Assembly: GCF_005937985.2 (NCBI RefSeq)
Contig: NZ_CP042172.1
Location: 3,585,548-3,649,547 of the forward strand
From: Arthrobacter sp. KBS0702
GTDB lineage: Bacteria; Actinomycetota; Actinomycetes; Actinomycetales; Micrococcaceae
Direction: 5' to 3'
Length of the DNA: 64,000 nucleotides
The position numbers were made by a program, and so were the translations under genes. The first letter of the stretch is position 1. The number at the start of each line of letters is the position of its first letter. Under the pieces are notes generated by a model. It was not told where the DNA came from. It did no database searches and saw only the letters and a list, made by a program, of their open reading frames with translations. Of the stretch, positions 1 through 64,000 are shown one piece after another.

Positions 1-150
1 GGAAGGACTCGGCTCGGTTGCTCATCCGTCTAGCTCCTTTGACAACGGCACTCGGCGGGCCGCGGTGTGGACGGCGGCGGGCCGGGTGATGGGGATTACA
101 TTACCGCAATTGTTCACATCTTGCACGGTTGTTCTTATTACGAACATGAC

Positions 151-1020
151 TTATTGCTGGGGAAGCCGGGCCGAAAGCTCGGCCGCTGCGGACTGGAGCA
201 GCGGCACCAGGGCCACGAGGGCCTCCATGCTCATCCGGAACACCGGGACCGCCGTGGCCAGCGAGGCGAAGGCGTACCCCTGGGAGTTGAAGACGGGGAC
301 GGCGACGGCGCGCATGCCGAGCTCGTTTTCCTCGTCCATGGTGGCGTAGCCGCGCTTGCGAACCAGTTCGATCTCGGTCCGGAAAGCGTCCCGGTCGGTG
401 ATGGAAAGGTCCGTGAGCGGCTCCAGCTCGAGCTCCTCCACCAGCTGGCGCCGCGTGGCGTCATCGGCAAAGGCGACGAGCGCCTTGCCCACCGACGTCG
501 TGTGCAGGGCGCCGAGGTGGCCGGGGTCGGAGGTGACGCGGAACGTCTGCGGGCCGTCCACCTTGTTGACGGTGAGGTGGTGGTTCCCGTCGCGCACGGA
601 CAGGATGGTGGCCTCGCCGGTCTCCTCGGTGACGCGCCGCAGGATGGGAAGCGCGGTGCCGGCGAAGCCGTGATGGTTGGATACCCGCTGGCCGAGCTGG
701 AAGACGCGCAGGCCCAGGTGGTAGCGCCGGCCGTCCGGCTCGTAGTCCACGAAGCCGTCCCTGGTCAGTGAGCCGAGCAGCCGGTACGTGGTGCTGAACG
801 GCAGTTCGGCGCGGCGCGAGAGCTCCGCCGCGCTGGCCCCGCGGGGCTCGTCCCCCAGCAGGACCAGCAGCCCCAGGGCCTTGCCCACCATGTCGGTGCG
901 GGAATCCTCCCGCCCGGGCTTCCTGGGGCCGCCCGCGGGGGCCTCGGCGGGCGTGCCTGCAGTGGCGTCGGCGGGGGCGTCGGCAGCGAGGGCCGACTCT
1001 GTGTCTTGGTTCACACTCAT
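151..1020 (-). CDS. IclR-family transcriptional regulator
   Basis: A 289-residue protein with the two-domain IclR layout. After a low-complexity Ala/Pro-rich N-terminus of about 40 residues comes a winged helix-turn-helix (roughly residues 42-100, including LSRRAELPFSTTYRLLGSL). A ligand-binding domain fills the rest, with the typical MRAVAVPVFNSQG stretch near residue 235. IclR proteins sense small carbon metabolites and repress or activate nearby catabolic or uptake genes. It is divergent from an MHS-type transporter about 225 bp away, so it probably controls that gene and itself. A short palindrome sits directly in front of its start (1031-1045). The effector cannot be read from the sequence. 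Confidence 0.9.
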   Translation of the reverse strand: MSVNQDTESALAADAPADATAGTPAEAPAGGPRKPGREDSRTDMVGKALGLLVLLGDEPRGASAAELSRRAELPFSTTYRLLGSLTRDGFVDYEPDGRRYHLGLRVFQLGQRVSNHHGFAGTALPILRRVTEETGEATILSVRDGNHHLTVNKVDGPQTFRVTSDPGHLGALHTTSVGKALVAFADDATRRQLVEELELEPLTDLSITDRDAFRTEIELVRKRGYATMDEENELGMRAVAVPVFNSQGYAFASLATAVPVFRMSMEALVALVPLLQSAAAELSARLPQQ

Positions 1021-1030
1021 GCATCGATGT

Positions 1031-1045
1031 TCTCACATGGTGAGA
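1031..1045. promoter_or_regulatory. Palindrome in front of the IclR gene, candidate operator
   Basis: TCTCAC-ATG-GTGAGA is a perfect 6-bp inverted repeat with a 3-bp centre, 10 bp upstream of the regulator start. Its position suits autoregulation, but no IclR consensus was compared. Confidence 0.35.
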
Positions 1046-1072
1046 GCTATTGCTAGATGATGATTATTTTTG

Positions 1073-1102
1073 TTGACAAGTGATGGCAATCACAGCCATG
1101 CT
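1073..1102 (+). promoter_or_regulatory. Candidate sigma70-type promoter of the MHS transporter
   Basis: A perfect TTGACA (1073-1078) is followed after 18 bp by CATGCT (1097-1102), a weak match to the -10 box. It points toward the transporter at 1246. An inverted repeat AGTAGC (1117-1122) / GCTACT (1135-1140) lies just downstream and could be the regulator's operator. Confidence 0.4.
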
Positions 1103-1245
1103 TGCTACATCGCACAAGTAGCTCCCACCATGTGGCTACTAGTCCGGGTCTTTCCTCGGTCCACCGGCTGCCTCACACCTAAAGCCACCGGCCGGTGAGA
1201 CCTTCCCGATCCATCCGCGACAACGTCGTCACACAAAGGAACACC

Positions 1246-2565
1246 ATGAGCCAGACACTCCCGTCTACGACGCCGGGCACTGCCGCACCGGCCGGGACAC
1301 CAAAGAAGGCAGCCCTCGCCAGCTTCCTGGGAAGCGCCGTCGAGTACTACGACTTCTTCATTTTCGGTTCCGCCGCCGCCCTGATCTTCCCGAAAGTCTT
1401 CTTCCCGGACGCCGACGCGAACGCCGCGATCATGTCCTTCGCCACCTTTGGCTTCGCCTACGTGGCACGCCCGGTGGGCGCCGTGATCCTGGGCCACTTC
1501 GGTGACCGGGTGGGCCGCAGGAAGGTCCTGATGTTCACGCTGCTGCTGATGGGCGCCTCCACGTTCGTGATCGGCTGCCTGCCGGACTTCAAGACCGTCG
1601 GCTGGTGGGCACCCGTGCTGCTGGTGATCGCCCGGCTCTGCCAGGGCCTCTCCGCCGCCGGCGAGCAGGCCGGCGCCTCCTCCATGACCCTGGAGCACGC
1701 CCCGGACAACCGCCGTTCCTTCTTCACCTCCTGGACCCTGACCGGCACCCAGGGCGGCCAGATTCTCGCCGCCCTGGTCTTCATCCCCGTCCTGGCGCTG
1801 CCGGACGAGATCAAGTACGGCATCGGCTGGCGCATCCCGTTCTGGCTCAGCGCCGTCGTCGTGGTGGTCGCGTTCTTCATCCGCCGCACCCTGCACGAGC
1901 CGCCGGCCTTCGAGGAAGCACAGAAGAGCGCCCAGATCTCCAAGCTCCCCGTCGCCGACCTGCTCAAGCACCACTGGCGCGACGTGCTGCGCGTGGTGGC
2001 CTGTGCCTTCATCGCCGCCGTCTCCACCGTGTTCGGGACCCTGGCGATCAGCTACGCCAAGAACGTCGCCAATGTGGACGGCACCGTCACACTCTGGCTG
2101 GTGGTGGGCGCCAACCTGGTCGCCCTCGGCACCCAACCGCTCTTCGGCAAGCTGGCCGACCGGATCGGCCGCAAGCCGGTCTTCATCTACGGCGCGCTCT
2201 CCAGCGCGGTGCTGACCCCGGTGTTCCTGCTCAGCCTCGAATCCGGCAGTGTCCCGCTGATGTTCCTGGCCGCCATCGGCTTCTTCTCCTTCGGCTACGC
2301 GGCCTCCAACGCCGTCTGGCCCTCCTTCTACGCCGAGATGTTCAGCACCAAGGTCCGCTTCTCCGGACTGGCGATCGGCACCCAGCTCGGCTTCCTGATG
2401 GCGGGCTTCGCCCCGGCAATCGTCGCGGCCATGGGCGGCATCAAGCCAGGCGGCTGGGTCCAGATCACCATCTTCACCGGCATCATCTGCGTCATTGCCG
2501 CCGTCTCTGCACTGACCGCCCAGGAAACCTTCAAGGTTCCCACCAAGGAACTCGGCCTGCGCTGA
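1246..2565 (+). CDS. MFS transporter, metabolite:H+ symporter (MHS) type
   Basis: A 439-residue inner-membrane protein with about 12 hydrophobic segments. The N-terminal EYYDFFIFGSAAAL segment and the loop motif GHFGDRVGRRKV between helices 2 and 3 are typical of the metabolite:proton symporter family (relatives of shikimate, ketoglutarate and proline/betaine carriers). The second half repeats the motif as GKLADRIGRKPVF. The ATG at 1246 is chosen because AAAGGA sits just upstream; an in-frame ATG at 1195 would add a non-conserved arginine-rich leader. Divergent from the IclR gene, which suggests inducible uptake of an organic acid or aromatic acid. The substrate cannot be named. Confidence 0.88.
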   Translation: MSQTLPSTTPGTAAPAGTPKKAALASFLGSAVEYYDFFIFGSAAALIFPKVFFPDADANAAIMSFATFGFAYVARPVGAVILGHFGDRVGRRKVLMFTLLLMGASTFVIGCLPDFKTVGWWAPVLLVIARLCQGLSAAGEQAGASSMTLEHAPDNRRSFFTSWTLTGTQGGQILAALVFIPVLALPDEIKYGIGWRIPFWLSAVVVVVAFFIRRTLHEPPAFEEAQKSAQISKLPVADLLKHHWRDVLRVVACAFIAAVSTVFGTLAISYAKNVANVDGTVTLWLVVGANLVALGTQPLFGKLADRIGRKPVFIYGALSSAVLTPVFLLSLESGSVPLMFLAAIGFFSFGYAASNAVWPSFYAEMFSTKVRFSGLAIGTQLGFLMAGFAPAIVAAMGGIKPGGWVQITIFTGIICVIAAVSALTAQETFKVPTKELGLR

Positions 2566-2602
2566 CGGACGGAAGGCGACGGCGTCCCCGACGGCGGGAG
2601 GT

Positions 2603-3697
2603 TCAGCCGCCGTCCGCCGTCCCCGGGCCGCCGGCACCCAGCACCGCGGCCAGGTCATAGCTGACGGGCTCCTCCAGCTGCGCGTAGGTGCAGGAACCGG
2701 GCTCCCGGTCCGGCCGCCACCGGACGAACTGGGTGGTGTGCCGGAACCGCTCGCCCTCCATGTGGTCGTACTTCACCTCGACCACCCGCTCCGGGCGCAG
2801 CGGCGTAAAACCCAGGTCCTTGTTCCCGCTCCACCGGCTCCCTTCGGCGTTGCGCGGCGTCCGCGCCCCCTCCTCCTGCCGGGCCCACGCCCACGGGTGG
2901 TCGGAAAAGTCGGTGACCAGCGGCTGGAGCTCCTCAAACAGTTCCTTGCGGCGCTGCATCGGAAATGCGCCCACCACCCCGACGCTGGCGAGGACGCCGT
3001 CGCCGTCGTACAGCCCCAGCAGCAGCGAACCGATCCGGTCCGGGCCCGAGGTGTGCACCCTGTACCCGGCGAGGACACAATCCGCCGTGCGCTCGTGCTT
3101 GACCTTAAACATCGTGCGTTTGTCCGGCTGGTAGCTGGAGGCAAGCGCCTTGGCCACGATCCCGTCCAGGCCGGCGCCCTCGAACTGCCGGAACCACCGT
3201 CCCGCGGTGTCCCGGTCCCGGGTCGCGGCGGTGAGGTGCACCGGCGCGGCGCAGCGGGCGAGCGCCACCTCAAGAGCCGCCCGGCGCTCCTCGAACGGCC
3301 GGGCGGTGAAATCCTCGTCGTCCAGGGCCAGCAGGTCGAAGGCGACAAAGCTCGCGGGGGTCTGGTCAGCGAGCAGGCGGACCCGGCTCGCGGCGGGGTG
3401 GATCCGCTGCTGGAGCGCGTCGAAGTCAAGGCGGTCCCCCGAGGCCCCCACCAGCACGATCTCGCCGTCGAGCACACAGCGGGGCGGGAGGTTCAGCTTC
3501 AGGGCCTCCACCAGCTCCGGAAAGTAGCGGGTCAGGGGCTTGCCATTGCGGCTGCCGATCTCCACCTCGTCGCCGTCGCGGAAGATGATGGACCGGAATC
3601 CGTCCCACTTGGGCTCAAAGCTCATCGGGCCCTCGGGCAGGGCGCTGACCGCCTTCGCCAGCATAGGTGCGATCGGGGGCATCAGGGGCAGTTGCAT
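2603..3697 (-). CDS. ATP-dependent DNA ligase, LigC-like
   Basis: A 364-residue protein carrying the nucleotidyltransferase motif I EPKWDGFR, with the adenylated lysine at about residue 30. Downstream motifs are recognisable: SFVAFDLLAL (motif III), GLDGIVAKAL (IV) and MFKVKHERTADCVLAGY (V), then an OB-fold tail. It seals nicks in double-stranded DNA using ATP. The length matches stand-alone actinobacterial LigC enzymes, which act as back-up repair ligases; the replicative NAD-dependent ligase is a different family. The start at 3697 (MQLPLMPPIAPMLA) matches the usual beginning of the family; the frame stays open upstream to 4027 but that part is low-complexity. No Ku gene is adjacent. Confidence 0.92.
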   Translation of the reverse strand: MQLPLMPPIAPMLAKAVSALPEGPMSFEPKWDGFRSIIFRDGDEVEIGSRNGKPLTRYFPELVEALKLNLPPRCVLDGEIVLVGASGDRLDFDALQQRIHPAASRVRLLADQTPASFVAFDLLALDDEDFTARPFEERRAALEVALARCAAPVHLTAATRDRDTAGRWFRQFEGAGLDGIVAKALASSYQPDKRTMFKVKHERTADCVLAGYRVHTSGPDRIGSLLLGLYDGDGVLASVGVVGAFPMQRRKELFEELQPLVTDFSDHPWAWARQEEGARTPRNAEGSRWSGNKDLGFTPLRPERVVEVKYDHMEGERFRHTTQFVRWRPDREPGSCTYAQLEEPVSYDLAAVLGAGGPGTADGG

Positions 3698-3882
3698 GGG
3701 CCCTATTCTGGCGCGGGGGAACGCCCGCGTCGATCCCCCGGATGCCCGGCCCGGACGGCTGCCGGGGCGGCCCCGCAAAACTAACCCAGCGCTTACCGGG
3801 CGGAAACGCGGCGGCAACATTGGCGCCGGACACTGGAAGTGCCGGCAAGAGCAGGCACCAGCTCCAGTCCAGGAGGCCAGCC

Positions 3883-4119
3883 ATGTTGAAGGAAGCCAAA
3901 GCCCACATAACCAGAGTCCGCGCCCTTGACCAGCTGCACCGCGGCGACGAGATCGAGGCCCGGCTGCGCGTCGGCCCGAACTACGACGACGTCGTGATCC
4001 GCCGCGGCTGCGTGCAGGAAACGGCACCGGGAATCGGCGTCGTCTGGATCCTGGACCGGCAGTCGGGCACGCGCAAGGCCGTCAACACGGACGAATGCAG
4101 CCTCTGGCGGGTGGCCTGA
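3883..4119 (+). CDS. Small conserved-looking protein of unknown function
   Basis: A 78-residue soluble protein preceded by AGGAGG at 3871, 6 bp before the ATG, a strong ribosome-binding site. It is rich in charged residues and predicted to be mostly beta (EIEARLRVGPNYDDVVIRRG, GIGVVWILDRQSG). No family is recognised. It is divergent from the ligase gene and converges on the MoaD-like gene with a 4-bp gap. GC-rich third codon positions support it being a real gene. Confidence 0.65.
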   Translation: MLKEAKAHITRVRALDQLHRGDEIEARLRVGPNYDDVVIRRGCVQETAPGIGVVWILDRQSGTRKAVNTDECSLWRVA

Positions 4120-4123
4120 CCGG

Positions 4124-4411
4124 CTAGCCGCCGGCGACGGACTGGATGATCAGCACTTCCTGGCCCGGCGCCACCTCCGTGCCCAGACCCTGCAGGCGCC
4201 GGATTTCGTTCCCGTTGACGTAGATATTCACGAAACGGCGGACAGCACCGGTTTCGTCCCGCAGCCGCCGGGACAGCGCGGGAAAGTCACCGGCCACCGT
4301 ATCCAGCAGCCACCGCACCGTTACGGCCCCCTCGGCGGGCGCAGTCAGGATGGACTGCCCGCCGGCCAGCGGCTGCAGGACGCTGGGCAGCACCACGGTG
4401 ATGTCAGGCAA
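4124..4411 (-). CDS. MoaD/ThiS-family ubiquitin-like protein
   Basis: A 95-residue beta-grasp protein ending in Gly-Gly (VLIIQSVAGG), the tail that MoaD and ThiS use to carry sulfur as a thiocarboxylate after adenylation. The segment FVNIYVNGNEIRRLQGLGTEVAPGQ is typical. It starts 9 bp after the stop of the Asp-box-repeat protein and is surely co-transcribed with it. No molybdopterin or thiamine gene is nearby, so a housekeeping cofactor role is not supported. It may act as a sulfur carrier or protein modifier for its partner; that is inference. Confidence 0.78.
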   Translation of the reverse strand: MPDITVVLPSVLQPLAGGQSILTAPAEGAVTVRWLLDTVAGDFPALSRRLRDETGAVRRFVNIYVNGNEIRRLQGLGTEVAPGQEVLIIQSVAGG

Positions 4412-4420
4412 AGGGACGCC

Positions 4421-5572
4421 TCACGCGGAAACCTCGGCCGCGGCGAGGGCGCCGTCGTCCTGGGCGCCGGTCGCCGGAGCGCCGGTGAGCGCCGCGGCCC
4501 GGACGCAGAGTACGTCGGGCAGGTGCGATGCGACCTCAGTGAAGTGTTCGCCTTCGTCGGCACTGGCGTAGACGCTGCCGCCGCGGGTCCCGAAGTAGAC
4601 GCCGGCGGGTTCGGCCGCATCGACGCAGGCCGCGTCGCGCAGCACGGCATTGAAATCGGCCTGCGGGAGGCCGTGATCCAGCCGTTTCCAGTGCGCCCCG
4701 GCGTCGTCCGTCCGGTGCACGGCCAGCTTCCCTTCCGGCGGAATCCGTTCGCCGTCGGCCTTGAGCGGGATGACCCAGGCCGTGCCGGCGCGGCGCGGGT
4801 GCGTGAGCATAACAAAGCCAAAGTCCGCCGGCAGCCCCTCGGCAATCGACTCCCAGCTTTCGGCGTCGTCGTCGCTGCGGTAGACGCCGTGGTGGTTCTG
4901 GGCGTACAGGCGGCCGTCGACGGCGGCGTCCGCCGCGATCTTATGGACGCACTGGCCGAATTCGGGGTAGGGGTCGGGGTTGAAGCGTGCGGAGATCCCC
5001 TTGTTCCGCGGCTCCCAGGAGGTGCCGCCGTCGACCGAGCGGTAGACCCCGCCGGTGCTCATCGCCACGTGCACCTTGTCACCGTCGGGGTTGACGACGA
5101 TCGAGTGGGCGGCGGCACCGCCGTAGCCGGCCCCCCATTCGCTGCGGTGCGGGTGGTCCCAAAGGCCGCGGTTGAGTTCGAAGTGTTCACCGCCGTCGGT
5201 GGACTTCCAGACGGAAATCGGCTCGCAGCCGGCCCAGACGACACCGGGGCGGGACTCGGCGTCGGGGTGGATCTGCCAGACGCGCTCCAGTGCGGCGTCG
5301 GTGTCCTCGGGGAATCGAATGGCGCCGTTTTCGGGCTCGTGCCAGGTTTCGCCGAGGTCATCGGAGTGGAAGACGGTGGGTCCCCAGTGCTCCGAGCGGA
5401 CCCCGACCAGGATCCGCGTCCGGCCCTCGCGGGTATCGATGCCGATGCTGGGGATCTCGCTCATCAGGAAATGGGGGCCGGACAGCGACCAGTTTTGGCG
5501 GTCCCGGCTGGTTGCCAGCCACAGGCCCTTCTTGGTTCCAATCGCCAGGACATAACTCTCTGCGGTAGCCAT
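4421..5572 (-). CDS. BNR/Asp-box repeat protein (sialidase-like propeller)
   Basis: A 383-residue protein built of repeated Asp-box motifs (S/T-x-D-x-G-x-x-W/F): SDDLGETWHEP, STDGGEHFEL, SVDGGTSWEP, SDDDAESWES, TDDAGAHWKR and SADEGEHFTE. This predicts a beta-propeller of about six blades, as in sialidases, sortilin and photosystem II assembly factor-like proteins. There is no signal peptide, so it is probably cytoplasmic, and the catalytic arginine triad of true sialidases is not obvious. The MoaD-like gene follows at once. A function as glycosidase should not be assumed. Confidence 0.8.
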   Translation of the reverse strand: MATAESYVLAIGTKKGLWLATSRDRQNWSLSGPHFLMSEIPSIGIDTREGRTRILVGVRSEHWGPTVFHSDDLGETWHEPENGAIRFPEDTDAALERVWQIHPDAESRPGVVWAGCEPISVWKSTDGGEHFELNRGLWDHPHRSEWGAGYGGAAAHSIVVNPDGDKVHVAMSTGGVYRSVDGGTSWEPRNKGISARFNPDPYPEFGQCVHKIAADAAVDGRLYAQNHHGVYRSDDDAESWESIAEGLPADFGFVMLTHPRRAGTAWVIPLKADGERIPPEGKLAVHRTDDAGAHWKRLDHGLPQADFNAVLRDAACVDAAEPAGVYFGTRGGSVYASADEGEHFTEVASHLPDVLCVRAAALTGAPATGAQDDGALAAAEVSA

Positions 5573-5622
5573 GCCCTACATGCAACCACCCCGGCCCGGC
5601 CGCCGCAATGGTTTAAGCCCAT

Positions 5623-5823
5623 TCAGTCGACGAACTCGGACTGGGTCTCGACGAAGTCCCAATCGGCGTCGCTCAGCACCCCGGTGGCCCTGTCCGGGTG
5701 CGGGCCGCCGGCCTCGGCGATGCCCTGCAGCACCGGCAGCGGCAGCTCCGCGGCACGCAGGTTCTCCCGCAGCCACTCCTTGCTGGCGAGGTCCAGGTCC
5801 AGCCACCACATATAGATTTCCAC
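5623..5823 (-). CDS. Small protein of unknown function upstream of the Asp-box gene
   Basis: A 66-residue protein if translation begins at the GTG at 5823 (VEIYMWWLDLDLASKEWLREN), which has a GGAAGG-like ribosome-binding site. An in-frame start at 5877 would add 18 unlikely residues. Acidic and tryptophan-rich at the N-terminus (MWWLDLD), no transmembrane segment. It lies 50 bp upstream of the Asp-box-repeat gene on the same strand and probably belongs to the same transcript. No family is recognised. Confidence 0.6.
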   Translation of the reverse strand: MEIYMWWLDLDLASKEWLRENLRAAELPLPVLQGIAEAGGPHPDRATGVLSDADWDFVETQSEFVD

Positions 5824-5936
5824 GCTGCCCGCCTTCCGCTGTCCTTCAACGGTAGGTCCGGCGGGAGGGCCGATCAAGGGCTGTTTCGGGGAGGATGGCC
5901 CTAGCCGGGCAGGCGGCCGCGGGGCAAGAATGGACT

Positions 5937-6446
5937 ATGCCCGCAGAGCGCACGCCCCACGCACCGCTGGTTGTCGGCGTCCTCCCGGGACAGCCTCCGG
6001 AGGTGCTCGAAACCGCCGTAACGCTGGCCGGGGTCCTTGCCGCGCCACTGCTCTGCGCGTTCGTGGACGAGGCCAGCTACCTGGTCGAGTGGGATCCGGC
6101 CCGTTCCGCCCACCGGTTGTCGCTGCACCCCGAGGCGGATAACGAGGAGATCCGGAAGCAAACGGAACGCCTGCGGTCCGACATTGCCGCTGTGTGCGAG
6201 GGCCACGGCGTCGAATGGACCCTGCGGACCCTGGGGGGGGATCCGGCCAGGGCCCTCGGGCGGCTGGCGGCCGACGCCGGCGCGGCGATGATCGTGGTGG
6301 GCACCCCCGAACCCGGGCTGGGGCACCGGATCACCGCCGCCCTCAACGGCTCTGTGGCCGCCTGGCTCAGCCACCACCAGGACCGGCCCATCCTGATCGT
6401 CCCCACGCGGGCCCCCGGACCCGGCAAAACCCGCCGTGCTCCCTGA
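5937..6446 (+). CDS. Universal stress protein (UspA family)
   Basis: A 169-residue single-domain protein. The N-terminal strand VVGVLPGQPPEV and the C-terminal segment AAMIVVGTPEPGLGHRITAALNGSVAAWLSHH...PILIVP follow the Usp fold. In ATP-binding members the last part reads G-x2-G-x9-G-S/T; here only GLGH and GSV remain, so nucleotide binding is possible but degenerate. The ATG at 5937 is preferred over 5895, which adds 14 residues without conserved sequence. The next gene begins inside the last codons (11-bp overlap), indicating translational coupling. Confidence 0.8.
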   Translation: MPAERTPHAPLVVGVLPGQPPEVLETAVTLAGVLAAPLLCAFVDEASYLVEWDPARSAHRLSLHPEADNEEIRKQTERLRSDIAAVCEGHGVEWTLRTLGGDPARALGRLAADAGAAMIVVGTPEPGLGHRITAALNGSVAAWLSHHQDRPILIVPTRAPGPGKTRRAP

Positions 6447-7035
6447 ACCCGCAGCTCCCGGCGGCCAACCGGACCGCCTCGACCGGGCGGCCGTGGCGGC
6501 TGGCTACCACCGAAACTGCAACGACTTGGAAGCCTGCCTGGCCTCCGCCACCCCGGAGTGGCTGCGGCGGCGCAGCGCGGGAACCCGCTGGAGCAACGAG
6601 GAACTGCTGTACCACATGGTGTTCGGCTACATGGTGGTGCTGGCGCTGCTGCCGATGGTGCGCGTCTTTGGCCGGCTGCCGCTTCCCGTCAACCGCGGCT
6701 TCGCGCGGCTGCTCAACTCCGGGACGGCACCGTTCGACGTCGTCAACTACTGGGGCTCCAAGGCCGGCGCCCGCGTGTTCAACCACCGCAGGATGGCCGC
6801 CAAACTCCGCCGCGTCACCTCGGCCCTGGAACGCCGCCTGGCGAGCGAGGCTCCTGAGGACTTGGGCCGCAGCATGTCTTTTCCCGAGCGCTGGGATCCG
6901 TTCTTCCGGCTGACGATGTCCCTGGCGGATATCTACGCCTACCCGATTGAGCACTTCGATTTCCATGCCGGCCAGCTGTCACCGGATGCCCCTGCTTCCC
7001 GGAAATTCAGCCCCCGGCCCGCCCCGGGAAAATAA
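6436..7035 (+). CDS. DinB-like four-helix-bundle protein
   Basis: A 199-residue, mostly helical protein. The spacing of histidines (EELLYHMVFGYM near residue 60 and YPIEHFDFHAGQL near residue 175) is that of DinB/YfiT-type metal-binding bundles, which include thiol-dependent S-transferases and many proteins of unknown role. It overlaps the stress-protein gene by 11 bp and is followed by a strong hairpin at 7126. The family assignment rests on the histidine pattern and architecture and is moderate. Confidence 0.6.
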   Translation: MLPEPAAPGGQPDRLDRAAVAAGYHRNCNDLEACLASATPEWLRRRSAGTRWSNEELLYHMVFGYMVVLALLPMVRVFGRLPLPVNRGFARLLNSGTAPFDVVNYWGSKAGARVFNHRRMAAKLRRVTSALERRLASEAPEDLGRSMSFPERWDPFFRLTMSLADIYAYPIEHFDFHAGQLSPDAPASRKFSPRPAPGK

Positions 7036-7125
7036 AGCGAAAGTAGTTATTCGAGGTGCTGGCGCATCGTCGCTACCGCCAAGTAAGGTTGTATTCGTAG
7101 GCGGGAAACCCCCTACCCCATAGCT

Positions 7126-7170
7126 GCTCCGGAGTGCGTATCCCCCAATAACGCACTCCGGAGCTCTTTA
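7126..7170 (+). terminator. Rho-independent-type hairpin after the Usp/DinB operon
   Basis: A 14-bp perfect inverted repeat, GCTCCGGAGTGCGT (7126-7139) and ACGCACTCCGGAGC (7151-7164), is followed by TCTTTAATTT. It separates the preceding operon from the copper operon. Confidence 0.75.
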
Positions 7171-7221
7171 ATTTCCGGCCGGCCGAGTCCCGTTGCGCGG
7201 CCCCTTCCGCGCCCCGCGACG

Positions 7222-7238
7222 ATACCCCTGGAGGGTAC
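7222..7238. promoter_or_regulatory. CsoR-type copper operator, site 1
   Basis: TACCC-CTGGA-GGGTA is a 5-bp inverted repeat of the GTACCC/GGGTAC type bound by copper-sensing CsoR repressors, 36 bp upstream of csoR. Confidence 0.65.
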
Positions 7239-7245
7239 TTGTCAG

Positions 7246-7262
7246 ATACCCCCATGGGGTAT
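7246..7262. promoter_or_regulatory. CsoR-type copper operator, site 2
   Basis: ATACCCC-CAT-GGGGTAT is a perfect 7-bp inverted repeat, 11 bp before the csoR start. It matches the CsoR operator pattern and probably overlaps the promoter -10 region, so binding would block transcription until Cu(I) is bound. Confidence 0.8.
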
Positions 7263-7273
7263 AGGTTGGGGGC

Positions 7274-7621
7274 ATGAACGAGTCCCAGACCTCCGCCACG
7301 GCCGCCCTGGACGACGCCGCGCCCCAGCAGCACGGCTACTCCGCCAACAAGGACGCCTACCTCAAGCGGCTCAAACGGATCGAGGGACAGGTCCGCGGCA
7401 TCGCCCGGATGGTCGATGAGGACAAGTACTGCATCGACATCCTCACCCAGGTTGCCGCCGTCACCAAGGCCCTGCACGCCGTCAGCCTCGGGCTGGTTGA
7501 AGAGCACATCGGCCACTGTGTGGTCGGCGCGGCGGCCGAGCCGGATCCTGCACTCCGGGCGGAAGCCATCGACTTCAAAGTGAAGGAGGCCACCGATGCC
7601 ATCGGGCGCCTGCTGCGGTAG
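7274..7621 (+). CDS. csoR: Copper-sensing repressor CsoR
   Basis: A 115-residue all-helical protein of the DUF156/CsoR family (YLKRLKRIEGQVRGIARMV). The Cu(I)-binding triad has the diagnostic spacing: Cys53, His78 and Cys82 (C-x24-H-x3-C), matching Cys36/His61/Cys65 of the Mycobacterium tuberculosis protein. Apo-CsoR represses the operon; Cu(I) releases it. Two operators lie directly upstream. Its 3' end contains AAGGAGG followed 6 nt later by an ATG at 7596 in another frame, which may start an extended form of the next protein. Confidence 0.93.
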   Translation: MNESQTSATAALDDAAPQQHGYSANKDAYLKRLKRIEGQVRGIARMVDEDKYCIDILTQVAAVTKALHAVSLGLVEEHIGHCVVGAAAEPDPALRAEAIDFKVKEATDAIGRLLR

Positions 7622-7694
7622 CGGCAACACCAACCACACCCCGCACCAAACGACCGGGCTGATGAACCACCAGTCCCCCACCAAGGAGCAAGCC

Positions 7695-7925
7695 ATGAGC
7701 ACCGTTTCCACCACCATCGAGGTATCCGGCATGACCTGCGGACACTGCGTCTCCTCCGTCTCCGAAGAACTTGAGTCCCTCGCCGGCGTCGAAAGCGTCG
7801 ACGTCGACCTCAACGCCGGCGGCATCTCCACCGTGACGATCACCTCCGCGAAGCCGCTCTCGCCTTCCGAAATCGGCGAAGCAGTCGCCGAAGCCGGCTA
7901 CCTGGTGGTAGCAAACGAGGCCTGA
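7695..7925 (+). CDS. copZ: Copper chaperone, CopZ-like heavy-metal-associated domain
   Basis: A 76-residue beta-alpha-beta-beta-alpha-beta domain with the Cu(I) site GMTCGHC at residues 12-18. It carries copper to the exporter encoded next. AAGGAG at 7683 supports the ATG at 7695. The same frame is open back to an ATG at 7596, inside csoR, itself preceded by a better-spaced AAGGAGG. That start would give 109 residues with a Cys/His-rich leader (contains GACCGSG and NHTPHQ). Confidence 0.9.
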   Translation: MSTVSTTIEVSGMTCGHCVSSVSEELESLAGVESVDVDLNAGGISTVTITSAKPLSPSEIGEAVAEAGYLVVANEA

Positions 7926-7976
7926 GCCCGCCACCGGGCCGGACATTTACCAGGCAGGACTGAAGGGAAACATACC

Positions 7977-10241
7977 GTGAGCAACGCGCAGCTGCTGGAC
8001 CAGCCCGGAAGCCGGGTGATTGAACTCGACATCGAGGGCATGACCTGCGCCTCCTGTGTGGGGCGGGTCGAACGCAAGCTCGGAAAGCTCGACGGCGTCA
8101 CCGCCTCGGTCAACCTGCCGCTCGAGTCCGCCCGGGTCACCGTTCCGGCCGGCATCACGGACGAGCAAATCACCGCCACCGTGAATGCCGCCGGCTACAA
8201 GGCCACGCTCCGAACACCGCATGAGACGGCGGCCGAGGCGGCGGCCGCGGGCCCGGCGGCAACGCTGAGGCCACGACTGGTGGCCGCGGCGGCCCTGACC
8301 GTCCCCGTGTTCCTGATTTCCATGTTCCCGGCCCTCCAGTTCCCGAACTGGGGCTGGGTTGCCGGCGCCCTGGCTTTGCCGGTGGTCAGCTGGGCGGCCT
8401 GGCCGTTCCACCGGGCCGCCGCCGTAAACGCCCGGCATCTGTCGTCCACCATGGACACGCTCGTGTCGATCGGCGTCACTTCCGCTTACGCCTTCTCCGC
8501 GTGGCAGCTCCTGGCCGATCCCAGGCTCACCGAGCACCCGGGCATGGAAGGCATGGGAGCCGGCGCACTGTACTTCGAGGTCGCCGCCGTCGTCACCACT
8601 TTCCTGCTGCTCGGCCGCTACCTGGAGGCCAACGCCAAGCAGAAGGCCGGCGACGCGCTTAAGGCCCTGCTGGACCTGGGCGCCAAGGACGCCACCGTCC
8701 TCCGGGACGGCCTGGAGTTCAAGGTGCCCGCCGACCGGCTCCGGGTCGGGGACGTCGTCGTCGTCCGCCCCGGCGAGAAGATCGCCACCGACGGCGTGGT
8801 CATCGAGGGCTCGTCCGCCGTCGACGCCTCCCTCGTCACCGGGGAATCGGTGCCGGTCGAAGTCGGACCGGACAGCCAGGTCACCGGCGCCACGATCAAC
8901 ACCTCCGGGCGGCTCCTGGTCCGCGCCACCAGGGTGGGCGCTGACACGACACTGGCCCAGATGGGCCGGCTGGTCTCCCAGGCGCAGTCCGGAAAGGCGC
9001 CAATTGCCCGGCTCGCGGACCGGATCAGCGCCGTCTTCGTCCCGATGGTCCTCGTCCTCGCCGCGGTCACTTTCGGCGTCTGGCTGCTCGCGGCCGGACC
9101 GGCCGTCAGCGACGCCGAGCTCCGCGCCGCCTTCACCGCCGCCGTCGCTGTGCTGGTCATCGCCTGCCCGTGCGCGCTGGGCCTGGCCACCCCGGTCGGC
9201 CTGCTCACCGGGACCGGACGCGGTGCCCAGCTGGGCATCCTGATCAAGGGTCCGCAGGTACTCGAAGACACCCGCACCGTGGATACCATCCTGCTGGACA
9301 AAACGGGCACGGTCACGACCGGCCACCTCGCCGTCGACGGCACCCGCGCCTTCGCTCCGTTCGGCGAAAGCGAGGTCCTGCGGCTCGCGGGTGCGGCAGA
9401 AGCCGCCTCCGAACATCCCGTCGCCCGGGCCATCGCCGCGGCGGCACTCACCGGCGGGCACGGGTCCGGCGACGCCGCTCGGCTGCCCGCAGTCACCGAC
9501 TTCCATTCGGCCCCCGGCGGCGGCGTGCGCGGCAGCGTGGACGGGCGTCTCGTTACGGTGGGCCGGTCCGGCTGGCTGCAGGAGAACGGCGTCGCGGTCT
9601 CCGGAGCGCAGCGGGAGGCCCTGTCCGCCGCCGAGGCGGCCGGAGCCACCGCCATCTGGGTGGCCGTCGACGGGGAACCGGCCGGCATCATCAGCCTGCG
9701 GGACACGCTGAAGCCCGGCTCCGCGGCGGCCATTGCCCGGCTCCGCGAACTGGGCCTGCGACCCATCCTGCTGACCGGAGACAACGCCGCTGTGGCCGGC
9801 CAGGTTGCCGCCGCCGTCGGCATCCCGCCGGAGGACGTCTTCGCGGGCGTCCTGCCCAAGGGCAAGGTGGACGCGGTCCGGAAACTGCAGGCCGGCGGGG
9901 CCACGGTGGCAATGGCCGGCGACGGCGTGAACGACGCCGCGGCCCTGGCGCAGGCGGATCTGGGCATCGCCATGGGCTCCGGCACGGACGTCGCCATCGA
10001 AGCCGCGGACCTGACCGTGATGGGCAACGACCTGCGGCAGGTCGGACAGGCCATTGAGCTGTCCCGCCGGACGCTGGCCACGATCAAGACGAACCTGTTC
10101 TGGGCCTTCTTCTACAACGCGGTCGGCATCCCGGTGGCCGCGCTGGGCCTGCTCAATCCGATGATTGCCGGCGCGGCAATGGCGGCGAGCTCCGTGCTGG
10201 TGGTCGCCAACTCGCTGCGGCTCCGCAGCTTCGGCAAGTAG
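7977..10241 (+). CDS. copA: Copper-exporting P1B-type ATPase CopA
   Basis: A 754-residue membrane ATPase that pumps Cu(I) out of the cytoplasm. One N-terminal metal-binding domain carries GMTCASC at residues 21-27. The membrane ion site CPC is in VIACPCALGLATPVG, the phosphorylated aspartate in DKTGTVTTG, the P1B HP dipeptide in SEHPVARAI, and the hinge in AGDGVNDAAAL. It starts with GTG at 7977 after GAAGGG. It follows copZ by 51 bp in the CsoR-controlled operon and is complete. Confidence 0.95.
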   Translation: MSNAQLLDQPGSRVIELDIEGMTCASCVGRVERKLGKLDGVTASVNLPLESARVTVPAGITDEQITATVNAAGYKATLRTPHETAAEAAAAGPAATLRPRLVAAAALTVPVFLISMFPALQFPNWGWVAGALALPVVSWAAWPFHRAAAVNARHLSSTMDTLVSIGVTSAYAFSAWQLLADPRLTEHPGMEGMGAGALYFEVAAVVTTFLLLGRYLEANAKQKAGDALKALLDLGAKDATVLRDGLEFKVPADRLRVGDVVVVRPGEKIATDGVVIEGSSAVDASLVTGESVPVEVGPDSQVTGATINTSGRLLVRATRVGADTTLAQMGRLVSQAQSGKAPIARLADRISAVFVPMVLVLAAVTFGVWLLAAGPAVSDAELRAAFTAAVAVLVIACPCALGLATPVGLLTGTGRGAQLGILIKGPQVLEDTRTVDTILLDKTGTVTTGHLAVDGTRAFAPFGESEVLRLAGAAEAASEHPVARAIAAAALTGGHGSGDAARLPAVTDFHSAPGGGVRGSVDGRLVTVGRSGWLQENGVAVSGAQREALSAAEAAGATAIWVAVDGEPAGIISLRDTLKPGSAAAIARLRELGLRPILLTGDNAAVAGQVAAAVGIPPEDVFAGVLPKGKVDAVRKLQAGGATVAMAGDGVNDAAALAQADLGIAMGSGTDVAIEAADLTVMGNDLRQVGQAIELSRRTLATIKTNLFWAFFYNAVGIPVAALGLLNPMIAGAAMAASSVLVVANSLRLRSFGK

Positions 10242-10385
10242 CCCGCCGCCCAATGGGGAGGGCTGCCCATCGACAGTTTTTTGCGGGGCGGGGTAGGTTC
10301 TAGGCAATGGATCTTCCGGAGCAGCCGGAGGCCGCTGGGGATGCCGACAGGTTTCGGGTCCGGTGAACTGAAGGAGATTTTTCGA

Positions 10386-10652
10386 ATGGCTATTTGGGGT
10401 GCAGATGTTGCTCAGCTCAAGACTCTTGGGTCGAAGCTGCAGGCCGGTTCGCAGGAGATCGAGAACCAGAAGTCGATGCTGACCAAGGTCCTGGCCGGAA
10501 CCCAGTGGATGGGCCCGGATGCGGACAAGTTCCGGAACGAGTGGAACGGCGAGCACATGGCCGCCCTCACCCGGGTCTCGCAGGCCCTGCAGCAGGCCAG
10601 CCAGCAGGCCACCCGCAACGCCGCCGACCAGGAAAGCGCCTCCTCCCGCTAG
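10386..10652 (+). CDS. WXG100-family (ESAT-6-like) small protein
   Basis: An 88-residue helical hairpin with the turn motif WMG (in GTQWMGPDADKFRNEW near residue 40), typical of WXG100 proteins secreted by type VII systems. AAGGAGA lies 8 bp before the ATG. No type VII ATPase or partner gene is adjacent, so it is an orphan whose export machinery, if any, is elsewhere. Lone WXG100 genes of this kind may also act as cytosolic dimers. Confidence 0.85.
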   Translation: MAIWGADVAQLKTLGSKLQAGSQEIENQKSMLTKVLAGTQWMGPDADKFRNEWNGEHMAALTRVSQALQQASQQATRNAADQESASSR

Positions 10653-10726
10653 GCACCCAGAGTGCAGCGAACGGCCCGGACGCACGCCGCGTCCGGGCCG
10701 TTTGCCGCTGCGGCCGCCGCCGCCGC

Positions 10727-11770
10727 TCAGGGGACGGGTTCGACGTCGTTCGCGTGGTCGAGTTCGGCGGCCAGGGCGGCCGGGCGCCGCAGTTCATCCA
10801 GCCGGACCAGCACCACCCCGCCGACAATCAGCAGGCCGCCGAGGAGTTGGACCGGGCCGGGAAGCTCGCCGAGCAGCAGCCAGGCCCAGATGACGGCGAA
10901 CAGCACCTCGGTCAGTGAGACGAAGGATGCCACCTTTGAGCCCAGCGCCCGCGCGGCCACGACGCCGGAGACGTAGGCGAGCACGGTGGCCAGGACAACC
11001 AGGCCGCCCAGCGCCACCCACCAGGGCGTGACCCAGGGGCCAAGCCGCGTGTCGGAGGTGCTGGCGGCCATCGGCAGCAGCCCGGTCGCCGCCGCAAGCC
11101 ACATCACCAGCGCACCCACCATGAGTCCCCCCGAGGCCAGCACGATCGGCGGGAGCGTGTCATTCTCCTTGGCCGTGATGAAGAAGTAGATGGCCAGGCA
11201 GACCGCGGCCGCGATCCCCCACAGCACGCCGGCGACGTCGATTTTCACCGCCCCGGTGAGGTCCAGCACCAGGACCAGTCCGGCGAGCGAGAGCAGCGTG
11301 CCCGCAATCGTGAGCGGCCTCGGCCGCTTCCGGCTGGCCGCCCAGAGCCACAGCACAATGATGACCGGGGCAAGGTATTCGAGCAGGAGCGCAACGCCGA
11401 CCGACAGCCGCGCAACCGCATTGAAGTAGAACAGCTGGCACGCGGCCACGCCGATCAGGCCGAACAGCAGCACCGTGAGCCAGTTGTTCCGGAGCTGATG
11501 CCAGCGGCCCCGCAGGGCGGCGACGGCCGGGACCGCCAGGACCAGCGCGGCTCCGGTGAGCCGGGCCGTCACGGCGGCACCGGGGGTCCAGCCCGTCTCC
11601 AGGAGCGCCTTGGCGAAGGAACCGGAAAGTCCGAACACGGCCGAGGAAAACAACGCCACCCCGAGCCCCGAGGCCAGGAAGCCTGGCGCGTCCGGCCGGG
11701 AGTTGTCGGCGCCGCGGAACGCGGGCTGGTTCGTGGCCTGGGCCCCGGCGGGGCGGCGTGCGGCAGACAC
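10727..11770 (-). CDS. EamA/DMT-superfamily transporter
   Basis: A 347-residue inner-membrane protein with about ten hydrophobic helices in two EamA repeats (around residues 35-165 and 185-330). The end of the second repeat reads SLTEVLFAVIWAWLLLGELPGP, a conserved DMT element. Members export amino acids or metabolites. The GTG start follows AGGAGG. It is divergent from the CGNR regulator with 72 bp between the starts, so that regulator may control it. Confidence 0.85.
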   Translation of the reverse strand: MSAARRPAGAQATNQPAFRGADNSRPDAPGFLASGLGVALFSSAVFGLSGSFAKALLETGWTPGAAVTARLTGAALVLAVPAVAALRGRWHQLRNNWLTVLLFGLIGVAACQLFYFNAVARLSVGVALLLEYLAPVIIVLWLWAASRKRPRPLTIAGTLLSLAGLVLVLDLTGAVKIDVAGVLWGIAAAVCLAIYFFITAKENDTLPPIVLASGGLMVGALVMWLAAATGLLPMAASTSDTRLGPWVTPWWVALGGLVVLATVLAYVSGVVAARALGSKVASFVSLTEVLFAVIWAWLLLGELPGPVQLLGGLLIVGGVVLVRLDELRRPAALAAELDHANDVEPVP

Positions 11771-11777
11771 GGGCTGC

Positions 11778-11790
11778 CTCCTGTCAGGAG
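11778..11790. promoter_or_regulatory. Palindrome in the divergent EamA/CGNR promoter region
   Basis: CTCCTG-T-CAGGAG, a perfect 6-bp inverted repeat, lies in the 72-bp space between the two divergent starts. It overlaps the ribosome-binding site of the EamA gene. Candidate operator for the CGNR protein; equally it may only be a sequestering hairpin. Confidence 0.3.
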
Positions 11791-11842
11791 TAAAGTGGGG
11801 TTATGGTCATGACAGTACGCCCGGACAACGTAAGGAGTCAAG

Positions 11843-12385
11843 ATGGTTTTTGCCCCTGACACGGAAGTTGCGCTGCGCTCGGTGGTCGGCCTGATCAACA
11901 CGGCCGCCAACGGTGAAGAGCAACTGTCCACCGTCGCGGACCTGGACCGCTTCCTCGAGGCCGAGGGCTTCAGCGGCTCACGGACCCGGGACGCCGGGGA
12001 GCTGGCGAGCGTGCACCGGTTGCGCGCCGAGCTGGCCGAACTGTGGCTGGCCGACGAAGCCACCGCCGTGGAGACCGTTAACCGGCTGCTGCGCGAGGCC
12101 AGGGCCCTGCCGCAACTCATGAAGCACGACGGCTGGGACTGGCACCTGCACGCCACCAGCCCCGAGGCGCCGCTGGCCGACCGGATGAGCACCGAGGCAG
12201 CGATGGCCCTGGTGGACGTAATCCGCAGCAAGGAAATGCAGCGGATGCTGGTCTGCGCCGCGGACGACTGCGACGCCGTCGTGCTGGATCTCAGCCGGAA
12301 CCGTTCCAAGCGCTACTGTGACACCGGAAACTGCGCCAACCGCGCGCACGTCGCTGCCTACCGTGCACGGAAGGCGGCGTCCTAG
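11843..12385 (+). CDS. CGNR zinc-finger / ABATE-domain regulator
   Basis: A 180-residue protein with an N-terminal ABATE-type domain and a C-terminal zinc finger: MLVCAADDC and RYCDTGNCANRAHVAAYRAR. The family name comes from the CGNR motif; here the core reads CxxGNCANR, with the four zinc cysteines kept. Such proteins are presumed stress-linked transcription regulators. The stop codon overlaps that of the convergent gene in a shared CTAG (12382-12385). Confidence 0.85.
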   Translation: MVFAPDTEVALRSVVGLINTAANGEEQLSTVADLDRFLEAEGFSGSRTRDAGELASVHRLRAELAELWLADEATAVETVNRLLREARALPQLMKHDGWDWHLHATSPEAPLADRMSTEAAMALVDVIRSKEMQRMLVCAADDCDAVVLDLSRNRSKRYCDTGNCANRAHVAAYRARKAAS

Positions 12386-12729
12386 CGGATTTCGCCGGCC
12401 TCGTCAGCGTCCGGGGCCGGCTGCGCGCCGGAGTGGCCGTGGGACGACGACGGCCGCTTGGAGCTGAGGTTGACGCCGGACCCCTTGCCCAGGTGCTCGG
12501 CGTTGTCCTTGTAACTCATCGAAAGCATGGCGGCGATCACGAGCGTGACGATGAAGGCGATGCCGGCGCCGGTAAAGGCGAGGTCGAAGCGGGGCGCTTT
12601 GGCGCTGCCCCCGGAGGCGAAGATCAGGACGGCGACAAAGGCCAGCACTGCCCAGAACGCGGAGAACATCAGCGGTCCCTTGACCGAGGTCCGCAGACTG
12701 CGGCGTGCTCCTGATTTCTGCTCTGCCAA
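12382..12729 (-). CDS. Small membrane protein, two transmembrane helices
   Basis: A 115-residue protein with two hydrophobic helices (about residues 20-42 and 50-70) joined by a short loop, a charged N-terminus and a hydrophilic tail rich in Ser, His and Asp. The TTG start is supported by AGGAGG nine bases upstream. No named family is recognised. It reads toward the CGNR gene and shares its stop region. Confidence 0.65.
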   Translation of the reverse strand: MAEQKSGARRSLRTSVKGPLMFSAFWAVLAFVAVLIFASGGSAKAPRFDLAFTGAGIAFIVTLVIAAMLSMSYKDNAEHLGKGSGVNLSSKRPSSSHGHSGAQPAPDADEAGEIR

Positions 12730-12814
12730 GGTGCTTTCCTCCTGCCGCCAGCGCCGGGCAGGCGTGGCAGTCGTGATACCGCGGTTGTTCTACGCAGGGT
12801 AGAACCTGTCCCTC

Positions 12815-13408
12815 CTAGTTTACGGCCTCCGCGGAAACGCCCCGCGCATCGTGCCGCAGGGTCAGTCCGGCCAGGGTCCACAGCACGCCGCTGATGATGG
12901 CGCCGCCGCCGGCCACGCCCAGCAGCGCGTGCGGACCGAGCTCGATGAAGAAGGGCAGCGCCGCGGCGGTGCCGAGGCCGACCACGCCGGAGGCGATCCA
13001 GTCGCGCGCCAGCACCGAGCGGCGGCGGGTGGCCAGGCCGAGGTACAGCTCCGCGGCGCCGGCGAGCCCCAGGCCGAGGGCGCCGACGATGCCGAAGACC
13101 AGGCTTCCGGGGATCAGCCCGACGGCCGCACCGGTGCCCGTGAGCACCGCACCGGCGGCGGCGAGGGCCTTGGCGGTGCCCGTCCCGTGCGGCAATCCGG
13201 TCTTCTTGACGCTCCAGACCAGCACCACGCCGCTGGCGAGCAGGTAGAGACCGCCCGCCCAGCCCATGCCCGAGACGGACGGCGCCGCCCAGAACACCGT
13301 GACGGCGCCGAACGCCAGCGCGACGGCGGCCCGGACCAGGACGGGCTTCCAGAGGTCCGTGGCGGCGGGCTGGGCAGTGGCGGCGTGGGGGGCTGCGGGG
13401 AGAGTCAC
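12815..13408 (-). CDS. Integral membrane protein of unknown function
   Basis: A 197-residue protein with five to six hydrophobic, Gly/Ala-rich helices (for example GWAGGLYLLASGVVLVW and IVGALGLGLAGAAELYLGL). It resembles the DUF308/HdeD-like or acyl-CoA synthetase-associated membrane proteins in style, but no diagnostic motif is visible. GTG start. It lies between a small membrane protein and the MATE gene, all on the minus strand. Confidence 0.6.
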   Translation of the reverse strand: MTLPAAPHAATAQPAATDLWKPVLVRAAVALAFGAVTVFWAAPSVSGMGWAGGLYLLASGVVLVWSVKKTGLPHGTGTAKALAAAGAVLTGTGAAVGLIPGSLVFGIVGALGLGLAGAAELYLGLATRRRSVLARDWIASGVVGLGTAAALPFFIELGPHALLGVAGGGAIISGVLWTLAGLTLRHDARGVSAEAVN

Positions 13409-13482
13409 CCGTCCAGTTTAGGGGCTTCCGGATCCCGGCCGCACCGTCCGCCCGCCGCCCGCACCGGCCTGCGGCCACGGCA

Positions 13483-14835
13483 TCAGCGGGCGCCGAGCAG
13501 CATCCAGCGGTCCGTGCGGGCCCGCAGCCCCAGCGTGAGCGCGCGGGCCAGCATGTAGCCGAGCGAGAAGGCGGCCCACAGCCAGAGCAGCGCCGGGCCG
13601 CCGGCGGAACCGGAGAGCTGGACCGCCAGGAGCAGGGGCAGGTAGGCGGCGAGATTCACGACGCCGGCGATCGCCAGGTACCGCGCGTCACCGGCCCCGA
13701 TCAGCACCCCGTCGAGGACAAAGACGTAGCCCGCGAGCGGTTGCCCGGCGGCGAGGACCCACAGGGCGAGCGTGAGGGCGGACCGGACGCCGTCATCGGG
13801 CGTGAACAGCAGCCCGGCCCACGGCGCGGCGGCGGCGAGCAGGACTCCGGTCAGCGCGCCGAAGCCAAGTCCCCAGCGGACCATGGTTCCGGTCAGCTCG
13901 CGGGCGGCGGCCGGTCGGGCGGCCCCAAGTTCCTTGCCGATAAGCGCCTGGGCGGCAATCGCGAGGGCGTCCAGGGCGAACGCGAGGAAGGTGAAGATGG
14001 TCATGGCGAGCTGGTGCGCAGCCAGGTTGACCGGCCCCTGGGCCGTGGCCACCAGCACGGTGGCAAGGATGGCGATGCGGAGGCTGAGCGTCCGCAGCAT
14101 CAGCCACGAGCCCACCCGGGCCAGCGCCCGGATGCCGTGCCAGTCCGGGCGCAGGGACACCCCATGGTTGCGCGCGTTGCGTTGGACCATCGCGACATAG
14201 GCCAGGGCCATGGCCCACTGGGCGATGCTGGTGCCCACGGCCGAGCCGGTGACAGAGAGCCGCACGCCGTAGACCAGGAAAAAGTTCAGCGCGATGTTCG
14301 CGGTGAAGCCGGCCGCAGCCACGGCCAGCGGCGTCCGGGTGTCCTGCAGGCCCCGCAGGACACCGGTCCCGGCAAAGACGAGCAGCATTGCCACGAGGCC
14401 GGGCATGGACCAGCGCAGGTAGTCCACGGCAAAGGTCCGCACCTCGCCGCGGGCACCCATCAGGTCCAGCAGCGGTTCAGCGGCGAAGAATCCGGCCGCG
14501 GCCAGGGCGACACCCAGCACCAGGGCGAGCCACACGCCGTCACGTCCGGCCGCCAGGGCCCGGGTCAGCTGCCCGTTGCCGACCGCCCGCGCCACCGCCG
14601 GGGTTGTGGAGTAGGCCAGGAACACCATCAGCCCCACCGCGGTATGCAGCACGGCGGAGGCCAGCCCGACACCGGCGAGCTCGGCCACACCCAGGTGTCC
14701 GACGATGGCGGAGTCGGCCAGCAGGAACAGCGGCTCCGCGACCAGCGCCCCGAACGCGGGAACGGCAAGGCGGAGGATTTCCCGCCGGCGGGCGTGGGGC
14801 GTCAGCGTTGCTGGGGCCGGGGCTGGTTCTGGCAC
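13483..14835 (-). CDS. MATE-family efflux transporter (DinF-like)
   Basis: A 450-residue protein with 12 predicted helices in two homologous halves. The first half carries VAEPLFLLADSAIVGHLGVAELAG and the second AHQLAMTIFTFLAFALDALAIAAQALIGKELGA, both hallmarks of the DinF branch of multidrug and toxin extruders, which export compounds by H+ or Na+ antiport. GTG start. No regulator is adjacent on the same strand. Confidence 0.88.
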   Translation of the reverse strand: MPEPAPAPATLTPHARRREILRLAVPAFGALVAEPLFLLADSAIVGHLGVAELAGVGLASAVLHTAVGLMVFLAYSTTPAVARAVGNGQLTRALAAGRDGVWLALVLGVALAAAGFFAAEPLLDLMGARGEVRTFAVDYLRWSMPGLVAMLLVFAGTGVLRGLQDTRTPLAVAAAGFTANIALNFFLVYGVRLSVTGSAVGTSIAQWAMALAYVAMVQRNARNHGVSLRPDWHGIRALARVGSWLMLRTLSLRIAILATVLVATAQGPVNLAAHQLAMTIFTFLAFALDALAIAAQALIGKELGAARPAAARELTGTMVRWGLGFGALTGVLLAAAAPWAGLLFTPDDGVRSALTLALWVLAAGQPLAGYVFVLDGVLIGAGDARYLAIAGVVNLAAYLPLLLAVQLSGSAGGPALLWLWAAFSLGYMLARALTLGLRARTDRWMLLGAR

Positions 14836-14910
14836 GGAACCACCCTAGCGGCCCTCCCGGCGTCCTCCGGCGTCACCCCTGTCCCACCCCGCTGTCACCG
14901 CGGGCCTCAT

Positions 14911-14971
14911 TAGTTGACTTTTCAACTAAGTGTGAGCACAATATAACTTGAATCTTCAACTAAAGAGTTGA
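14911..14971. promoter_or_regulatory. Paired palindromes upstream of doxX, MarR-type candidate operator
   Basis: Two overlapping sets of inverted repeats sit 38-98 bp upstream of the DoxX gene. TAGTTGA-CTTT-TCAACTA (14911-14928) has 7-bp arms; TCAACT-AAAG-AGTTGA (14956-14971) has 6-bp arms, and TTGAA-TC-TTCAA lies just before it. The AGTTGA/TCAACT half-site is typical of MarR-family operators in actinobacteria. AT-rich relative to the flanks. Confidence 0.6.
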
Positions 14972-15008
14972 CCCGCCCCCGGCTTTCCCATCGTCAGAAC
15001 GGTATGTC

Positions 15009-15443
15009 ATGAACCAGCCCACACTCACCACCGCGGCCCGCACGATCCTGCGCGTCGTCACCGGCTTCCTGTTCGCCGCCCACGGCTGGCAGAAATTCAA
15101 CGAATTCACCATTCCCGGTACTCAGGCCGCCTTCGTGCAAATGGGTGTCCCGGCCGCAAACCTCGTCGCCCCGGTCATCGCCACCCTGGAACTTGTCGGC
15201 GGCGTCGCCCTGATCCTCGGCGTGCTGACCCGCGTGTTCGCAGTGCTCCTCGCCCTGGACATGCTGGGCGCCCTGTTCCTGGTGCATGCGCCGGCGGGCA
15301 TATTTGCCGCCGCGGGCGGCTATGAGCTGGTGCTGCTCCTGGCCGCCGCGGCCCTCGCCGTAGCGCTCGTCGGCGCCGGTCGGGTATCCGTCGACAAGGC
15401 CGTCTTTGGCCGCAGCGGATCCAAGCTCAGCGCCCTGGCGTAG
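15009..15443 (+). CDS. DoxX-family membrane protein
   Basis: A 144-residue protein with four predicted transmembrane helices and the N-terminal DoxX pattern (RIVTGFLFAAHGWQKF-like). DoxX proteins are linked to quinone or thiol redox homeostasis, for example with superoxide dismutase in mycobacteria. The MarR-like palindromes upstream suggest induction by an electrophile or phenolic compound; that is inference. No regulator gene is adjacent. Confidence 0.82.
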   Translation: MNQPTLTTAARTILRVVTGFLFAAHGWQKFNEFTIPGTQAAFVQMGVPAANLVAPVIATLELVGGVALILGVLTRVFAVLLALDMLGALFLVHAPAGIFAAAGGYELVLLLAAAALAVALVGAGRVSVDKAVFGRSGSKLSALA

Positions 15444-15460
15444 CCCCGGATCCAACGCGC

Positions 15461-15502
15461 ACGACGGCGGGCAGTCATCTTACGGTGGCCGCCCGCCGTC
15501 GT
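15461..15502 (+). terminator. Strong hairpin after doxX
   Basis: ACGACGGCGGGC (15461-15472) and GCCCGCCGTCGT (15491-15502) form a perfect 12-bp stem with an 18-nt loop. There is no T-tract, so it is a candidate terminator only. Confidence 0.45.
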
Positions 15503-15587
15503 CGGTGGCGGTCTGTGTGGCGCCCGGCGCCGCGATTATGTCGGTGGCCCCGAGGCGGTGTGGCAGCCGGTCAGTACACTCACTTCC

Positions 15588-16547
15588 ATGAGTGAGACTT
15601 CCGCCAACGCCGTCACCCTGCGCTTCCTTGCCGCCCCCACGGACGTCGGCCACAGCGGCTCCGTGGACGCCGGGACGGTGCTCGAGTGGGTGGACAAGGC
15701 AGCCTACGCCGCCGCCGTCGGCTGGGCGAAGTCCTACTGCGTGACCGCCTATGTGGGGAATATCCACTTCGCGGATCCGGTGAACAGCGGCGACATGGTG
15801 GAGGTCACGGCAACCATCGCCTACACCGGCCGTTCCTCCATGCACATCCGGACCGTCGTCTCCTCCGGCGATCCCAAGGGCAGCCCCGCCACAATGCGCA
15901 GCCAGTGCATGGTGATCTTCGTGGCCGTGGGCGAGGACGGCAAACCGATTCCGGTGCCGCAGTATGAACCGTCGACGCCGGCCGAGATCGAGCAGCGCGA
16001 CCACGCGCTGGCGCGGATCAAGGTCCGCGAGGACATCGTCCAGGCCATGAGCGGGCAGGAATACACCGACGCCGGAACCGCCGAACGCGTTACGCTGCGG
16101 TTCATGGCGGCCCCCACGGACGTGAACTGGGGCGGCAAGGTCCACGGCGGAATCGTCATGAAGTGGATCGACGAGGCCGCCTACGTGTGCGCCTCACGCT
16201 ACTGCGGGATGGACACGGTGGCGGTCTTCTCCGGCGGCGTGCGGTTCTACCGGCCGCTGCTCATCGGCCACCTCGTGGAGGTGGAGGCCCGGCTGGTCTA
16301 CACCGGGACGAAGGGCATGCACATTGCCGTCCACGTCCGCTCCGGCGATCCCAAGGGGCACGAACTGAACCTCACCACGTACTGCCTGACCGTCATGGTG
16401 GCCCGGGACGAGAACGGGACCTCCGTGCCGGTCCCGAGGTGGGTTCCGGTCTCCGCGGAGGATAAGCGGCTGCACGCGCATGCCCGGGAGCTGCTGGAGA
16501 TCAGGGGCCGGGCACCCGGAAACCGGCTGCCCAACCACCTGCTCTAG
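15588..16547 (+). CDS. Acyl-CoA thioesterase with two hotdog domains
   Basis: A 319-residue protein made of two clearly duplicated hotdog units: RFLAAPTDVGHSGSVDAG...EWVDKAAY (first) and RFMAAPTDVNWGGKVHGG...KWIDEAAY (second), each ending near M-H-I-x-V-x-V-x-SGDPKG. This is the YciA/BFIT-like acyl-CoA hydrolase pattern. The second unit keeps the usual GGxVHGG active-site region; in the first it is changed to SGSVDAG, suggesting division of labour. ATG at 15588 preferred. Its stop overlaps that of dnaB in a shared CTAG. Confidence 0.88.
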   Translation: MSETSANAVTLRFLAAPTDVGHSGSVDAGTVLEWVDKAAYAAAVGWAKSYCVTAYVGNIHFADPVNSGDMVEVTATIAYTGRSSMHIRTVVSSGDPKGSPATMRSQCMVIFVAVGEDGKPIPVPQYEPSTPAEIEQRDHALARIKVREDIVQAMSGQEYTDAGTAERVTLRFMAAPTDVNWGGKVHGGIVMKWIDEAAYVCASRYCGMDTVAVFSGGVRFYRPLLIGHLVEVEARLVYTGTKGMHIAVHVRSGDPKGHELNLTTYCLTVMVARDENGTSVPVPRWVPVSAEDKRLHAHARELLEIRGRAPGNRLPNHLL

Positions 16548-17926
16548 AAGCCTCCGCCGCCGGCATCGCCCGCCATGTTGGCGAAGCGGGAGTAGTGGCC
16601 CTGGAACGCCACCACGATGTCCTTGGTGGGACCGTTGCGGTGCTTGGCGATCAGGATGTCCGCCTCGCCGGCGCGCGGGGACTCCTTGTCGTAGACGTCT
16701 TCGCGGTGCAGCAGGATGACCATGTCGGCGTCCTGCTCGATCGAGCCGGACTCGCGCAGGTCGGAGACCATCGGACGCTTGTCCTGGCGCTGCTCGGAGC
16801 CACGGTTCAGCTGCGACAGCGCGATGACGGGAACCTGCAGTTCTTTGGCCAGCAGCTTGAGTGCGCGGGAGAACTCCGAGACTTCCTGCTGGCGGGATTC
16901 GACCTTCTTGCCCGAGCTCATGAGCTGCAGGTAGTCGAGGATGACCAGCTTTAGGTCGTGCTGCTGCTTCAGCCGGCGGCACTTGGCGCGGATTTCCATC
17001 AGCGACATATTGGGGCTGTCATCGATGAACAGCGGGGCATCGTTCATCCGGCCCATGGTGGTGGCGATCTTGGACCATTGCTCGTCCTTGATGGTGCCCT
17101 TGCGAAGGTCCTGCAGGCCGATCGTGGCCTCCGCCGAGAGCAGGCGCATCGCGATTTCGTTCCGGCCCATTTCGAGCGAAAACATGACCGTGGCGAGGTT
17201 GTTCTTGATGGCCGCGGAGCGGGCGAAGTCCAGCGCGAACGTGGACTTGCCGACGGCGGGACGGGCGGCGATAACGATCATCTGGCCCGGGTGCAGGCCG
17301 TGGGTCAGTTCGTCGAGTTCATAGAAGCCGGTGGGGACGCCCACCATGCCTTCGCCGCGGTGCCCGGACGCCTCGATCTCATCCACTGTCGATTCCATGA
17401 CGTCCTTGAGGACGACGTAGTCCTCGGCGGTGCGGCGCTCGGCCACGGCGTAGACCTCCGCCTGCGCCTGGTTGACCAGGTCCTCCACCTCGCCGTCCTG
17501 GCCGTAGCCGAGCTGGACGATCTTGGTGCCCGCATTGACCAGCCGGCGGAGGACGGCCCGTTCGGCCACAATCTCGGCGTAGTAGCCGGCATTGGCCGCG
17601 GTGGGAACGGTCTGGATCAGCTCGTGGAGGTAGGCCGGGCCGCCGATCCGGTTGATTTCGCCCCGCTTGGTCAGCTCATCCGACACGGTCACGGCATCGG
17701 CGGGCTCGCCGCGGCCGTAGAGGTCGATGATGGCCTCGTAGACGGTCTCGTGCGCCGGGCGGTAGAAGTCCTGGCCGCGCAGGATTTCCACAACGTCCGC
17801 GATGGCATCCTTGGACAGCATCATGCCGCCCAGCACGGACTGTTCGGCGGGGATGTCCTGCGGCGGCTTGCGGCTGCCTTCGGCCCCCCGGGTGCCCTCA
17901 ACCGAGTCAAGATGCGTAACTGACAA
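16544..17926 (-). CDS. dnaB: Replicative DNA helicase DnaB
   Basis: A 460-residue hexameric 5'-3' helicase that unwinds the replication fork. The N-terminal domain (about residues 20-125, DIPAEQSVLGGMML) is joined by a linker to the RecA-like motor: Walker A ARPAVGKST at residues 221-229, Walker B LVILDYLQLM, and the C-terminal QQEVSEFSRALKLLAKEL and SGSIEQDADMVILLHR motifs. It is complete and uninterrupted by an intein, which many actinobacterial DnaB genes carry at such motifs. It is separated from the rpsF-rplI group by four genes. DnaA-box-like motifs lie upstream. Confidence 0.97.
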   Translation of the reverse strand: MSVTHLDSVEGTRGAEGSRKPPQDIPAEQSVLGGMMLSKDAIADVVEILRGQDFYRPAHETVYEAIIDLYGRGEPADAVTVSDELTKRGEINRIGGPAYLHELIQTVPTAANAGYYAEIVAERAVLRRLVNAGTKIVQLGYGQDGEVEDLVNQAQAEVYAVAERRTAEDYVVLKDVMESTVDEIEASGHRGEGMVGVPTGFYELDELTHGLHPGQMIVIAARPAVGKSTFALDFARSAAIKNNLATVMFSLEMGRNEIAMRLLSAEATIGLQDLRKGTIKDEQWSKIATTMGRMNDAPLFIDDSPNMSLMEIRAKCRRLKQQHDLKLVILDYLQLMSSGKKVESRQQEVSEFSRALKLLAKELQVPVIALSQLNRGSEQRQDKRPMVSDLRESGSIEQDADMVILLHREDVYDKESPRAGEADILIAKHRNGPTKDIVVAFQGHYSRFANMAGDAGGGGF

Positions 17927-18551
17927 AACTGCCGTCCTTCATAGTGTTCCGGCGGTGTCGCGTTCCCCGCCGGCGTTTAAGCCATCTGTTGTGGTGCCCG
18001 CGTTGCAGCGAAACGTGCCCCGGGCCCCCAGGCGCCCGCCGCTTACTTCCTATCAGCCCGCACCGACTTTTTGACCTGCCCGCAGGAGCTGCGCCGGCCA
18101 TGCGGTGCCAGCCCGCCCGGCACCTCGCAGCGGGACCGGAAGTCGGTGCCGCCGCGGCTGGACACCCGCAACGTTAGCCCCCGATCGGGCAGGCTCCAAC
18201 CCGGCTTCCCCGCACCCCTGTGGATAAGTTGTGGACTAACGGCCCCTGCTTGTGCACAGCCTGTGGGAACGGCTGTGGATAGAAGAATACTTTGCCGCCT
18301 AACATGCCGCTGACCTGCGGAAATACACCGTTTTCCTTGTGGACGAAAAAGAAATTGCACCAAGTTTCATCCACAGCTTGCACCCGGCGGCTGGGGATAG
18401 CGGCGGCGTACGGAGGCCACAGGCCGACGCAAATATGCGAATTTTGTGATGTTTGTCACCGGAAGGGGCGGAATTGACGGCCCTGACCGCGGCTTGTATG
18501 CGAAACCCAGAATGTGCTGTGGATAACTGCTATCTGGCATAAGCTGTGGCC
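17927..18551. other. Gene-free 625-bp region between dnaB and the L7/L12-like genes
   Basis: No reading frame here is convincing on either strand. The right half is rich in TGTGGA/TCCACA motifs, including two exact 9-bp DnaA boxes (18219-18227 and 18518-18526), and is lower in GC than its surroundings. It must hold the divergent promoters of dnaB and of the gene at 18552. Confidence 0.7.
18218..18526. promoter_or_regulatory. DnaA-box cluster upstream of dnaB
   Basis: Matches to the DnaA box TTATCCACA (reverse TGTGGATAA): exact at 18219-18227 and 18518-18526; one mismatch at 18274-18282 (TGTGGATAG) and 18367-18375 (TCATCCACA); weaker TGTGCACAG at 18251 and TTGTGGAC repeats near 18229 and 18338. 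The density is far above chance for this base composition. Confidence 0.6.
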
Positions 18552-19019
18552 ATGGGCGACGTCTTGATAGTCATGCTGCCTGCCCTCATCCTCGCAGGCA
18601 TCCTGTGGGCAGTAGCCGCGGCACTGAAACCACGCAACCTCGGCATCTCCGACGCCGAGCGGTACCAGCTGGAACTGGCCGTGCGCTCACGTGCCCATTA
18701 CGAGGCCCAGGTGAGGGCCGCCATGGCCGCACGGGCGCGTGTGGATGCCTCAACCCGCCCCAGCCAGAACGCACAGCAGCAATCGCAGCAGGAGGAGCAC
18801 GCCCGCGCGGCCCTGGGCGCCCGGCCAGGCTCCTTCAGCGACGCGGGACGGCCCGGTCACATGGGTGCCGTGCTGCCCGGCGGCCAGCTCAGCCCCCAGT
18901 TCACCCTGCAGCTCCAGTCCCTGGCTCGCTCCGGGCACAAGATGCAAGCGATCAGGCTGCTGCGCCAGGCCACCCATTCAGACCTCTTGACCGCCAAGAA
19001 TTACGTAGATCGGCTGTAG
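18552..19019 (+). CDS. Membrane-anchored protein with L7/L12 C-terminal-like module
   Basis: A 155-residue protein: one N-terminal transmembrane helix (about residues 3-25), a charged helical and Gln-rich linker, and a C-terminal helical module (SLARSGHKMQAIRLLRQATH then LTAKNYVDRL). This module matches the helix pattern of the ribosomal protein L7/L12 C-terminal domain, which contacts translation factors. The paired downstream gene, 3 bp away, has the same layout. Role unknown; a membrane tether for translation factors or a different use of the fold are both possible. Confidence 0.7.
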   Translation: MGDVLIVMLPALILAGILWAVAAALKPRNLGISDAERYQLELAVRSRAHYEAQVRAAMAARARVDASTRPSQNAQQQSQQEEHARAALGARPGSFSDAGRPGHMGAVLPGGQLSPQFTLQLQSLARSGHKMQAIRLLRQATHSDLLTAKNYVDRL

Positions 19020-19022
19020 CCC

Positions 19023-19598
19023 ATGGAAGCCCTGCTCGTCCCCCTCTTGATCCTCGTGTTCGCGGGCGTCGCCGTCGTCCTGGCCGCCCGCGCCGTGGGG
19101 CGCCGCCGTCCGGCCGCCCGGCCGGACGAGGCCCCACAGCCCATCCGCAATTCGGCGGAGCTTGCCCGCACGGCCGCGGCGAAGCTGGATCAGGAGCAGC
19201 ACCGCCGGCTGTACGCCCTGATCGCGCAGGGCCAGGCCATGGCAGCCATCAAGCTCTACTTGGAAGCCACCGGCGAGGGCCTCCGGGCCTCCCGGGACGC
19301 GGTTGGAGCCCTGGCCGCCCACCCGCAGCCGTACCGGCCCCGGCAGGCGCCCGAGCAGCCCGCCCACGACGACGACGAGGACGCGCCGCAGCGCTTTCCC
19401 TACCGGTACCGGGCGATTGCGAGCAAGGGAGAGATCACCCGCGAGGTCAGCAGCAACATGCTCAACGACGAGATTTACGGCCGGATCCGCACGCTGGCCA
19501 GGAGCGGCGACACCGAGGGCGCGGCGGCCGCGCTGACCCGGCACTCGGACATTTCCCTGAAGCAGGCCCGCGAGTTCATCGCGCTGCTCGAAGAATGA
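19023..19598 (+). CDS. Membrane-anchored protein with two L7/L12-like modules
   Basis: A 191-residue protein: an N-terminal transmembrane helix (about residues 4-25), then two helical modules of L7/L12 C-terminal type, the first around residues 60-95 (LYALIAQGQAMAAIKLYLEA, LRASRDAVGAL) and the second at the end (IRTLARSGDTEGAAAALTRH, LKQAREFIALLEE). The linker is Pro/Asp-rich. Starts 3 bp after the previous stop, so the two are co-transcribed and probably arose by duplication. Converges on the zinc-ribbon gene with a 25-bp gap. Confidence 0.68.
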   Translation: MEALLVPLLILVFAGVAVVLAARAVGRRRPAARPDEAPQPIRNSAELARTAAAKLDQEQHRRLYALIAQGQAMAAIKLYLEATGEGLRASRDAVGALAAHPQPYRPRQAPEQPAHDDDEDAPQRFPYRYRAIASKGEITREVSSNMLNDEIYGRIRTLARSGDTEGAAAALTRHSDISLKQAREFIALLEE

Positions 19599-19623
19599 CC
19601 GGCTGCACTGCGACGCGCAGCGC

Positions 19624-19947
19624 CTAAAAGTCGAACAGGTCCCCCAGCCAGCCTTCCTTTTTCTTTGGCCGGCGGTGGTCGTCAAAGCGCCGGTCATCCG
19701 GGCGACGGTCATTCCGGCGCGGATCCAGGTTGTAGAGAGGCGGCGGAATGTGCCCCGGCGGGGTCGGCGCCGCGGCGGGCGCGGGTGCGACCGGGCCGGG
19801 GCCGCGGTAACTGTCCGCCGCCCGATCGATGATCTTGTCCAGTTCGCCGCGGTCCAGCCACACCCCGCGGCACTGCGGGCAGTAATCAATTTCCACGCCG
19901 CTACGTTCGGTCATTACCAGGTCTACGGAATCCAGGGGACATTTCAT
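19624..19947 (-). CDS. TFIIB-type zinc-ribbon protein
   Basis: A 107-residue protein with an N-terminal zinc ribbon of the zf-TFIIB family: CPLD at residues 3-6, CPQC at 23-26, then the family signature GVWLDRGELDKII. The tail is Pro- and Arg/Asp-rich and ends KKEGWLGDLFDF, a typical ending for this group. The start at 19947 gives the canonical MKCP. Function is unknown; the tail suggests a protein-docking peptide. Confidence 0.78.
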   Translation of the reverse strand: MKCPLDSVDLVMTERSGVEIDYCPQCRGVWLDRGELDKIIDRAADSYRGPGPVAPAPAAAPTPPGHIPPPLYNLDPRRNDRRPDDRRFDDHRRPKKKEGWLGDLFDF

Positions 19948-20023
19948 GTACCGCACAACGACCCGGGCATCGAATAAGTTCAGCCCGGACGGCCAAGGCA
20001 GCGGCGGGTGGCCGGCGGCTCCG

Positions 20024-20650
20024 CTAGTTGCCGGCGGAGATGCCGGCGAGCAACTGCTCGAACGGCAGTGACTCCAGCGGCGCCTGCTGCTGCCGCGGCT
20101 GCGCACCGTCGAGCAGGCGGGTGAACTCCCCCGCCGCCCGCTCGATCCTCGCCGAGAGCGGGGTGCCGCCGTCGCCGGTCGTTCCCCAGTCCTGGGGCCC
20201 GGCGAAGACGCCCGTGGCGGCGGTCCGGGTGCGCAGGTAGCTGAAGAGAGGGCGCATCGCGTAGTCCAGCACCATCTGATGCCGGTCGGTGCCGCCGGTG
20301 GCGCCCAGCAACACGGCCTTGCCGTCCAGCGACTTGGGGTCCAGCACGTCGATGAACGACTTGAACAATCCGCTGTAGGACGCGCTGAAGACCGGGCTGA
20401 CGGCGATGATGCCGTCGGAAGCCTCCACCCCGGCGATCACCTCGGCCAGGCGCGGCGCAGCGTAGCCGGTCACGAAGTTATTGGCGATCTCAACGGCCAG
20501 ATCCCGCAGTTCGACGACGTCGACCGTCACAGCGTAGCCCGCGTTGGTCAGCTGGCGTTCGGCCGAAGCCGCCAGCTGGTCCGCCAGTAGGCGGCTTGAC
20601 GACGGGACGCCGAGTCCGGCGGAGAGAACGGTGATACGGCGGGTTTCCAC
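20024..20650 (-). CDS. NAD(P)H-dependent FMN reductase (CE1759-like)
   Basis: A 208-residue flavodoxin-like protein with the phosphate-binding loop VLSAGLGVPSSSRLLADQL and the FMN-site stretch VSPVFSASYSGLFKSFIDVL. It reduces FMN with NAD(P)H to supply two-component monooxygenases. It belongs to the CE1759-type actinobacterial subgroup. GTG start after AGGAG. A palindrome ATGCA-TT-TGCAT upstream is a likely operator. It reads separately from the ribosomal genes, from which a terminator divides it. Confidence 0.85.
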   Translation of the reverse strand: METRRITVLSAGLGVPSSSRLLADQLAASAERQLTNAGYAVTVDVVELRDLAVEIANNFVTGYAAPRLAEVIAGVEASDGIIAVSPVFSASYSGLFKSFIDVLDPKSLDGKAVLLGATGGTDRHQMVLDYAMRPLFSYLRTRTAATGVFAGPQDWGTTGDGGTPLSARIERAAGEFTRLLDGAQPRQQQAPLESLPFEQLLAGISAGN

Positions 20651-20691
20651 GGTGTACTCCTAGTTCGGATCCAGATCTGCAATGCCACTAC

Positions 20692-20703
20692 ATGCATTTG
20701 CAT
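20692..20703. promoter_or_regulatory. Palindrome upstream of the FMN reductase, candidate operator
   Basis: ATGCA-TT-TGCAT is a perfect inverted repeat flanked by CTAC and CTAC/TGTAG elements in an AT-rich patch, 42 bp upstream of the start. MarR-type regulators use sites of this shape. Confidence 0.4.
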
Positions 20704-20771
20704 CTACCTGTAGAAGCGGCGGCATCACCCGTTTATTCCCTGCCACCGTCCACGGCGCCGGGGTTAAACGC

Positions 20772-20821
20772 GGAAGGCCCCCGCGTCCGGTTCCCAAGGG
20801 AATCCGGAGGCGAGGGCCTCC
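20772..20821 (-). terminator. Terminator of the rpsF-ssb-rpsR-rplI operon
   Basis: GGAAGGCCCCCGCGTCCGGTT pairs with AATCCGGAGGCGAGGGCCTCC around a CCCAAGGG turn (about 20-bp imperfect stem), 25 bp after the rplI stop. On the transcribed strand it is followed by GCGTTTAA. Confidence 0.75.
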
Positions 20822-20846
20822 TGTGCAGTTCAGTCAGTCGAAAAGA

Positions 20847-21299
20847 CTACTTACCTGCAACGACGTCGAGCTCGATCACAGCGGACACGTCGTCGTGAAG
20901 ACGGACGTTGGCCTGGTAGGAACCGGTCGACTTGATGTGAGCCGGCAGTTCAACCTTGCGCTTGTCGATGCGGCCAAGGCCTGCGGCCTCAACAGCGTCG
21001 GCCACGTCGCCCTGCTTGACGGTGCCGAACAGGCGTCCGGTCTCGCCAGCCTTGACAACGAGCTTGACCGGCTTGGCCTGCAGCGCAGCGGCCTGCTTCT
21101 GAGCGTCTTCCAGGGAAGCGTGCTCGCGGGCGGCACGGGCAGCCTTGATGGATTCAACCTGCTTCTCGCCACCCTTCGACCAGGTCAGGGCGAAGTTGCG
21201 GGGCAGCAGGTAGTTACGTGCGTAACCGTCCTTGACCTCGACAACGTCGCCAGCAGCACCGAGACCGGTTACTTCGTGGGTCAGAATGAGCTTTGCCAT
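20847..21299 (-). CDS. rplI: 50S ribosomal protein L9
   Basis: A 150-residue protein with the L9 N-terminal signature [26 protein letters not shown], a long central helix, and a C-terminal RNA-binding domain ([27 protein letters not shown]). L9 binds 23S rRNA domain V and limits frameshifting. Last gene of the rpsF-ssb-rpsR-rplI operon, 17 bp after rpsR. Confidence 0.98.
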
Positions 21300-21316
21300 G
21301 TTAGTTAATCCCTTCC

Positions 21317-21556
21317 TTAGCCGCGGCCAGCGCCGGAGTAAGGCAGCAGAGCAACTTCGCGGGCGTTCTTGATTGCCTGGGCGATCTTGCGCTGTTCCTG
21401 CACCGTGACGCCAGTGACGCGACGGGCGCGGATCTTTCCGCGGTCGGAGATGAACTTGCGCAGCAATGCTACGTCCTTGTAGTCGATGACAGTGATGTCA
21501 GCGGCCTTCAAGGGGTTGGACTTTGGTTTGGGCTTACGGAGTTCAGCCTTAGCCAT
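21317..21556 (-). CDS. rpsR: 30S ribosomal protein S18
   Basis: A 79-residue protein containing the S18 core [27 protein letters not shown] and [19 protein letters not shown]. No CxxC zinc motif is present, so it is the zinc-independent form. The ATG at 21556 ([15 protein letters not shown]) is preferred; a longer frame to 21598 lacks conservation. It lies between ssb and rplI. Confidence 0.97.
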
Positions 21557-21681
21557 CGTGGAGCTCCTATTCGATGGAGCCCGTGGATATTGATCCACGG
21601 GATGGTGGTGATCCGCGGCGGTCGTCGCGTGGCTGCCGTGCGGCTGCCTCGCGGGTCCCGACGTCGGACCTTAGATGTTGT

Positions 21682-22254
21682 TTAGAAGGGAGGTTCGGAA
21701 TCCGGGCCGTTGCCCCAGCCGCCGCCTGCATTGCTGAACCCGGGCGTGGCCCAGGGATCATCCTGCTGCGCGGGCTGGTTGCCGCCCCAGCTTCCGCCGG
21801 AGTTGCCGCCCTGGCTTCCACCAGAGTTGCCACCGAAACCGCCGCTGTTGCCGCCGCCGAAGCCACCCTGGCCACCCTGTCCGCCGGAGCGCTGGGTGCG
21901 GTTGACCTTGGCGTTGGCGTAGCGCAGGCTGGGGCCGATCTCGTCGACCTCAAGCTCGATAACGGTGCGCTTCTCGCCTTCCTTGGTTTCGTAGGAACGG
22001 CTCTTCAGGCGGCCGGAAACGATCACGCGCATGCCCTTGGTGAGGGACTCCGCGACATTTTCGGCTGCTTCGCGCCATACCGAGGCGCGGAGGAACAGGG
22101 TTTCCCCGTCCTTCCACTCATTGGACTGGCGGTCGAAGGTGCGGGGAGTAGACGCGATGGTGAAGTTAGCTACTGCCGAACCTGACGGTGTGAACCTCAG
22201 TTCGGGATCATTGGTGAGATTACCGATGACCGTAATAGTGGTTTCGCCTGCCAT
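21682..22254 (-). CDS. ssb: Single-stranded DNA-binding protein
   Basis: A 190-residue protein. Residues 1-110 form the OB fold ([43 protein letters not shown]). A flexible Gly/Asn/Ser-rich linker follows, then the acidic tip DSEPPF, which binds replication and repair partners. Its place between rpsF and rpsR is the usual chromosomal ssb locus. Confidence 0.97.
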
Positions 22255-22307
22255 CTACTGCCTCCTTGTTCGTTCCTGCGGGGTTAAAGATTGAGGGATG
22301 GAGCTGA

Positions 22308-22613
22308 TTACTCAGCAACAACCTTCTGCTCTTCGGGGCGGGTGATCTTGGTGCGCATGATGGTCTCGTTGAGACTCAGCTGGCGGTCAAGTTCCTTGGC
22401 GGTAGCCGGCTCAGCGGTGAAGTTCACCACGGCGTAGATACCTTCGGACTTCTTCTGGATTTCGTAAGCCAGGCGACGACGGCCCCAGATGTCAACCTTT
22501 TCGATGGTTCCACCATCGGTCGTGATGACGTTCAGGAACTTCTGAAGCGTTGGCTCAACGGTACGCTCTTCGACCTCGGGGTCGATGATTACCATCAATT
22601 CGTAAGGACGCAT
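22308..22613 (-). CDS. rpsF: 30S ribosomal protein S6
   Basis: A 101-residue protein beginning [21 protein letters not shown], typical of S6, and containing [20 protein letters not shown]. It pairs with S18 on the 30S platform. The ATG at 22613 follows AGGAGGTGGG, an excellent ribosome-binding site. First gene of its operon; a hairpin lies in its 5' leader. Confidence 0.97.
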
Positions 22614-22642
22614 ATGTGAACCCACCTCCTTTGGGCTAAGCG

Positions 22643-22661
22643 GTTACGGCATTTCCGTAAC
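22643..22661 (-). promoter_or_regulatory. Hairpin in the rpsF 5' leader
   Basis: GTTACGG-CATTT-CCGTAAC, a perfect 7-bp stem with 5-nt loop, lies 12 bp upstream of the rpsF ribosome-binding site on the transcribed strand. S6:S18 leaders in other phyla regulate this operon by translation feedback; the resemblance here is only positional. Confidence 0.4.
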
Positions 22662-22823
22662 AGGAGGTTCATTTGCGGTGTTTGTGCCGGGCATCGCCCC
22701 CGGAACGGAGGCAGGGCGCAGCACAGACTTCAACAGCTTAGTGCATCCCGGCCGGTTTCAGCGATTTTCTCCACCGCCACCGTAGGTCACCGGCGGCGGC
22801 GGCGGAAGCGCCCCCCGCAGGCA

Positions 22824-22832
22824 TGTGGATAA
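22824..22832. promoter_or_regulatory. Exact DnaA box between rpsF and the DUF1345 gene
   Basis: TGTGGATAA, the exact reverse complement of TTATCCACA, isolated in the divergent region upstream of the ssb-containing operon. Confidence 0.45.
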
Positions 22833-22862
22833 CCTCCCGGGTGCGTGTGCCATGATCGGGGC

Positions 22863-23552
22863 ATGAGTACTGGTTCGCCCTCCCGTTCCACGGCAACGAC
22901 GATCCACCGCAGCCGGCTGCGCTTCGCCGTCATGGTGCTTGCCGGTCTGCTGGCCGCCGGCGCTTCAGGGCTCGCCGGGCGCTGGGTGGAGGCCCCGGCG
23001 GTGGGCTGGAGCAGCGCCGCGCTGACCTATGTGGTGTGGGTGTGGATCGTGATCGGGCCGCTGGACGCCGCCGACACCCGGGCGCACGCCACCTCGGAGG
23101 ATCCGTCCCGCCGCGTCACGGACCTGATGATCCTGGCCGCCAACGTCGCCAGCCTCGCGGCGGTGGCCGCCGTCGTGCTCGATTCGCACAGCAGCAACGA
23201 CGGCGGATCGCGGCTCGGCGGGGGCCTGCTGGCACTCGCGTCCGTCGCACTGGCCTGGATGCTGGTGCAGACGCTTTTTACCGTCCGGTACGCCGGGCTG
23301 TACTACAGCACCGCACCGCAGGCAGGGTCCGCGGTGGGCGGCATCGATTTCAACCAGGACGAACCGCCCCAGTACACCGACTTCGCCTACCTCGCCACGA
23401 GCCTGGGGATGACTTACCAGGTGTCGGACACGGCCCTGAAAAACCATGCGATCCGCGCCGAGGCCCTCAAGCACAGCCTGCTGTCCTACCTGTTTGGCAC
23501 GGTTATCCTGGCCGCGACCATCAACCTCGTGATCGGCCTCGCCGGCTCCTAG
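22863..23552 (+). CDS. DUF1345-family membrane protein
   Basis: A 229-residue protein with about five transmembrane helices. The block YTDFAYLATSLGMTYQVSDT (about residues 165-184) is the family signature of DUF1345, whose function is unknown. ATG at 22863 follows a GGGGC stretch only; the in-frame start at 22845 is less likely. Its stop shares a CTAG with that of the convergent aminopeptidase. Confidence 0.85.
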   Translation: MSTGSPSRSTATTIHRSRLRFAVMVLAGLLAAGASGLAGRWVEAPAVGWSSAALTYVVWVWIVIGPLDAADTRAHATSEDPSRRVTDLMILAANVASLAAVAAVVLDSHSSNDGGSRLGGGLLALASVALAWMLVQTLFTVRYAGLYYSTAPQAGSAVGGIDFNQDEPPQYTDFAYLATSLGMTYQVSDTALKNHAIRAEALKHSLLSYLFGTVILAATINLVIGLAGS

Positions 23553-24892
23553 GAGACGGCCCGGGGTACCGGGTGGGAGGCGGTGCGGAAGAACAGTTCG
23601 GTGACCAGCGCCAGCCGGTGCGGGTCCTCGACGCCGCAGAGCTCGCGGGCCGAGTGCATCGACAACAGCGGAACGCCGACGTCGACCGTCCGGATCCCTA
23701 GCCGGGTGGCGGTCAGGGGACCGATCGTCGACCCGCAGGGCATCACGTTGTTGGAGACGAACTCCTGGTAGGGGATCCCGGCGTCGGCGCAGAGCCCGGC
23801 CCAGAGTGCCGCGCCGGCGGCGTCGGTGGCGTAGCGCTGGTTGGCGTTGATCTTCAGCAGCGGGCCGCCGTTCAGGACGGGCCGGTTGGCCGGGTCGTGG
23901 CGCTCCGGGTAGTTGGGGTGCACGGCGTGCCCGGCGTCGGCGGACACGCAGAACGACGCCGCGAACGCCTGCCGCCGCTGGCTCGCCGTCGCCCCGAGCC
24001 CGTCGGAGATCCGGACCAGGATGTCCTCCAGGACCGGGCCGCAGGCCCCCGAGCGCGAGGCGGAGCCGATTTCCTCGTGGTCGAAGGCGGCCAGCACGGC
24101 GATCGGCCCGTCCGCCGGGACCGGTCCGGACGCGTGCGCGATGAGTGCGGCGAGACCGGCATGCGTGGCGGAGAGGTTGTCCAGCCGCCCTGAAGCGAAG
24201 AACTCGCCGCGGGCACCGAACACGGCCGGCGCCTGGGTATCCGCAATAACGACGTCGTAGCCGCCGATCTGCCCCGGATCCACGGTGGCACCGGGCACCC
24301 GGTCCGCGAGGAGGCCAAGGAGGTCCGCGCCGGCGGGGTCGCCGAGGCCGAAGACCGGGTTCATGTGCTGTTGCTTGTCCAGGGCCAGGCCGTCGTTCAC
24401 GGCGCGGTCCAGGTGGATGGCCAGCTGGGGGAAGCGCAACAGCGGCCCGGTGGCGGTGAGGTGCTCGGTGCCGTCACGCATCACCAGCCGCCCGGCGAGC
24501 TGCAGTTCGCGGTCAAGCCAGGAGTTGAGCAGCGGCCCGCCGTAGACCTCGACGCCGGCCTGCAGCCAGCCGAACTTGCCGGTGGTGGCCTTGGGCTTGA
24601 GCTTGAACGACGGCGAATCGGTGTGCGCGCCGAGGATGTTGAAGCCGGTGGCGGGTCCGGCACCCGTCGGCGTCACCCAGGCGATGAGGGCGCCGTCGCG
24701 GACCACGTAGAACCTGCCGGCGGAACCCGCGGCGGCCGCGCCGTCCCAGGCCTGCAGCTCGTCGAGGCCGGTGAATCCCGCGTCGTCCAGCCGGCGGGCG
24801 GCCTCGTGGACGGCATGGAAGCTCGACGGCGACGCGCTGACGTACGCGCCGAGGTCCTGGATATGGTCTGCGGCTGTGGCGGAGGAAGGCAT
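23549..24892 (-). CDS. M18-family aminopeptidase
   Basis: A 447-residue dizinc aspartyl-aminopeptidase-type enzyme that removes N-terminal acidic or neutral residues. Metal and active-site motifs: LGAHTDSPSFKLKP (His and Asp ligands), AAFDHEEIGSASRSGA (catalytic glutamate pair), AVHPNYPERHDP, and PCGSTIGPLTATRLGI. The length matches the family (about 430). Cytoplasmic. Overlaps DUF1345 by 4 bp at the stops. Confidence 0.92.
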   Translation of the reverse strand: MPSSATAADHIQDLGAYVSASPSSFHAVHEAARRLDDAGFTGLDELQAWDGAAAAGSAGRFYVVRDGALIAWVTPTGAGPATGFNILGAHTDSPSFKLKPKATTGKFGWLQAGVEVYGGPLLNSWLDRELQLAGRLVMRDGTEHLTATGPLLRFPQLAIHLDRAVNDGLALDKQQHMNPVFGLGDPAGADLLGLLADRVPGATVDPGQIGGYDVVIADTQAPAVFGARGEFFASGRLDNLSATHAGLAALIAHASGPVPADGPIAVLAAFDHEEIGSASRSGACGPVLEDILVRISDGLGATASQRRQAFAASFCVSADAGHAVHPNYPERHDPANRPVLNGGPLLKINANQRYATDAAGAALWAGLCADAGIPYQEFVSNNVMPCGSTIGPLTATRLGIRTVDVGVPLLSMHSARELCGVEDPHRLALVTELFFRTASHPVPRAVS

Positions 24893-24914
24893 GGCTCCGA
24901 GTCTAGCGCCGGCG

Positions 24915-25838
24915 CTAGACCGTGACGTTGAGTCCGGCCGTGTACCCGCCGGTCACCGAACCGGCCATGGTGGCCAGCTGGTAGATCCCCCCGTCGTTGC
25001 CAAAGACGTTGTCCGACTTCAGCGTGGTCCGCGGGAAGTTTCGGGCACTCGATTCGTAGCCGGCCGAGGCGTAGACGTCCCTGCAGGCGGCGTCGGTCAG
25101 CGCGATTTGCGAGACGGTGAGGATCTGTCCGGCCGAGGTGGCGTTGCTCATGGACTCGAAGACTTCGAAATGGATGTGCGGCCAGCGTCCGCTGTAGGCG
25201 CCAGGGAAGATGGTGGTGAAGGTGACCTGCCCGTTGGCATCGGCCTCCTGGACGCCGCGGAGGTAGTTCTCGTTCTTCAGTCCGGCGTCGTACATCGAGT
25301 ATTTTCCGTCCTTGTCGCAATGCCAGGCGTAGACGGCGGCGCCGGCCAGCGGTGCGCAGCCCTTGGCGTTGTCGAGCAGGGTAAGGGTGACGGTCAGGGT
25401 CACGCCGTCGGCCTTGGTGGACGAGGTGCCGAAGCTGGCGGTGATGTCCTTCCGGACCACCCCGGATGCCGCCAGGGCGTTCGGCCCGTTGGATCCGTCG
25501 CCGGGGAACGGTCCGGCCGTTTCCCTCGGGATCTCGACGCCGCATTCGGCGATGGCGCGGGTCAGGGTGGGTGAGGCGGAGGCCGTGCCGGCAGCCGCCG
25601 CCGTCGAACCCGGCGCCGTGGCGGCCGCCGCCGTTGAGGCCGCCGAGGGCGCCGCGCCCGTGGAGGAGGCGGCACCGGCCCGGGAGCCGCCAGGGGTGCA
25701 GGCGGCGAGGGCCGCCGCGGTGCCCGCGCCAAGGAATATGCCCAGCGAGCGGCGGCTCATCAGCGTTCCGAGGTCGAATTCCAGGCCGCGGTCGTGGTTG
25801 GGGTGCGGTTCGAGCGGGGGCGGGGTCGAGGTGTCCAT
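24915..25838 (-). CDS. Intradiol dioxygenase-like exported lipoprotein
   Basis: A 307-residue protein with an SRRSLGIFL twin-arginine-like signal and a lipobox LAACT (about residues 43-47), so it is probably anchored outside the membrane. An Ala/Ser/Thr-rich linker of about 45 residues follows. The C-terminal domain has the intradiol ring-cleavage pattern, with candidate Fe(III) ligands in KYSMYDAG, NYLRG and the GRWPHIHFEVF pair of histidines. Secreted members are common in actinobacteria and their substrates are unknown; a role on plant phenolics is possible. Confidence 0.82.
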   Translation of the reverse strand: MDTSTPPPLEPHPNHDRGLEFDLGTLMSRRSLGIFLGAGTAAALAACTPGGSRAGAASSTGAAPSAASTAAAATAPGSTAAAAGTASASPTLTRAIAECGVEIPRETAGPFPGDGSNGPNALAASGVVRKDITASFGTSSTKADGVTLTVTLTLLDNAKGCAPLAGAAVYAWHCDKDGKYSMYDAGLKNENYLRGVQEADANGQVTFTTIFPGAYSGRWPHIHFEVFESMSNATSAGQILTVSQIALTDAACRDVYASAGYESSARNFPRTTLKSDNVFGNDGGIYQLATMAGSVTGGYTAGLNVTV

Positions 25839-25909
25839 GCCCCCATGCAGCCGCGCGGCGCTGTGCCAGGGCTAGGGCGCTGCTGTGGCCGCCCTGTGGC
25901 CCCGCCGAT

Positions 25910-26015
25910 CACCGGACATGCCCTCCCGTGGCTGCCGCCGATGGGCATAAAGGCAATATGTCCATCCGCGGCCCCCGGCGCAGGGCATGTCCGGTGGCGC
26001 GGCATGTCCGGCGGA
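25910..26015. repeat. Inverted-repeat cluster GGACATGCC/GGCATGTCC
   Basis: CACCGGACATGCCCT (25910-25924) is repeated as a perfect 15-bp inverted copy AGGGCATGTCCGGTG (25982-25996), followed by a third copy of the core, GGCATGTCCG (26001-26010). A degenerate fourth, AATATGTCCATCCG, lies between. It sits in the space between the dioxygenase and permease genes and overlaps neither. It resembles a REP-type extragenic palindrome or a bidirectional terminator. Confidence 0.6.
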
Positions 26016-26017
26016 CC

Positions 26018-27448
26018 TTAGGCCGGGCCGACGCCGGCGGTGGCTTCCTCGCTGGGGGCATCGGCGGCGGAGTTCGGCCCCGGCTGGGCGGGAGCGGAGG
26101 TGCTGTGCTTGCGGTAGCGCCAGAGCCCGATTCCGACCACGACGGCGGCCAGTGCCAGTGAGAGCAGTAGCGATTCGCGGGTGGAATCGAGTACCACCAT
26201 GCCCACCAGCAGCGCGACGATGCTGACAATCGCGACCCAGGTCAGGTACGGGAATAGCCACATCTTCAGTTGCAGTTCCCGGGCTGCGGTGCCCATCCGG
26301 CGGCGCAGGATCAGCTGGGAAACGGAAATGACCAGCCAGACGAACAGGGCAATGGCGCCTGAGGTGTTGACCAGGAACAGGAAGACGGTGTCCGGGGCGA
26401 TGTAGTTCAGGCCCACGGTGATGAATCCCACCACGGTTGATGCCAGCACGGCGGCGGCGGGGACGCCGCGCCTGGAGATCCGCATCCACGAGCGGGGTGC
26501 ATCGCCGCGGCGGGAGAGCGAGAAGAGCATGCGGCTGGCGGTGTACAGGCCCGAGTTGAGGCAGGACAGCACGGAGGTCAGCACAACGATGTCCATGATG
26601 GTTCCGGCCCCGGGGATGCCGAACAGCTCGATCACGGCGACGTACGGGCTCTTCGCCACGGACGCGGAATTCCATGGCAGCAGGGTCACGACGATCGCGA
26701 TGGAGCCGATGTAGAACACCAGGATGCGCCAGACGGTGGACTTGACGGCTTTCTTGACGGCGTCGACAGGGTTTTCCGATTCGCCGGCGGCGATGGTGGC
26801 GATCTCGGCGCCGAAGAAGGAGAACACGACCACCAGGATGCCGGCGAGGACGGCGCCGGGGCCGTTGGGCATAAAACCGCCCTTGCCGGTCAGGTTGTCC
26901 AGGCCGGGGGCCTGGACGCCGGGTACCAGGCCGAGGATCGCGGCGGCGCCGAAGAGCAGGAACAGCACGATCGCGGCGACCTTGATGGAGGCGAACCAGA
27001 ACTCGAACTCGCCGTAGGATTTCACTGAGCCGAGGTTGGTCAGGGTCAGCAGCACCATGAGGACCAGCGCCCACACCCACTGGTCGATGCCGGGCACCCA
27101 GCGGTGCATGATGGCCGCTCCCGCCGTGGCCTCAATGCCGAGCACGATGATCCAGAACCAGGCATAGAGCCAGCCGATGCTGAAACCGGCCCAGCGGCCA
27201 AGGGCCTTGTCGGCGTAGGTCGAGAAGGAACCGGTTTCGGGATTGGCTGCCGCCATTTCGCCAAGCATGCGCATGACGAGGATGACGACGAGGCCGGCGG
27301 CAAGGTAGGCGACCAGGATGCCGGGGCCGGCCTGCTGGATCGCTGCGCCGGAGCCGACGAAGAGCCCGGCACCGATGACGCCGGCGATGGCGATCATGGA
27401 CAGATGCCGTGGTTTCAGGGATTTGGAGAGTTGCTGGTCAGCCTGCAT
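26018..27448 (-). CDS. Amino-acid permease (APC superfamily, AAT type)
   Basis: A 476-residue protein with 12 predicted helices. The N-terminal LKPRHLSMIAIAGVIGAGLFVGSG is the signature of the amino-acid transporter family that includes GabP, AnsP and ProY. It imports an amino acid or GABA with protons. The ATG at 27448 follows AAGGACG; a longer frame to 27526 lacks the hallmark. The 298 bp upstream (27449-27746) show no gene and hold its promoter. Confidence 0.88.
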   Translation of the reverse strand: MQADQQLSKSLKPRHLSMIAIAGVIGAGLFVGSGAAIQQAGPGILVAYLAAGLVVILVMRMLGEMAAANPETGSFSTYADKALGRWAGFSIGWLYAWFWIIVLGIEATAGAAIMHRWVPGIDQWVWALVLMVLLTLTNLGSVKSYGEFEFWFASIKVAAIVLFLLFGAAAILGLVPGVQAPGLDNLTGKGGFMPNGPGAVLAGILVVVFSFFGAEIATIAAGESENPVDAVKKAVKSTVWRILVFYIGSIAIVVTLLPWNSASVAKSPYVAVIELFGIPGAGTIMDIVVLTSVLSCLNSGLYTASRMLFSLSRRGDAPRSWMRISRRGVPAAAVLASTVVGFITVGLNYIAPDTVFLFLVNTSGAIALFVWLVISVSQLILRRRMGTAARELQLKMWLFPYLTWVAIVSIVALLVGMVVLDSTRESLLLSLALAAVVVGIGLWRYRKHSTSAPAQPGPNSAADAPSEEATAGVGPA

Positions 27449-27705
27449 TAAGCGCCGTCCTTCGTGGGTGGTGTCGGTCCGTGACCCGCGCCAGGCGATG
27501 CCCGGGACGGATGTGCAGTGGACCACAGTGTCGTTTCACCCTAGACGGCAAAGGAAACGCGATGTTCTGTGCAATCCCACAGATTACGCCGCGTGTTTTG
27601 GGGCGGATCTCCAGTGGGAGGGCCTCCCAGGCAAGGCCTGATGCCTCACCGGCAATTCCGCAATGTGCCGGAAACCACTGTTTCGGGACCTTTGGGGTAG
27701 GGGCC

Positions 27706-27735
27706 GGGGGCGCGCCAGCCGGCCGGCGCGCCCCC
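27706..27735 (-). terminator. Perfect GC-rich hairpin after the ABC-2 operon
   Basis: GGGGGCGCGCC (27706-27716) and GGCGCGCCCCC (27725-27735) form an 11-bp stem with an 8-nt loop, 11 bp past the permease stop. No T-tract follows. Confidence 0.5.
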
Positions 27736-27746
27736 GTGACTTCGGA

Positions 27747-28652
27747 CTAGACGTCCCGCTTCTTGAGCAGGATCCCGGCCAGCAGCACCGGGACGACCAC
27801 CCACGCGCCCAGGACCAGGGCGGCCTGCCAGGCCTCCAGGGTGTCGGGGAGGTGCTCGGCGGCAGTCATCGGGGCCAGCGTGTTGGACGGGATGAACTTG
27901 CGGAGTTCCTTGACGAAGTCGCCCTGGATGATCTGCAGCGCGATCGGCAGCACAAAGAAGATCCCGACGAGGCTCATGATGCCGCCGGCGGAGTTGCGCA
28001 GCAGGGCGCCCAGGGCCATGCCGATCGCGGCCACGGCGGCCACGTAGCCGCTGTTGATCAGCAGGGTGCGGTAGTAGTGGCCGCTGGAGACGTCCAGGGT
28101 GTGCCCGTACTGGTCGAAGATCGGGACCGCCACGAGCCCGGCGAGCCAGAGCGAGAGTGCCGTGACCAGGAAGGCCGCAACGATAACGATGAGGACCTTG
28201 GCAAGGTAAGCCGGGATCCTCTTCGGCACGGCCGTGAACGTGGACCGGGCCATTCCCGTGGTGAACTCCGAGCTGATGATCAGCACGGCCAGCGAACCGA
28301 GGATCAACTGCGCGAAGGAGATGCCCGCGCTGGGCGCGGAGGCGGCAATGTCGCCCTGGGCGGCTAGCGCCGCGGCACGCTGCGGGTTGGCGCCGGAGGA
28401 CTGCAGCGCCTGGCCGATTCCCCAGGCAGCAAGGGCGCCGACCCCCACAATGACCACGATGGTAGCGCCGAGCAGGATCAGCGTGGACAGCAGGGTGCGG
28501 AACTTGATGAATTCGGAGTTGAGCACCCGCGGGAAACTCGGTCCGGGGCCGGTGCTGAGGCCGCTGCCGGCCCGGTCGGTTGCCTGGTTGTTTGAGGCGC
28601 CGGAGTGAGCCCCGCGGCGGGACGGGGTGGGTTCGAGTGTGGTCGAGCTCAT
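27747..28652 (-). CDS. ABC-2-type transporter permease
   Basis: A 301-residue membrane protein with six predicted helices after a 40-residue cytoplasmic N-terminus. The region LAVLIISSEFTTGMARSTFTA is the usual ABC-2 (NatB/BcrB-like) intracellular motif. Begins 3 bp after the ATPase gene and forms with it a complete exporter. Confidence 0.85.
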   Translation of the reverse strand: MSSTTLEPTPSRRGAHSGASNNQATDRAGSGLSTGPGPSFPRVLNSEFIKFRTLLSTLILLGATIVVIVGVGALAAWGIGQALQSSGANPQRAAALAAQGDIAASAPSAGISFAQLILGSLAVLIISSEFTTGMARSTFTAVPKRIPAYLAKVLIVIVAAFLVTALSLWLAGLVAVPIFDQYGHTLDVSSGHYYRTLLINSGYVAAVAAIGMALGALLRNSAGGIMSLVGIFFVLPIALQIIQGDFVKELRKFIPSNTLAPMTAAEHLPDTLEAWQAALVLGAWVVVPVLLAGILLKKRDV

Positions 28653-28655
28653 GGC

Positions 28656-29600
28656 TTAGTGGTCTCCGGCCTGGGCGGGGGCGTTGGCGCCCGTGGTGAT
28701 CAGCGAGTGGTATTCGACCTCATCCTTCGTCAGCTCCATGTAGGCCTCCTCGAGGCTGGCCTGGAGCGGGGTGAGTTCGTAGATCATGACGTGGTTGTCG
28801 AGGGCGGTGCGGGCGATGTGCTTCGGCTCCAGCCCCGTGACCTCCAGGAGTTCGTTGTCCTGCACCTGCACCGAGACACCGGTGCCGGCCAGCAGGCGCA
28901 CCAGATGGTCCGGCTGGTCGGTGCGGACCCGGGTGCGGCCTTGCCCCTTGCCGTTGACGATCTCCTGGATCGGGGCGTCGGCGATGATCCGGCCGCGTCC
29001 GATCACGATCAGGTGGTCCGCCGTGACGGCCATTTCGCTCATCAGGTGGCTGGAGAGGAACACGGTGCGGCCCTCGGAGGCGAGGTACTTAACGAGGTTG
29101 CGGACCCAGACCACGCCTTCCGGGTCGAGGCCGTTGACGGGCTCGTCCAGGATGACGGTCTGGGGGTCGCCCAGCAGCGCCGCGGCGATACCAAGGCGCT
29201 GGCCCATGCCAAGGGAGAATCCGCCCACCTTCTTCCTGGCCACCTCGGCCAGCCCGGTCATTTCGATGACGTCGTGCACGCGCTTCTTCGGGATGCCGTG
29301 GGTGGCGGCCATGGCGAGCAGGTGGTTGTAGGCCGAGCGGCTGGTGTGGACCGCCTTGGCGTCCAGCAGGGCGCCGACGTCGCGCAACGGGGCGTGGTGC
29401 CGGTTGAAGGGCACACCATTGACGGTGACCGATCCCGACGTCGGCCGGTCCAGTCCCATGATCATGCGCATGGTGGTGGACTTGCCGGCGCCGTTGGGGC
29501 CCAGGAAGCCGGTGACCCGGCCGGCCTCGACGTTAAAATTGACTCCGGCGACGGCAGTCTTCTCGCCGTACACCTTCGTCAGGCCTCGTGCTTCGATCAT
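28656..29600 (-). CDS. ABC transporter ATP-binding protein, BcrA/NatA type
   Basis: A 314-residue ATPase: Walker A GPNGAGKSTT, ABC signature SLGMGQRLGIA (LSGGQ variant SLGMG), Walker B VILDEPVNGLDPEG, and a C-terminal extension typical of drug and peptide-resistance exporters. ATG at 29600 gives the usual MIEARGLTKVYG; the frame upstream to 29663 is not conserved. Works with the permease encoded next. The substrate is unknown. Confidence 0.9.
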   Translation of the reverse strand: MIEARGLTKVYGEKTAVAGVNFNVEAGRVTGFLGPNGAGKSTTMRMIMGLDRPTSGSVTVNGVPFNRHHAPLRDVGALLDAKAVHTSRSAYNHLLAMAATHGIPKKRVHDVIEMTGLAEVARKKVGGFSLGMGQRLGIAAALLGDPQTVILDEPVNGLDPEGVVWVRNLVKYLASEGRTVFLSSHLMSEMAVTADHLIVIGRGRIIADAPIQEIVNGKGQGRTRVRTDQPDHLVRLLAGTGVSVQVQDNELLEVTGLEPKHIARTALDNHVMIYELTPLQASLEEAYMELTKDEVEYHSLITTGANAPAQAGDH

Positions 29601-29726
29601 GGAAGCGTTCCTTTGCGTAGCGTGTGGTTGTGTACGCCCCACGCTACCGAGGCAATGTCGCAAATTCGCCGTTCTCAGGGTTGTTTCAGGGGCGAATCAG
29701 GGTGGTTCCCAAGCAATGGCCGGCCG

Positions 29727-31229
29727 TCAGTCGTTCTGCTGCGGCGTGTAATAGACCATGCCGCCGTGCTTGACCGAGAACTCCACGGCCCGGACAGCGG
29801 GCATGACTTCGCCGTCCACCGCCAGCACCATGGTCGAGTCGCCCGGTTCCACCCGGATCCGGCTGGCTTCGCGCAGGTGGGTGATCCGCGAAGTGGCCAC
29901 GGTGCCGGTCAGCACGGCCCACAGCAGGCGCAGGCGCGCAAACGACTCGTCCGCGGTGATCATGCGCAGATCCAGCACGCCGTCGTCGAGCACCGGTCGG
30001 ACCAGCGGCGCATGGTCGCGGGGATAATAGCGGCCGCGGCCGACGTAGAGGATCCAGAGCTTGTGCCGCACGCCGTCCACCACCAGCGTGCTCGGGGTGC
30101 CCGCGGCGAAGGTCCGCAACATGGCGACGACCCCGGCCAGCGGCTTGCCCAGGGCCGGCTGGAGCTGTTCCCGGCGCCGCACGAGGTTGGGGTACAGGCC
30201 GATGCTGGCCGTGTTCAGCATGGTGATCTCAAGCTTCTCCGGGCTGTCCGGCAAACCCCGCTCCACCGCGACGTGGCCGATATCGGCCCGCGCAGCCTCC
30301 CCGTTGCTTGCGGCGTCGACGGCGATCTGCAGGGTGGGGGTGCCGGCGTCGCGGGCAAAGTGGTTCAGCGTGCCGCCGGGCAGCACCAGGAGCGGCACCG
30401 AGTGCTCGACGGCAGACGCGGCGGCGGTGCCCACCGTCCCGTCACCGCCCCAGACGCCGAGCGCGACGACGCCGGGCCGGGTCGCCACGGCCTCGATTGC
30501 CGCGGCGACATCCTCGTCCGGCCCGATCTCCTTTATATACGCCTTAGGGAATACTTCTTGCAGGGCGTCGGCCGTTTCCTCGGCGTAGGAGCCGCCCAGC
30601 GTGTTGACCGCGATTCCGAGCCCCTCCCCGTCGGGGAGCGCCGGCGCCGGAACGGGGGTGCGCTGGACCGCGGGGAACGGGGGCCGGACCGGCCACCAGG
30701 TACGCGTCACGAGCGCCGCCCCCGCCCCGATCGCGGTGCCGAAGAAGACATCGGAGGGCCAGTGAGCCCCGGTGTGGACCCGGGAGTAGGCAACGCCGGC
30801 GGCGACGGGCGCCACCGCGGCGCCCAGTGCCGGCCGGACCAGCCCCACGCCGAGGGCGAAGGCAGCGGCGGAGGCAGAATGCCCCGACGGCATGGAGGAA
30901 CTGGTGGGCTGCGGGTGGACGAAGCGGAAGACCGGGAGATGCTCGGGCAGCGGTCGGGCCCGCGGCAGCAGCGTCTTGAAGACCAGGTTCGTCACCGCGG
31001 AGGCCACGCCCTGCGCCAGCACTCCGTGCAGTGCCGCCCGCCGGGTCCTGCCGGGAAAGAGCGCCATCACCGCGGCTATTCCGAACCAGAGCTTGCCGTT
31101 GTTCGCGGCCGCCGAGAGCCGCCGGAAGAAGTCGTCGTGGCCTCCGCCGGGTAACCGGGAGACGGCCCGGACCAGTTTCCGGTCGAGCTTCTCGAGCCGG
31201 CCAGGCGCTTTTCTCAGCATGCTTCGCAT
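29727..31229 (-). CDS. PAP2 phosphatase fused to diacylglycerol kinase-like domain
   Basis: A 500-residue fusion. The N-terminal half is a PAP2 lipid phosphatase with its three motifs KTLLPRARP, PSGH and SRVHTGAHWPSD. The C-terminal half is a lipid kinase with GGDGTVG and PGGTLNHFARD, the DAGK nucleotide site. The two activities could interconvert phosphatidic acid or polyprenyl phosphate and the dephosphorylated lipid. Such fusions are known in actinobacteria; the physiological direction is unclear. A second, stand-alone PAP2 gene starts 38 bp away on the other strand. Confidence 0.9.
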   Translation of the reverse strand: MRSMLRKAPGRLEKLDRKLVRAVSRLPGGGHDDFFRRLSAAANNGKLWFGIAAVMALFPGRTRRAALHGVLAQGVASAVTNLVFKTLLPRARPLPEHLPVFRFVHPQPTSSSMPSGHSASAAAFALGVGLVRPALGAAVAPVAAGVAYSRVHTGAHWPSDVFFGTAIGAGAALVTRTWWPVRPPFPAVQRTPVPAPALPDGEGLGIAVNTLGGSYAEETADALQEVFPKAYIKEIGPDEDVAAAIEAVATRPGVVALGVWGGDGTVGTAAASAVEHSVPLLVLPGGTLNHFARDAGTPTLQIAVDAASNGEAARADIGHVAVERGLPDSPEKLEITMLNTASIGLYPNLVRRREQLQPALGKPLAGVVAMLRTFAAGTPSTLVVDGVRHKLWILYVGRGRYYPRDHAPLVRPVLDDGVLDLRMITADESFARLRLLWAVLTGTVATSRITHLREASRIRVEPGDSTMVLAVDGEVMPAVRAVEFSVKHGGMVYYTPQQND

Positions 31230-31267
31230 TTCCCCAGCCTACTGCCGAGCCCCGCTAGGATGAGGCG

Positions 31268-31984
31268 ATGACCCGAGTGTTGGATCCCCGGCATGTGTCC
31301 CCGGGCCGCCTCCTCGCGGCCTGCACCGCAATGCTGGCCGTCGCGGCGGTGCTGGGCGGCCTGCTGCTCGCCGACGTGGCCAGCCCGCCGTTTCTGGGCC
31401 TCGACCACGCCTGGGCCGGGTTTGTCACCGGGCTGCGCAGCCCCTTCTGGGACGGAACCAACGCCTTCCTGAACATCGCCGGCTACCGCGGCGTGCTGTT
31501 GCTCCACGGGCTGCTGGTTGTGGCGCTCCTGGTCCGACGGCGGCCGCGGGCTGCCGTCTTCAGCGCGGCGGCGGGGGTGGCCGTACTCATTCTGACCCAA
31601 CTCCTCAAGGCCGCCCTGCTGCGCGAACGCCCGCACAACACGGTGGTCCTGACCGATACGGGGTCCTTCCCGTCCGGGCACGTCGCCTCGACCACGGCCT
31701 TCGTCCTGGTGCTGGCGCTCCTGATGGCGAAGGCCTGGGTCTGGCTGGTCGCCGGGGCCGGCACCGTGGCCATGATGATCAGCAGGACGTACCTGTCGGC
31801 GCATTGGCTGACGGACACCGTCGGTGCGCTGTGCCTCGCCGCGCCGGTGGTGCTGCTGCTCTGGCTCGGCTGGCAACAGAGCTGCATCAGGGAGAACGCC
31901 GACGCCAGGCGGCTGCTCAGCTGGCGCGCAAGGGCTTCGCGGCGCCGGCGAGCAGCAGCGCCCCCAGAATCGGCACCCCGATAG
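31268..31984 (+). CDS. PAP2-family lipid phosphatase
   Basis: A 238-residue membrane protein with six helices and the PAP2 motifs KAALLRERP, PSGH and SRTYLSAHWLTD. Likely recycles a lipid (pyro)phosphate at the outer face of the membrane. Divergent from the PAP2-kinase fusion, with 38 bp between the starts. Its last 68 bp overlap the 3' end of the convergent MFS gene, giving it an arginine-rich C-terminus. Confidence 0.85.
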   Translation: MTRVLDPRHVSPGRLLAACTAMLAVAAVLGGLLLADVASPPFLGLDHAWAGFVTGLRSPFWDGTNAFLNIAGYRGVLLLHGLLVVALLVRRRPRAAVFSAAAGVAVLILTQLLKAALLRERPHNTVVLTDTGSFPSGHVASTTAFVLVLALLMAKAWVWLVAGAGTVAMMISRTYLSAHWLTDTVGALCLAAPVVLLLWLGWQQSCIRENADARRLLSWRARASRRRRAAAPPESAPR

Positions 31985-33104
31985 CGAGCAGCGCCAGCCG
32001 GATCCCGGTGAGGTCGCCGAGGTAGCCCAGCAGCGGCGGCCCCGCAAGGAACGCGATGTACCCGATGGTGGAAACCACCGAGACGCGCGCCGCGGCGTAC
32101 CTCGGGTCATCGGCCGCGGCGGACATGCCCATCGGGAACGCGAGGGCGGCGCCAACGCCCCACAACGCGGCGCCGGCGGTGGCGAGCCAGATATTCCCGG
32201 CAAAAACGAAGAAGCCCAGTCCGGCCGCTGCGGCGGCCATGCTGGCCCGCAGCACCGCCACCCTTCCGTACACGTCGATCGCGCGGCCGCCGAAAAAGCG
32301 CATGGCGGTCATCGCCAGCACAAAAGCCGCGAAGAGCAGGGCCCCGGTGGACTGTTGGGCGCCCAGGCCGTCCACGGCGGCCTTGGCGATCCAGTCGTTG
32401 CCGGCACCCTCGGTCAACGTGGCGCCCAGGACGACGACGCCGATCAGCAGGGTGCGGCCGTCCCGCCAGGCCGAAGCGGCCCGTGGCTTCCCGGCTTCCC
32501 CGGCGGCCGGGCGCGGCTCCGGGGCATGCGGCAGGAAGTACCGCGGGGCCAGCGTGGTCAGGACCGCGACGACGGCGGCAATCGCCAGCAGGTGCGCCGG
32601 GAGCCCGACGCCGAGGCCGGACAGTCCCGCGCCAACCAGCGCCCCCACGAAGGCGCCGCCGCTGAAGGCAGCGTGGAACTGCGGCATGATGGTGCGCCCC
32701 AGGCGGTGTTCGACGTCGGCCCCTTCAATGTTCTGGGAGACGTCCCAGAGGCCGATGCCGATGCCGAGGAAGAAGAGCGAGACGGCCGTTCCGGGAACGG
32801 CTGCGGCGGCGAGGGACAGTGCCACGCCGGCACCTGCGACGGCGGCCAGCAGGCCGGCGGCGCGCACGGTGTTGGCGGTTCCGAGCCGCCCCACCACGAA
32901 CCCGGCGGTGGGCAGCGCGATCAGCGAGCCCACGGCGACGCACAGCAGCAGGGTTCCCATCTGTCCCGAGGTGATGTGCAGGATCTCGGTCACCGCGGGG
33001 ATCCGGGCGGCCCAGCTGGCGAAGACGAGTCCGTTGATGCCAAAAACGAGGAAGGTCGCGCCGGCGGCGGCTTTCAGTTCCGGTGCGCTGGCGGTTCTGG
33101 TCAT
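31917..33104 (-). CDS. MFS transporter (FucP/YbjJ-like)
   Basis: A 395-residue, 12-helix transporter. The N-terminal FLVFGINGLVFASWAARIPAV and the MPQFHAAFSGGAFVGALVGA segment resemble the FucP/YbjJ group of sugar or inner-membrane permeases. ATG at 33104 is chosen over 33134. Its end overlaps the convergent PAP2 gene by 68 bp. The ABC-F gene lies 30 bp upstream on the same strand. Confidence 0.85.
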   Translation of the reverse strand: MTRTASAPELKAAAGATFLVFGINGLVFASWAARIPAVTEILHITSGQMGTLLLCVAVGSLIALPTAGFVVGRLGTANTVRAAGLLAAVAGAGVALSLAAAAVPGTAVSLFFLGIGIGLWDVSQNIEGADVEHRLGRTIMPQFHAAFSGGAFVGALVGAGLSGLGVGLPAHLLAIAAVVAVLTTLAPRYFLPHAPEPRPAAGEAGKPRAASAWRDGRTLLIGVVVLGATLTEGAGNDWIAKAAVDGLGAQQSTGALLFAAFVLAMTAMRFFGGRAIDVYGRVAVLRASMAAAAAGLGFFVFAGNIWLATAGAALWGVGAALAFPMGMSAAADDPRYAAARVSVVSTIGYIAFLAGPPLLGYLGDLTGIRLALLAIGVPILGALLLAGAAKPLRAS

Positions 33105-33134
33105 GGGTTCACTGCTCCCCCGGGTTGTGGGCAC

Positions 33135-34817
33135 TCAGCGGGCACGCTCGACGCGTTTTTCGTCCCAGACCGGTTCGGCCGATTCGTAGACCCTGCCGTC
33201 CGAGCCGAAGACCAGGAAGCGGTCGAAGGTCCGGGCGAACCAGCGGTCGTGGGTGACGGCCAGGACCGTTCCCTCGAAGTGGTCGATGGCCCGTTCCAGG
33301 GCCTCGGCCGAGTGCAGGTCCAGGTTGTCCGTGGGCTCGTCGAGCAGCAGCAGGGTGGCCCCGGAGAGCTGCAGCAGCAGGATCTGGAACCTCGCCTGCT
33401 GCCCGCCGGAGAGGGACTCGTACTTCTGCTCCGACTGCCCCGCCAGGCCGTAGCCGTCCAGCGCGCCGGCGGCCGCCTCGCGGGCCAGCCCGGAGCGGTG
33501 TTCGTCGCCGCGGTGCAGGATCTCCAGCAGCGTCTTGCCCAGCAGGTCGGGCCGGACGTGGGTCTGCGCGAAGAATCCGGGCCGGATCCGGGCCCCGAGT
33601 TTTACCGTCCCCTCGTGCGGGACTTCGGCGATTTCGACGTCGGAGACCGGCAGGTGCTCGCGTTCCGGATCGGTGCCGCCGGTGGCCAGCAGCCGCAGGA
33701 AGTGGCTTTTTCCCGAACCGTTGGAGCCAAGCACGCCGACCCGGTCGCCGAACCACACCTCGGTGGAGAACGGCTTCATCAGTCCGGTGAGCTCCAGCCT
33801 CTCCGCCACGATGGCGCGCTTGGCGGTGCGGCCGCCCTTGAGCCGCATCTTCACGTTCTGCTCGATCGGCAGTGCCTCGGGCGGGCCGGCTTCGAGGAAT
33901 TTCGCCAGCCGGGTCTGCGCCGCGTGGTAGCGGTTGGCCATGTCGGAGCGGAACGCGGCCTTGTTCTTGTACATATTGACGAGTTCCTTGAGCTTCACGT
34001 GCTCCTCGTCCCAGCGCTTGCGGAGCTCCTCGAAGCGGGCGTTGCGGTCCGCGCGGGCGTCCACGTAGGAGCCGAAGCCGCCGCCGTGGACCCAGGCGCC
34101 GGCACCGTTGATGCCTGGTTCCAGGGTCACGATGCGGCCCGCGGCGTTGTTCAGCAGTTCGCGGTCGTGGCTGATGAAAAACACGGTCTTTTTCGACTCG
34201 TTGAGCTTCGCCTCGAGCCAACGCTTGCCCGGGACGTCAAGGTAGTTGTCCGGCTCGTCCAGGAGCAGCAGCTCGTCCGGTCCGGCGAACAGCGCCTCGA
34301 GCACCAGCCGCTTCTGCTCGCCGCCGGAGAGGCTCGACGCCGGGCGGTGCTGTGCGCGGTCGAAGGGCAGGCCGAGGGCGGCCATGCAGACCTCGTCCCA
34401 GACGGTTTCGACGTCGTAGCCGCCGGCGTCGCCCCAGTCCACGATGGCCTGCGCGTAGGCCATCTGGGTGGGCTCGTCGTCGTGCTCCATCATCGCCAGT
34501 TCCGCCTTATCGACGGCGTGCGCGGCGGCCGCCAGCGCGGGCGGCGCGGCGGAGACCAGCAGGTCGCGGACGCTCGATTCGTCCCGCACCTGGCCGACGA
34601 ACTGGCGCATGATGCCCATGTTCCCGGACCGGCCGATCACGCCTTCGTCCGGGACGAGGTCCCCGGAGATGATCCGGAACAACGTCGTCTTGCCGGTTCC
34701 GTTGGGCCCGATCAGCGCCGTCTTCGTGCCGTCCGGGACCTTGAACGTCACCCCGTTGAGCAGCTGGGTGCCGTCGGAGAGGAAGTAGTCGATGCCGGAT
34801 ACGTCAATATGAGCCAC
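33135..34817 (-). CDS. ABC-F-family ATPase
   Basis: A 560-residue soluble protein with two ATP-binding cassettes and no membrane domain: Walker A GPNGTGKTT and GSNGSGKSH, signatures LSGGEQKRL and LSGGQQARF, Walker B LLLLDEPDNYLD and LLLLDEPTDNLD. ABC-F proteins act on the ribosome (translation factors or antibiotic protection). The linker between cassettes is basic and coiled. A GTG at 34817 preceded by GGAGG is the start; the upstream open frame overlaps the penicillin-binding protein in another frame. Confidence 0.9.
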   Translation of the reverse strand: MAHIDVSGIDYFLSDGTQLLNGVTFKVPDGTKTALIGPNGTGKTTLFRIISGDLVPDEGVIGRSGNMGIMRQFVGQVRDESSVRDLLVSAAPPALAAAAHAVDKAELAMMEHDDEPTQMAYAQAIVDWGDAGGYDVETVWDEVCMAALGLPFDRAQHRPASSLSGGEQKRLVLEALFAGPDELLLLDEPDNYLDVPGKRWLEAKLNESKKTVFFISHDRELLNNAAGRIVTLEPGINGAGAWVHGGGFGSYVDARADRNARFEELRKRWDEEHVKLKELVNMYKNKAAFRSDMANRYHAAQTRLAKFLEAGPPEALPIEQNVKMRLKGGRTAKRAIVAERLELTGLMKPFSTEVWFGDRVGVLGSNGSGKSHFLRLLATGGTDPEREHLPVSDVEIAEVPHEGTVKLGARIRPGFFAQTHVRPDLLGKTLLEILHRGDEHRSGLAREAAAGALDGYGLAGQSEQKYESLSGGQQARFQILLLQLSGATLLLLDEPTDNLDLHSAEALERAIDHFEGTVLAVTHDRWFARTFDRFLVFGSDGRVYESAEPVWDEKRVERAR

Positions 34818-34867
34818 ACTGCAATCCTCCCACGGCCGGTGCGGCCGAAGGCGGCGGAACGCCTGCC

Positions 34868-36874
34868 TCAGCCCGCGGCGGTGAGGAACTCCTTGAGCAG
34901 CGGCCCGGACGTGGTGGCGCCGAGGCCGCCGTCCTCGACGAACACGGCCACTGCGAGGTCCCCGTGGACGGCCACGATCCACGCATGGGTCTTGGGCGGG
35001 TTCTCCTTGCCGAATTCCGCGGTGCCGGTCTTGGCGCCCACGGGTGCGCCGGGCACGGAGGCCAGGAAGCCCGCGTGGCCGGAGGTCACCACGGCGCGCA
35101 TCATGTCCGCCAGGGAGGCGGCTTCGGCGGCCGTCACCGGGGTGCCGGCGGACTTTGCGGGGGCGGGGGCCGACGTCGAGGGCCCGGCGGTGGCCCCGGC
35201 CGACGGCGCGGGGCTTCCGGCCGCGGCGGCGTTCGGGTTCAGGACCAGCACGGGGGCGACGGGGGCCCCCTTGGCCACCGAGCCGGCCATGATGGCCGCG
35301 GCGAGCGGGGACATCAGCACCTTGCCCTGGCCGATCATCGAGGCAGCGTGCTCGGTGCCGGTGGCCTCGCCCGGGACCGAGCCCAGGAAGGCCGCGGCGC
35401 CCAGCGTGGGCGCCTCCACGGCGACGCCCAGGGACGTGGCCGCCGATTCCAGCTGGGCCTGGCTGACCTTTTCCCGCGCGTTGATGAAGGCGGTGTTGCA
35501 GGAGTGCGCGAAGGCGTCCCGCAGGGTGACCGAGCCCAGCGAGGATGCTGGGTAGCCCTCGGCATTCTTGAACGTCCGGCCGTCCACCGTGAGGGTGGCC
35601 GGGCAGTCCACCGTGGCGTCCGGGGTCATGCCGTTGCGGAACATAGCCAGCGAATCCACGATCTTGAAGATGGACCCTGGCGCGTACTGGCCGAGCATGG
35701 CCGTGTCATAGCCGTTGCTGCCCGGCCCCGAAGCGGCGGCCAGCACCGCTCCGCTGGAGGGCCGCAGCGCCACGATGGCCGACGCCGGGCCCACCTTGGC
35801 CAGGGTGTCCTCGGCCAGCTGCTGCAGCTTCGGGTCAAGGGTCGTCTTCAGCGGGGTTCCGGGTTTCATCGGTTCCTGGAAGAGGACACGGCGGCCGCCG
35901 TTGAGCTGGGCCTGGCGCTGCTCAGCGGTGAGCCCCGCGGTCTGGGCAAAGACCTGGACGCCGTCCGTGCCGCGCAACTGGGCATCGTATTGCTGCTGCA
36001 GGCCGCCGGTGCCCGTGCTGTCCCCGGCTTTGAGCGCACCGCCGGATTTCTCGATCTGTTCGGCGCTGGCCTCGGCCACGCTGCCCAGCAGCGCGCGGGC
36101 AAAGGTGCGGGAGGGCGCGAGGGGGAGTGAATCGGCGATGGCGCGGGCGCCCGGCACTGCGGCGATCTGCTCGTCGGTGATGGTCCGGCCATCCTGGCGG
36201 AGGGTGATGGCGGTGACAAACGCCTCGGCGCCGGCTGCCTGGACCTGCTGGGTGTAGGCGGCGGGATCGGCGCCCACCAGCTGGGCGAGCTTGGCCGCGG
36301 AGGCGGCGGGGTCCGCCGAACCCAGCCGGGGCTTGTCGATGCCGACGTGGACCACGGGCCGGTAGGTGACCAGCTTTGCGTCGGCGGCACCCAGGATCTC
36401 GGCCCGTTGCGGCGCCTCGGTCGAGGTGCCAAGGATCTCAGTGTCGGCCAGTCCGGGCACCAGCAGCCCCGGGCTCCACACGGTGAGCCATTTGTCGCCC
36501 GACTTCTTCAGCTGGGCGGAGACGGAGTACTTCCATTCGGCGGCGCCGATCTTCCAGCTGTACTCCAGGGGCACGGTCGCGGTGGCGGCGTCCAGCTTGA
36601 GTTCGCCGCTCTGGACCGCAGGCTTGACCGGGTCCAGCCCCTTGAAGACCTCGTGGAGCTTCTCGTTCGCCGCCACGGAGTCCTTGCCTTCAAAGGGCAC
36701 GGCGCCGACGTCGAGCGCGGCCACCGCGGACGCGAGCTGCTTCGCGGCCTCCTGCGCGCCGGCCCGGCCGTCGTCGCAGGCCACCAGCGAGGCGCCGAGA
36801 AGGAGGCCCACCAGGCCCAGTGAAAGCTTTTGAATTTTCCCCATTCGCGCCATTATGCCCTGTGCCAGGGACAT
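34868..36874 (-). CDS. Class B penicillin-binding lipoprotein (PBP2A-like)
   Basis: A 668-residue peptidoglycan transpeptidase. A lipobox LVAC at about residues 30-33 predicts a membrane lipoprotein. An NTF2-like MecA N-terminal domain (about 38-150) and a dimerisation domain follow. The transpeptidase has Ser401-x-x-Lys404 (SIFK), SCN at 458-460 and KTGT at 615-618. A Pro/Ala/Ser insert lies at about 548-578. The first residues may begin at 36874, 36853 or 36844. Converges on nothing; the two-component genes lie just upstream on the same strand. Confidence 0.92.
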   Translation of the reverse strand: MSLAQGIMARMGKIQKLSLGLVGLLLGASLVACDDGRAGAQEAAKQLASAVAALDVGAVPFEGKDSVAANEKLHEVFKGLDPVKPAVQSGELKLDAATATVPLEYSWKIGAAEWKYSVSAQLKKSGDKWLTVWSPGLLVPGLADTEILGTSTEAPQRAEILGAADAKLVTYRPVVHVGIDKPRLGSADPAASAAKLAQLVGADPAAYTQQVQAAGAEAFVTAITLRQDGRTITDEQIAAVPGARAIADSLPLAPSRTFARALLGSVAEASAEQIEKSGGALKAGDSTGTGGLQQQYDAQLRGTDGVQVFAQTAGLTAEQRQAQLNGGRRVLFQEPMKPGTPLKTTLDPKLQQLAEDTLAKVGPASAIVALRPSSGAVLAAASGPGSNGYDTAMLGQYAPGSIFKIVDSLAMFRNGMTPDATVDCPATLTVDGRTFKNAEGYPASSLGSVTLRDAFAHSCNTAFINAREKVSQAQLESAATSLGVAVEAPTLGAAAFLGSVPGEATGTEHAASMIGQGKVLMSPLAAAIMAGSVAKGAPVAPVLVLNPNAAAAGSPAPSAGATAGPSTSAPAPAKSAGTPVTAAEAASLADMMRAVVTSGHAGFLASVPGAPVGAKTGTAEFGKENPPKTHAWIVAVHGDLAVAVFVEDGGLGATTSGPLLKEFLTAAG

Positions 36875-36895
36875 TGCCGTGTCACCGGGTCGGCC

Positions 36896-37552
36896 CTAGC
36901 CCCGGCGGATGATCCGCCGCTGCGTCGCCACGGCGATGGCGGCCGTGCGGTTGTCCACGCCGAGTTTCCCGTAGATATGTACCAGGTGCGTCTTCACCGT
37001 CGCCTCCGAAATGAACAGCTGCCGGGCGATGGCCCGGTTCCCCAGGCCGGTGGCAAGCAGCTCGAGCAGCTGGATTTCCCGGGCGGAAAGGGCCGGCTCG
37101 GGGTTCCGGATCCGGCCCAGCAGCCGTGCGGCGACCTCCGGGGCCAACGCGGTCTGGCCCGCGGCGGCAGCCAGCACCGCCTGGCGGATCTGCTCCGGCG
37201 GCGCATCCTTGAGCATGTAGCCGCTCGCGCCGGCCTCCACCGCGGCGAGGATGTCCGCGTCGGAGTCGAAGGTCGTGAGTATCAGTACGGGCGGTGCCGG
37301 CGTCCCGGCCTCGCCAGCCTTAATCCTGCCCGTTGCCGTGACCCCGTCCATGCCCGCGCCCATCTGCAGGTCCATGAGCACGACGTCGACCGGCTCGCCC
37401 AGGGTGTTCAGCCGCGCCAGCGCGGCGAGGGCGGCGGCGCCGTCGGCGGCCTCCGCGGCGACGGCGATGCCCTCGAAGCCGGCCAGCATGGCCCGCAGGC
37501 CGGCCCGGACCACGGGATGATCGTCGACCAGCAGGACCCGGATCTGGTTCAC
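36896..37552 (-). CDS. NarL/LuxR-type response regulator
   Basis: A 218-residue regulator: receiver domain with acidic pocket VDDHP and phospho-acceptor Asp61 (in VVLMDLQMG), then a LuxR helix-turn-helix (LSAREIQLLELLATGLGNRAIARQLFISEATVKTHLVHIYGKL region). Its GTG start overlaps the kinase stop (GTGA), so the two are translationally coupled. Confidence 0.93.
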   Translation of the reverse strand: MNQIRVLLVDDHPVVRAGLRAMLAGFEGIAVAAEAADGAAALAALARLNTLGEPVDVVLMDLQMGAGMDGVTATGRIKAGEAGTPAPPVLILTTFDSDADILAAVEAGASGYMLKDAPPEQIRQAVLAAAAGQTALAPEVAARLLGRIRNPEPALSAREIQLLELLATGLGNRAIARQLFISEATVKTHLVHIYGKLGVDNRTAAIAVATQRRIIRRG

Positions 37553-38862
37553 CGTCCCGCCTTCCCGGGCGCACCGGCCGGCGTGCCCGGTGGTGTCCGC
37601 CCCTCGAGCGGCAGCCGGATGGCGACGACGGTCCCTTCGCCGGGGGCGGACTCAAGGTCCAGGGTCCCGGCCAGCGCCGCCACCCGGTCCCGCAGCGACG
37701 CCAGGCCGAAGCCGGATCCGTCGGCGCGGTTCGGCACCGCGGCGGGGTCGAAGCCGGCGCCGTCGTCGAAGATGTCCATGGCCACCTCGGAGCCCAGGAA
37801 GGACAGGGTCACGACGGCGGTTCCGGCGTTCGCGTGGGTCCACACGTTGGCGAGGCTGGACTGGGCAGCCCTCAGCAGGGTGGTCCGGTACGGGTTGGGG
37901 AGGTCCGCGGGGGTGCCCTCCACCTCAAGCCGGCAGCTCAGGGCCGCGCCGCGGGCGGCCGCCTCCGTTTCGGTCTGCGCGCACAGCCGGCGCAGGCTGT
38001 CCACCAGTGAACTTTGCTCGAGGTCGGGGGACTGCAGGCCGCGGACGAAGTTGCGCGCCTCGGCCAGGTTGGCGGCGGCGGTGTCCTGGACGGTCCGGAG
38101 CCGGTTTCGGGCCAGTCCCGTGTCCCCGGCGTCCAGCGCCTGTTCGGCCGAGCGTCCCATCAGCACGATGCTGGAGAAGCCCTGGGCCAGGGTGTCGTGG
38201 ATTTCGCAGGCCAGCCGGGTCCGCTCCGCCAGCGTCCCGGCGTCGTGCTGGCTGCGGGCCAGTTCGGCGCGGGTGGCGCGGAGTTCCTCGGCTGCCAGCC
38301 GCTGATTCTCCGCCTCCAGGTAGAGCGCCCGGTAGGCCAGCCCGGTGACCACGGCGAAGGCCGCGCCAAAGGCCGGCCCGAGCACGATTGGCAGCTGCAG
38401 CTGGCTCCCGGCCGGCCCGCCGTTGTGGAACCACAGGGCCGCGACGACCATCATGGTGCTGGCCGCGATGGCGGCCAGCGCCGGACCCCGCGGAAGCACG
38501 TGCAGCTGCAGGAAGAACAGCGGGAAGGCCAGCCAGACGAAGTCCGCGCTGCCCCAGACCAACAGCAGCCAAAGCAGGCACACCGCGGCCAGCCACCAGG
38601 CGGACAGCGGTCGTGGGTCGAACCGGCCGGGCCGGACGGAGTGGCGTTTCTCCAGTACCGTGCCCGCAAGGTAGACGCCGGCAAGGCAGAGCACCAGACC
38701 GACCTGGAGCCACGCCGCTCCGTGGACCCCGGCGGCCAGCAGCCGCACCAGCGCCACCAGCAGCAGCACGGCGAAACCCACGTGCAGGCTGACCCGCAGG
38801 ACGCGGAGGATCACGGCTGCTCCGGTGAAGTCGTGCTCCGCAGCGCCGCTTTGGTCCTCCAT
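37549..38862 (-). CDS. Sensor histidine kinase, HisKA_3 type
   Basis: A 437-residue kinase with five to six N-terminal transmembrane helices (residues 15-180), a coiled linker and a dimerisation helix with the phospho-accepting His222 (CEIHDTLAQGFSSIVLMGRSAE). The ATPase domain includes FDDGAGFD and GFGLASLRDRVAALAGTLD. Partner of the following regulator. The divergent ABC permease/ATPase pair begins 222 bp away and is the likely target, as in many LiaSR/BceS-like stress systems. Confidence 0.92.
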   Translation of the reverse strand: MEDQSGAAEHDFTGAAVILRVLRVSLHVGFAVLLLVALVRLLAAGVHGAAWLQVGLVLCLAGVYLAGTVLEKRHSVRPGRFDPRPLSAWWLAAVCLLWLLLVWGSADFVWLAFPLFFLQLHVLPRGPALAAIAASTMMVVAALWFHNGGPAGSQLQLPIVLGPAFGAAFAVVTGLAYRALYLEAENQRLAAEELRATRAELARSQHDAGTLAERTRLACEIHDTLAQGFSSIVLMGRSAEQALDAGDTGLARNRLRTVQDTAAANLAEARNFVRGLQSPDLEQSSLVDSLRRLCAQTETEAAARGAALSCRLEVEGTPADLPNPYRTTLLRAAQSSLANVWTHANAGTAVVTLSFLGSEVAMDIFDDGAGFDPAAVPNRADGSGFGLASLRDRVAALAGTLDLESAPGEGTVVAIRLPLEGRTPPGTPAGAPGKAGR

Positions 38863-38892
38863 GCTTTCAGCCTAGCCCGGAGCCGGCCGCAG

Positions 38893-38944
38893 GCCGGACA
38901 ACAAAGCCGGACAACAAAGCCGGACAACAAAGCCGGACAACAGG
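38893..38944. repeat. Four tandem copies of a 13-bp unit
   Basis: GCCGGACAACAAA is repeated at 38893, 38906 and 38919 and again with a changed end (GCCGGACAACAGG) at 38932. It lies 31 bp upstream of the kinase start, between it and the divergent ABC gene. Length suits slipped-strand variation. Confidence 0.8.
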
Positions 38945-38960
38945 CGGCGGGCGGCCACAA

Positions 38961-38990
38961 TCAACCTTTTGGTTGACCGGCGGATCAACC
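38961..38990. promoter_or_regulatory. Candidate response-regulator operator
   Basis: TCAACC-TTTT-GGTTGA (38961-38976), a 6-bp inverted repeat, is followed by a further half-site ATCAACC (38984-38990). It lies in the divergent region of the kinase and ABC genes, 95-125 bp upstream of the ABC start. Confidence 0.55.
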
Positions 38991-39084
38991 AGGTGTCCGC
39001 CCCGGACCATCCGGACGCCCGATGTCAGGCCGCTCCCGCGGCGCCAGAGTGGAAGGACGCCATTAACCACCGCAAAGGACACCA

Positions 39085-40179
39085 ATGTTTCTCGCCATCC
39101 GCGACATCCGCTTCGCCAAGGGCCGCTTCGCCCTGATGGGCGGGGTCGTTGCCCTGATTACCCTGCTGCTCGTGATGCTCTCCGGACTCACCGCAGGACT
39201 CGGCAACCAGTCAACCTCTGCCATTGCCGACCTGCCGGCAGATCACATCGTTTTCGGTGCACCGGCCGGCACCAGCCCGAAGGCCTCCTTCACCGAATCC
39301 GAGGTCACCGGCACCCAGCTGGCCGCCTGGGCCGCCCGCGACGGCGTCAGCAGGGCCGAAGCGCTCGGCATCAGCCAAACCCGCCTGCAGGCCCTCGGCG
39401 CGGGCGGAGACCCGGCCGGCACCGCCAACGTGGCAGTCTTCGGCGTCGACTCCGGCGGCCGCCTCGCCCCGGCCCCGGTCGCCGAGGGCACGGTGGTGGT
39501 GGGGTCCGGACTCGCCAGGGAACTCGACCTCGCAGTCGGCAGCCGGGTGTCGGTGGGCGGCACCGAACTCGCGGTTTCGGCCGTGGTCCAGGAGCAGTGG
39601 TATTCGCACACCGGCGTCGTCTGGACCACCTTGGCCGATTGGCGGAAGCTGGCCCATCTGGCCGGAGGGGACGCCGTCGCCACCGTGATCGCGGCGAGCT
39701 TCACCGACGGCGGCGCGGACGTCCCGGCGGCGGACCAGGCTGCCGGAACGGTCAGTGCCAGCCGGGAGGGTTCCTTCCAGGCGCTCGGCTCCTACCGCAG
39801 CGAGAACGGGTCCTTGATGCTCATGCAAGCCTTCCTCTACGGCATCTCGGCGCTGGTGATCGTGGCGTTTCTGACCGTGTGGACGGTACAGCGCACCAGG
39901 GACATTGCCGTCGTCAAGGCCCTCGGCGGTTCCTCGGCGTACGTGCTCAAGGACGCCATGGTGCAGGCGGCGGTCGTCCTTGTCGCCGGGGCCGCCGCCG
40001 GAGGTGCGGCCGGCGTGGTCGGCGGCCTGCTGGCCGCACAGGCGGCGCCGTTCCTCACCACCGTGCAGACCACCCTGCTGCCCGTCGCCGGGATTGTGGT
40101 CCTGGGACTGGCCGGCGCGGCGCTGGCAGTGCGCGGCATCGCCCGGATCGACCCGCTCCTGGCACTCGGCGGCAACTAA
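39085..40179 (+). CDS. FtsX/MacB-like ABC transporter permease
   Basis: A 364-residue protein: N-terminal helix (about 18-40), a 200-residue extracytoplasmic domain, and three C-terminal helices of the FtsX type (ISALVIVAFLTVWTVQRTRDIAVVKALGGSSAYVLKDAM contains the diagnostic R-x-I-A-x-x-K-A-x-G). It exports or senses an envelope-active compound with the next gene's ATPase. Confidence 0.88.
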   Translation: MFLAIRDIRFAKGRFALMGGVVALITLLLVMLSGLTAGLGNQSTSAIADLPADHIVFGAPAGTSPKASFTESEVTGTQLAAWAARDGVSRAEALGISQTRLQALGAGGDPAGTANVAVFGVDSGGRLAPAPVAEGTVVVGSGLARELDLAVGSRVSVGGTELAVSAVVQEQWYSHTGVVWTTLADWRKLAHLAGGDAVATVIAASFTDGGADVPAADQAAGTVSASREGSFQALGSYRSENGSLMLMQAFLYGISALVIVAFLTVWTVQRTRDIAVVKALGGSSAYVLKDAMVQAAVVLVAGAAAGGAAGVVGGLLAAQAAPFLTTVQTTLLPVAGIVVLGLAGAALAVRGIARIDPLLALGGN

Positions 40180-40242
40180 CACCCGCCCATCCCGCCCGTG
40201 CGCTGCCCCGGCCGCTAAAAACATTCCCTGAAAGGCATATAA

Positions 40243-40938
40243 ATGGAACCCGTCCTGAACTTCAGCCATGTCACCCTCGAATACCCCGACGGCGAGGGCA
40301 CCTTGCGTGCCCTCGACGACGTCAGCCTGGAACTGCGCCGCGGCGAATTCGTCTCCCTTGTGGGCCCGTCAGGTTCCGGAAAGTCGTCGTTGCTGGCCGT
40401 GGCCGCCACCTTGGTGCGTCCCACCGCCGGATCCGTCCTGGTGGCGGGCCAGGATGCCGCCGCGCTTCCGGACGCCGGGCGGACGTCACTCCGCCGGGAC
40501 AGCATCGGGATCATCTTCCAGCAGCCGAACCTGCTGCCGTCGCTCACCGCGGTGGAACAGCTTCTGGTCGCCGCCCATCTGCGGGCCGAGCCGTTGGTCG
40601 AGGCACGGCGGAAGGCCGTGGAGCTGCTCGGGCGTGTTGGCCTGGCGTCGGTGCTCGACAAACGTCCGCACCAGCTCTCCGGCGGGCAGCGGCAGCGCGT
40701 GAACATCGCGAGGGCCCTCATGGCCAGCCCGGCGGTGCTGCTGGTTGACGAGCCCACGGCGGCGCTGGACCGCGGCCGAAGTGAGGAGATTGTCCGGCTG
40801 CTCCGCCAGGTCACGGACGAATTCGGCGTGGCAACCCTGATGGTCACGCACGATACCGGTCTGGTTTCCTTCACCGACGCCGTGGCGACCATGCGGGACG
40901 GCCGCCTGTCGGCGGGAATCCTGGCTGCTGCGTCCTAG
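40243..40938 (+). CDS. ABC transporter ATP-binding protein, MacB/LolD type
   Basis: A 231-residue ATPase: Walker A GPSGSGKSS, Q-loop IIFQQPNLLP, signature LSGGQRQRVNIARAL, Walker B LLVDEPTAALD. Works with the preceding permease. Its TAG stop overlaps that of the convergent oxidoreductase in CTAG at 40935-40938. Confidence 0.93.
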   Translation: MEPVLNFSHVTLEYPDGEGTLRALDDVSLELRRGEFVSLVGPSGSGKSSLLAVAATLVRPTAGSVLVAGQDAAALPDAGRTSLRRDSIGIIFQQPNLLPSLTAVEQLLVAAHLRAEPLVEARRKAVELLGRVGLASVLDKRPHQLSGGQRQRVNIARALMASPAVLLVDEPTAALDRGRSEEIVRLLRQVTDEFGVATLMVTHDTGLVSFTDAVATMRDGRLSAGILAAAS

Positions 40939-42374
40939 AACCCCAGCGCCGGCGCTGGCAGTCCGAATATGTCCTTCAAGGCATGTTTGGCCGCGTGGAA
41001 GCCCGGCATACCGGTGACACCAGGCCCGGGCGGGGTGGACGAGGAGCAGAGGTACAGACCCGGAACGGGTGTCCGCCACGGTACGGGTCCCAGCACAGGG
41101 CGCCGGAGCAGGCCGCGCAGATCCATCACCCCGGCGCTGAAGTCGCCGCCAACGTAGTTCTCGTTGTATCCGGCCAGTTCCGCGGCCGTCGTCACGCGGC
41201 GGCCCACGACCAGGTCCCGGAAACCCGGGGCGAAGCGCTCCAGCTGGGCCGTGACTGCCTCGCCCATATCCACGGTGGATCCTGCGGGAACGTGGCAGTA
41301 GGTCCACAGAACCTGCCGGCTGGCGGGGGCGCGTCCCGGATCGAAGCGGGAAGGCTGGGAAACCAGGACATAGGGCCGCTCGGGATGCCGGCCGGCAGCC
41401 ACAGTGCGTTCGGACGCGGCGGTTTCGGCCCGGGTGCCGCCCACGTGGACCGTGCCGGCGTCGGCGAGTTCGGGGGCGGCCCACGGCACCGGGCCGGACA
41501 GGATGAAATCGACCTTGCAGGCGGCGTTGCCAAAGCGGAACGACTCGAGCGCGCGGCGGTACCCGGCCGGAAGCCGGCTGCCGGCGATCCGAAGCAGTCC
41601 CGGCGGGGCGACATCCAGCAGCGTGGCCTTGACCGGGGGCAATTGTGCCAGCGAGACGATCCGCGCCCCGGTTTCCACCACCCCGCCGTGGTCTTCGATG
41701 TCGGCCACCATCGCCCGGGCGATCGCCGCCGAGCCGCCCACCGGGATGGGCCAGCCGCCGGCGTGGCCCAGCGCGCCCAGCAGCAGGCCGGCTGCCGCGG
41801 CGGGCAGCGTCGGCAGGGGAGCCACGGCGTGGGCGGCCACCCCGCTGAGCAGTGCCGGTGCGAGCTCGTCGCGGAACCTCACTCCCCACAGGGCCGAGCC
41901 CTGCTCGATGGTCCGCAGTCCGAAGACGGCTGCCGCCAGCGGGTCGCGGGGCACCCGGAGCAGCTGGTTGAGGGTGAGATCGGCGATCCCGTCCAGCCGG
42001 TCAAGCAGGGGCGCCATGAGCCGGCGGTAGGCCGGGCCGTCGCGCCCCAGGGAGGCCACGGTCCGCTCCAGCGAGCGGTACCCCAGCGCGGCACGCCCGC
42101 CGTCGAGGGGTGCGCCGTGGGAGAGCACCGGGACCTCCAGCCGGAGGCGACGAGACAGTTCGAACTCGCGGAAGAACGGCGATGCCAGGGCCATCGGGTG
42201 CACCGCTGAGCACACGTCGTGGAAATGGCCTGGCTCGATGAGCTCCGCAGTGCGAAGCCCCCCGCCCACGGTCGCAGCTGCCTCGTAGACGTGCACCGCC
42301 AGCCCGGCCCGCGCCATCGTCACGGCGGCAGCCAGCCCGTTGGGCCCGGAACCTACGACGGCGACGTCGGGCAC
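40935..42374 (-). CDS. Phytoene desaturase-like FAD/NAD(P)-binding oxidoreductase
   Basis: A 479-residue flavoprotein with the N-terminal dinucleotide fold VAVVGSGPNGLAAAVTMARAG...YEAAATVGGGLRT and a C-terminal GLYLCSSSTPPGPGVTGMPGFHAAK, as in the CrtI/PDS family and its vertebrate NPH-like relatives. No other carotenoid gene is present, so the substrate is open. The GTG at 42374 places the fold at once at the N-terminus; an in-frame GTG at 42407 would overlap the upstream gene by 28 bp. Confidence 0.85.
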   Translation of the reverse strand: MPDVAVVGSGPNGLAAAVTMARAGLAVHVYEAAATVGGGLRTAELIEPGHFHDVCSAVHPMALASPFFREFELSRRLRLEVPVLSHGAPLDGGRAALGYRSLERTVASLGRDGPAYRRLMAPLLDRLDGIADLTLNQLLRVPRDPLAAAVFGLRTIEQGSALWGVRFRDELAPALLSGVAAHAVAPLPTLPAAAAGLLLGALGHAGGWPIPVGGSAAIARAMVADIEDHGGVVETGARIVSLAQLPPVKATLLDVAPPGLLRIAGSRLPAGYRRALESFRFGNAACKVDFILSGPVPWAAPELADAGTVHVGGTRAETAASERTVAAGRHPERPYVLVSQPSRFDPGRAPASRQVLWTYCHVPAGSTVDMGEAVTAQLERFAPGFRDLVVGRRVTTAAELAGYNENYVGGDFSAGVMDLRGLLRRPVLGPVPWRTPVPGLYLCSSSTPPGPGVTGMPGFHAAKHALKDIFGLPAPALGF

Positions 42375-42379
42375 CCGGA

Positions 42380-43849
42380 TCAGGCCCCGGTGCGGGCGCG
42401 CCGCCACGGCAGCACGGATGCCGAGGGGCGCAGGAGATCCAGCCGGAGCCAGTCCGCGGCCCGGTCGAAGGGGCCGCCGTGGGGATCATCAGCGCCGTGG
42501 CGGCGAACGACGTCGTATCCCGGGTCGCAGATGTCCCACACCACCCGCGCCATCAGGTAGCCGGTGGCGAGCATGTGGGCCAGGACTGCGAGGACGTAGT
42601 AGGGCATGTCGATGTTGTGCTGGGCGGCGCCGCCGCTGGTGACCTGACCGAGGTACATCCAGATGGCGGCCCAGTGCAGCCCCTCGACGGCCTGCCAGAT
42701 GAGGAAGTCGCGCCACCGGGGCCGGGCCAGGGCCAGCAGCGGGATCAGCCAGATCACGAACTGCGGCGAATACACCTTGTTGGTGAGGATAAAGGCGGCC
42801 ACGATCAGGAACGCCAGCTGGGCCAGCCTCGGCCTGCGCGGGGCCGCGAGGGCCAGGACCGCGATCAGCACGCAGGCCACCAGGAAGAGGTTGAGGGCCG
42901 AGGCGTTGATGGCCTCGGCCTCCAGCGGCTTCCAGCCCAGGCGTCCGGCCACGAGGTTGTAGGCGAACCAGGGGGAGCTGTAGCCCGCCGGCCGTGACTC
43001 CGTGAACTGGTAGAAGTACTTCCAGCCGGCCGGGTCGGTGGTGGCAGCCGGGATGTTCACGGCCAGCCAGGCGGCGGCGGCAGCGGCGGCGGTGACAAGG
43101 AAGGCACGGACCTTGCCGGTGCGGATTGCCAGCAGCACCACCGCGCCGAGGACCAGCAGCGGGTAGAGCTTGGTCGCGGTGCCGAGTCCGATACAAAGGC
43201 CGGCGAGCAGCAGTTTGTTCTTCGAGAAAAAGTACATGCCAAGGGCCAGCAGGGCGACGGCCCACATGTCCCAGTTGATGAAGCCCGCGAGGACAATGCC
43301 GGGGGCGAGGGCCACCATGGCGGCGTCCCAGGCCCGGCGCCGCGCGGTTCGTGCGGTGGCCAGCACGGTGACGATCCAGACGGCGGCGATCAGGGTGGCG
43401 TTGACGTCGAAGTAGGCCAGGACGCGGGAATCGCTGACGCCGTGGCCGGGGACCAGGAGGGCCGTGGCTCCGGCGATGAACCCCATCAGCACGGGGTATT
43501 CGAAGAAGCTGCCTGCGGTGACGAAGGGAAAGGCGCCGTCGCCGAGTCCGCGGTTCCGGAATAGCTCGGGGAAGTCCGAATAGCAGGTGGCGTAGAACTG
43601 GCTGGGGGATTCCCAGCCGTTGCCGCGGCAGTAGCTCTTGAGCAGGATCCCTAGCAGGGCGGCGAGGACGGTGAGTAGAACCAGGACCCGTTCGACGGTG
43701 AAAAAGCCGGGGGAGACGATGCCGGGGGCCGTCCGCCAGCCAAGCGGGCCGCCGATGAGTTCGGTGAAGTTCCGCAGCAGCAGGTCACTGCGGCTCGGGA
43801 CTACCAGTCGGGTCCGCTTGCGGTTCCCCGGCGGCTTTGTCTCCTGCAT
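42380..43849 (-). CDS. GT87/DUF2029-type membrane glycosyltransferase
   Basis: A 489-residue membrane protein with 10 or more helices. Features of the polyprenyl-phosphate-mannose-dependent mannosyltransferase group include the first periplasmic loop with CYSDFPELFRNRG, then TATKLYPLLVLGAVVLL and NKVYSPQFVIWLIPLLAL. Related genes occur near rpsF in mycobacteria. Likely adds a sugar to an envelope glycan outside the membrane. It is followed 5 bp later by the desaturase-like gene. Confidence 0.78.
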   Translation of the reverse strand: MQETKPPGNRKRTRLVVPSRSDLLLRNFTELIGGPLGWRTAPGIVSPGFFTVERVLVLLTVLAALLGILLKSYCRGNGWESPSQFYATCYSDFPELFRNRGLGDGAFPFVTAGSFFEYPVLMGFIAGATALLVPGHGVSDSRVLAYFDVNATLIAAVWIVTVLATARTARRRAWDAAMVALAPGIVLAGFINWDMWAVALLALGMYFFSKNKLLLAGLCIGLGTATKLYPLLVLGAVVLLAIRTGKVRAFLVTAAAAAAAWLAVNIPAATTDPAGWKYFYQFTESRPAGYSSPWFAYNLVAGRLGWKPLEAEAINASALNLFLVACVLIAVLALAAPRRPRLAQLAFLIVAAFILTNKVYSPQFVIWLIPLLALARPRWRDFLIWQAVEGLHWAAIWMYLGQVTSGGAAQHNIDMPYYVLAVLAHMLATGYLMARVVWDICDPGYDVVRRHGADDPHGGPFDRAADWLRLDLLRPSASVLPWRRARTGA

Positions 43850-43887
43850 GCCTCGAGCTTACCGGGGCGGCCGGGCGGTTAAACGGG

Positions 43888-43915
43888 GGAGCCCACGCGT
43901 CGCCGCGTGGGCTCC
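43888..43915 (-). terminator. Perfect 12-bp stem hairpin between the GT87 gene and the small gene
   Basis: GGAGCCCACGCG (43888-43899) and CGCGTGGGCTCC (43904-43915) with a TCGC loop. It lies 84 bp past the end of the 46-residue gene and 38 bp before the GT87 start, so it would end the small gene's transcript. Confidence 0.6.
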
Positions 43916-43999
43916 TTGCGGATCGGTTCCAATCGCTGTCACCAGTTCCTCCTTCGCTGGGCGCATTTCTCTGCCAGGTCGGGCCGGATCGCCGCGACA

Positions 44000-44140
44000 T
44001 CAGCGGAGACGTCCCAGCTGGTACATGGCGAGGAAAACCTCTTCTCGCCGCTGTTCCAGCAACTGGCCGTTGAACTGCGTCCCTTCCCGGCGAACCTGGT
44101 TCGGGTTGAAGACAAGTACCTCATGCAGTTTTCGGATCAT
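44000..44140 (-). CDS. Candidate 46-residue protein
   Basis: An ATG at 44140 is preceded by GGGAGGTGACC, one of the best ribosome-binding sites in the window. The product is basic and amphipathic, with a helical region NGQLLEQRREEVFLAMYQLG and an end LGRLR. No family is recognised and there is no signal peptide. Third codon positions are less GC-rich than in neighbouring genes. A hairpin terminator follows at 43888. The frame is open back to 44260 but without a start signal. Confidence 0.5.
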   Translation of the reverse strand: MIRKLHEVLVFNPNQVRREGTQFNGQLLEQRREEVFLAMYQLGRLR

Positions 44141-44543
44141 GGTGGTCACCTCCCTTCGATGGTTCCGGCGGAGAGATAGGCGCCGCCGGGTGGCGGCTCG
44201 TGCGGTTGAACTCGTTGCGATAGTCACGCTGGACCTTTCATTTGCGGCAATGGAAAACAATTGGGCATGCCAATTAGAGCCTTTTAAAATCGGTGAAATG
44301 AGCCTCGAAATTGGGCGCGAAAATACCGGGCACTAATGAGGTGGTTTCGCGGCCGTCAAGAACGACCGCGAAGGAATGGCCCCCGTACGCAATGCGCTGC
44401 AGCCCCAACAAGAAGCTGGGTTCCGAACTATGGGGTGATGGCGCAACCGCGAAGGTCCGCTGGGTCCGACGTTCCTTCCAGGCATTCCGTGAAGGAAAGC
44501 CCTGGCAAGCTACCGACTCCGGCTTCAGGCCGGGAGCGGGGGA
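44141..44543. other. Gene-free 400-bp stretch with several hairpins
   Basis: No convincing gene. It contains a stem TTCGCGG/CCGCGAA (44346-44371 region), a stem TTCCTTC/GAAGGAA near 44472-44497, and a palindrome AATTGG-GCATG-CCAATT (44259-44275). Base composition is clearly more AT-rich at 44250-44340. A structured RNA or leader of the small genes is possible but unproven. Confidence 0.4.
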
Positions 44544-44639
44544 TTAGCAGGCGGAAAGTCCGACTTTCGGGCGCGCGGCAGCGTCAGAGGCCGGGGTGGC
44601 GGTGAGGGTGTACATCCATCCGCGAGTCAAAGTAATCAT
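44544..44639 (-). CDS. Candidate 31-residue peptide
   Basis: An ATG at 44639 follows AAGGAGG with a suitable 7-nt gap, a near-perfect ribosome-binding site. The peptide begins MITLTRGWMYTLTATPAS, contains PKVGLS and ends in a single cysteine. It is too short for family recognition; a leader peptide, a modified-peptide precursor or a regulatory micropeptide are all possible. The next 400 bp lead to the 46-residue gene on the same strand. Confidence 0.45.
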   Translation of the reverse strand: MITLTRGWMYTLTATPASDAAARPKVGLSAC

Positions 44640-44802
44640 TTTCCCAACCTCCTTTTCTGTTCTGCCGTAGCTCCGGCTGACTGGCCGGGCGACGCGCGCC
44701 GGGACCCTGGCAAGACGCACTGGGGTCAGGAATAAAAATACACCATGAATGCGGCCATTGACCACATAATTCATAAAGATTCTCGGAAAAACTTTTCCCC
44801 GC

Positions 44803-44829
44803 GGACTATATACACGGACTTTATAGTCC
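44803..44829 (-). promoter_or_regulatory. AT-rich palindrome at the end of the histidine phosphatase gene
   Basis: GGACTATA (44803-44810) and TATAGTCC (44822-44829), perfect 8-bp arms with an 11-nt spacer, overlap the phosphatase stop. Next to it lies GGAAAA-AC-TTTTCC (44785-44798). Together they may end the phosphatase transcript or form an operator for the small genes downstream. Confidence 0.45.
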
Positions 44830-45405
44830 CCAGCGGACGACGGCAGGGGTCTTCTTATCCCAGCCCAGGGTGCACACTTTCGCGGTGCCGAGCACAAAGT
44901 GACGGCCCTCGTGGGCGTCGAGGCCAAGCCACCGCGCGGTCAGGATCCGGGAGAAATGGCCGTGCGCCACAATGAGCACATTGTCCAGCCCGGATTCAAG
45001 GACGCGCGCGACGATTTTGTCCGCGCGGGCCGCGACGTCGTCGAGGGATTCCCCGTTCGGCACCCCGTGCGTCCAGATCAGATAGTCGGGGTTGTCCTTG
45101 CGGATCAGGTCGGAGCTGATGCCTTCGTACTCGCCGTAGTCCCATTCCACCGCGAGGGGTTCCAGCTGGGCGTCGGGGAAACCAGCCAGCTCCGCCGTCC
45201 GGCGTGCCCGGCGCAGCGGCGAGGTCAGCACAAGGTCGAAGTCGACGGCGTCGAGCACCTTCCGCGCTTCCACGGCCTGCTGCTCGCCTTCCACCGTGAG
45301 CGGGAGGTCGGTGAGGCCGGTGTACTGCCCGCTCTTGGACCATTCCGTTTCGCCGTGGCGCAGGATCCAGAGCTGCGGGCGGGGCCCGCTCGAAGGTGCA
45401 ATCAC
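44821..45405 (-). CDS. Histidine phosphatase (phosphoglycerate-mutase-like)
   Basis: A 194-residue single-domain enzyme. The phospho-accepting histidine lies in LRHGET (His17). The second catalytic histidine is in VLIVAHGHFSRILTARWLG, and SPLRRARRTAELAG supplies the arginines. It removes phosphate from small molecules; the exact substrate is unknown. Its GTG start directly abuts the CCA-enzyme stop (TAAGTG), so translation is coupled. Confidence 0.88.
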   Translation of the reverse strand: MIAPSSGPRPQLWILRHGETEWSKSGQYTGLTDLPLTVEGEQQAVEARKVLDAVDFDLVLTSPLRRARRTAELAGFPDAQLEPLAVEWDYGEYEGISSDLIRKDNPDYLIWTHGVPNGESLDDVAARADKIVARVLESGLDNVLIVAHGHFSRILTARWLGLDAHEGRHFVLGTAKVCTLGWDKKTPAVVRWGL

Positions 45406-46878
45406 TTAGGACTCCTCTGTTGGGGAAATATCGACGGCGGCAGCTTCCGGCTGCGCCGCCCACCATTCGTGCAGCTTTGCTTCGGCCACGGCCGGATCCA
45501 GCGGGCCGTGTTCCATCCGCTCTTCCAGAAGGAACTTGTAGGCCCGCCCCACCACGGGACCCGGCTTGAGTCCCAGCAGGGCCATGATTCGGCCGCCATC
45601 GAGGTCGGGACGGACGGCCTCGAGGGACTCCTGCTCCCGAAGCGCCGCGATGCGCGCCTCCAGGTCGTCGTAGGCAAAGGCCAGCCGCTCCGCCTTGCGC
45701 TGGTTACGGGTGGTCACATCCGAACGGGTCAGGCGGTGCAGGCGCTCCAGGAGCGGTCCGGCGTCGGTGACGTAGCGGCGGACAGCCGAATCGCTCCAGC
45801 CGGCGTCGCCGTAGCCGTAGAAGCGCATGTGCAGTTCCACCAGCCTGGCCACGGCCTTGATGGTGTCGTTGTCGAAGCGCAGCGCTTTCATCCGCTTGGA
45901 GGTCAGTTTGGACCCGACCATGTCGTGGTGGCGGAAGCTCACCGCACCGCCGGGCTCGAAGCGGCGCGTCGCGGGCTTGCCGACGTCGTGCATCAGCGCC
46001 GCGAACCGCAGCACGAAGTCCGGGCCGGGCACGGGACCGTCAGCCTCCGATTCCAGCGCCGCGGCCTGCTCCAGGACCTGCAGCGAGTGCTGGTAGACGT
46101 CCTTGTGGCGGTGGTGCTCATCGGATTCGAGGCGCAGGGCCGAGACTTCGGGCAGCACGAATTCCGCCAGCCCGGTCTCCACCAGCAGGTCCACGCCGGT
46201 CCGGGGCCGGGCGGCGCAGATGAGCTTGACGAGCTCGTCGCGGACCCGTTCGGCGGAGATGATCTTGATCCGCTCCGCCATTTTTGTCATGGCCTGGCGC
46301 ACGTCCGGGTGCACCGTCACGCCCAGCTGGGCCGCGAAGCGGGCGGCACGCATCATCCGCAGCGGGTCATCGGAGAAGGAGTCCTCCGGGGAACCGGGCG
46401 TGGCGAGCGTGGAGGAGTGCAGGTCCCGGACCCCGCCGAAGGGGTCGACCAGTTCCATCGCCGGCAGCCGCAGGGCCATGGCATTGATGGTGAAGTCCCG
46501 GCGCAACAGGTCGTCGGTGAGGGATGTTCCGAACGCCACCACAGGCTTGCGCGACTCCGGATCGTAGGCCTCGGCGCGGTAGGTGGTGATCTCGATCTGG
46601 AACCCGGCCTTGCGCATGCCGATCGTTCCGAAGGCGCGCCCGATCTCCCAGTAGTTGTCCGCCCATTTTTTGATCAGTGCCACGGTCTGATCCGGCGTCG
46701 CGTCCGTGGTGAAGTCCAGGTCCGGTGAGACCCGGCCCAGGAAGAGATCACGCACCGGACCGCCCACCAGGGAAAGCTCATGACCGGCGTCGACGAAGCG
46801 CTGCCCAAGTTCGAGGACCACCGGGTCCACCTGGAAGTCGACGGTGTGGGAGTCAGTCTGGTGATGTGCGTGCGCCAT
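45406..46878 (-). CDS. cca: CCA-adding tRNA nucleotidyltransferase
   Basis: A 490-residue enzyme that adds or repairs the 3' CCA of tRNA. The N-terminal nucleotidyltransferase domain carries LVGGPVRDLFLGRVSPDLDFTT with the DxD metal pair; the RNA- and nucleotide-recognition helices follow (RRDFTINAMAL, DPLRMMRAARFAAQLG). A C-terminal HD domain (LMHDVGKP) is kept. It is the PcnA/CCA homologue upstream of the mutT-murJ-trx cluster, a conserved actinobacterial arrangement. Confidence 0.95.
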   Translation of the reverse strand: MAHAHHQTDSHTVDFQVDPVVLELGQRFVDAGHELSLVGGPVRDLFLGRVSPDLDFTTDATPDQTVALIKKWADNYWEIGRAFGTIGMRKAGFQIEITTYRAEAYDPESRKPVVAFGTSLTDDLLRRDFTINAMALRLPAMELVDPFGGVRDLHSSTLATPGSPEDSFSDDPLRMMRAARFAAQLGVTVHPDVRQAMTKMAERIKIISAERVRDELVKLICAARPRTGVDLLVETGLAEFVLPEVSALRLESDEHHRHKDVYQHSLQVLEQAAALESEADGPVPGPDFVLRFAALMHDVGKPATRRFEPGGAVSFRHHDMVGSKLTSKRMKALRFDNDTIKAVARLVELHMRFYGYGDAGWSDSAVRRYVTDAGPLLERLHRLTRSDVTTRNQRKAERLAFAYDDLEARIAALREQESLEAVRPDLDGGRIMALLGLKPGPVVGRAYKFLLEERMEHGPLDPAVAEAKLHEWWAAQPEAAAVDISPTEES

Positions 46879-47048
46879 AGTCTCTTAAGCTTGTCAGAAA
46901 TCCCGGCCAGCACCACACCGGAGCCCTCCACGATCCGCCGGAGGCCGCGGCGCGGACCGGCAGGGACGCCGCGCCGGTTTTCTGCCCGGCCACGTTCCCG
47001 TCATGTTTAGGTCATCAAGTCAGGGCAAGAGTCGTTAGAGTGGACTTC

Positions 47049-47597
47049 ATGGCCCATCCCGTACCGAGCGCTCCCGGCAGGAGGACAAACGCACCGTTGC
47101 CATCGGCAATAGGTGCCAACGTCGCGCCTGCGCAGCACCCGGGACCGGCTTCGCTGCCGACCGTCGAGGAAATCTCTGCCGGCGGCGTTGTGGTGGACAC
47201 CTCCGACGCCGAGTTGCGGGTTGCCATTATTGCCCGCCTCAACCGCGGCGGACGCCTCGAGTGGTGCCTGCCCAAGGGCCACCCGGAGGGCGAGGAAAGC
47301 AACGAGGAAGCCGCAGTCCGCGAGATCGCGGAGGAAACCGGGATCGAAGGCAAGATCCTGGCGCCGCTCGGAAGCATCGATTACTGGTTCACCGTCAGCG
47401 GGCACCGCGTCCACAAGACCGTCCACCACTACCTCCTGCAGTCCACCGGCGGGGAACTGACCATCGAGAACGATCCGGACCAGGAAGCCGTCGACGTCGC
47501 CTGGGTCCCGCTCCACGAACTGGCCCGCAAGCTCTCCTTCCCGAATGAGCGCCGCATCGCGGACCTCGCCCGGGAAGTGCTCCCCGAACACCGCTGA
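47049..47597 (+). CDS. NUDIX hydrolase
   Basis: A 182-residue protein with a complete NUDIX box: G-HPEGE-ESNEEAA-VREIAEETG (G-x5-E-x7-REUxEExGU, about residues 80-100). It hydrolyses nucleoside diphosphate-linked molecules. Matches the MutT-like gene between pcnA and mviN in mycobacteria. A GTG at 47040 is an alternative start. GTTAGAGT just before suggests a -10 box very near the start, so a leaderless mRNA is possible. Confidence 0.9.
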   Translation: MAHPVPSAPGRRTNAPLPSAIGANVAPAQHPGPASLPTVEEISAGGVVVDTSDAELRVAIIARLNRGGRLEWCLPKGHPEGEESNEEAAVREIAEETGIEGKILAPLGSIDYWFTVSGHRVHKTVHHYLLQSTGGELTIENDPDQEAVDVAWVPLHELARKLSFPNERRIADLAREVLPEHR

Positions 47598-47703
47598 GGC
47601 ATCCCGAGGGGATGCCACACGCCGCACCGGCCGCGCTCCACGGCGCGCCGCCCGGGGTGCTCCCTTGCGCGGATTGCGCACAAAAGCACGCCCGGGTGAG
47701 ACG

Positions 47704-49797
47704 ATGAAGACAATGTCTGCAGCCAAGCCCCCTTCAGAAAAGCCCGCCCCCTCCGGGGCGGCCGCCGCCCAGGCCGCCCATCCCGGAGAGGCGCGTTCCA
47801 GCGCCGTCATGGCCGCCGGAACGTTGGTTTCACGCTTCCTGGGCTTCGGGAAGACCTGGATGCTGGCAGCGGCCCTCGGTCTCGGCTCGACGGTTACCGA
47901 CACTTTCATCAACGCCAACAACCTGCCGAACCTGATCTTCCTGCTAGTGGCCGGCGGCGTCTTCAATGCCGTCCTCGTGCCCCAGATCATCAAGGCCAGC
48001 AAGGGACCGGACCGCGGCGCGGACTACATCAGCCGGCTGCTGACCCTGGCGGTCGTGGTGTTGCTCTCCCTGACGCTGCTGGTGACGCTGCTCGCACCCT
48101 GGGTCATTGAGTTGACCACTCAGGGCTACTCGCCGCAGCAGAAATCGCTGGCCGTCTCGTTCGCGTTCTGGTGCCTTCCGCAGATCTTCTTCTACGGCCT
48201 GTACGCCCTGCTCACGCAGGTGCTGAACGCCAACGGCGCCTTCGGGCCCGCCATGTGGGCCCCGATCCTGAACAACGTGGTCGCCATTGCGGGCCTGGGC
48301 ATGTTCATCTGGATCCTGGGCGCCAACGCCGCCAACCCGCACACCATCGACAACTGGGGGCCCTTCCAGACCTTCCTGGTGGCAGGGTTCTCCACCATCG
48401 GCGTCATCGCGCAGACCGCCATCCTGCTGGTTCCCGTCTTCCGGTTGCGGCTGGGCCTGCGGCCGCGCTTCGGCTGGCGTGGCGTGGGCCTGGGGCAGGC
48501 CGCGAGGCTGAGCGTCTGGACGCTGGCCACCGCCGCCGCCGGCCAGCTGGCGTTCCTCTATGTCATGCGCATCGCCACGATCCCCGGTGCGGAGCGCCTC
48601 AGGCTCGAACGCGCGGGCGACCACGCCGCGGCGGCCACCCTCCCGGGCAACGCCGTGCTGGAAGTGGCCAGCCAGCTTTACCTGCTCCCGCACTCGATCA
48701 TTGCGCTTTCGCTGGCCACGGTGCTCTTCAACCGCATGACGCGGGCCTCCCAGGACGGCAACCGGGCCGAGCTGCGCCGGGCACTGTCGCACGGTCTGCG
48801 CACCATGGCCGTGGCGACGGTCTTCGGGGCCCTGGCGCTCTTCGCCCTGGCCGGACCGCTGGGCATGTTCTTCTCCGGGGAACAGCGGCAGGACGGCGTC
48901 ATGCTGGCCCAGACGCTCACCATCCTGGCCCTTAGCACCCCGTTCATGAGCGCCAACTTCATGATGTCGAGGGTGTTCTACGCCAATGAGGACGCCCGCA
49001 CCCCGTTCTTCATCCAGCTGGTGCTGGCCGCGGTCAACGTCGTGGCGGCCTTCTTTATCCAGTACCTGCCGTTCGACCAGATCATCTTCGCCATTGCCGT
49101 CCTCTACACCGGCGGCAACATCCTCTCGGTCATCGTCAGTGCGTTCTTCCTGCGCCGGCTGCTCGGGCACCTTGATGGGCCGCGGGTCGCCAGCTCTTAC
49201 ATCCGTATGGGCTACGCCGCACTCGGCTCGGCCGTGGCCGCCGCCGGCGCGCTGTGGCTCATGGGCAGCTACCGGCCCGACGGCTTCGCCTGGAGCAGCA
49301 GGCCCGCGGCCCTGGTGACGATCGTCGTCGTCGGCCCCGTCATGCTCGCCGTCTACTTTGTCCTGCTCAAGGCCCTCCGCGTCACGGAGCTGCAGGACCT
49401 GCTGCAGCCGCTGCTCGGCCGCCTCCGCCGTGCCCCCGCCGCCGCTGAAACGCACCCCGAAACCGGACCGGAGACCGGCGCCGGAGAGGCAGTGGCGCAC
49501 GAGGCTCAGGCCCCCGCCCATACGATGCCCCAGCGGGCCACCACCTCGGTGGACACCGGCCTGATCCCCCGGATCTCGGGCGAATTCGACGCGGCTTCCT
49601 TCCGCGCCGGCCCGGACCTCCGCGACGACGGCCGCGGCTGGGGGGCCGACGGCGGCTACCTCCCCGAGGAGGAGCTTCCCGGCACCGCCCAGGCCACCCA
49701 GGGTCGGTCCGAGATACCCCTGCCGGGCCGCCGGACGTATCAGGGGCAGGCAGGACACAACCCTTACTTCCCGTTCGGCCGGCGGAAGAAAAAATAA
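47704..49797 (+). CDS. murJ: Lipid II flippase MurJ (MviN)
   Basis: A 697-residue membrane protein with about 14 helices (residues 35-570) that moves lipid II across the membrane during peptidoglycan synthesis. The N-terminal MAAGTLVSRFLGFGKTWMLAAALG and FINANNLPNLIFLLVAGGVFNAVLVPQ are MurJ signatures. A hydrophilic C-terminal tail of about 120 residues (Ala/Glu/Pro-rich) ends in GRRKKK. The mycobacterial homologue carries a pseudokinase in its tail; here that role may lie in the next gene. Starts 107 bp after NUDIX; no DUF6049 gene lies between. Confidence 0.93.
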   Translation: MKTMSAAKPPSEKPAPSGAAAAQAAHPGEARSSAVMAAGTLVSRFLGFGKTWMLAAALGLGSTVTDTFINANNLPNLIFLLVAGGVFNAVLVPQIIKASKGPDRGADYISRLLTLAVVVLLSLTLLVTLLAPWVIELTTQGYSPQQKSLAVSFAFWCLPQIFFYGLYALLTQVLNANGAFGPAMWAPILNNVVAIAGLGMFIWILGANAANPHTIDNWGPFQTFLVAGFSTIGVIAQTAILLVPVFRLRLGLRPRFGWRGVGLGQAARLSVWTLATAAAGQLAFLYVMRIATIPGAERLRLERAGDHAAAATLPGNAVLEVASQLYLLPHSIIALSLATVLFNRMTRASQDGNRAELRRALSHGLRTMAVATVFGALALFALAGPLGMFFSGEQRQDGVMLAQTLTILALSTPFMSANFMMSRVFYANEDARTPFFIQLVLAAVNVVAAFFIQYLPFDQIIFAIAVLYTGGNILSVIVSAFFLRRLLGHLDGPRVASSYIRMGYAALGSAVAAAGALWLMGSYRPDGFAWSSRPAALVTIVVVGPVMLAVYFVLLKALRVTELQDLLQPLLGRLRRAPAAAETHPETGPETGAGEAVAHEAQAPAHTMPQRATTSVDTGLIPRISGEFDAASFRAGPDLRDDGRGWGADGGYLPEEELPGTAQATQGRSEIPLPGRRTYQGQAGHNPYFPFGRRKKK

Positions 49798-49968
49798 CCC
49801 CACTGCGCTTCCGGATGCCTGAATCACGCGGCGCGGACACTGCATCGGCTAGGATCGAAGACTAACAAGGGGAGTTGCAGACCTGGGGTCCACCGGCTTA
49901 CCGGGGGGCCTGCGATGACTGTTGACGTCATCAGGGCCGGCAGTTCCCGGACAGTCTAGGAGGAACCC

Positions 49969-51567
49969 GTGTCCCACCCGATCGATGTCGGATCAGTACT
50001 TGGCGGCCGCTACAAGGTCACAGCCACGGTACTGACCTCGCATGACCAGGATCTGGTGCTGGACGGCGTGGACCAGGTGCTCAACCGCCCCGTGAGCATC
50101 CTCGTTGCCGGCCCGGGAAACGCCGACCAGGTGGCCCAGAGCGCCCGCGAGGTGGCAACGGGTGAACGCCCCGGCCACGTCCAGATCCTCGATCTCGGGG
50201 TCAGCGACGCCGCCACCTACCTCATTACCAACCACACCTCGGCCGCTGACCTGCTGGACCTGGTGGTCAGTTCCAACCCGCCTTACGTCGAGCCCTTCTT
50301 CACCGACACGCTGGGCAGCGAAATCTTCGGCCAGGCGCGCTCCACGGAACCCGAGACCTATGACGGACTCTACGACGACGAGGAAGTCGAAGCCGGGTAC
50401 ATCAATTACGGCGAACAACAGCGCCAGGCCGGACTTCGACCCACGACGCCGTCGGCCCCTCCGCAGCGCGTTCCCGCCCCACCGGAGGCCTCTCCGGCTG
50501 CTGGTGCCGGGGGCGCAGGCGCCGGTGCCCGTGGAGCCGGCGCAGCGGGGGCTGCCGCTGCCGGTGCCGCCGGTGTAGCCGCGGGGGCCGCCGCCGCAAA
50601 CTCAGCCAGGTCCCCCAAGACCGCGCCCCAGGCGGCCACGCCGCAGCCAACGGCGGCCCACCCGGTCCAGCCCGCCCAGCCAGCCGAGCCCGCGGCCCAG
50701 GCATCCCCGGCCGGGGAGAAGCCGAAGGTCTCCCTCTGGGAGGACGAAAATTACGATTACGCCGAGCCTGAGCAGCGGACCACCTCGTTGGAGACGGCCG
50801 GCTCAAAGGGCGCCGGCGCCGCCGCCGCACGCTTCCCAGCCTTCGCCCGGAAACGTGCGGTGGAGGACGATTACGCGGACTACGACGCCAACGACGATAA
50901 CAACGATGACGAGCCCCGGCGCGAGCCGCGGTCCATGCGTTGGCTCGTGGGCGCCCTGCTGGCTGCCGTGCTGGTCATCGGCCTCATCTTCGCCGTCACC
51001 AACCTGGGCGGGCTTTTCAAGGGCGGTGCGCCAGAAGCTGCCAAGACCACCACTGCCGCTGCTACCCCCACCCAGTCGGGCACGGCGTCGGCGAGCCAAA
51101 GCGCACGGCCGGCAGCCGTGCCGCCAGTCATTGAGTCCGTCACCCGCCAAGGCAACTTCGACTTCGCCGCCACCTACGACGGCGATCTGGTGAAGACCTA
51201 TGACGGCAACGCCGCTAGCTACTGGTCCGACATGGAATTCGCCACCGACAGCTGGGGCGGCTTCGCGCCCGACGGCGTTCCGCTGATCGTCAAGCTCAAG
51301 AGTCCGGCCCAGATTTCCTCGGTGACCCTTAGCCAGCTCGGAGCCTCCGGCGGCAACATCAGCGTCTTCACCAATGACCGGCCCTCGCTGGACGGAGCCA
51401 AGCAGGTGGGTAGCAACAGCTTCACCTCGCCGGAGCTCACCATGCCGCTGCCGGAGCCCGTCACGGCGCAGTATGTGATCGTCTCCATCAAGAGCCTGCC
51501 CAAGCTGGCCGCACCCAAGACCCGCTACGGCTACGGCTTGCGCCTGGCCGAGATCAAAGTCCAGTAA
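49969..51567 (+). CDS. Pseudokinase-like membrane protein next to murJ
   Basis: A 532-residue protein of GTG start with AGGAGG. The N-terminal 110 residues (GSVLGGRYKVTATVLTSHDQ, VLNRPVSILVAG) resemble the N-lobe of Ser/Thr kinases but lack the catalytic lobe, as in the MviN pseudokinase. A long Ala/Pro/Gly linker, a single transmembrane helix (about 315-337) and a C-terminal discoidin-like domain outside (VSLTLSQLGASGGNISVF-like) follow. It may tether envelope regulators to the flippase. Placed between murJ and trxB. Confidence 0.75.
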   Translation: MSHPIDVGSVLGGRYKVTATVLTSHDQDLVLDGVDQVLNRPVSILVAGPGNADQVAQSAREVATGERPGHVQILDLGVSDAATYLITNHTSAADLLDLVVSSNPPYVEPFFTDTLGSEIFGQARSTEPETYDGLYDDEEVEAGYINYGEQQRQAGLRPTTPSAPPQRVPAPPEASPAAGAGGAGAGARGAGAAGAAAAGAAGVAAGAAAANSARSPKTAPQAATPQPTAAHPVQPAQPAEPAAQASPAGEKPKVSLWEDENYDYAEPEQRTTSLETAGSKGAGAAAARFPAFARKRAVEDDYADYDANDDNNDDEPRREPRSMRWLVGALLAAVLVIGLIFAVTNLGGLFKGGAPEAAKTTTAAATPTQSGTASASQSARPAAVPPVIESVTRQGNFDFAATYDGDLVKTYDGNAASYWSDMEFATDSWGGFAPDGVPLIVKLKSPAQISSVTLSQLGASGGNISVFTNDRPSLDGAKQVGSNSFTSPELTMPLPEPVTAQYVIVSIKSLPKLAAPKTRYGYGLRLAEIKVQ

Positions 51568-51746
51568 CCGGCCCTCGCAACCCGGGCCGACACACCCCGG
51601 TTTCCTGTGCCCACCGGTACCCTGAGTACTTGTGGATGCCTTCGCTGTGACCGGCATCAGCGGAATATTCGCGCCCGCACGGCAGTTGTGCCATGTGGCC
51701 GGCCATCCAGGCGGGCGCATCGACAAAGGAAGAGGTTCACCGTTCA

Positions 51747-52703
51747 GTGAGCAACGCAGAAAACACCGCGTCCGAAGTACGTGATGTCATCATCGTCGGC
51801 TCCGGCCCCGCGGGCTATACCGCCGCGGTGTACACGGCACGCGCCAACCTGAAGCCGCTGCTCCTGGCAGGGTCGGTGACCGCCGGCGGAGAGCTGATGA
51901 ACACCACCGACGTCGAGAACTACCCGGGATTCCCGGACGGCATCATGGGCCCGGACCTGATGGAGAACTTCGAGAAGCAGGCAGAACGCTTCGGCACGGA
52001 AATCCAGTTTGAGGACGTCACCGCACTGAATCTCGACGGCGACATCAAGACCGTGACCATCGGCACGGGGGAGACCTTCCAGGCCCGGTCCATCATCCTG
52101 TCTACCGGATCTGCTTACCGCGAGCTTGGACTCGCGAACGAGAAGCGCCTCTCGGGACACGGTGTGAGCTGGTGTGCAACGTGCGACGGTTTCTTTTTCA
52201 AGGATCAGGACATCGCCGTCATCGGTGGCGGTGACTCCGCCATGGAAGAGGCCCTGTTCCTGACCAAGTTCGCAAAGTCCGTCACCGTGGTCCACCGCCG
52301 CGACACGCTGCGCGCCTCCAAGATCATGGCGGACCGCGCGCTGGCGCACGAAAAGATCAGCTTCATCTGGAACACCGGCGTGGAGGATGTGCTCGGCGAA
52401 GAAAAAGTCACCGGTCTCCGGTTGAAGAACCTTGTTGACGGCACCGAGACCGAACTCGCCGTGACCGGCGTCTTCGTGGCGATCGGAAACGATCCCCGCA
52501 CCGACCTCGTCAAGGGCAAGCTGGACCTGACGCCAGAAGGCACCATCGCCGTCGAGGGCCGCACCTCCAAGACGAGCATCAAGGGCGTTTTCGCCGCCGG
52601 CGACGTGATTGACCCGACCTACCGCCAGGCCATCACCGCCTCCGGCTCCGGCTGCGTCGCCGCTCTCGACGTCGAGCACTACCTCGCAGACCTCCACGCC
52701 TAA
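51747..52703 (+). CDS. trxB: Thioredoxin-disulfide reductase
   Basis: A 318-residue flavoenzyme that passes electrons from NADPH to thioredoxin. FAD motif VGSGPAGYTAAVY, redox disulfide Cys143-Ala-Thr-Cys146 (SWCATCDGFFF), NADPH motif GGGDSAMEEALFL and the C-terminal AAGDVIDPTYRQ. GTG start at 51747 after GGAAGAGG. Followed 38 bp later by trxA. Confidence 0.96.
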   Translation: MSNAENTASEVRDVIIVGSGPAGYTAAVYTARANLKPLLLAGSVTAGGELMNTTDVENYPGFPDGIMGPDLMENFEKQAERFGTEIQFEDVTALNLDGDIKTVTIGTGETFQARSIILSTGSAYRELGLANEKRLSGHGVSWCATCDGFFFKDQDIAVIGGGDSAMEEALFLTKFAKSVTVVHRRDTLRASKIMADRALAHEKISFIWNTGVEDVLGEEKVTGLRLKNLVDGTETELAVTGVFVAIGNDPRTDLVKGKLDLTPEGTIAVEGRTSKTSIKGVFAAGDVIDPTYRQAITASGSGCVAALDVEHYLADLHA

Positions 52704-52741
52704 CCAGCGCGCGGCAAGCAACCCAAGAGAAAGGCAAGGTT

Positions 52742-53068
52742 ATGAGCAACGCTAAAGACGTAACAGACGCCAGCTTCAGCACCGACGTACTGGGGGCCGA
52801 CAAGCCCGTTATCGTGGACTTCTGGGCAGAATGGTGCGGACCCTGCCGCAAGCTCGGTCCCATCCTCGACGAGATTTCCGTCGAGTACGCCGAGAAGGTC
52901 AACGTCGTCAAGGTGAACGTCGACGACAACCCGGCCATCGCGGCTGAATACGGCATCACCTCCATCCCCGCTGTGTACCTGTTCCAGGGTGGCGAAGTAA
53001 AGGGCACCGTCATCGGCGCCAGGCCCAAGCAGTTCTTCGAAAAGGAATTCGCGGACGTTCTGTCCTAG
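52742..53068 (+). CDS. trxA: Thioredoxin
   Basis: A 108-residue oxidoreductase with the active site WCGPC (Cys32, Cys35) and the thioredoxin fold order (VIVDFWAE, DDNPAIAAEYGITSIPAVYLFQGG). Partner of trxB upstream. A terminator follows 48 bp after the stop, and then a gene-free region begins. Confidence 0.97.
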   Translation: MSNAKDVTDASFSTDVLGADKPVIVDFWAEWCGPCRKLGPILDEISVEYAEKVNVVKVNVDDNPAIAAEYGITSIPAVYLFQGGEVKGTVIGARPKQFFEKEFADVLS

Positions 53069-53116
53069 TCGGCAACACTCCTTTCCGGATAGCCCCCTGA
53101 AGGGGTGGATCCGAAT

Positions 53117-53151
53117 GGCGGCTCCCTCTCCATGAGTGGGGGCCGCCTTTT
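53117..53151 (+). terminator. Terminator of trxBA
   Basis: GGCGGC (53117-53122) and GCCGCC (53142-53147), extended by CCC/GGG, form an imperfect stem followed directly by TTTTCG. Confidence 0.85.
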
Positions 53152-53655
53152 CGTTTCATATGGTTCGACGTCTTGGCGGCGCACGGTGTTCGCGGATTCC
53201 GTGTCATGCGTGCCTCTGGACGTTGTCCCTCAAGGGGCCGCCACGCCCGAGGCGCAACGAGTTGCGGCTGATTAAAGACGTATTCGGGCGGCAGCGGCGC
53301 TGGTTTGTTGATCGTTTCTGTTCTGCACCTTGGGGGCCTTAGTCCAGGTCCGATAGCGGACGTAGTCAAACGGCAAGGTACTTTGCGCGCGGTCAGAGTT
53401 TGGTCTGCTTTGCGCCTCGCAGGTGCTGGGCACGCGCGTGTCTGTGGGGATATCCCCGTGCCTCGTGCACCCTGCAGCGCGGTTTGAGGACATGCGACGC
53501 AGCCGGTCCGGCGTCGGTGTTGGGAGCCTGAACCATGTGGGCGGCGCTATGCAATCAGCAGCATTTGGTCTCATGAACCCGCTCGCTGGACGTGTGGGGG
53601 AGTCGGGATCCGGGGGTCGGTGCAAACGAGCACCACGGTACCGATAGTGCCACTA

Positions 53656-53671
53656 TGTTTCACGTGAAACA
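53656..53671. other. parS: parS site 1
   Basis: TGTTTCACGTGAAACA, the exact 16-bp bacterial ParB-binding consensus. Nearest parS to trxA. Confidence 0.93.
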
Positions 53672-53878
53672 CTGCCCGCGGACCGGCGGGCCGTGTCAAC
53701 TTCACGCAGTCCCCAGGACCTAGAGTTGTCAGCGCCACGGCTCCTGTTTCGGGTCGAGATCATCTCCGCATCCCTTTTGTCGATGTTCCGAGAGATTGTG
53801 TCGGCTACTTGTTGTGCGTGTCCCGGGGCAGCACGTGCACCACTTTACGACTAGGCATAGCAAACGTGGCGTCGGCAA

Positions 53879-53894
53879 TGTTTCACGTGAAACC
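53879..53894. other. parS: parS site 2
   Basis: TGTTTCACGTGAAACC: the 14-bp core is perfect, the outer base differs. 223 bp from site 1. Confidence 0.92.
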
Positions 53895-54102
53895 GTCGCC
53901 CCACAGGGGCATCCAGGCTGCTCGCCGGGCAATGGTAGGCGTGCAGTTGCCTCGGAATCCCGCGTACATCGGCGGCATTCGGTTACGGTATCCGACGCGC
54001 GGCGCAACCTCCAACGCCCCTGTGCCTGAAAACCGCGCTACAACTAGCGCCTGGCAAGCGTTATCCCCGATGCCTGCATAGATCCACACGGATTCGCCGG
54101 CC

Positions 54103-54118
54103 CGTTTCACGTGAAACA
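54103..54118. other. parS: parS site 3
   Basis: CGTTTCACGTGAAACA: perfect core. 224 bp from site 2. Confidence 0.92.
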
Positions 54119-54533
54119 TCCAGCGCGTATGGTGGCCAGCCATCAACACAGTTTCACAAGTCCTGGAATTGCACATCGGTCACCCACATGGACTATTGAT
54201 AGTCCGCTATCAAATATTGCCCCATCCGCATCCCCACGGATGTGGGCACCGTTTTGAGCTCGCCGTTCGCGGCCTACCCCGGGCCAAATCGTCGTGGGAC
54301 TGCAGGTTGCCTGTGGCGGTCTGGTTTCCGCGCCGCCCCTGAAAACGCTGGGCCGAAGTCTGGCAACAGCGGTTTGAGTCGCCGCGCCCCCATTGCACAG
54401 GGAAGTGTACGTCGCATCCTCAGGAACACCGAAGCAGACCCGGGGGAGACGCATCGAGCCCAGCGCCACTTTGCTGGGAAACGACCAAGTCGTCGTTGAA
54501 CACCAAAGGGGGCGTGTATGTCTCCCGGGGGCA

Positions 54534-54549
54534 ATGTTTCACGTGAAAC
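54534..54549. other. parS: parS site 4
   Basis: TGTTTCACGTGAAACG: perfect core. 431 bp from site 3. Confidence 0.92.
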
Positions 54550-55505
54550 GGGTGATCGAGTTTAGACACCCAACGGCCGACATTACTAGAGTGTAGGAAC
54601 CCACCCGGGCAACGCAATGCGCCACGAAAATTTCCCCTACTAATCGACTCCGGATCCTGGTTGGGTCCCACACCCAGCCCGTCAGCGTACCCCACCCCAA
54701 GCCCACAAAAGTCCTGGGAGCACCGAGTGAGGGGCAACACCGCCCGCCGTGCGAATTCGGGTTAGGGCCGTCGAGCCCACACTACCGGCACACGTGCCGG
54801 GCTGGCTCCGCGCCCGCGCCCTCACCGACCCAACGGACGGCCGCGATGAGCTGAGACGCTCGCCCGCATCCCCCAAGCTGCCTGGCACCCGCTGCCGGAT
54901 CCTTGAGCGGAGACCCGAGGACGGTCCGGAGCACATGCCGGAGCCACTTCCGGGAAGCACCGGTCGGACGGCTCCGGCGCGCCACTAGCGGCGGTCAGGT
55001 GGAGAGGGTCTGCCGCCGGAGGGGACTGGCCAGAGTGTTTACGTCCGACTGCGCTGCCGGACCAGCCCCACGACCAGCTGATCTCAGCATGTCCGCTTCT
55101 GGTTGGCGGACATAGGTAGGAATCCATCCGTGGGCCGGCCACCTCAAGGACACTGCTGGCTCGAGGTATGCACATCCTGATGAGGTCCGGCGTGGTCCCG
55201 CGAGCCGGGCTGACGGTCGGTTCGCCGCCTGGTCCGGCAGCGGTTCTCCGGCCCACACGCAGTCCGACAACAGGAACCACATTGGGGGCAGCAGTAGGCA
55301 CCGCGCTGCCCGGGTCATGGTCGGCGCCAGCACCGGTGATCAGGGGAGCGGCGTCCGGCTCGGTTGTTCGCGTTCCCCTGCCCGGCATTCCGCCGTCGCC
55401 GGGGCTGCCTCTTTGGGCAAGGGGGTAAGGATCTCCCGCGGTTTCCCGCGCTTCCGACCTACTCCGGAGGGGAAACACCGAGGGGACAGATGGCCGACCG
55501 GCCAG

Positions 55506-55573
55506 TTCTCCACAGAACTTATGCACACCGTTATCCACAGGCCCGTGAGAGATTACACACAGCTCTATCCACA
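55506..55573. promoter_or_regulatory. DnaA-box cluster A in the parS region
   Basis: Within 68 bp on one strand: TTCTCCACA (55506-55514), TTATGCACA (55519-55527), exact TTATCCACA (55531-55539), TTACACACA (55553-55561) and CTATCCACA (55565-55573). All face the same way with 3-14-bp gaps. Confidence 0.7.
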
Positions 55574-55776
55574 GGCCCCGCCAGCACTCTCCTGGGGCCA
55601 GGCGGGTGCAGTAGCAGCGGCTTGGGCTGGTCGGCGCCAGTCCGCGCCCCGTCCGAGCAGGACCGCCCGGACGCTATCGGCTTAGACCGGATCAGAAGCC
55701 AGGAAAATGAACCACGTCGTGGGGATTTTTCAGGCACTGCCGGGCTTGATGGATGCGGCAGTCCGTGTTGGTGCTA

Positions 55777-55792
55777 CGTTTCACGTGAAACA
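55777..55792. other. parS: parS site 5
   Basis: CGTTTCACGTGAAACA: perfect core. It lies between the two DnaA-box clusters. Confidence 0.92.
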
Positions 55793-55885
55793 TTCGAGCG
55801 GTGCTTCTACACAGGGGAGTCTGCCCAACGAGAGGTTACCCACCAAGCCCGGCTCCGCTTCGACCCGTGTCCCCAGGGCCCGAGG

Positions 55886-55918
55886 TAATCCACAAAGTTA
55901 TCCACAGCGATATCCACC
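55886..55918. promoter_or_regulatory. DnaA-box cluster B in the parS region
   Basis: TAATCCACA (55886-55894), exact TTATCCACA (55898-55906) and ATATCCACC (55910-55918), phased at 12 bp in the same direction, 94 bp past parS site 5. Confidence 0.65.
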
Positions 55919-56999
55919 GCTCTTTCCACGTCGGTCTGCGTCGCGCTCCACTGCCCGTAGCTCTCGCAAAGCCAGTTCGAGGCGGCCTTCAGGACGTGCT
56001 GCCGCTATGTCGGCGGAAGCTCGGACGGGCTCCAGCGGCGACCCAATACGGCCACCTGGGGTCCGAGGCGGTCGTCCACGCACCCTATGCCTCCGAGGGA
56101 AGCTCGGCGTTCCAGCGGGCCCGGATGCGGGCGCGGAAGGGGTGCTCGGGTGTGACCCAATTTCACCCTCACATCCAGCGAGTGCCTGGAGCCGGAACTG
56201 CTCCCAGGGAACCGTCGGGCGCGAAGGCTTGGGAGCACGTATCTGGGGGAGCCGAGGGTCCTTCGGTAGACGCAGTAAGCAGAGTCGGTAACGTGTTGCG
56301 TCCGCGCAATCCGTGGGTGGCAAGGGAAACGCAGACCCTGTGCCGCCTGCACCGCTGGGCACTACGTCAGGACCCCGGCGTAGCTGGCAGGCGAAGGGCG
56401 AAGTCGACGGGCAACCCGTGGGCCCGGCACCACTGGCACGGACGTTCCCAACCACCCGGTGCCTGACTCGCTGGCAGCGTGCTTGCCAACGGAGTTCGAG
56501 CCAGTGGCCGCCAGCACGCCTGGGCCGAAGGAGCTGAGCTTCACTGGGACCCCGCCGTCGGTTTGTGCTCCACGAGTTGCGGCCGCAGGTCACTAAGCAA
56601 GAAGCTGCGCCTGACCAGCGAGGGCGCCGCTGGCCGCATCACCAACGACGACGGCATCCCGCACCACGCAAACTGGACTTCAAGAGGCAGGCGCACCAGG
56701 CTGCCCTTGGGATCGTTAGTGGAAGTGTCCTTCGCGTAGCTCCGTCAGATTTCCCGCGGTCGAATCCGTGCAGCATGATGGGCTGTGAAGATGTTCAGAG
56801 GGCGGCATCTAGCGGAGAAAGCGGAGGGACCGGATCATCCGATGAGCTTCGGGGGACACCAGTGTCTCACACCCACCAGAGTCAAACGTCACCAACCGCA
56901 GCTAACCGCTGCCCTCACCGTGACCTGTCAGGCTCCGCGATACTCCGCCGATGGGCAGGGCAACGGTAGATACCGTTAGGGCGCGGCAAAAGACGGTAC

Positions 57000-57015
57000 T
57001 GTTTCACGTGAAACA
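57000..57015. other. parS: parS site 6
   Basis: TGTTTCACGTGAAACA, exact 16-bp consensus. Confidence 0.93.
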
Positions 57016-57278
57016 GCCGACCAAGTTCCCGCTGCTGTGGTTTACGCCCCACTGGCCGGCGCAGGCATTTTTCGGGGAGCCGACTTGGACAATTTCAGAG
57101 AGCGGAGTTGGCTGGCAAGGCCCGGGGAGCATCCACCGCCGCTGGATCCCGCGCCCAGGGGGTTCCCGGGTACGCCATCCCGACCGCAAGGCGAATCCAG
57201 AACTCGACAAGGTCATTCGGTTCCGGTCCCACTCCCTACATCGGGATCGATGCAGCAGAACCGACGACACGAGGCAAC

Positions 57279-57294
57279 TGTTTCACGTGAAACA
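57279..57294. other. parS: parS site 7
   Basis: TGTTTCACGTGAAACA, exact consensus. 279 bp from site 6. Confidence 0.93.
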
Positions 57295-57675
57295 CGCCTA
57301 CGCCCCCGCCGGGCTCCGAATCGCCGCGGGACTACAGCAGGTCGCCGCCCCGTGTGCGGCGTGGCCAGTCATCCTGTCGCGCAGCCCCACTCCGAGCGCA
57401 CCCCGTGCCTCCAAACCCGCACGTATGCGCCCGCAGGGACCCCTGAACCGTGCCCGAGCGACTGGCTTCCACCACCGCCACAGCGGAGACTAGCAACCCG
57501 ACAAGAGCCTTCTGCGGCGCTCCTGAGGCCGGCAAAGTCCCTAAAAACCAACAAACAGGACCGCACAGCCGCAAAATGGCGCCCGGCTACGTGGAATTCA
57601 TCCTCTAATTGGGACCCACGGCAAGCAGCGTCGCCTAGGCCGCGAAGGACTAGCAACGCACACGCACGGAAGAGT

Positions 57676-57719
57676 GCTGCGGGGCTGCGGGGCTGCGGGG
57701 CTGCGGACAAGGCTGCGGA
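57676..57719. repeat. Short tandem repeats beside the parB terminator
   Basis: An 8-bp unit GCTGCGGG occurs three times in a row from 57676, followed by two GCTGCGGACAA units. It lies directly downstream of the parB terminator on the transcribed strand. Confidence 0.6.
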
Positions 57720-57726
57720 CAAAAAG

Positions 57727-57756
57727 CAGGGCCCGTTTCACGTGAAACGGGCCCTG
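57727..57756 (-). terminator. parS: parB terminator whose stem is a parS site (parS site 8)
   Basis: A perfect 30-bp palindrome, CAGGGCCCGTTTCAC and its reverse complement, centred on CACGTG. The middle 14 bp are the parS core (57735-57748). It starts 24 bp after the parB stop, and on the transcribed strand it is followed at once by CTTTTTGTC, so the RNA hairpin plus U-tract forms an intrinsic terminator. One sequence therefore serves as protein-binding site in DNA and terminator in RNA. Confidence 0.88.
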
Positions 57757-57779
57757 GCAAAGCTTGGATGGCAGGAAAC

Positions 57780-59051
57780 TTAGCTGGAGTTACCTGGGGT
57801 AAGCACGTCCATGATCCGGTTGAGGTCCTCAACGCTGGCGAATTCAATACTGACGCGGCCCTTGCGGGCACCGAGGGAGATCTTCACGTTCGTATCCAGG
57901 CGGTCAGACAACGAAGAGGCCAGGTAATCAAGGCGCTCATGGCGTGCGCCCGGACGGGGAATGTTGTTCTTCGGCGCTGCGGCAGGGCTCTGGTACAGGG
58001 TTACGGCTTCCTCGGTTGCCCGGACCGACATTCCCTCGGCGACGATCTTCTGGGCAAGACGCTCCATGGCGGCCGCGTCGGGAAGAGCAAGAAGCGCGCG
58101 GGCATGGCCTGCCGAAATGACGCCGGCGCCAACGCGGCGCTGCACTAGCGGCGGCAGCTTCAACAAGCGCAGTGTGTTGGATACCTGGGGGCGGGACCGG
58201 CCGATCCGATCAGCGAGCTGCTCATGGGTGGTCCCGAAGTCTTCGAGCAGCTGCTGGTACGCGGCGGCCTCTTCAAGCGGATTCAGCTGGCTGCGGTGAA
58301 GGTTCTCCAGCAGGGCGTCACGCAGCAGGTCGTCATCCGTGGTGTCCCGGACGATCGCAGGGATGGTGTCCAGCCCGGCTGCCTGCACGGCACGCCAGCG
58401 GCGCTCACCCATAACTAGTTCGTAGGGTTCGCCACCTTCTTCGGTTGAAGTCCGGACCACAATTGGCTGAAGGACGCCGATTTCGCGAACCGAGTGCACG
58501 AGCTCCGCCATGTCGTCCTCATCGAACACGGAACGCGGCTGCTTGCGGTTGGGATGAATGTCCCTTACCGAAATCTCAGCGAAGCGGACGCCGGGGACCT
58601 CCACCAGGTCCAAACCATTGTCGCCGTCGCCGTTGAGCTCCGCGGTCGCGGGCTTGGTACCGGTTTCGCCGGTGTCACGGGATTCGCTCTTAGCCGCTGC
58701 GGTCTTCCGCGGGGCTGCCTTCTTGGCAGCTGGCCGCGCAGTCTCAGTGAACGGTTCGTCTTCCGTCTTCGCAGCTTTGGCCGCCGGCTTGGCGCGCGTA
58801 CCCGCATCGGCGCGGGCAACTGACGCCGCAGACTCCACCGCTGCGGACGACGCCGTCGTCTCCGCCTTCGACGTTTCGGCTGCCGTGGTCTCTTCCGGGG
58901 CTTCCGCTTCCGCGGTGCGCTTCCTGGCTTCAGGGAAAAACAGATCCACGGGCCGGGACGGCGCAGTACCGTTCCCGGAGGCGTTGGCCGAGGCGGAACT
59001 TGGAATCAGCGCGCCAAGTCCACGGCCGAGGCCGCGTCGCTTATCGCTCAT
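57780..59051 (-). CDS. parB: Chromosome-partitioning protein ParB
   Basis: A 423-residue DNA-binding CTPase. A low-complexity, Ala/Glu/Lys-rich N-terminal stretch (about 40-148) is unusually long. The ParB N-domain has [14 protein letters not shown] (about 167-180) and the CTP motif GERRWRA at 215-221. The helix-turn-helix [21 protein letters not shown] reads parS, and a C-terminal dimer domain ends the protein. It loads at parS, spreads and organises the origin region. Transcribed with parA 68 bp upstream. Confidence 0.97.
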
Positions 59052-59119
59052 GGATAAATCCCTCCAGTGGAAGAGCCCGGCATACTCCGGCTCTGGCTAG
59101 TGCAATTGTTGAGAAGATT

Positions 59120-60184
59120 CTAACGTTCAGCAATTTCCGCTGCGGCTTCCAAGTAGGATAGGGCGCCGCTGGAGGAAGGGTCGTAGGTCATGACGGTCTG
59201 TTGGTAGCTCGGCGCCTCCGAGATCCGGACCGAGCGCGGAACCACAGCTCCGAGAACCTGCTCCGGGAAATGTTCACGCACCTCCGCTGCCACCTGGGCC
59301 GCGAGGTTGGTGCGGCCGTCGTACATCGTCAGCAGGATGGTCGAGACCACCAGATCCGCATTGAGGTGCTTCTGGATCATTTCGATGTTCTTGAGCAGTT
59401 GGCTCAGGCCTTCCAACGCGTAGTACTCGCACTGGATCGGGATCAGGACTTCACTGGCGGCGCAGAAAGCGTTGACGGTCAGGAGACCAAGGCTCGGCGG
59501 GCAGTCGATGAAGATGTAGTCCAGCCGTTCCTCGCCGTTCTTAGCGCGTTCCTTGGCATAGACGTCGATGGCGCGCCGCAGACGCTGCTCCCGGGCGACC
59601 AGGCTGACGAGTTCAATCTCGGCGCCGGCCAGGTGGATCGTCGCCGGGGCGCAAATCAGTTTCGCGATGTCCGGGCAGGGAGCCACGACGTCCTGCAACG
59701 GCACGTCGTTGATGAGGACGTCGTAGATGCTGTCGACGTCGGCGTGGTGCTCGATTCCCAGCGCGGTGGAGGCATTGCCCTGGGGGTCAATGTCGATCAC
59801 CAGGACATTGAGCCCGGCGGCCGCCAGGGCGGCAGCGATATTGACGGTGGTGGTGGTCTTGCCCACCCCACCCTTCTGGTTTGAAACGGTGAAGATCCGG
59901 GTCTTTTCCGGCTTCGGCAATTCGCGACCCAGCAGCCGTTCGCGGCGCTTGTTCTCGTGGGCAAGCTCACGGGCAATCGGGCTTGAATCGTCAATGGAAT
60001 CGAGCACGTTGCCGATCGAGGGAACGGAGGTTTCACGTGAAACGCTTGCAAAAACCGAGTCTGTAACCGAAAGCGTTTGCTTCGGCGACGCATTGTGAGC
60101 GGCAGCCGGCGCCCCGAAGGCGCGTGCTGACCCCAAGGACACAAACGGGGGAATCCGTTGTGTGGAGGCTTCGCTACTGCTCAC
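59120..60184 (-). CDS. parA: Chromosome-partitioning ATPase ParA (Soj)
   Basis: A 354-residue deviant-Walker ATPase: KGGVGKT at residues 104-110, FIDCPPSLGLLTVNA, and the C-terminal RISEAPSYQQTVMTYDP. It has an N-terminal extension of about 95 residues, common in actinobacteria. A parS site inside the gene encodes VSRET at residues 48-52. The GTG start at 60184 lacks a clear ribosome-binding site; a later start is possible. Confidence 0.96.
   Translation of the reverse strand: MSSSEASTQRIPPFVSLGSARAFGAPAAAHNASPKQTLSVTDSVFASVSRETSVPSIGNVLDSIDDSSPIARELAHENKRRERLLGRELPKPEKTRIFTVSNQKGGVGKTTTTVNIAAALAAAGLNVLVIDIDPQGNASTALGIEHHADVDSIYDVLINDVPLQDVVAPCPDIAKLICAPATIHLAGAEIELVSLVAREQRLRRAIDVYAKERAKNGEERLDYIFIDCPPSLGLLTVNAFCAASEVLIPIQCEYYALEGLSQLLKNIEMIQKHLNADLVVSTILLTMYDGRTNLAAQVAAEVREHFPEQVLGAVVPRSVRISEAPSYQQTVMTYDPSSSGALSYLEAAAEIAER
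60029..60044. other. parS: parS site 9, inside parA
   Basis: GGTTTCACGTGAAACG: perfect 14-bp core (60030-60043) within the parA coding region, 2.3 kb from site 8. Confidence 0.92.
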
Positions 60185-60270
60185 TCTGACACTCTCACTC
60201 TCATTCGGCGTTTACTGCCGGTCACTAGCCTAACCTCTTCGCTATGAAGACCGACGGCACCGGGCTGGTG

Positions 60271-60921
60271 CTACGCAATCTTTCGAGGCTTGTTCACAAC
60301 GATTCGGACAACGGTCGTGGGCTCTTCGAGGAGGTCCTCACCGACCACCACGACAGATGTCTCCACGCCACCGAGCTTGCGGATCACTTTGGCCGCCTTC
60401 TCGATCTCCTCACCGGCACTGCGTCCCTTGATGGCGACAACTTCACCTTTGCCCGCGAGCAGCGGAATCGTCAGTCCGGCAAGGTTCGAAAGGGCTGAAA
60501 CCGCTCGGGCGGTGACGACGTCGGCCTGGACGTGGCCCACAGCCAGTTCCGCCCTGGTCCGCATGATCGTGACGTTCTCCAGTCCGAGGTCGTCGACCAC
60601 TTCCTGGAGCCAAATGACGCGCCGTTCGAGCGGTTCGATCAGGGTGAGTTCCAAGTCCGGACGTGCAATGGCGAGACAGAGGCCCGGGAGGCCGGCTCCA
60701 CTGCCGACGTCGGCCACGTGGCTTCCGTGGGCGATCTCGCGCTCGATCACGGCGCAGTTGAGGACGTGCCGGCTCCACAGCCGGGGCACTTCGCGGGGGC
60801 CGATCAGGCCACGTTCCGTCCCCGAGGTGGCCAAATGCTCCACGTAGCGCCTCGCCAGGTCCAGCCGGTCACCAAAAATAGATTCGGCAGCCTTGAGTTC
60901 GGCCGCAGTAATTTCCACCAT
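60271..60921 (-). CDS. rsmG: 16S rRNA (guanine527-N7)-methyltransferase RsmG (GidB)
   Basis: A 216-residue SAM-dependent methyltransferase modifying G527 near the streptomycin site of 16S rRNA. SAM motif VADVGSGAGLPGLCLAIARP, followed by LTLIEPLERRVIWLQEV. Loss confers low-level streptomycin resistance in related bacteria. ATG at 60921; a TTG at 60924 directly precedes it. 17 bp after jag. Confidence 0.95.
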   Translation of the reverse strand: MVEITAAELKAAESIFGDRLDLARRYVEHLATSGTERGLIGPREVPRLWSRHVLNCAVIEREIAHGSHVADVGSGAGLPGLCLAIARPDLELTLIEPLERRVIWLQEVVDDLGLENVTIMRTRAELAVGHVQADVVTARAVSALSNLAGLTIPLLAGKGEVVAIKGRSAGEEIEKAAKVIRKLGGVETSVVVVGEDLLEEPTTVVRIVVNKPRKIA

Positions 60922-60938
60922 CAAGCTATTCCGCGGAT

Positions 60939-61550
60939 TCAGTCTGCGGAGACAACGATGTGCCGGTCGGCACCTTCGCCTTCGGACTCACTGACAAAGC
61001 CAAGATCTGCCACGGCGTCGTGCACGATCTTGCGTTCGTAGGCGCTCATCGGGGCGAGCGCGACGGCTTTGCCTGTGTCCTTGACCGAGGCGATGGCGTC
61101 TTCAGCGATCTGCTGCAGGTCACCGGCACGGTCCGCGCGGTAGCCATTGATGTCCAGCACGAGGCGGGAGCGGTTCTCCGTGGCCGAGAGCACGGCGAGG
61201 CGGGTCAGCTCCTGAAGGGCTTCGAGCACCTCGCCGTCGCGGCCAACCAGGTTCTCCAGACCGGAACCTTCCTCTTCGGCGACGATCGAGATGTAGGTGC
61301 GTCCATTGCGCACCTCGATGTCGATGTCGCCATCGATGTCGGCGATGTCCAGCAGCTCTTCGAGGTAGTCCGCAGCCACATCCCCCTCTTCCTCAAGGCG
61401 GCTCGCCGAGGAGCCCTTGTCTGAGCCGCGCGTGGCGTCGTCGGAGTCATTCCGCGACTCTGGGCTACCGTCAGCCAGGACCTCGTCCTGGAGCTCGGCC
61501 TGGGAAGCGGCTTCGTCGGAAATAGCGTGTTCGGTGCTCTCGGCGGACAT
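60939..61550 (-). CDS. jag: Jag/KhpB-type RNA-binding protein
   Basis: A 203-residue protein. After an acidic N-terminus of about 55 residues come the KH domain (ISIVAEEEGSGLENLVGRDGEVLEALQELTRL, GVGD-like GRDG loop) and the R3H domain (PMSAYERKIVHDAVAD). It belongs to the SpoIIIJ-associated family, which binds RNA and affects cell elongation. Its ATG overlaps the yidC stop by one base (TAATG). Confidence 0.93.
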   Translation of the reverse strand: MSAESTEHAISDEAASQAELQDEVLADGSPESRNDSDDATRGSDKGSSASRLEEEGDVAADYLEELLDIADIDGDIDIEVRNGRTYISIVAEEEGSGLENLVGRDGEVLEALQELTRLAVLSATENRSRLVLDINGYRADRAGDLQQIAEDAIASVKDTGKAVALAPMSAYERKIVHDAVADLGFVSESEGEGADRHIVVSAD

Positions 61551-62527
61551 TACTTCCTCTTCCTGTTCTTGCGCTGCGGCTGTACCCGCTGGCTCTTGGC
61601 GGCGACGGCGGCAGCAGCGGCTGCTGCCTCGGCCTCGGCGTCGGCCTTCTTGGCACCCATCAGGGGCAGGGACGGCAGGCCCTTGGCGGCACGACGCTCG
61701 GCCAGGGCCTTCGCGGCGGGGGATCCCGGCGTCGGCATACGGCGGATGACGAAGAACTGCTGGCCCATGGTCCAGAGGTTCGTGGTGGTCCAGTAGATCA
61801 GGACGCCAATGGGGAAGTTGATGCCGCCGACGCCGAAGACAACCGGCAGGATGTAGAGCATCATCTTCTGCTGGCGCATGAACGGGCTCGCCATGGCCTC
61901 TTCGGACATGTTCTTCGCCATGATCTGCTTCTGCGTGATGAACTGCGACGCCGTCATGGCCAGGATCATCACGATCGAGAGCACCCAGACAGCCACGTCG
62001 TTGCCGCCGGCGCCGCCGTGCAGCAGCGAGGCCGACAGCGGGGCACCGAAGATGCTGGACTCGTCGAACTGGACCACCTGGTCGTGGCTCAGGGCACCGA
62101 TGCCGGTCCCGCCGGCCTTGGCGGAGCTGATACCGGAGAGCACCTGGAACAGTGCGAAGAAGAACGGCATCTGGATCAGCATGGGCAGGCACGCCGAGAA
62201 CGGGTTGGTGCCGTGCTTCTTGTACATGGCCATCTGTTCCTGCGCCATGGCCTGGCGGGAAAGCTGGTCGGTCTTGCCCTTGTACTTGTCCTGGAGCTTC
62301 TTCAGGTCCGGCTGCAGCAACTGCATGCCGCGCTGGGCTTTGATCTGCTTGACGAACACGGGAATCAGCGCGGCGCGGATGACAAGCACCAGCCCGATGA
62401 TGGACAGCGTCCAGGTCCACCCGTTGGCGGCCGGGAGCCCAATGGCGCTCAATCCATCATGAAAACCGATCATGATGGCGGAAACTAGCCACTTGAACGG
62501 GGCCAGAATTGTTCCAAAGATGTCCAT
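61550..62527 (-). CDS. yidC: Membrane protein insertase YidC
   Basis: A 325-residue insertase of the Oxa1/YidC family with five core helices. Recognisable stretches are PVFVKQIKAQRGMQLLQPDLKKLQDKYKGK (cytoplasmic helical hairpin), PFFFALFQVLSG and NFPIGVLIYWTTTNLWTMGQQFFVIRRM. A Lys/Arg-rich tail RVQPQRKNRKRK may bind the ribosome. It starts 16 bp after yidD. Confidence 0.97.
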   Translation of the reverse strand: MDIFGTILAPFKWLVSAIMIGFHDGLSAIGLPAANGWTWTLSIIGLVLVIRAALIPVFVKQIKAQRGMQLLQPDLKKLQDKYKGKTDQLSRQAMAQEQMAMYKKHGTNPFSACLPMLIQMPFFFALFQVLSGISSAKAGGTGIGALSHDQVVQFDESSIFGAPLSASLLHGGAGGNDVAVWVLSIVMILAMTASQFITQKQIMAKNMSEEAMASPFMRQQKMMLYILPVVFGVGGINFPIGVLIYWTTTNLWTMGQQFFVIRRMPTPGSPAAKALAERRAAKGLPSLPLMGAKKADAEAEAAAAAAAVAAKSQRVQPQRKNRKRK

Positions 62528-62543
62528 ACGTTATCCCTACTCG

Positions 62544-62951
62544 TCAGGCCGCCGAGCGGCCTTCTCCATCAGACTGAACAGCCAGGTACTTGTCCGGGTT
62601 GTTCAGCACAACAATTCTGGGGGTGTGGCCGTCGGGCCACTCCCGGTGACCGGCGGGGACATGGTCCACACCGCCGGAATTCCATGGGTGGCAGCGCAAG
62701 AGGCGCCGGACCGCGAGCCAGCTTCCCTTGACGGCGCCGTGCACCGTGACCGCTTCCAGCGCGTAGGCCGAGCAACTGGGGAAGAATCGGCAAACCTGTC
62801 CGTACAGCGGGGACACCACCTTGCGGTAGCCCATCAGCAGCAGAATCAGGATGTTGCGGGGAAGGTTCCAGAGCGCCCGGCCGAGCCAGGCTGCCAAGGC
62901 TTTGACACGAGATCCAGGAACGGGGACGACGGCGGCAGTTGAGTTACGCAC
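62544..62951 (-). CDS. yidD: YidD membrane-insertion accessory protein
   Basis: A 135-residue protein with the YidD core ILLLMGYRKVVSPLYGQVCRFFPSCSAYALEAV and RLLRCHPWNSGGVDHVP, including its conserved cysteines. It helps YidC-dependent insertion. GTG start at 62951 overlaps rnpA by 8 bp. Confidence 0.95.
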   Translation of the reverse strand: MRNSTAAVVPVPGSRVKALAAWLGRALWNLPRNILILLLMGYRKVVSPLYGQVCRFFPSCSAYALEAVTVHGAVKGSWLAVRRLLRCHPWNSGGVDHVPAGHREWPDGHTPRIVVLNNPDKYLAVQSDGEGRSAA

Positions 62952-63354
62952 GCGGGGTCCCTTCCTGTGTTGTCTCGTAAGAAACTGTAGAAGCGGCCTG
63001 GGGAAGGCGGCTGCCCAGCCGTTTCATGGTTGTCTCCAAAGCGGCGTCATAGTCGCCCAGCAGATTGTCCCAGCCGGCTGCCGCCGAGGCGGGCAGGGCC
63101 CGGACCACGATAGCGAACCCGCTGGGATACTTCTGCAGCGACAAGGCACCGGCTTCTCTTAGTCTCCTCTTAACGAGGTTCCTGACAACAGCGTTCCCGA
63201 CACTCTTGGAAACGATGAAACCGATCCGGCTTGGTTCATCGGCAGCGAGAGCTGCCGTATATAACACTAAGTTCCGGCGTCCATTGCGGACGCCGGAACG
63301 TACAGTTGTTGAAAAATCGGCAGGGGTCCTCAGACGGTTCCGGGTGGCTAGCAC
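62944..63354 (-). CDS. rnpA: Ribonuclease P protein component
   Basis: A 136-residue basic protein that helps the RNase P RNA mature tRNA 5' ends. Contains the conserved RIGFIVSKSVGNAVVRNLVKRRLREA. GTG start at 63354. Lies 41 bp after rpmH, the classical rpmH-rnpA pair. Confidence 0.97.
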   Translation of the reverse strand: MLATRNRLRTPADFSTTVRSGVRNGRRNLVLYTAALAADEPSRIGFIVSKSVGNAVVRNLVKRRLREAGALSLQKYPSGFAIVVRALPASAAAGWDNLLGDYDAALETTMKRLGSRLPQAASTVSYETTQEGTPRA

Positions 63355-63395
63355 CGTTCAACTCGCATAGGGATGGTGACCGACGAGTCAGTTAT

Positions 63396-63533
63396 TTAGG
63401 CCGACAGCTCGGTGCGGCCCTTGCCACGACGGGCTGCCAGGATGGCACGGCCGGCACGGGTACGCATACGAAGGCGGAAGCCGTGCTTCTTGGCTCGACG
63501 GCGGTTATTCGGCTGAAAAGTCCGCTTGCTCAC
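63396..63533 (-). CDS. rpmH: 50S ribosomal protein L34
   Basis: A 45-residue, very basic protein read from a GTG at 63533: [19 protein letters not shown] then [20 protein letters not shown], the L34 signature. First gene of the rpmH-rnpA-yidD-yidC-jag-rsmG group and divergent from the expected dnaA. Confidence 0.98.
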
Positions 63534-64000
63534 GTTAGTTACTCCAGTGGATCAAAGGTGCGCCCACCCGATCAAAAAAGGGGAAGAACTGGCCGACGCT
63601 AAGTTTTGTATGCGCCGCTTCCCTCGACTCGCAAAGACGCAGGCGTCGGGGAGAGATTCAATGAGGCGAAAAGCGGACACAAAGGACTTCACAACGTTAG
63701 GGGAAAAACGCCTCCCGAGTCAAACCGGGAGCTGCGCCGCCGCCTGTCCCCAGCTGTGGTTAACCCGCCCGCCGGCCTGTGGATGAAGTGCGTCACGCGC
63801 CCCGATTTCGAACTACACCGGTGTGATTATCCACAGGGCTAACCCCAGCTATCTTCTAGGCTTTTCATCCCCTAGAGTGTCCCAGTAGCCGATTATCCAC
63901 GGACTGTGCACAACCCTGTGGATTAAGCCCGGGCCAGCAGCCTGGTTCGGGTCCTGTGGCTGCAGGTAACGCAGGCAAGCAAGGTTTGAGGAACTGATTG
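63534..64000. other. rpmH-dnaA intergenic region, probable oriC (left part)
   Basis: No gene. DnaA-box-like motifs: TGTGGTTAA (63755), TGTGGATGA (63778), exact TTATCCACA (63827-63835), TTATCCACG (63893-63901), TGTGCACAA (63905-63913), TGTGGATTA (63917-63925). The window ends before dnaA, so the origin and any AT-rich unwinding element are only partly visible. Confidence 0.75.
63694..63723 (-). promoter_or_regulatory. Candidate rpmH promoter
   Basis: On the minus strand TTGACT (63723-63718) and TAACGT (63699-63694) are 18 bp apart and face rpmH, 161 bp upstream of its start. The -35 box is a good match, the -10 box weak. Confidence 0.45.

Follow-up and report, generated by a model that had tools for sequence, protein, structure and literature searches.

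The intergenic region between trxA and parB

The window analysed here, that is, the whole stretch of 64,000 nucleotides of Arthrobacter sp. KBS0702, carries a presumed thioredoxin gene (trxA) followed by two genes that we take to be parB and parA (Table 1). The latter, the putative gene pair of a ParABS system, are adjacent and both have matches in relatives; parB was matched in 148 of 149 genomes of the family, our own included. The stops of trxA (53068) and parB (57780) delimit a gap of 4,711 bp. The two genes (trxA +, parB -) converge on it, and therefore neither of them needs a promoter within it. The first-pass annotation had described this interval as free of any credible gene, and this holds, although its start at 53152 omitted the first 83 bp of the gap.

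Table 1. Features of the centromere region (coordinates in the window).
Feature	Coordinates	Strand	Basis
trxA, presumed thioredoxin, 108 aa, left border	52742..53068	+	match in relatives
gene-free intergenic region (centromere field)	53069..57779	.	no 3-periodicity, no Pfam/Rfam match, recurrence in relatives
parS 1, exact 14-bp core	53657..53670	.	motif search
parS 2	53880..53893	.	motif search
parS 3	54104..54117	.	motif search
parS 4	54536..54549	.	motif search
parS-free zone left of module	54550..55505	.	motif search; depletion in relatives
left DnaA array (predicted boxes)	55506..55573	+	box search; blastn matches in genus, query 2433-2510; contexts in relatives
parS 5, central parS of the DnaA-parS-DnaA module	55778..55791	.	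motif search and relatives
right DnaA array (predicted boxes)	55886..55918	+	box search; relatives; blastn query 2806-2862
parS-free zone right of module	55919..57000	.	motif search; depletion in relatives
parS 6	57001..57014	.	motif search
parS 7	57280..57293	.	motif search
parB terminator-like hairpin enclosing parS 8 (57735-57748)	57727..57756	-	30-bp perfect palindrome, then CTTTTTG
parB, presumed centromere-binding protein, 423 aa	57780..59051	-	match in relatives
parA, presumed partition ATPase, 354 aa	59120..60184	-	translated, matched in relatives
parS 9, in parA coding region	60030..60043	.	motif search

The three-base periodicity of GC, which distinguishes coding from non-coding sequence at codon positions, had a median chi2 of 2.4 in the gap, close to that of shuffled sequence (1.5), versus 42 in the rest of the window, and values above 14 were reached by 0% of the positions in the gap versus 82% elsewhere in the window. 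Ten ORFs of the gap, including the eight longest, had no Pfam match at E<=0.1. Scanning the whole window with Rfam at gathering scores retrieved no match either, and a structured RNA in the gap was rejected on this basis. In tblastn searches at 1e-3, the ORFs of 18 coding outgroup gaps (no more than six from each gap, all of at least 150 aa) yielded zero matches in 79 non-coding gaps, and the four weak matches of window ORFs coincide in position with the DnaA arrays or with a parS. Hidden or decayed genes were therefore rejected, as no convincing sign of them came from the periodicity, from Pfam or from tblastn, whether with the outgroup-gap genes or with the ORFs of the gap itself. Promoter-like sites amount to one, versus 0.7 expected. 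No support was obtained for the idea that no other non-coding run of the genome exceeds the gap in length, as 888 kb of the genome's own sequence include non-periodic runs of 7.1 and 6.1 kb; both are located in one stretch (L235), where the test is unsafe because of a low GC content and the presence of long ORFs, and the gap itself comes out of this test as separate runs of 3.3 kb and 2.3 kb.

The parS sites and the DnaA arrays

Motif search located all of the eight perfect cores previously reported in the gap (GTTTCACGTGAAAC, which we take to be the parS consensus) and the ninth inside parA. Allowing up to three mismatches, the window contains the same nine sites only (100 shuffles: mean 1.36, largest 5). 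These are also the only exact parS of the whole 3,649,547-bp genome, all within 6.4 kb, and no further site was found in the rest of the genome at one mismatch. The cluster is near the origin, since the assembly starts at dnaA (C1:1), approximately 8 kb from the centromere. Terminator-like sites in the region (four) were not above the shuffles (mean 4.9), the hairpin of parB being the one with the most pairs.

Two arrays of predicted DnaA boxes, both on one strand, are located on either side of a single parS. The left one is composed of four head-to-tail boxes at 55506 (one mismatch), 55519 (one), 55531 (exact) and 55565 (one), with a pitch of 12-13 bp for the first three, and the right one of boxes at 55886 (one mismatch), 55898 (exact) and 55910 (two mismatches) with a pitch of 12 bp. 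Measured between starts, the central parS is 247 bp downstream of the left exact box and 120 bp upstream of the right one. In this genome, tandem boxes (3-base gap, at most two mismatches) are confined to this module and oriC. The arrays, absent from the first-pass annotation, are the most conserved part of the gap.

Conservation in relatives

Long, parS-rich and mostly non-coding gaps were found again in related Micrococcaceae. The 48 loci from the genus, our own among them, yielded 42 distinct gaps, all of them (42/42) longer than 3.5 kb and with at least five parS. The gaps with DnaA arrays (n=67, window included) measure 3.9-13.2 kb (median 5.4 kb) and contain 5-11 parS; coding-like windows represent at most 10% in 61 of the 67. 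Using the gap as a blastn query against 150 genomes of the genus (own included), 103 were matched, and among the matches listed nearly all sit on the two arrays or on the parS of the parB terminator, with a handful elsewhere; the right array is, among these same listed matches, the richest stretch of the gap. Word counts in 34 gaps did not recover any shared word above the shuffled level beyond parS and DnaA boxes. Tandem arrays in 155 unique gaps are oriented on the trxA-to-parB strand in 126 cases and on the opposite strand in none.

Between these parts, what is conserved is a distance. In 49 of the 62 gaps with an anchor (window included), a parS starts 109-144 bp ahead of the central box of the right array, 31 of those 49 falling within 117-123 bp, whereas only 4.6 gaps are expected to have a parS at 100-150 bp ahead of the right exact box, and 2,000 uniform placements reached 13 at most. 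The distribution of the offsets has its maximum at -121 and satellites around -110 and -133, 11-12 bp off, separated by almost empty troughs; the -110 class may reflect a shift in register by one box. The best period was 11.7 (R 0.69) versus R 0.64 at 10.5, values that are inseparable and not cleanly the B-DNA period, a single tight peak alone being enough to give a high R. The two arrays are 324-403 bp apart in 50 of 52 pairs. The median identity of the spacers is 0.489 versus 0.484 for shuffled sequence, and therefore the length is kept without the sequence; likewise, the stacked spacers displayed no other conserved column at a threshold of 0.45 bits, save single positions beside the boxes or parS. 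Around the module, other parS are depleted in the 62 anchored gaps, both to the left (between -950 and -150 relative to the right box; 19 observed versus 73 expected) and to the right (-100 to +350; 5 versus 41). The exact central parS is missing from 13 of the 62. In five of these it is found on the other side of the right array, 84-91 bp rightwards of the exact box; two have a parS with one mismatch at the central place, and the other six have none nearby.

Beyond the module, the distance to the next parS spreads over hundreds of bp. The conservation of parS positions expected from the earlier reading as a dedicated centromere is recovered for the central site, held relative to the DnaA-box array, while the outer ones, which are most of them, drift. 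The gene-free, parS-rich gap on which that reading was based is well supported across the genus, and tblastn found no homologous proteins encoded in the gaps of relatives.

Of the 206 genus genomes, 155 carry the strict pattern (parS-N95-125-DnaA-box) and 51 lack it, with 0 hits for the reversed control. It was recovered in 0/183 sampled genomes from other families of the order. Within a second genus (g7), two of six sampled genomes show it at the same offset and four lack it. On the ParA tree, the array trait requires one change, with weak support (17/73).

Alternative explanations

The strongest alternative, which we nevertheless regard as unlikely, is that the arrays are a site titrating or regulating DnaA, comparable to datA/DARS or to the clusters near oriC in Streptomyces, in which the central parS plays no part. 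As reported for datA/DARS in E. coli, whose clusters tune DnaA or initiation, the predicted boxes form clusters outside oriC; DnaA-box clusters outside oriC that tune DnaA or initiation also occur in Streptomyces. The head-to-tail arrays are outside oriC yet close by, and the origin region contains further box clusters (window 18219-18526 and C1:17151-17962). However, pure titration needs neither a parS nor a fixed spacing, and in most relatives a parS is held within a few bp of its place by the right array, with other parS depleted around the module. To our knowledge, a fixed-spacing parS is not part of datA/DARS or of the Streptomyces clusters.

A neutral origin appears rather improbable: silencing by ParB would make the region unfit for genes, parS copies would pile up and the spacing would be a relic of descent. 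The free turnover of the gap sequence, the drift of the outer parS and the single change on the ParA tree would be in agreement with it. In contrast, spacers as unlike as shuffled sequence have kept their length within about 2 bp, or shifted by about 11-12 bp, while distances to the next parS vary widely, and the same offset is present in two genomes of another genus. By single linkage, 31 of the 49 spacers join in one chain, and retaining one spacer per cluster leaves 15 points (p 0.003); common descent with few indels keeps a residual probability as the cause of the spacing.

We consider it very improbable that an unknown third protein, or a transcript across the module, sets the spacing: a bulky complex could in principle impose a fixed distance without conserved sequence, but the spacers lack extra conserved columns and widely shared words, Rfam has no match and promoter-like sites are about as many as expected. 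Hardly tenable is a second or true replication origin at the arrays, suggested by the presence, about 8 kb from dnaA, of two clusters of DnaA boxes and rejected on GC content and on the existence of a separate dnaA-dnaN region: there is no AT-rich unwinding element (GC 0.58 in the spacer versus a mean of 0.595 in the gap), the 50 bp of lowest GC fall between -100 and +600 relative to the left array in only 12 of 67 gaps, and a dnaA-dnaN intergenic region is present in 65 loci, 63 with DnaA boxes (at most one mismatch) and of lower GC in the array-bearing named loci (0.52-0.58; the exception is Sinomonas, 0.64).

A proposed spacing-constrained DnaA-ParB element

On balance, we lean towards a dedicated centromere loading ParB and SMC that contains a spacing-constrained DnaA-ParB element coupling replication initiation to segregation. 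The region would be a transcription-poor field for ParB and SMC loading, with eight parS between two convergent genes and a DnaA-parS-DnaA control element at its centre. DnaA, probably DnaA-ATP, would occupy both same-strand arrays as short filaments, which may touch across about 330-400 bp, for example via domain I of DnaA, looping the DNA so as to enclose or fence the central parS. According to PMC13270200, the domain I of actinomycete DnaA dimerises, and it has been suggested that distal clusters of boxes may be linked. As to the direction of regulation, ParB loaded at the central parS, or ParA brought by ParB, might alter the DnaA complex or, alternatively, the DnaA complex might license or block the loading of ParB. 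Either way, one site, duplicated soon after initiation, would read out both the number of DnaA-ATP and the start of segregation. More tentatively, the module may act as a phase-locked switch, in which initiator and partition protein join in one complex of set geometry that times or counts initiation and licenses segregation. With the same reserve, such a switch might represent a new class of bacterial cis-element, kept by geometry and not by sequence.

Comparison with known systems

DnaA at the parS region of Caulobacter crescentus is reportedly the subject of Mera et al. 2014. According to the available part of PMC6399470, DnaA binds parS in Caulobacter and partitioning requires DnaA-ATP; as in Arthrobacter, its centromere is origin-proximal (about 8 kb from the origin) and has DnaA boxes. 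In C. crescentus, DnaA is reported to have a role at parS distinct from initiation; the boxes of Arthrobacter are predicted ones. Unlike Caulobacter, Arthrobacter has two tandem same-strand arrays flanking one parS at near-fixed spacing, inside a multi-parS gene-free field and in Actinobacteria. The rctA/parS2 locus of Vibrio cholerae chromosome II also combines initiator sites and a parS near an origin, but, as described in the same portion of PMC6399470, its initiator is RctB instead of DnaA, it belongs to a secondary chromosome and rctA may work through RNA or transcription. The parS1-10 of Corynebacterium glutamicum are similarly an origin-proximal hub for ParB/SMC loading; they lie 73 kb from oriC and occupy 35 kb, compared with 6.4 kb in Arthrobacter. 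Nine of the ten are intergenic, at odds, for this one actinobacterium, with the earlier generalization that most parS are scattered in genes, and the text available of PMC7083940 does not mention DnaA arrays. Within the portion of the open-access literature covered, neither the module nor a gene-free trxA-parB gap rich in parS was found to have been described.

How replication initiation is coupled to segregation is largely open outside a few model bacteria. A centromere almost free of genes across the genus fits the idea that transcription disturbs the loading of ParB and SMC, and parts kept at set distances amid drift provide a handle that is compact and simple in genetic terms: a single parS, the two arrays and the length of one spacer could each be altered in a harmless soil bacterium.

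A gene-free field of parS sites

The first-pass annotation had described eight parS sites in a gene-free stretch between trxA and parB, with a ninth in parA, and had read the stretch as a dedicated centromere. All nine cores are exact and are the sole copies in the chromosome, even allowing one mismatch, and the absence of genes holds as well: the stretch of 4,711 bp that separates the stop codons of trxA (+) and parB (-) is without coding signal, including in the proposed check of codon-position periodicity. No Pfam match was found for the ten gap ORFs tested, and no Rfam match at gathering scores in the whole window. Since trxA and parB converge, neither has its promoter region in this stretch, whose lack of genes probably shields ParB and SMC from transcription. 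Elsewhere on the chromosome (C1:3440000-3459999), two lower-GC stretches (mostly 0.54-0.61) show no GC periodicity, contain long ORFs and may be acquired DNA.

Features of the parS field and of DnaA-box clusters (C1, own chromosome, with dnaA at C1:1)
Feature	Position	Details
Gene resembling replicative helicase dnaB, as we take it from its sequence	window 16544-17926	minus strand
Seven DnaA boxes	window 18219-18526	at most one mismatch, two exact; intergenic, upstream of the dnaB-like gene
Left DnaA array	window 55506-55573	
Central parS	window 55778-55791	
Right DnaA array	window 55886-55918	
Short tandem repeats GCTGCGG(GG)	window 57678-57722	adjoining the parB terminator
parS in terminator-like hairpin of parB	window 57727-57756	30-bp palindrome, then CTTTTTG
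Thirteen DnaA boxes	C1:17151-17962	at most one mismatch; both strands; gene-poor stretch

The gap in relatives

ParB-anchored fetches yielded 166 trxA-parB gaps, the window's included (155 unique), with 22 loci excluded because trxA was absent or the order odd. Tandem DnaA arrays, defined as at least two boxes at no more than one mismatch, one of them exact, 11-14 bp apart, occur in 67/155 unique gaps, again including the window's. These gaps measure 3.9-13.2 kb (median 5.4 kb) and hold 5-11 parS (median 8); six exceed 10% coding-like windows, the highest reaching 61%. Coding-like inserts were seen in the gaps of loci L013 and L161, the latter 13 kb long and 61% coding-like. A further 23 gaps are without array yet long (1.6-9.2 kb), less than 40% coding-like and with 2-6 parS; 33 are shorter than 700 bp (among them Psychromicrobium, Kocuria, Micrococcus and several Rothia), 18 are coding (among them most Cellulomonas and kin), with parS in one of the 18, and 14 fall outside all these classes. 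Named array-bearing members are labelled Arthrobacter, Pseudarthrobacter, Paenarthrobacter or Sinomonas; L034, also labelled Paenarthrobacter, is without array. In the window's genus, 48 loci (own included; four duplicates of named loci, two without usable trxA) gave 42 distinct gaps. Each of the 42 is longer than 3.5 kb and has one array or more and at least five parS; two or more arrays are present in 37. A single change suffices to explain the array trait on a 72-row ParA tree, with weak support (17/73). In another genus (g8), three loci (L102, L104, L128) have a long gap in which mostly one-mismatch parS-like sites, often GTTCCACGTGAAAC, replace the exact core, which may reflect a shift in what ParB recognises; six cores are exact in L127, another member of g8.

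A blastn search with the gap as query gave matches in 103 of 150 genus genomes, own included. Among the matches listed, nearly all lie on query 2433-2510 and 2806-2862, the DnaA-box arrays, and on 4650-4690, the parS inside the parB terminator; the others cover parS 1 (583-608), the central parS (2702-2726) and, twice in one genome, 2240-2290. Over 34 gaps, only parS and DnaA words exceeded the shuffled level. The gap's last parS forms the core of the terminator-like hairpin of parB: the palindrome extends by at least 7 bp in 48 of the 77 last parS that lie 150 bp or less from the parB stop, versus 9/586 other parS, and 21 of those 77 have a T-rich tail by strict count.

Orientation and spacing of the DnaA-parS-DnaA module

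Within an array, the boxes are arranged head to tail along the trxA-to-parB strand, with a pitch of mostly 12 bp. By the same definition, the 155 gaps contain 126 arrays on this strand and none on the opposite one, versus 4 and 44, respectively, in 2.15 Mb of DNA outside gaps. Of these 44, dnaA-dnaN accounts for 29 and the window's 18.2-kb cluster for one; the other 14 come from loci outside the array-bearing group, mostly near the dnaA start. In the own genome, tandem boxes with a 3-base gap and up to two mismatches are limited to the trxA-parB gap and dnaA-dnaN. The thirteen-box cluster lies 17 kb from dnaA, on the side opposite to the window, flanked by rhomboid-like and DNA-3-methyladenine glycosylase-like genes.

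Array-to-array distance is 324-403 bp in 50/52 two-group pairs, the other two being 469 and 1,851 bp (the latter in L013, against the usual ~350). Offsets were counted from the exact box of the right array, an anchoring that succeeded in 62/67 gaps. A parS lies at -150 to -100 in 49/62 (expected 4.6; maximum 13 in 2,000 uniform placements), and non-central parS are depleted at -950 to -150 (19 observed, 73 expected) and at -100 to +350 (5 observed, 41 expected). Among the 13 anchored gaps missing the exact central parS, five (one named Paenarthrobacter) have a parS 84-91 bp right of the box, two a one-mismatch parS in place, and six none nearby; three of the five unanchored gaps have parS at the central distance (L013, L186 and, relative to a one-mismatch box, L023).

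Such distances could have been frozen by descent; the next outer parS, which has no fine placement relative to the right array's box, is an internal control against this. Spacer sequences are as dissimilar as shuffled sequence. In a whole-genome search for parS-N95-125-TTATCCACA, the 150 matches listed (145 genomes) fall into three classes of offset, about -110 (18), -121 (101) and -133 (28), and the troughs separating them are almost empty. The three-box array is the same in the -133 class, which therefore has a truly longer spacer; for the -110 class, represented by 5 gaps, a shift by one box may be the explanation. Rayleigh R was 0.69, or 0.68 when each entry contributed one match, versus a null maximum of 0.36, a value that one tight peak alone would raise too; the period fitting best, 11.7, exceeds 10.5. 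One spacer per alignable cluster gave p = 0.003 (n = 15).

Distribution and possible role of the module

The pattern parS-N95-125-TTATCCACA was found in 155/206 genus genomes by whole-genome search (own included), and its reversed control in none. In the family sample it occurs in 8/149 genomes and 2/32 genera (6/8 genomes of the window's genus, 2/6 of a second, g7). As all 5/198 positives of the order sample come from the window's genus, the pattern is present in 0/183 genomes of other families.

We rejected the module as replication origin, because a separate dnaA-dnaN intergenic region exists and an AT-rich element, sought at the module, is absent. The dnaA-dnaN region has DnaA boxes on both strands (boxes in 63/65 loci examined) and a GC of 0.52-0.58 in array-bearing named loci, Sinomonas excepted.

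From work on other systems, parS is known to be bound by DnaA in Caulobacter, where DnaA-ATP promotes partitioning, and V. cholerae shows interplay between RctB sites and parS2 (PMC6399470); DnaA is under the control of Soj/ParA, and contact between ParB and DnaA has been reported for V. cholerae and Deinococcus (PMC7022226); dimers of actinomycete DnaA domain I may link distal clusters (PMC13270200). The DnaA-parS module looks like a lineage-specific innovation, at which, judging from these precedents in other bacteria and from the module geometry, DnaA and ParB would form a nucleoprotein complex coupling initiation to segregation.
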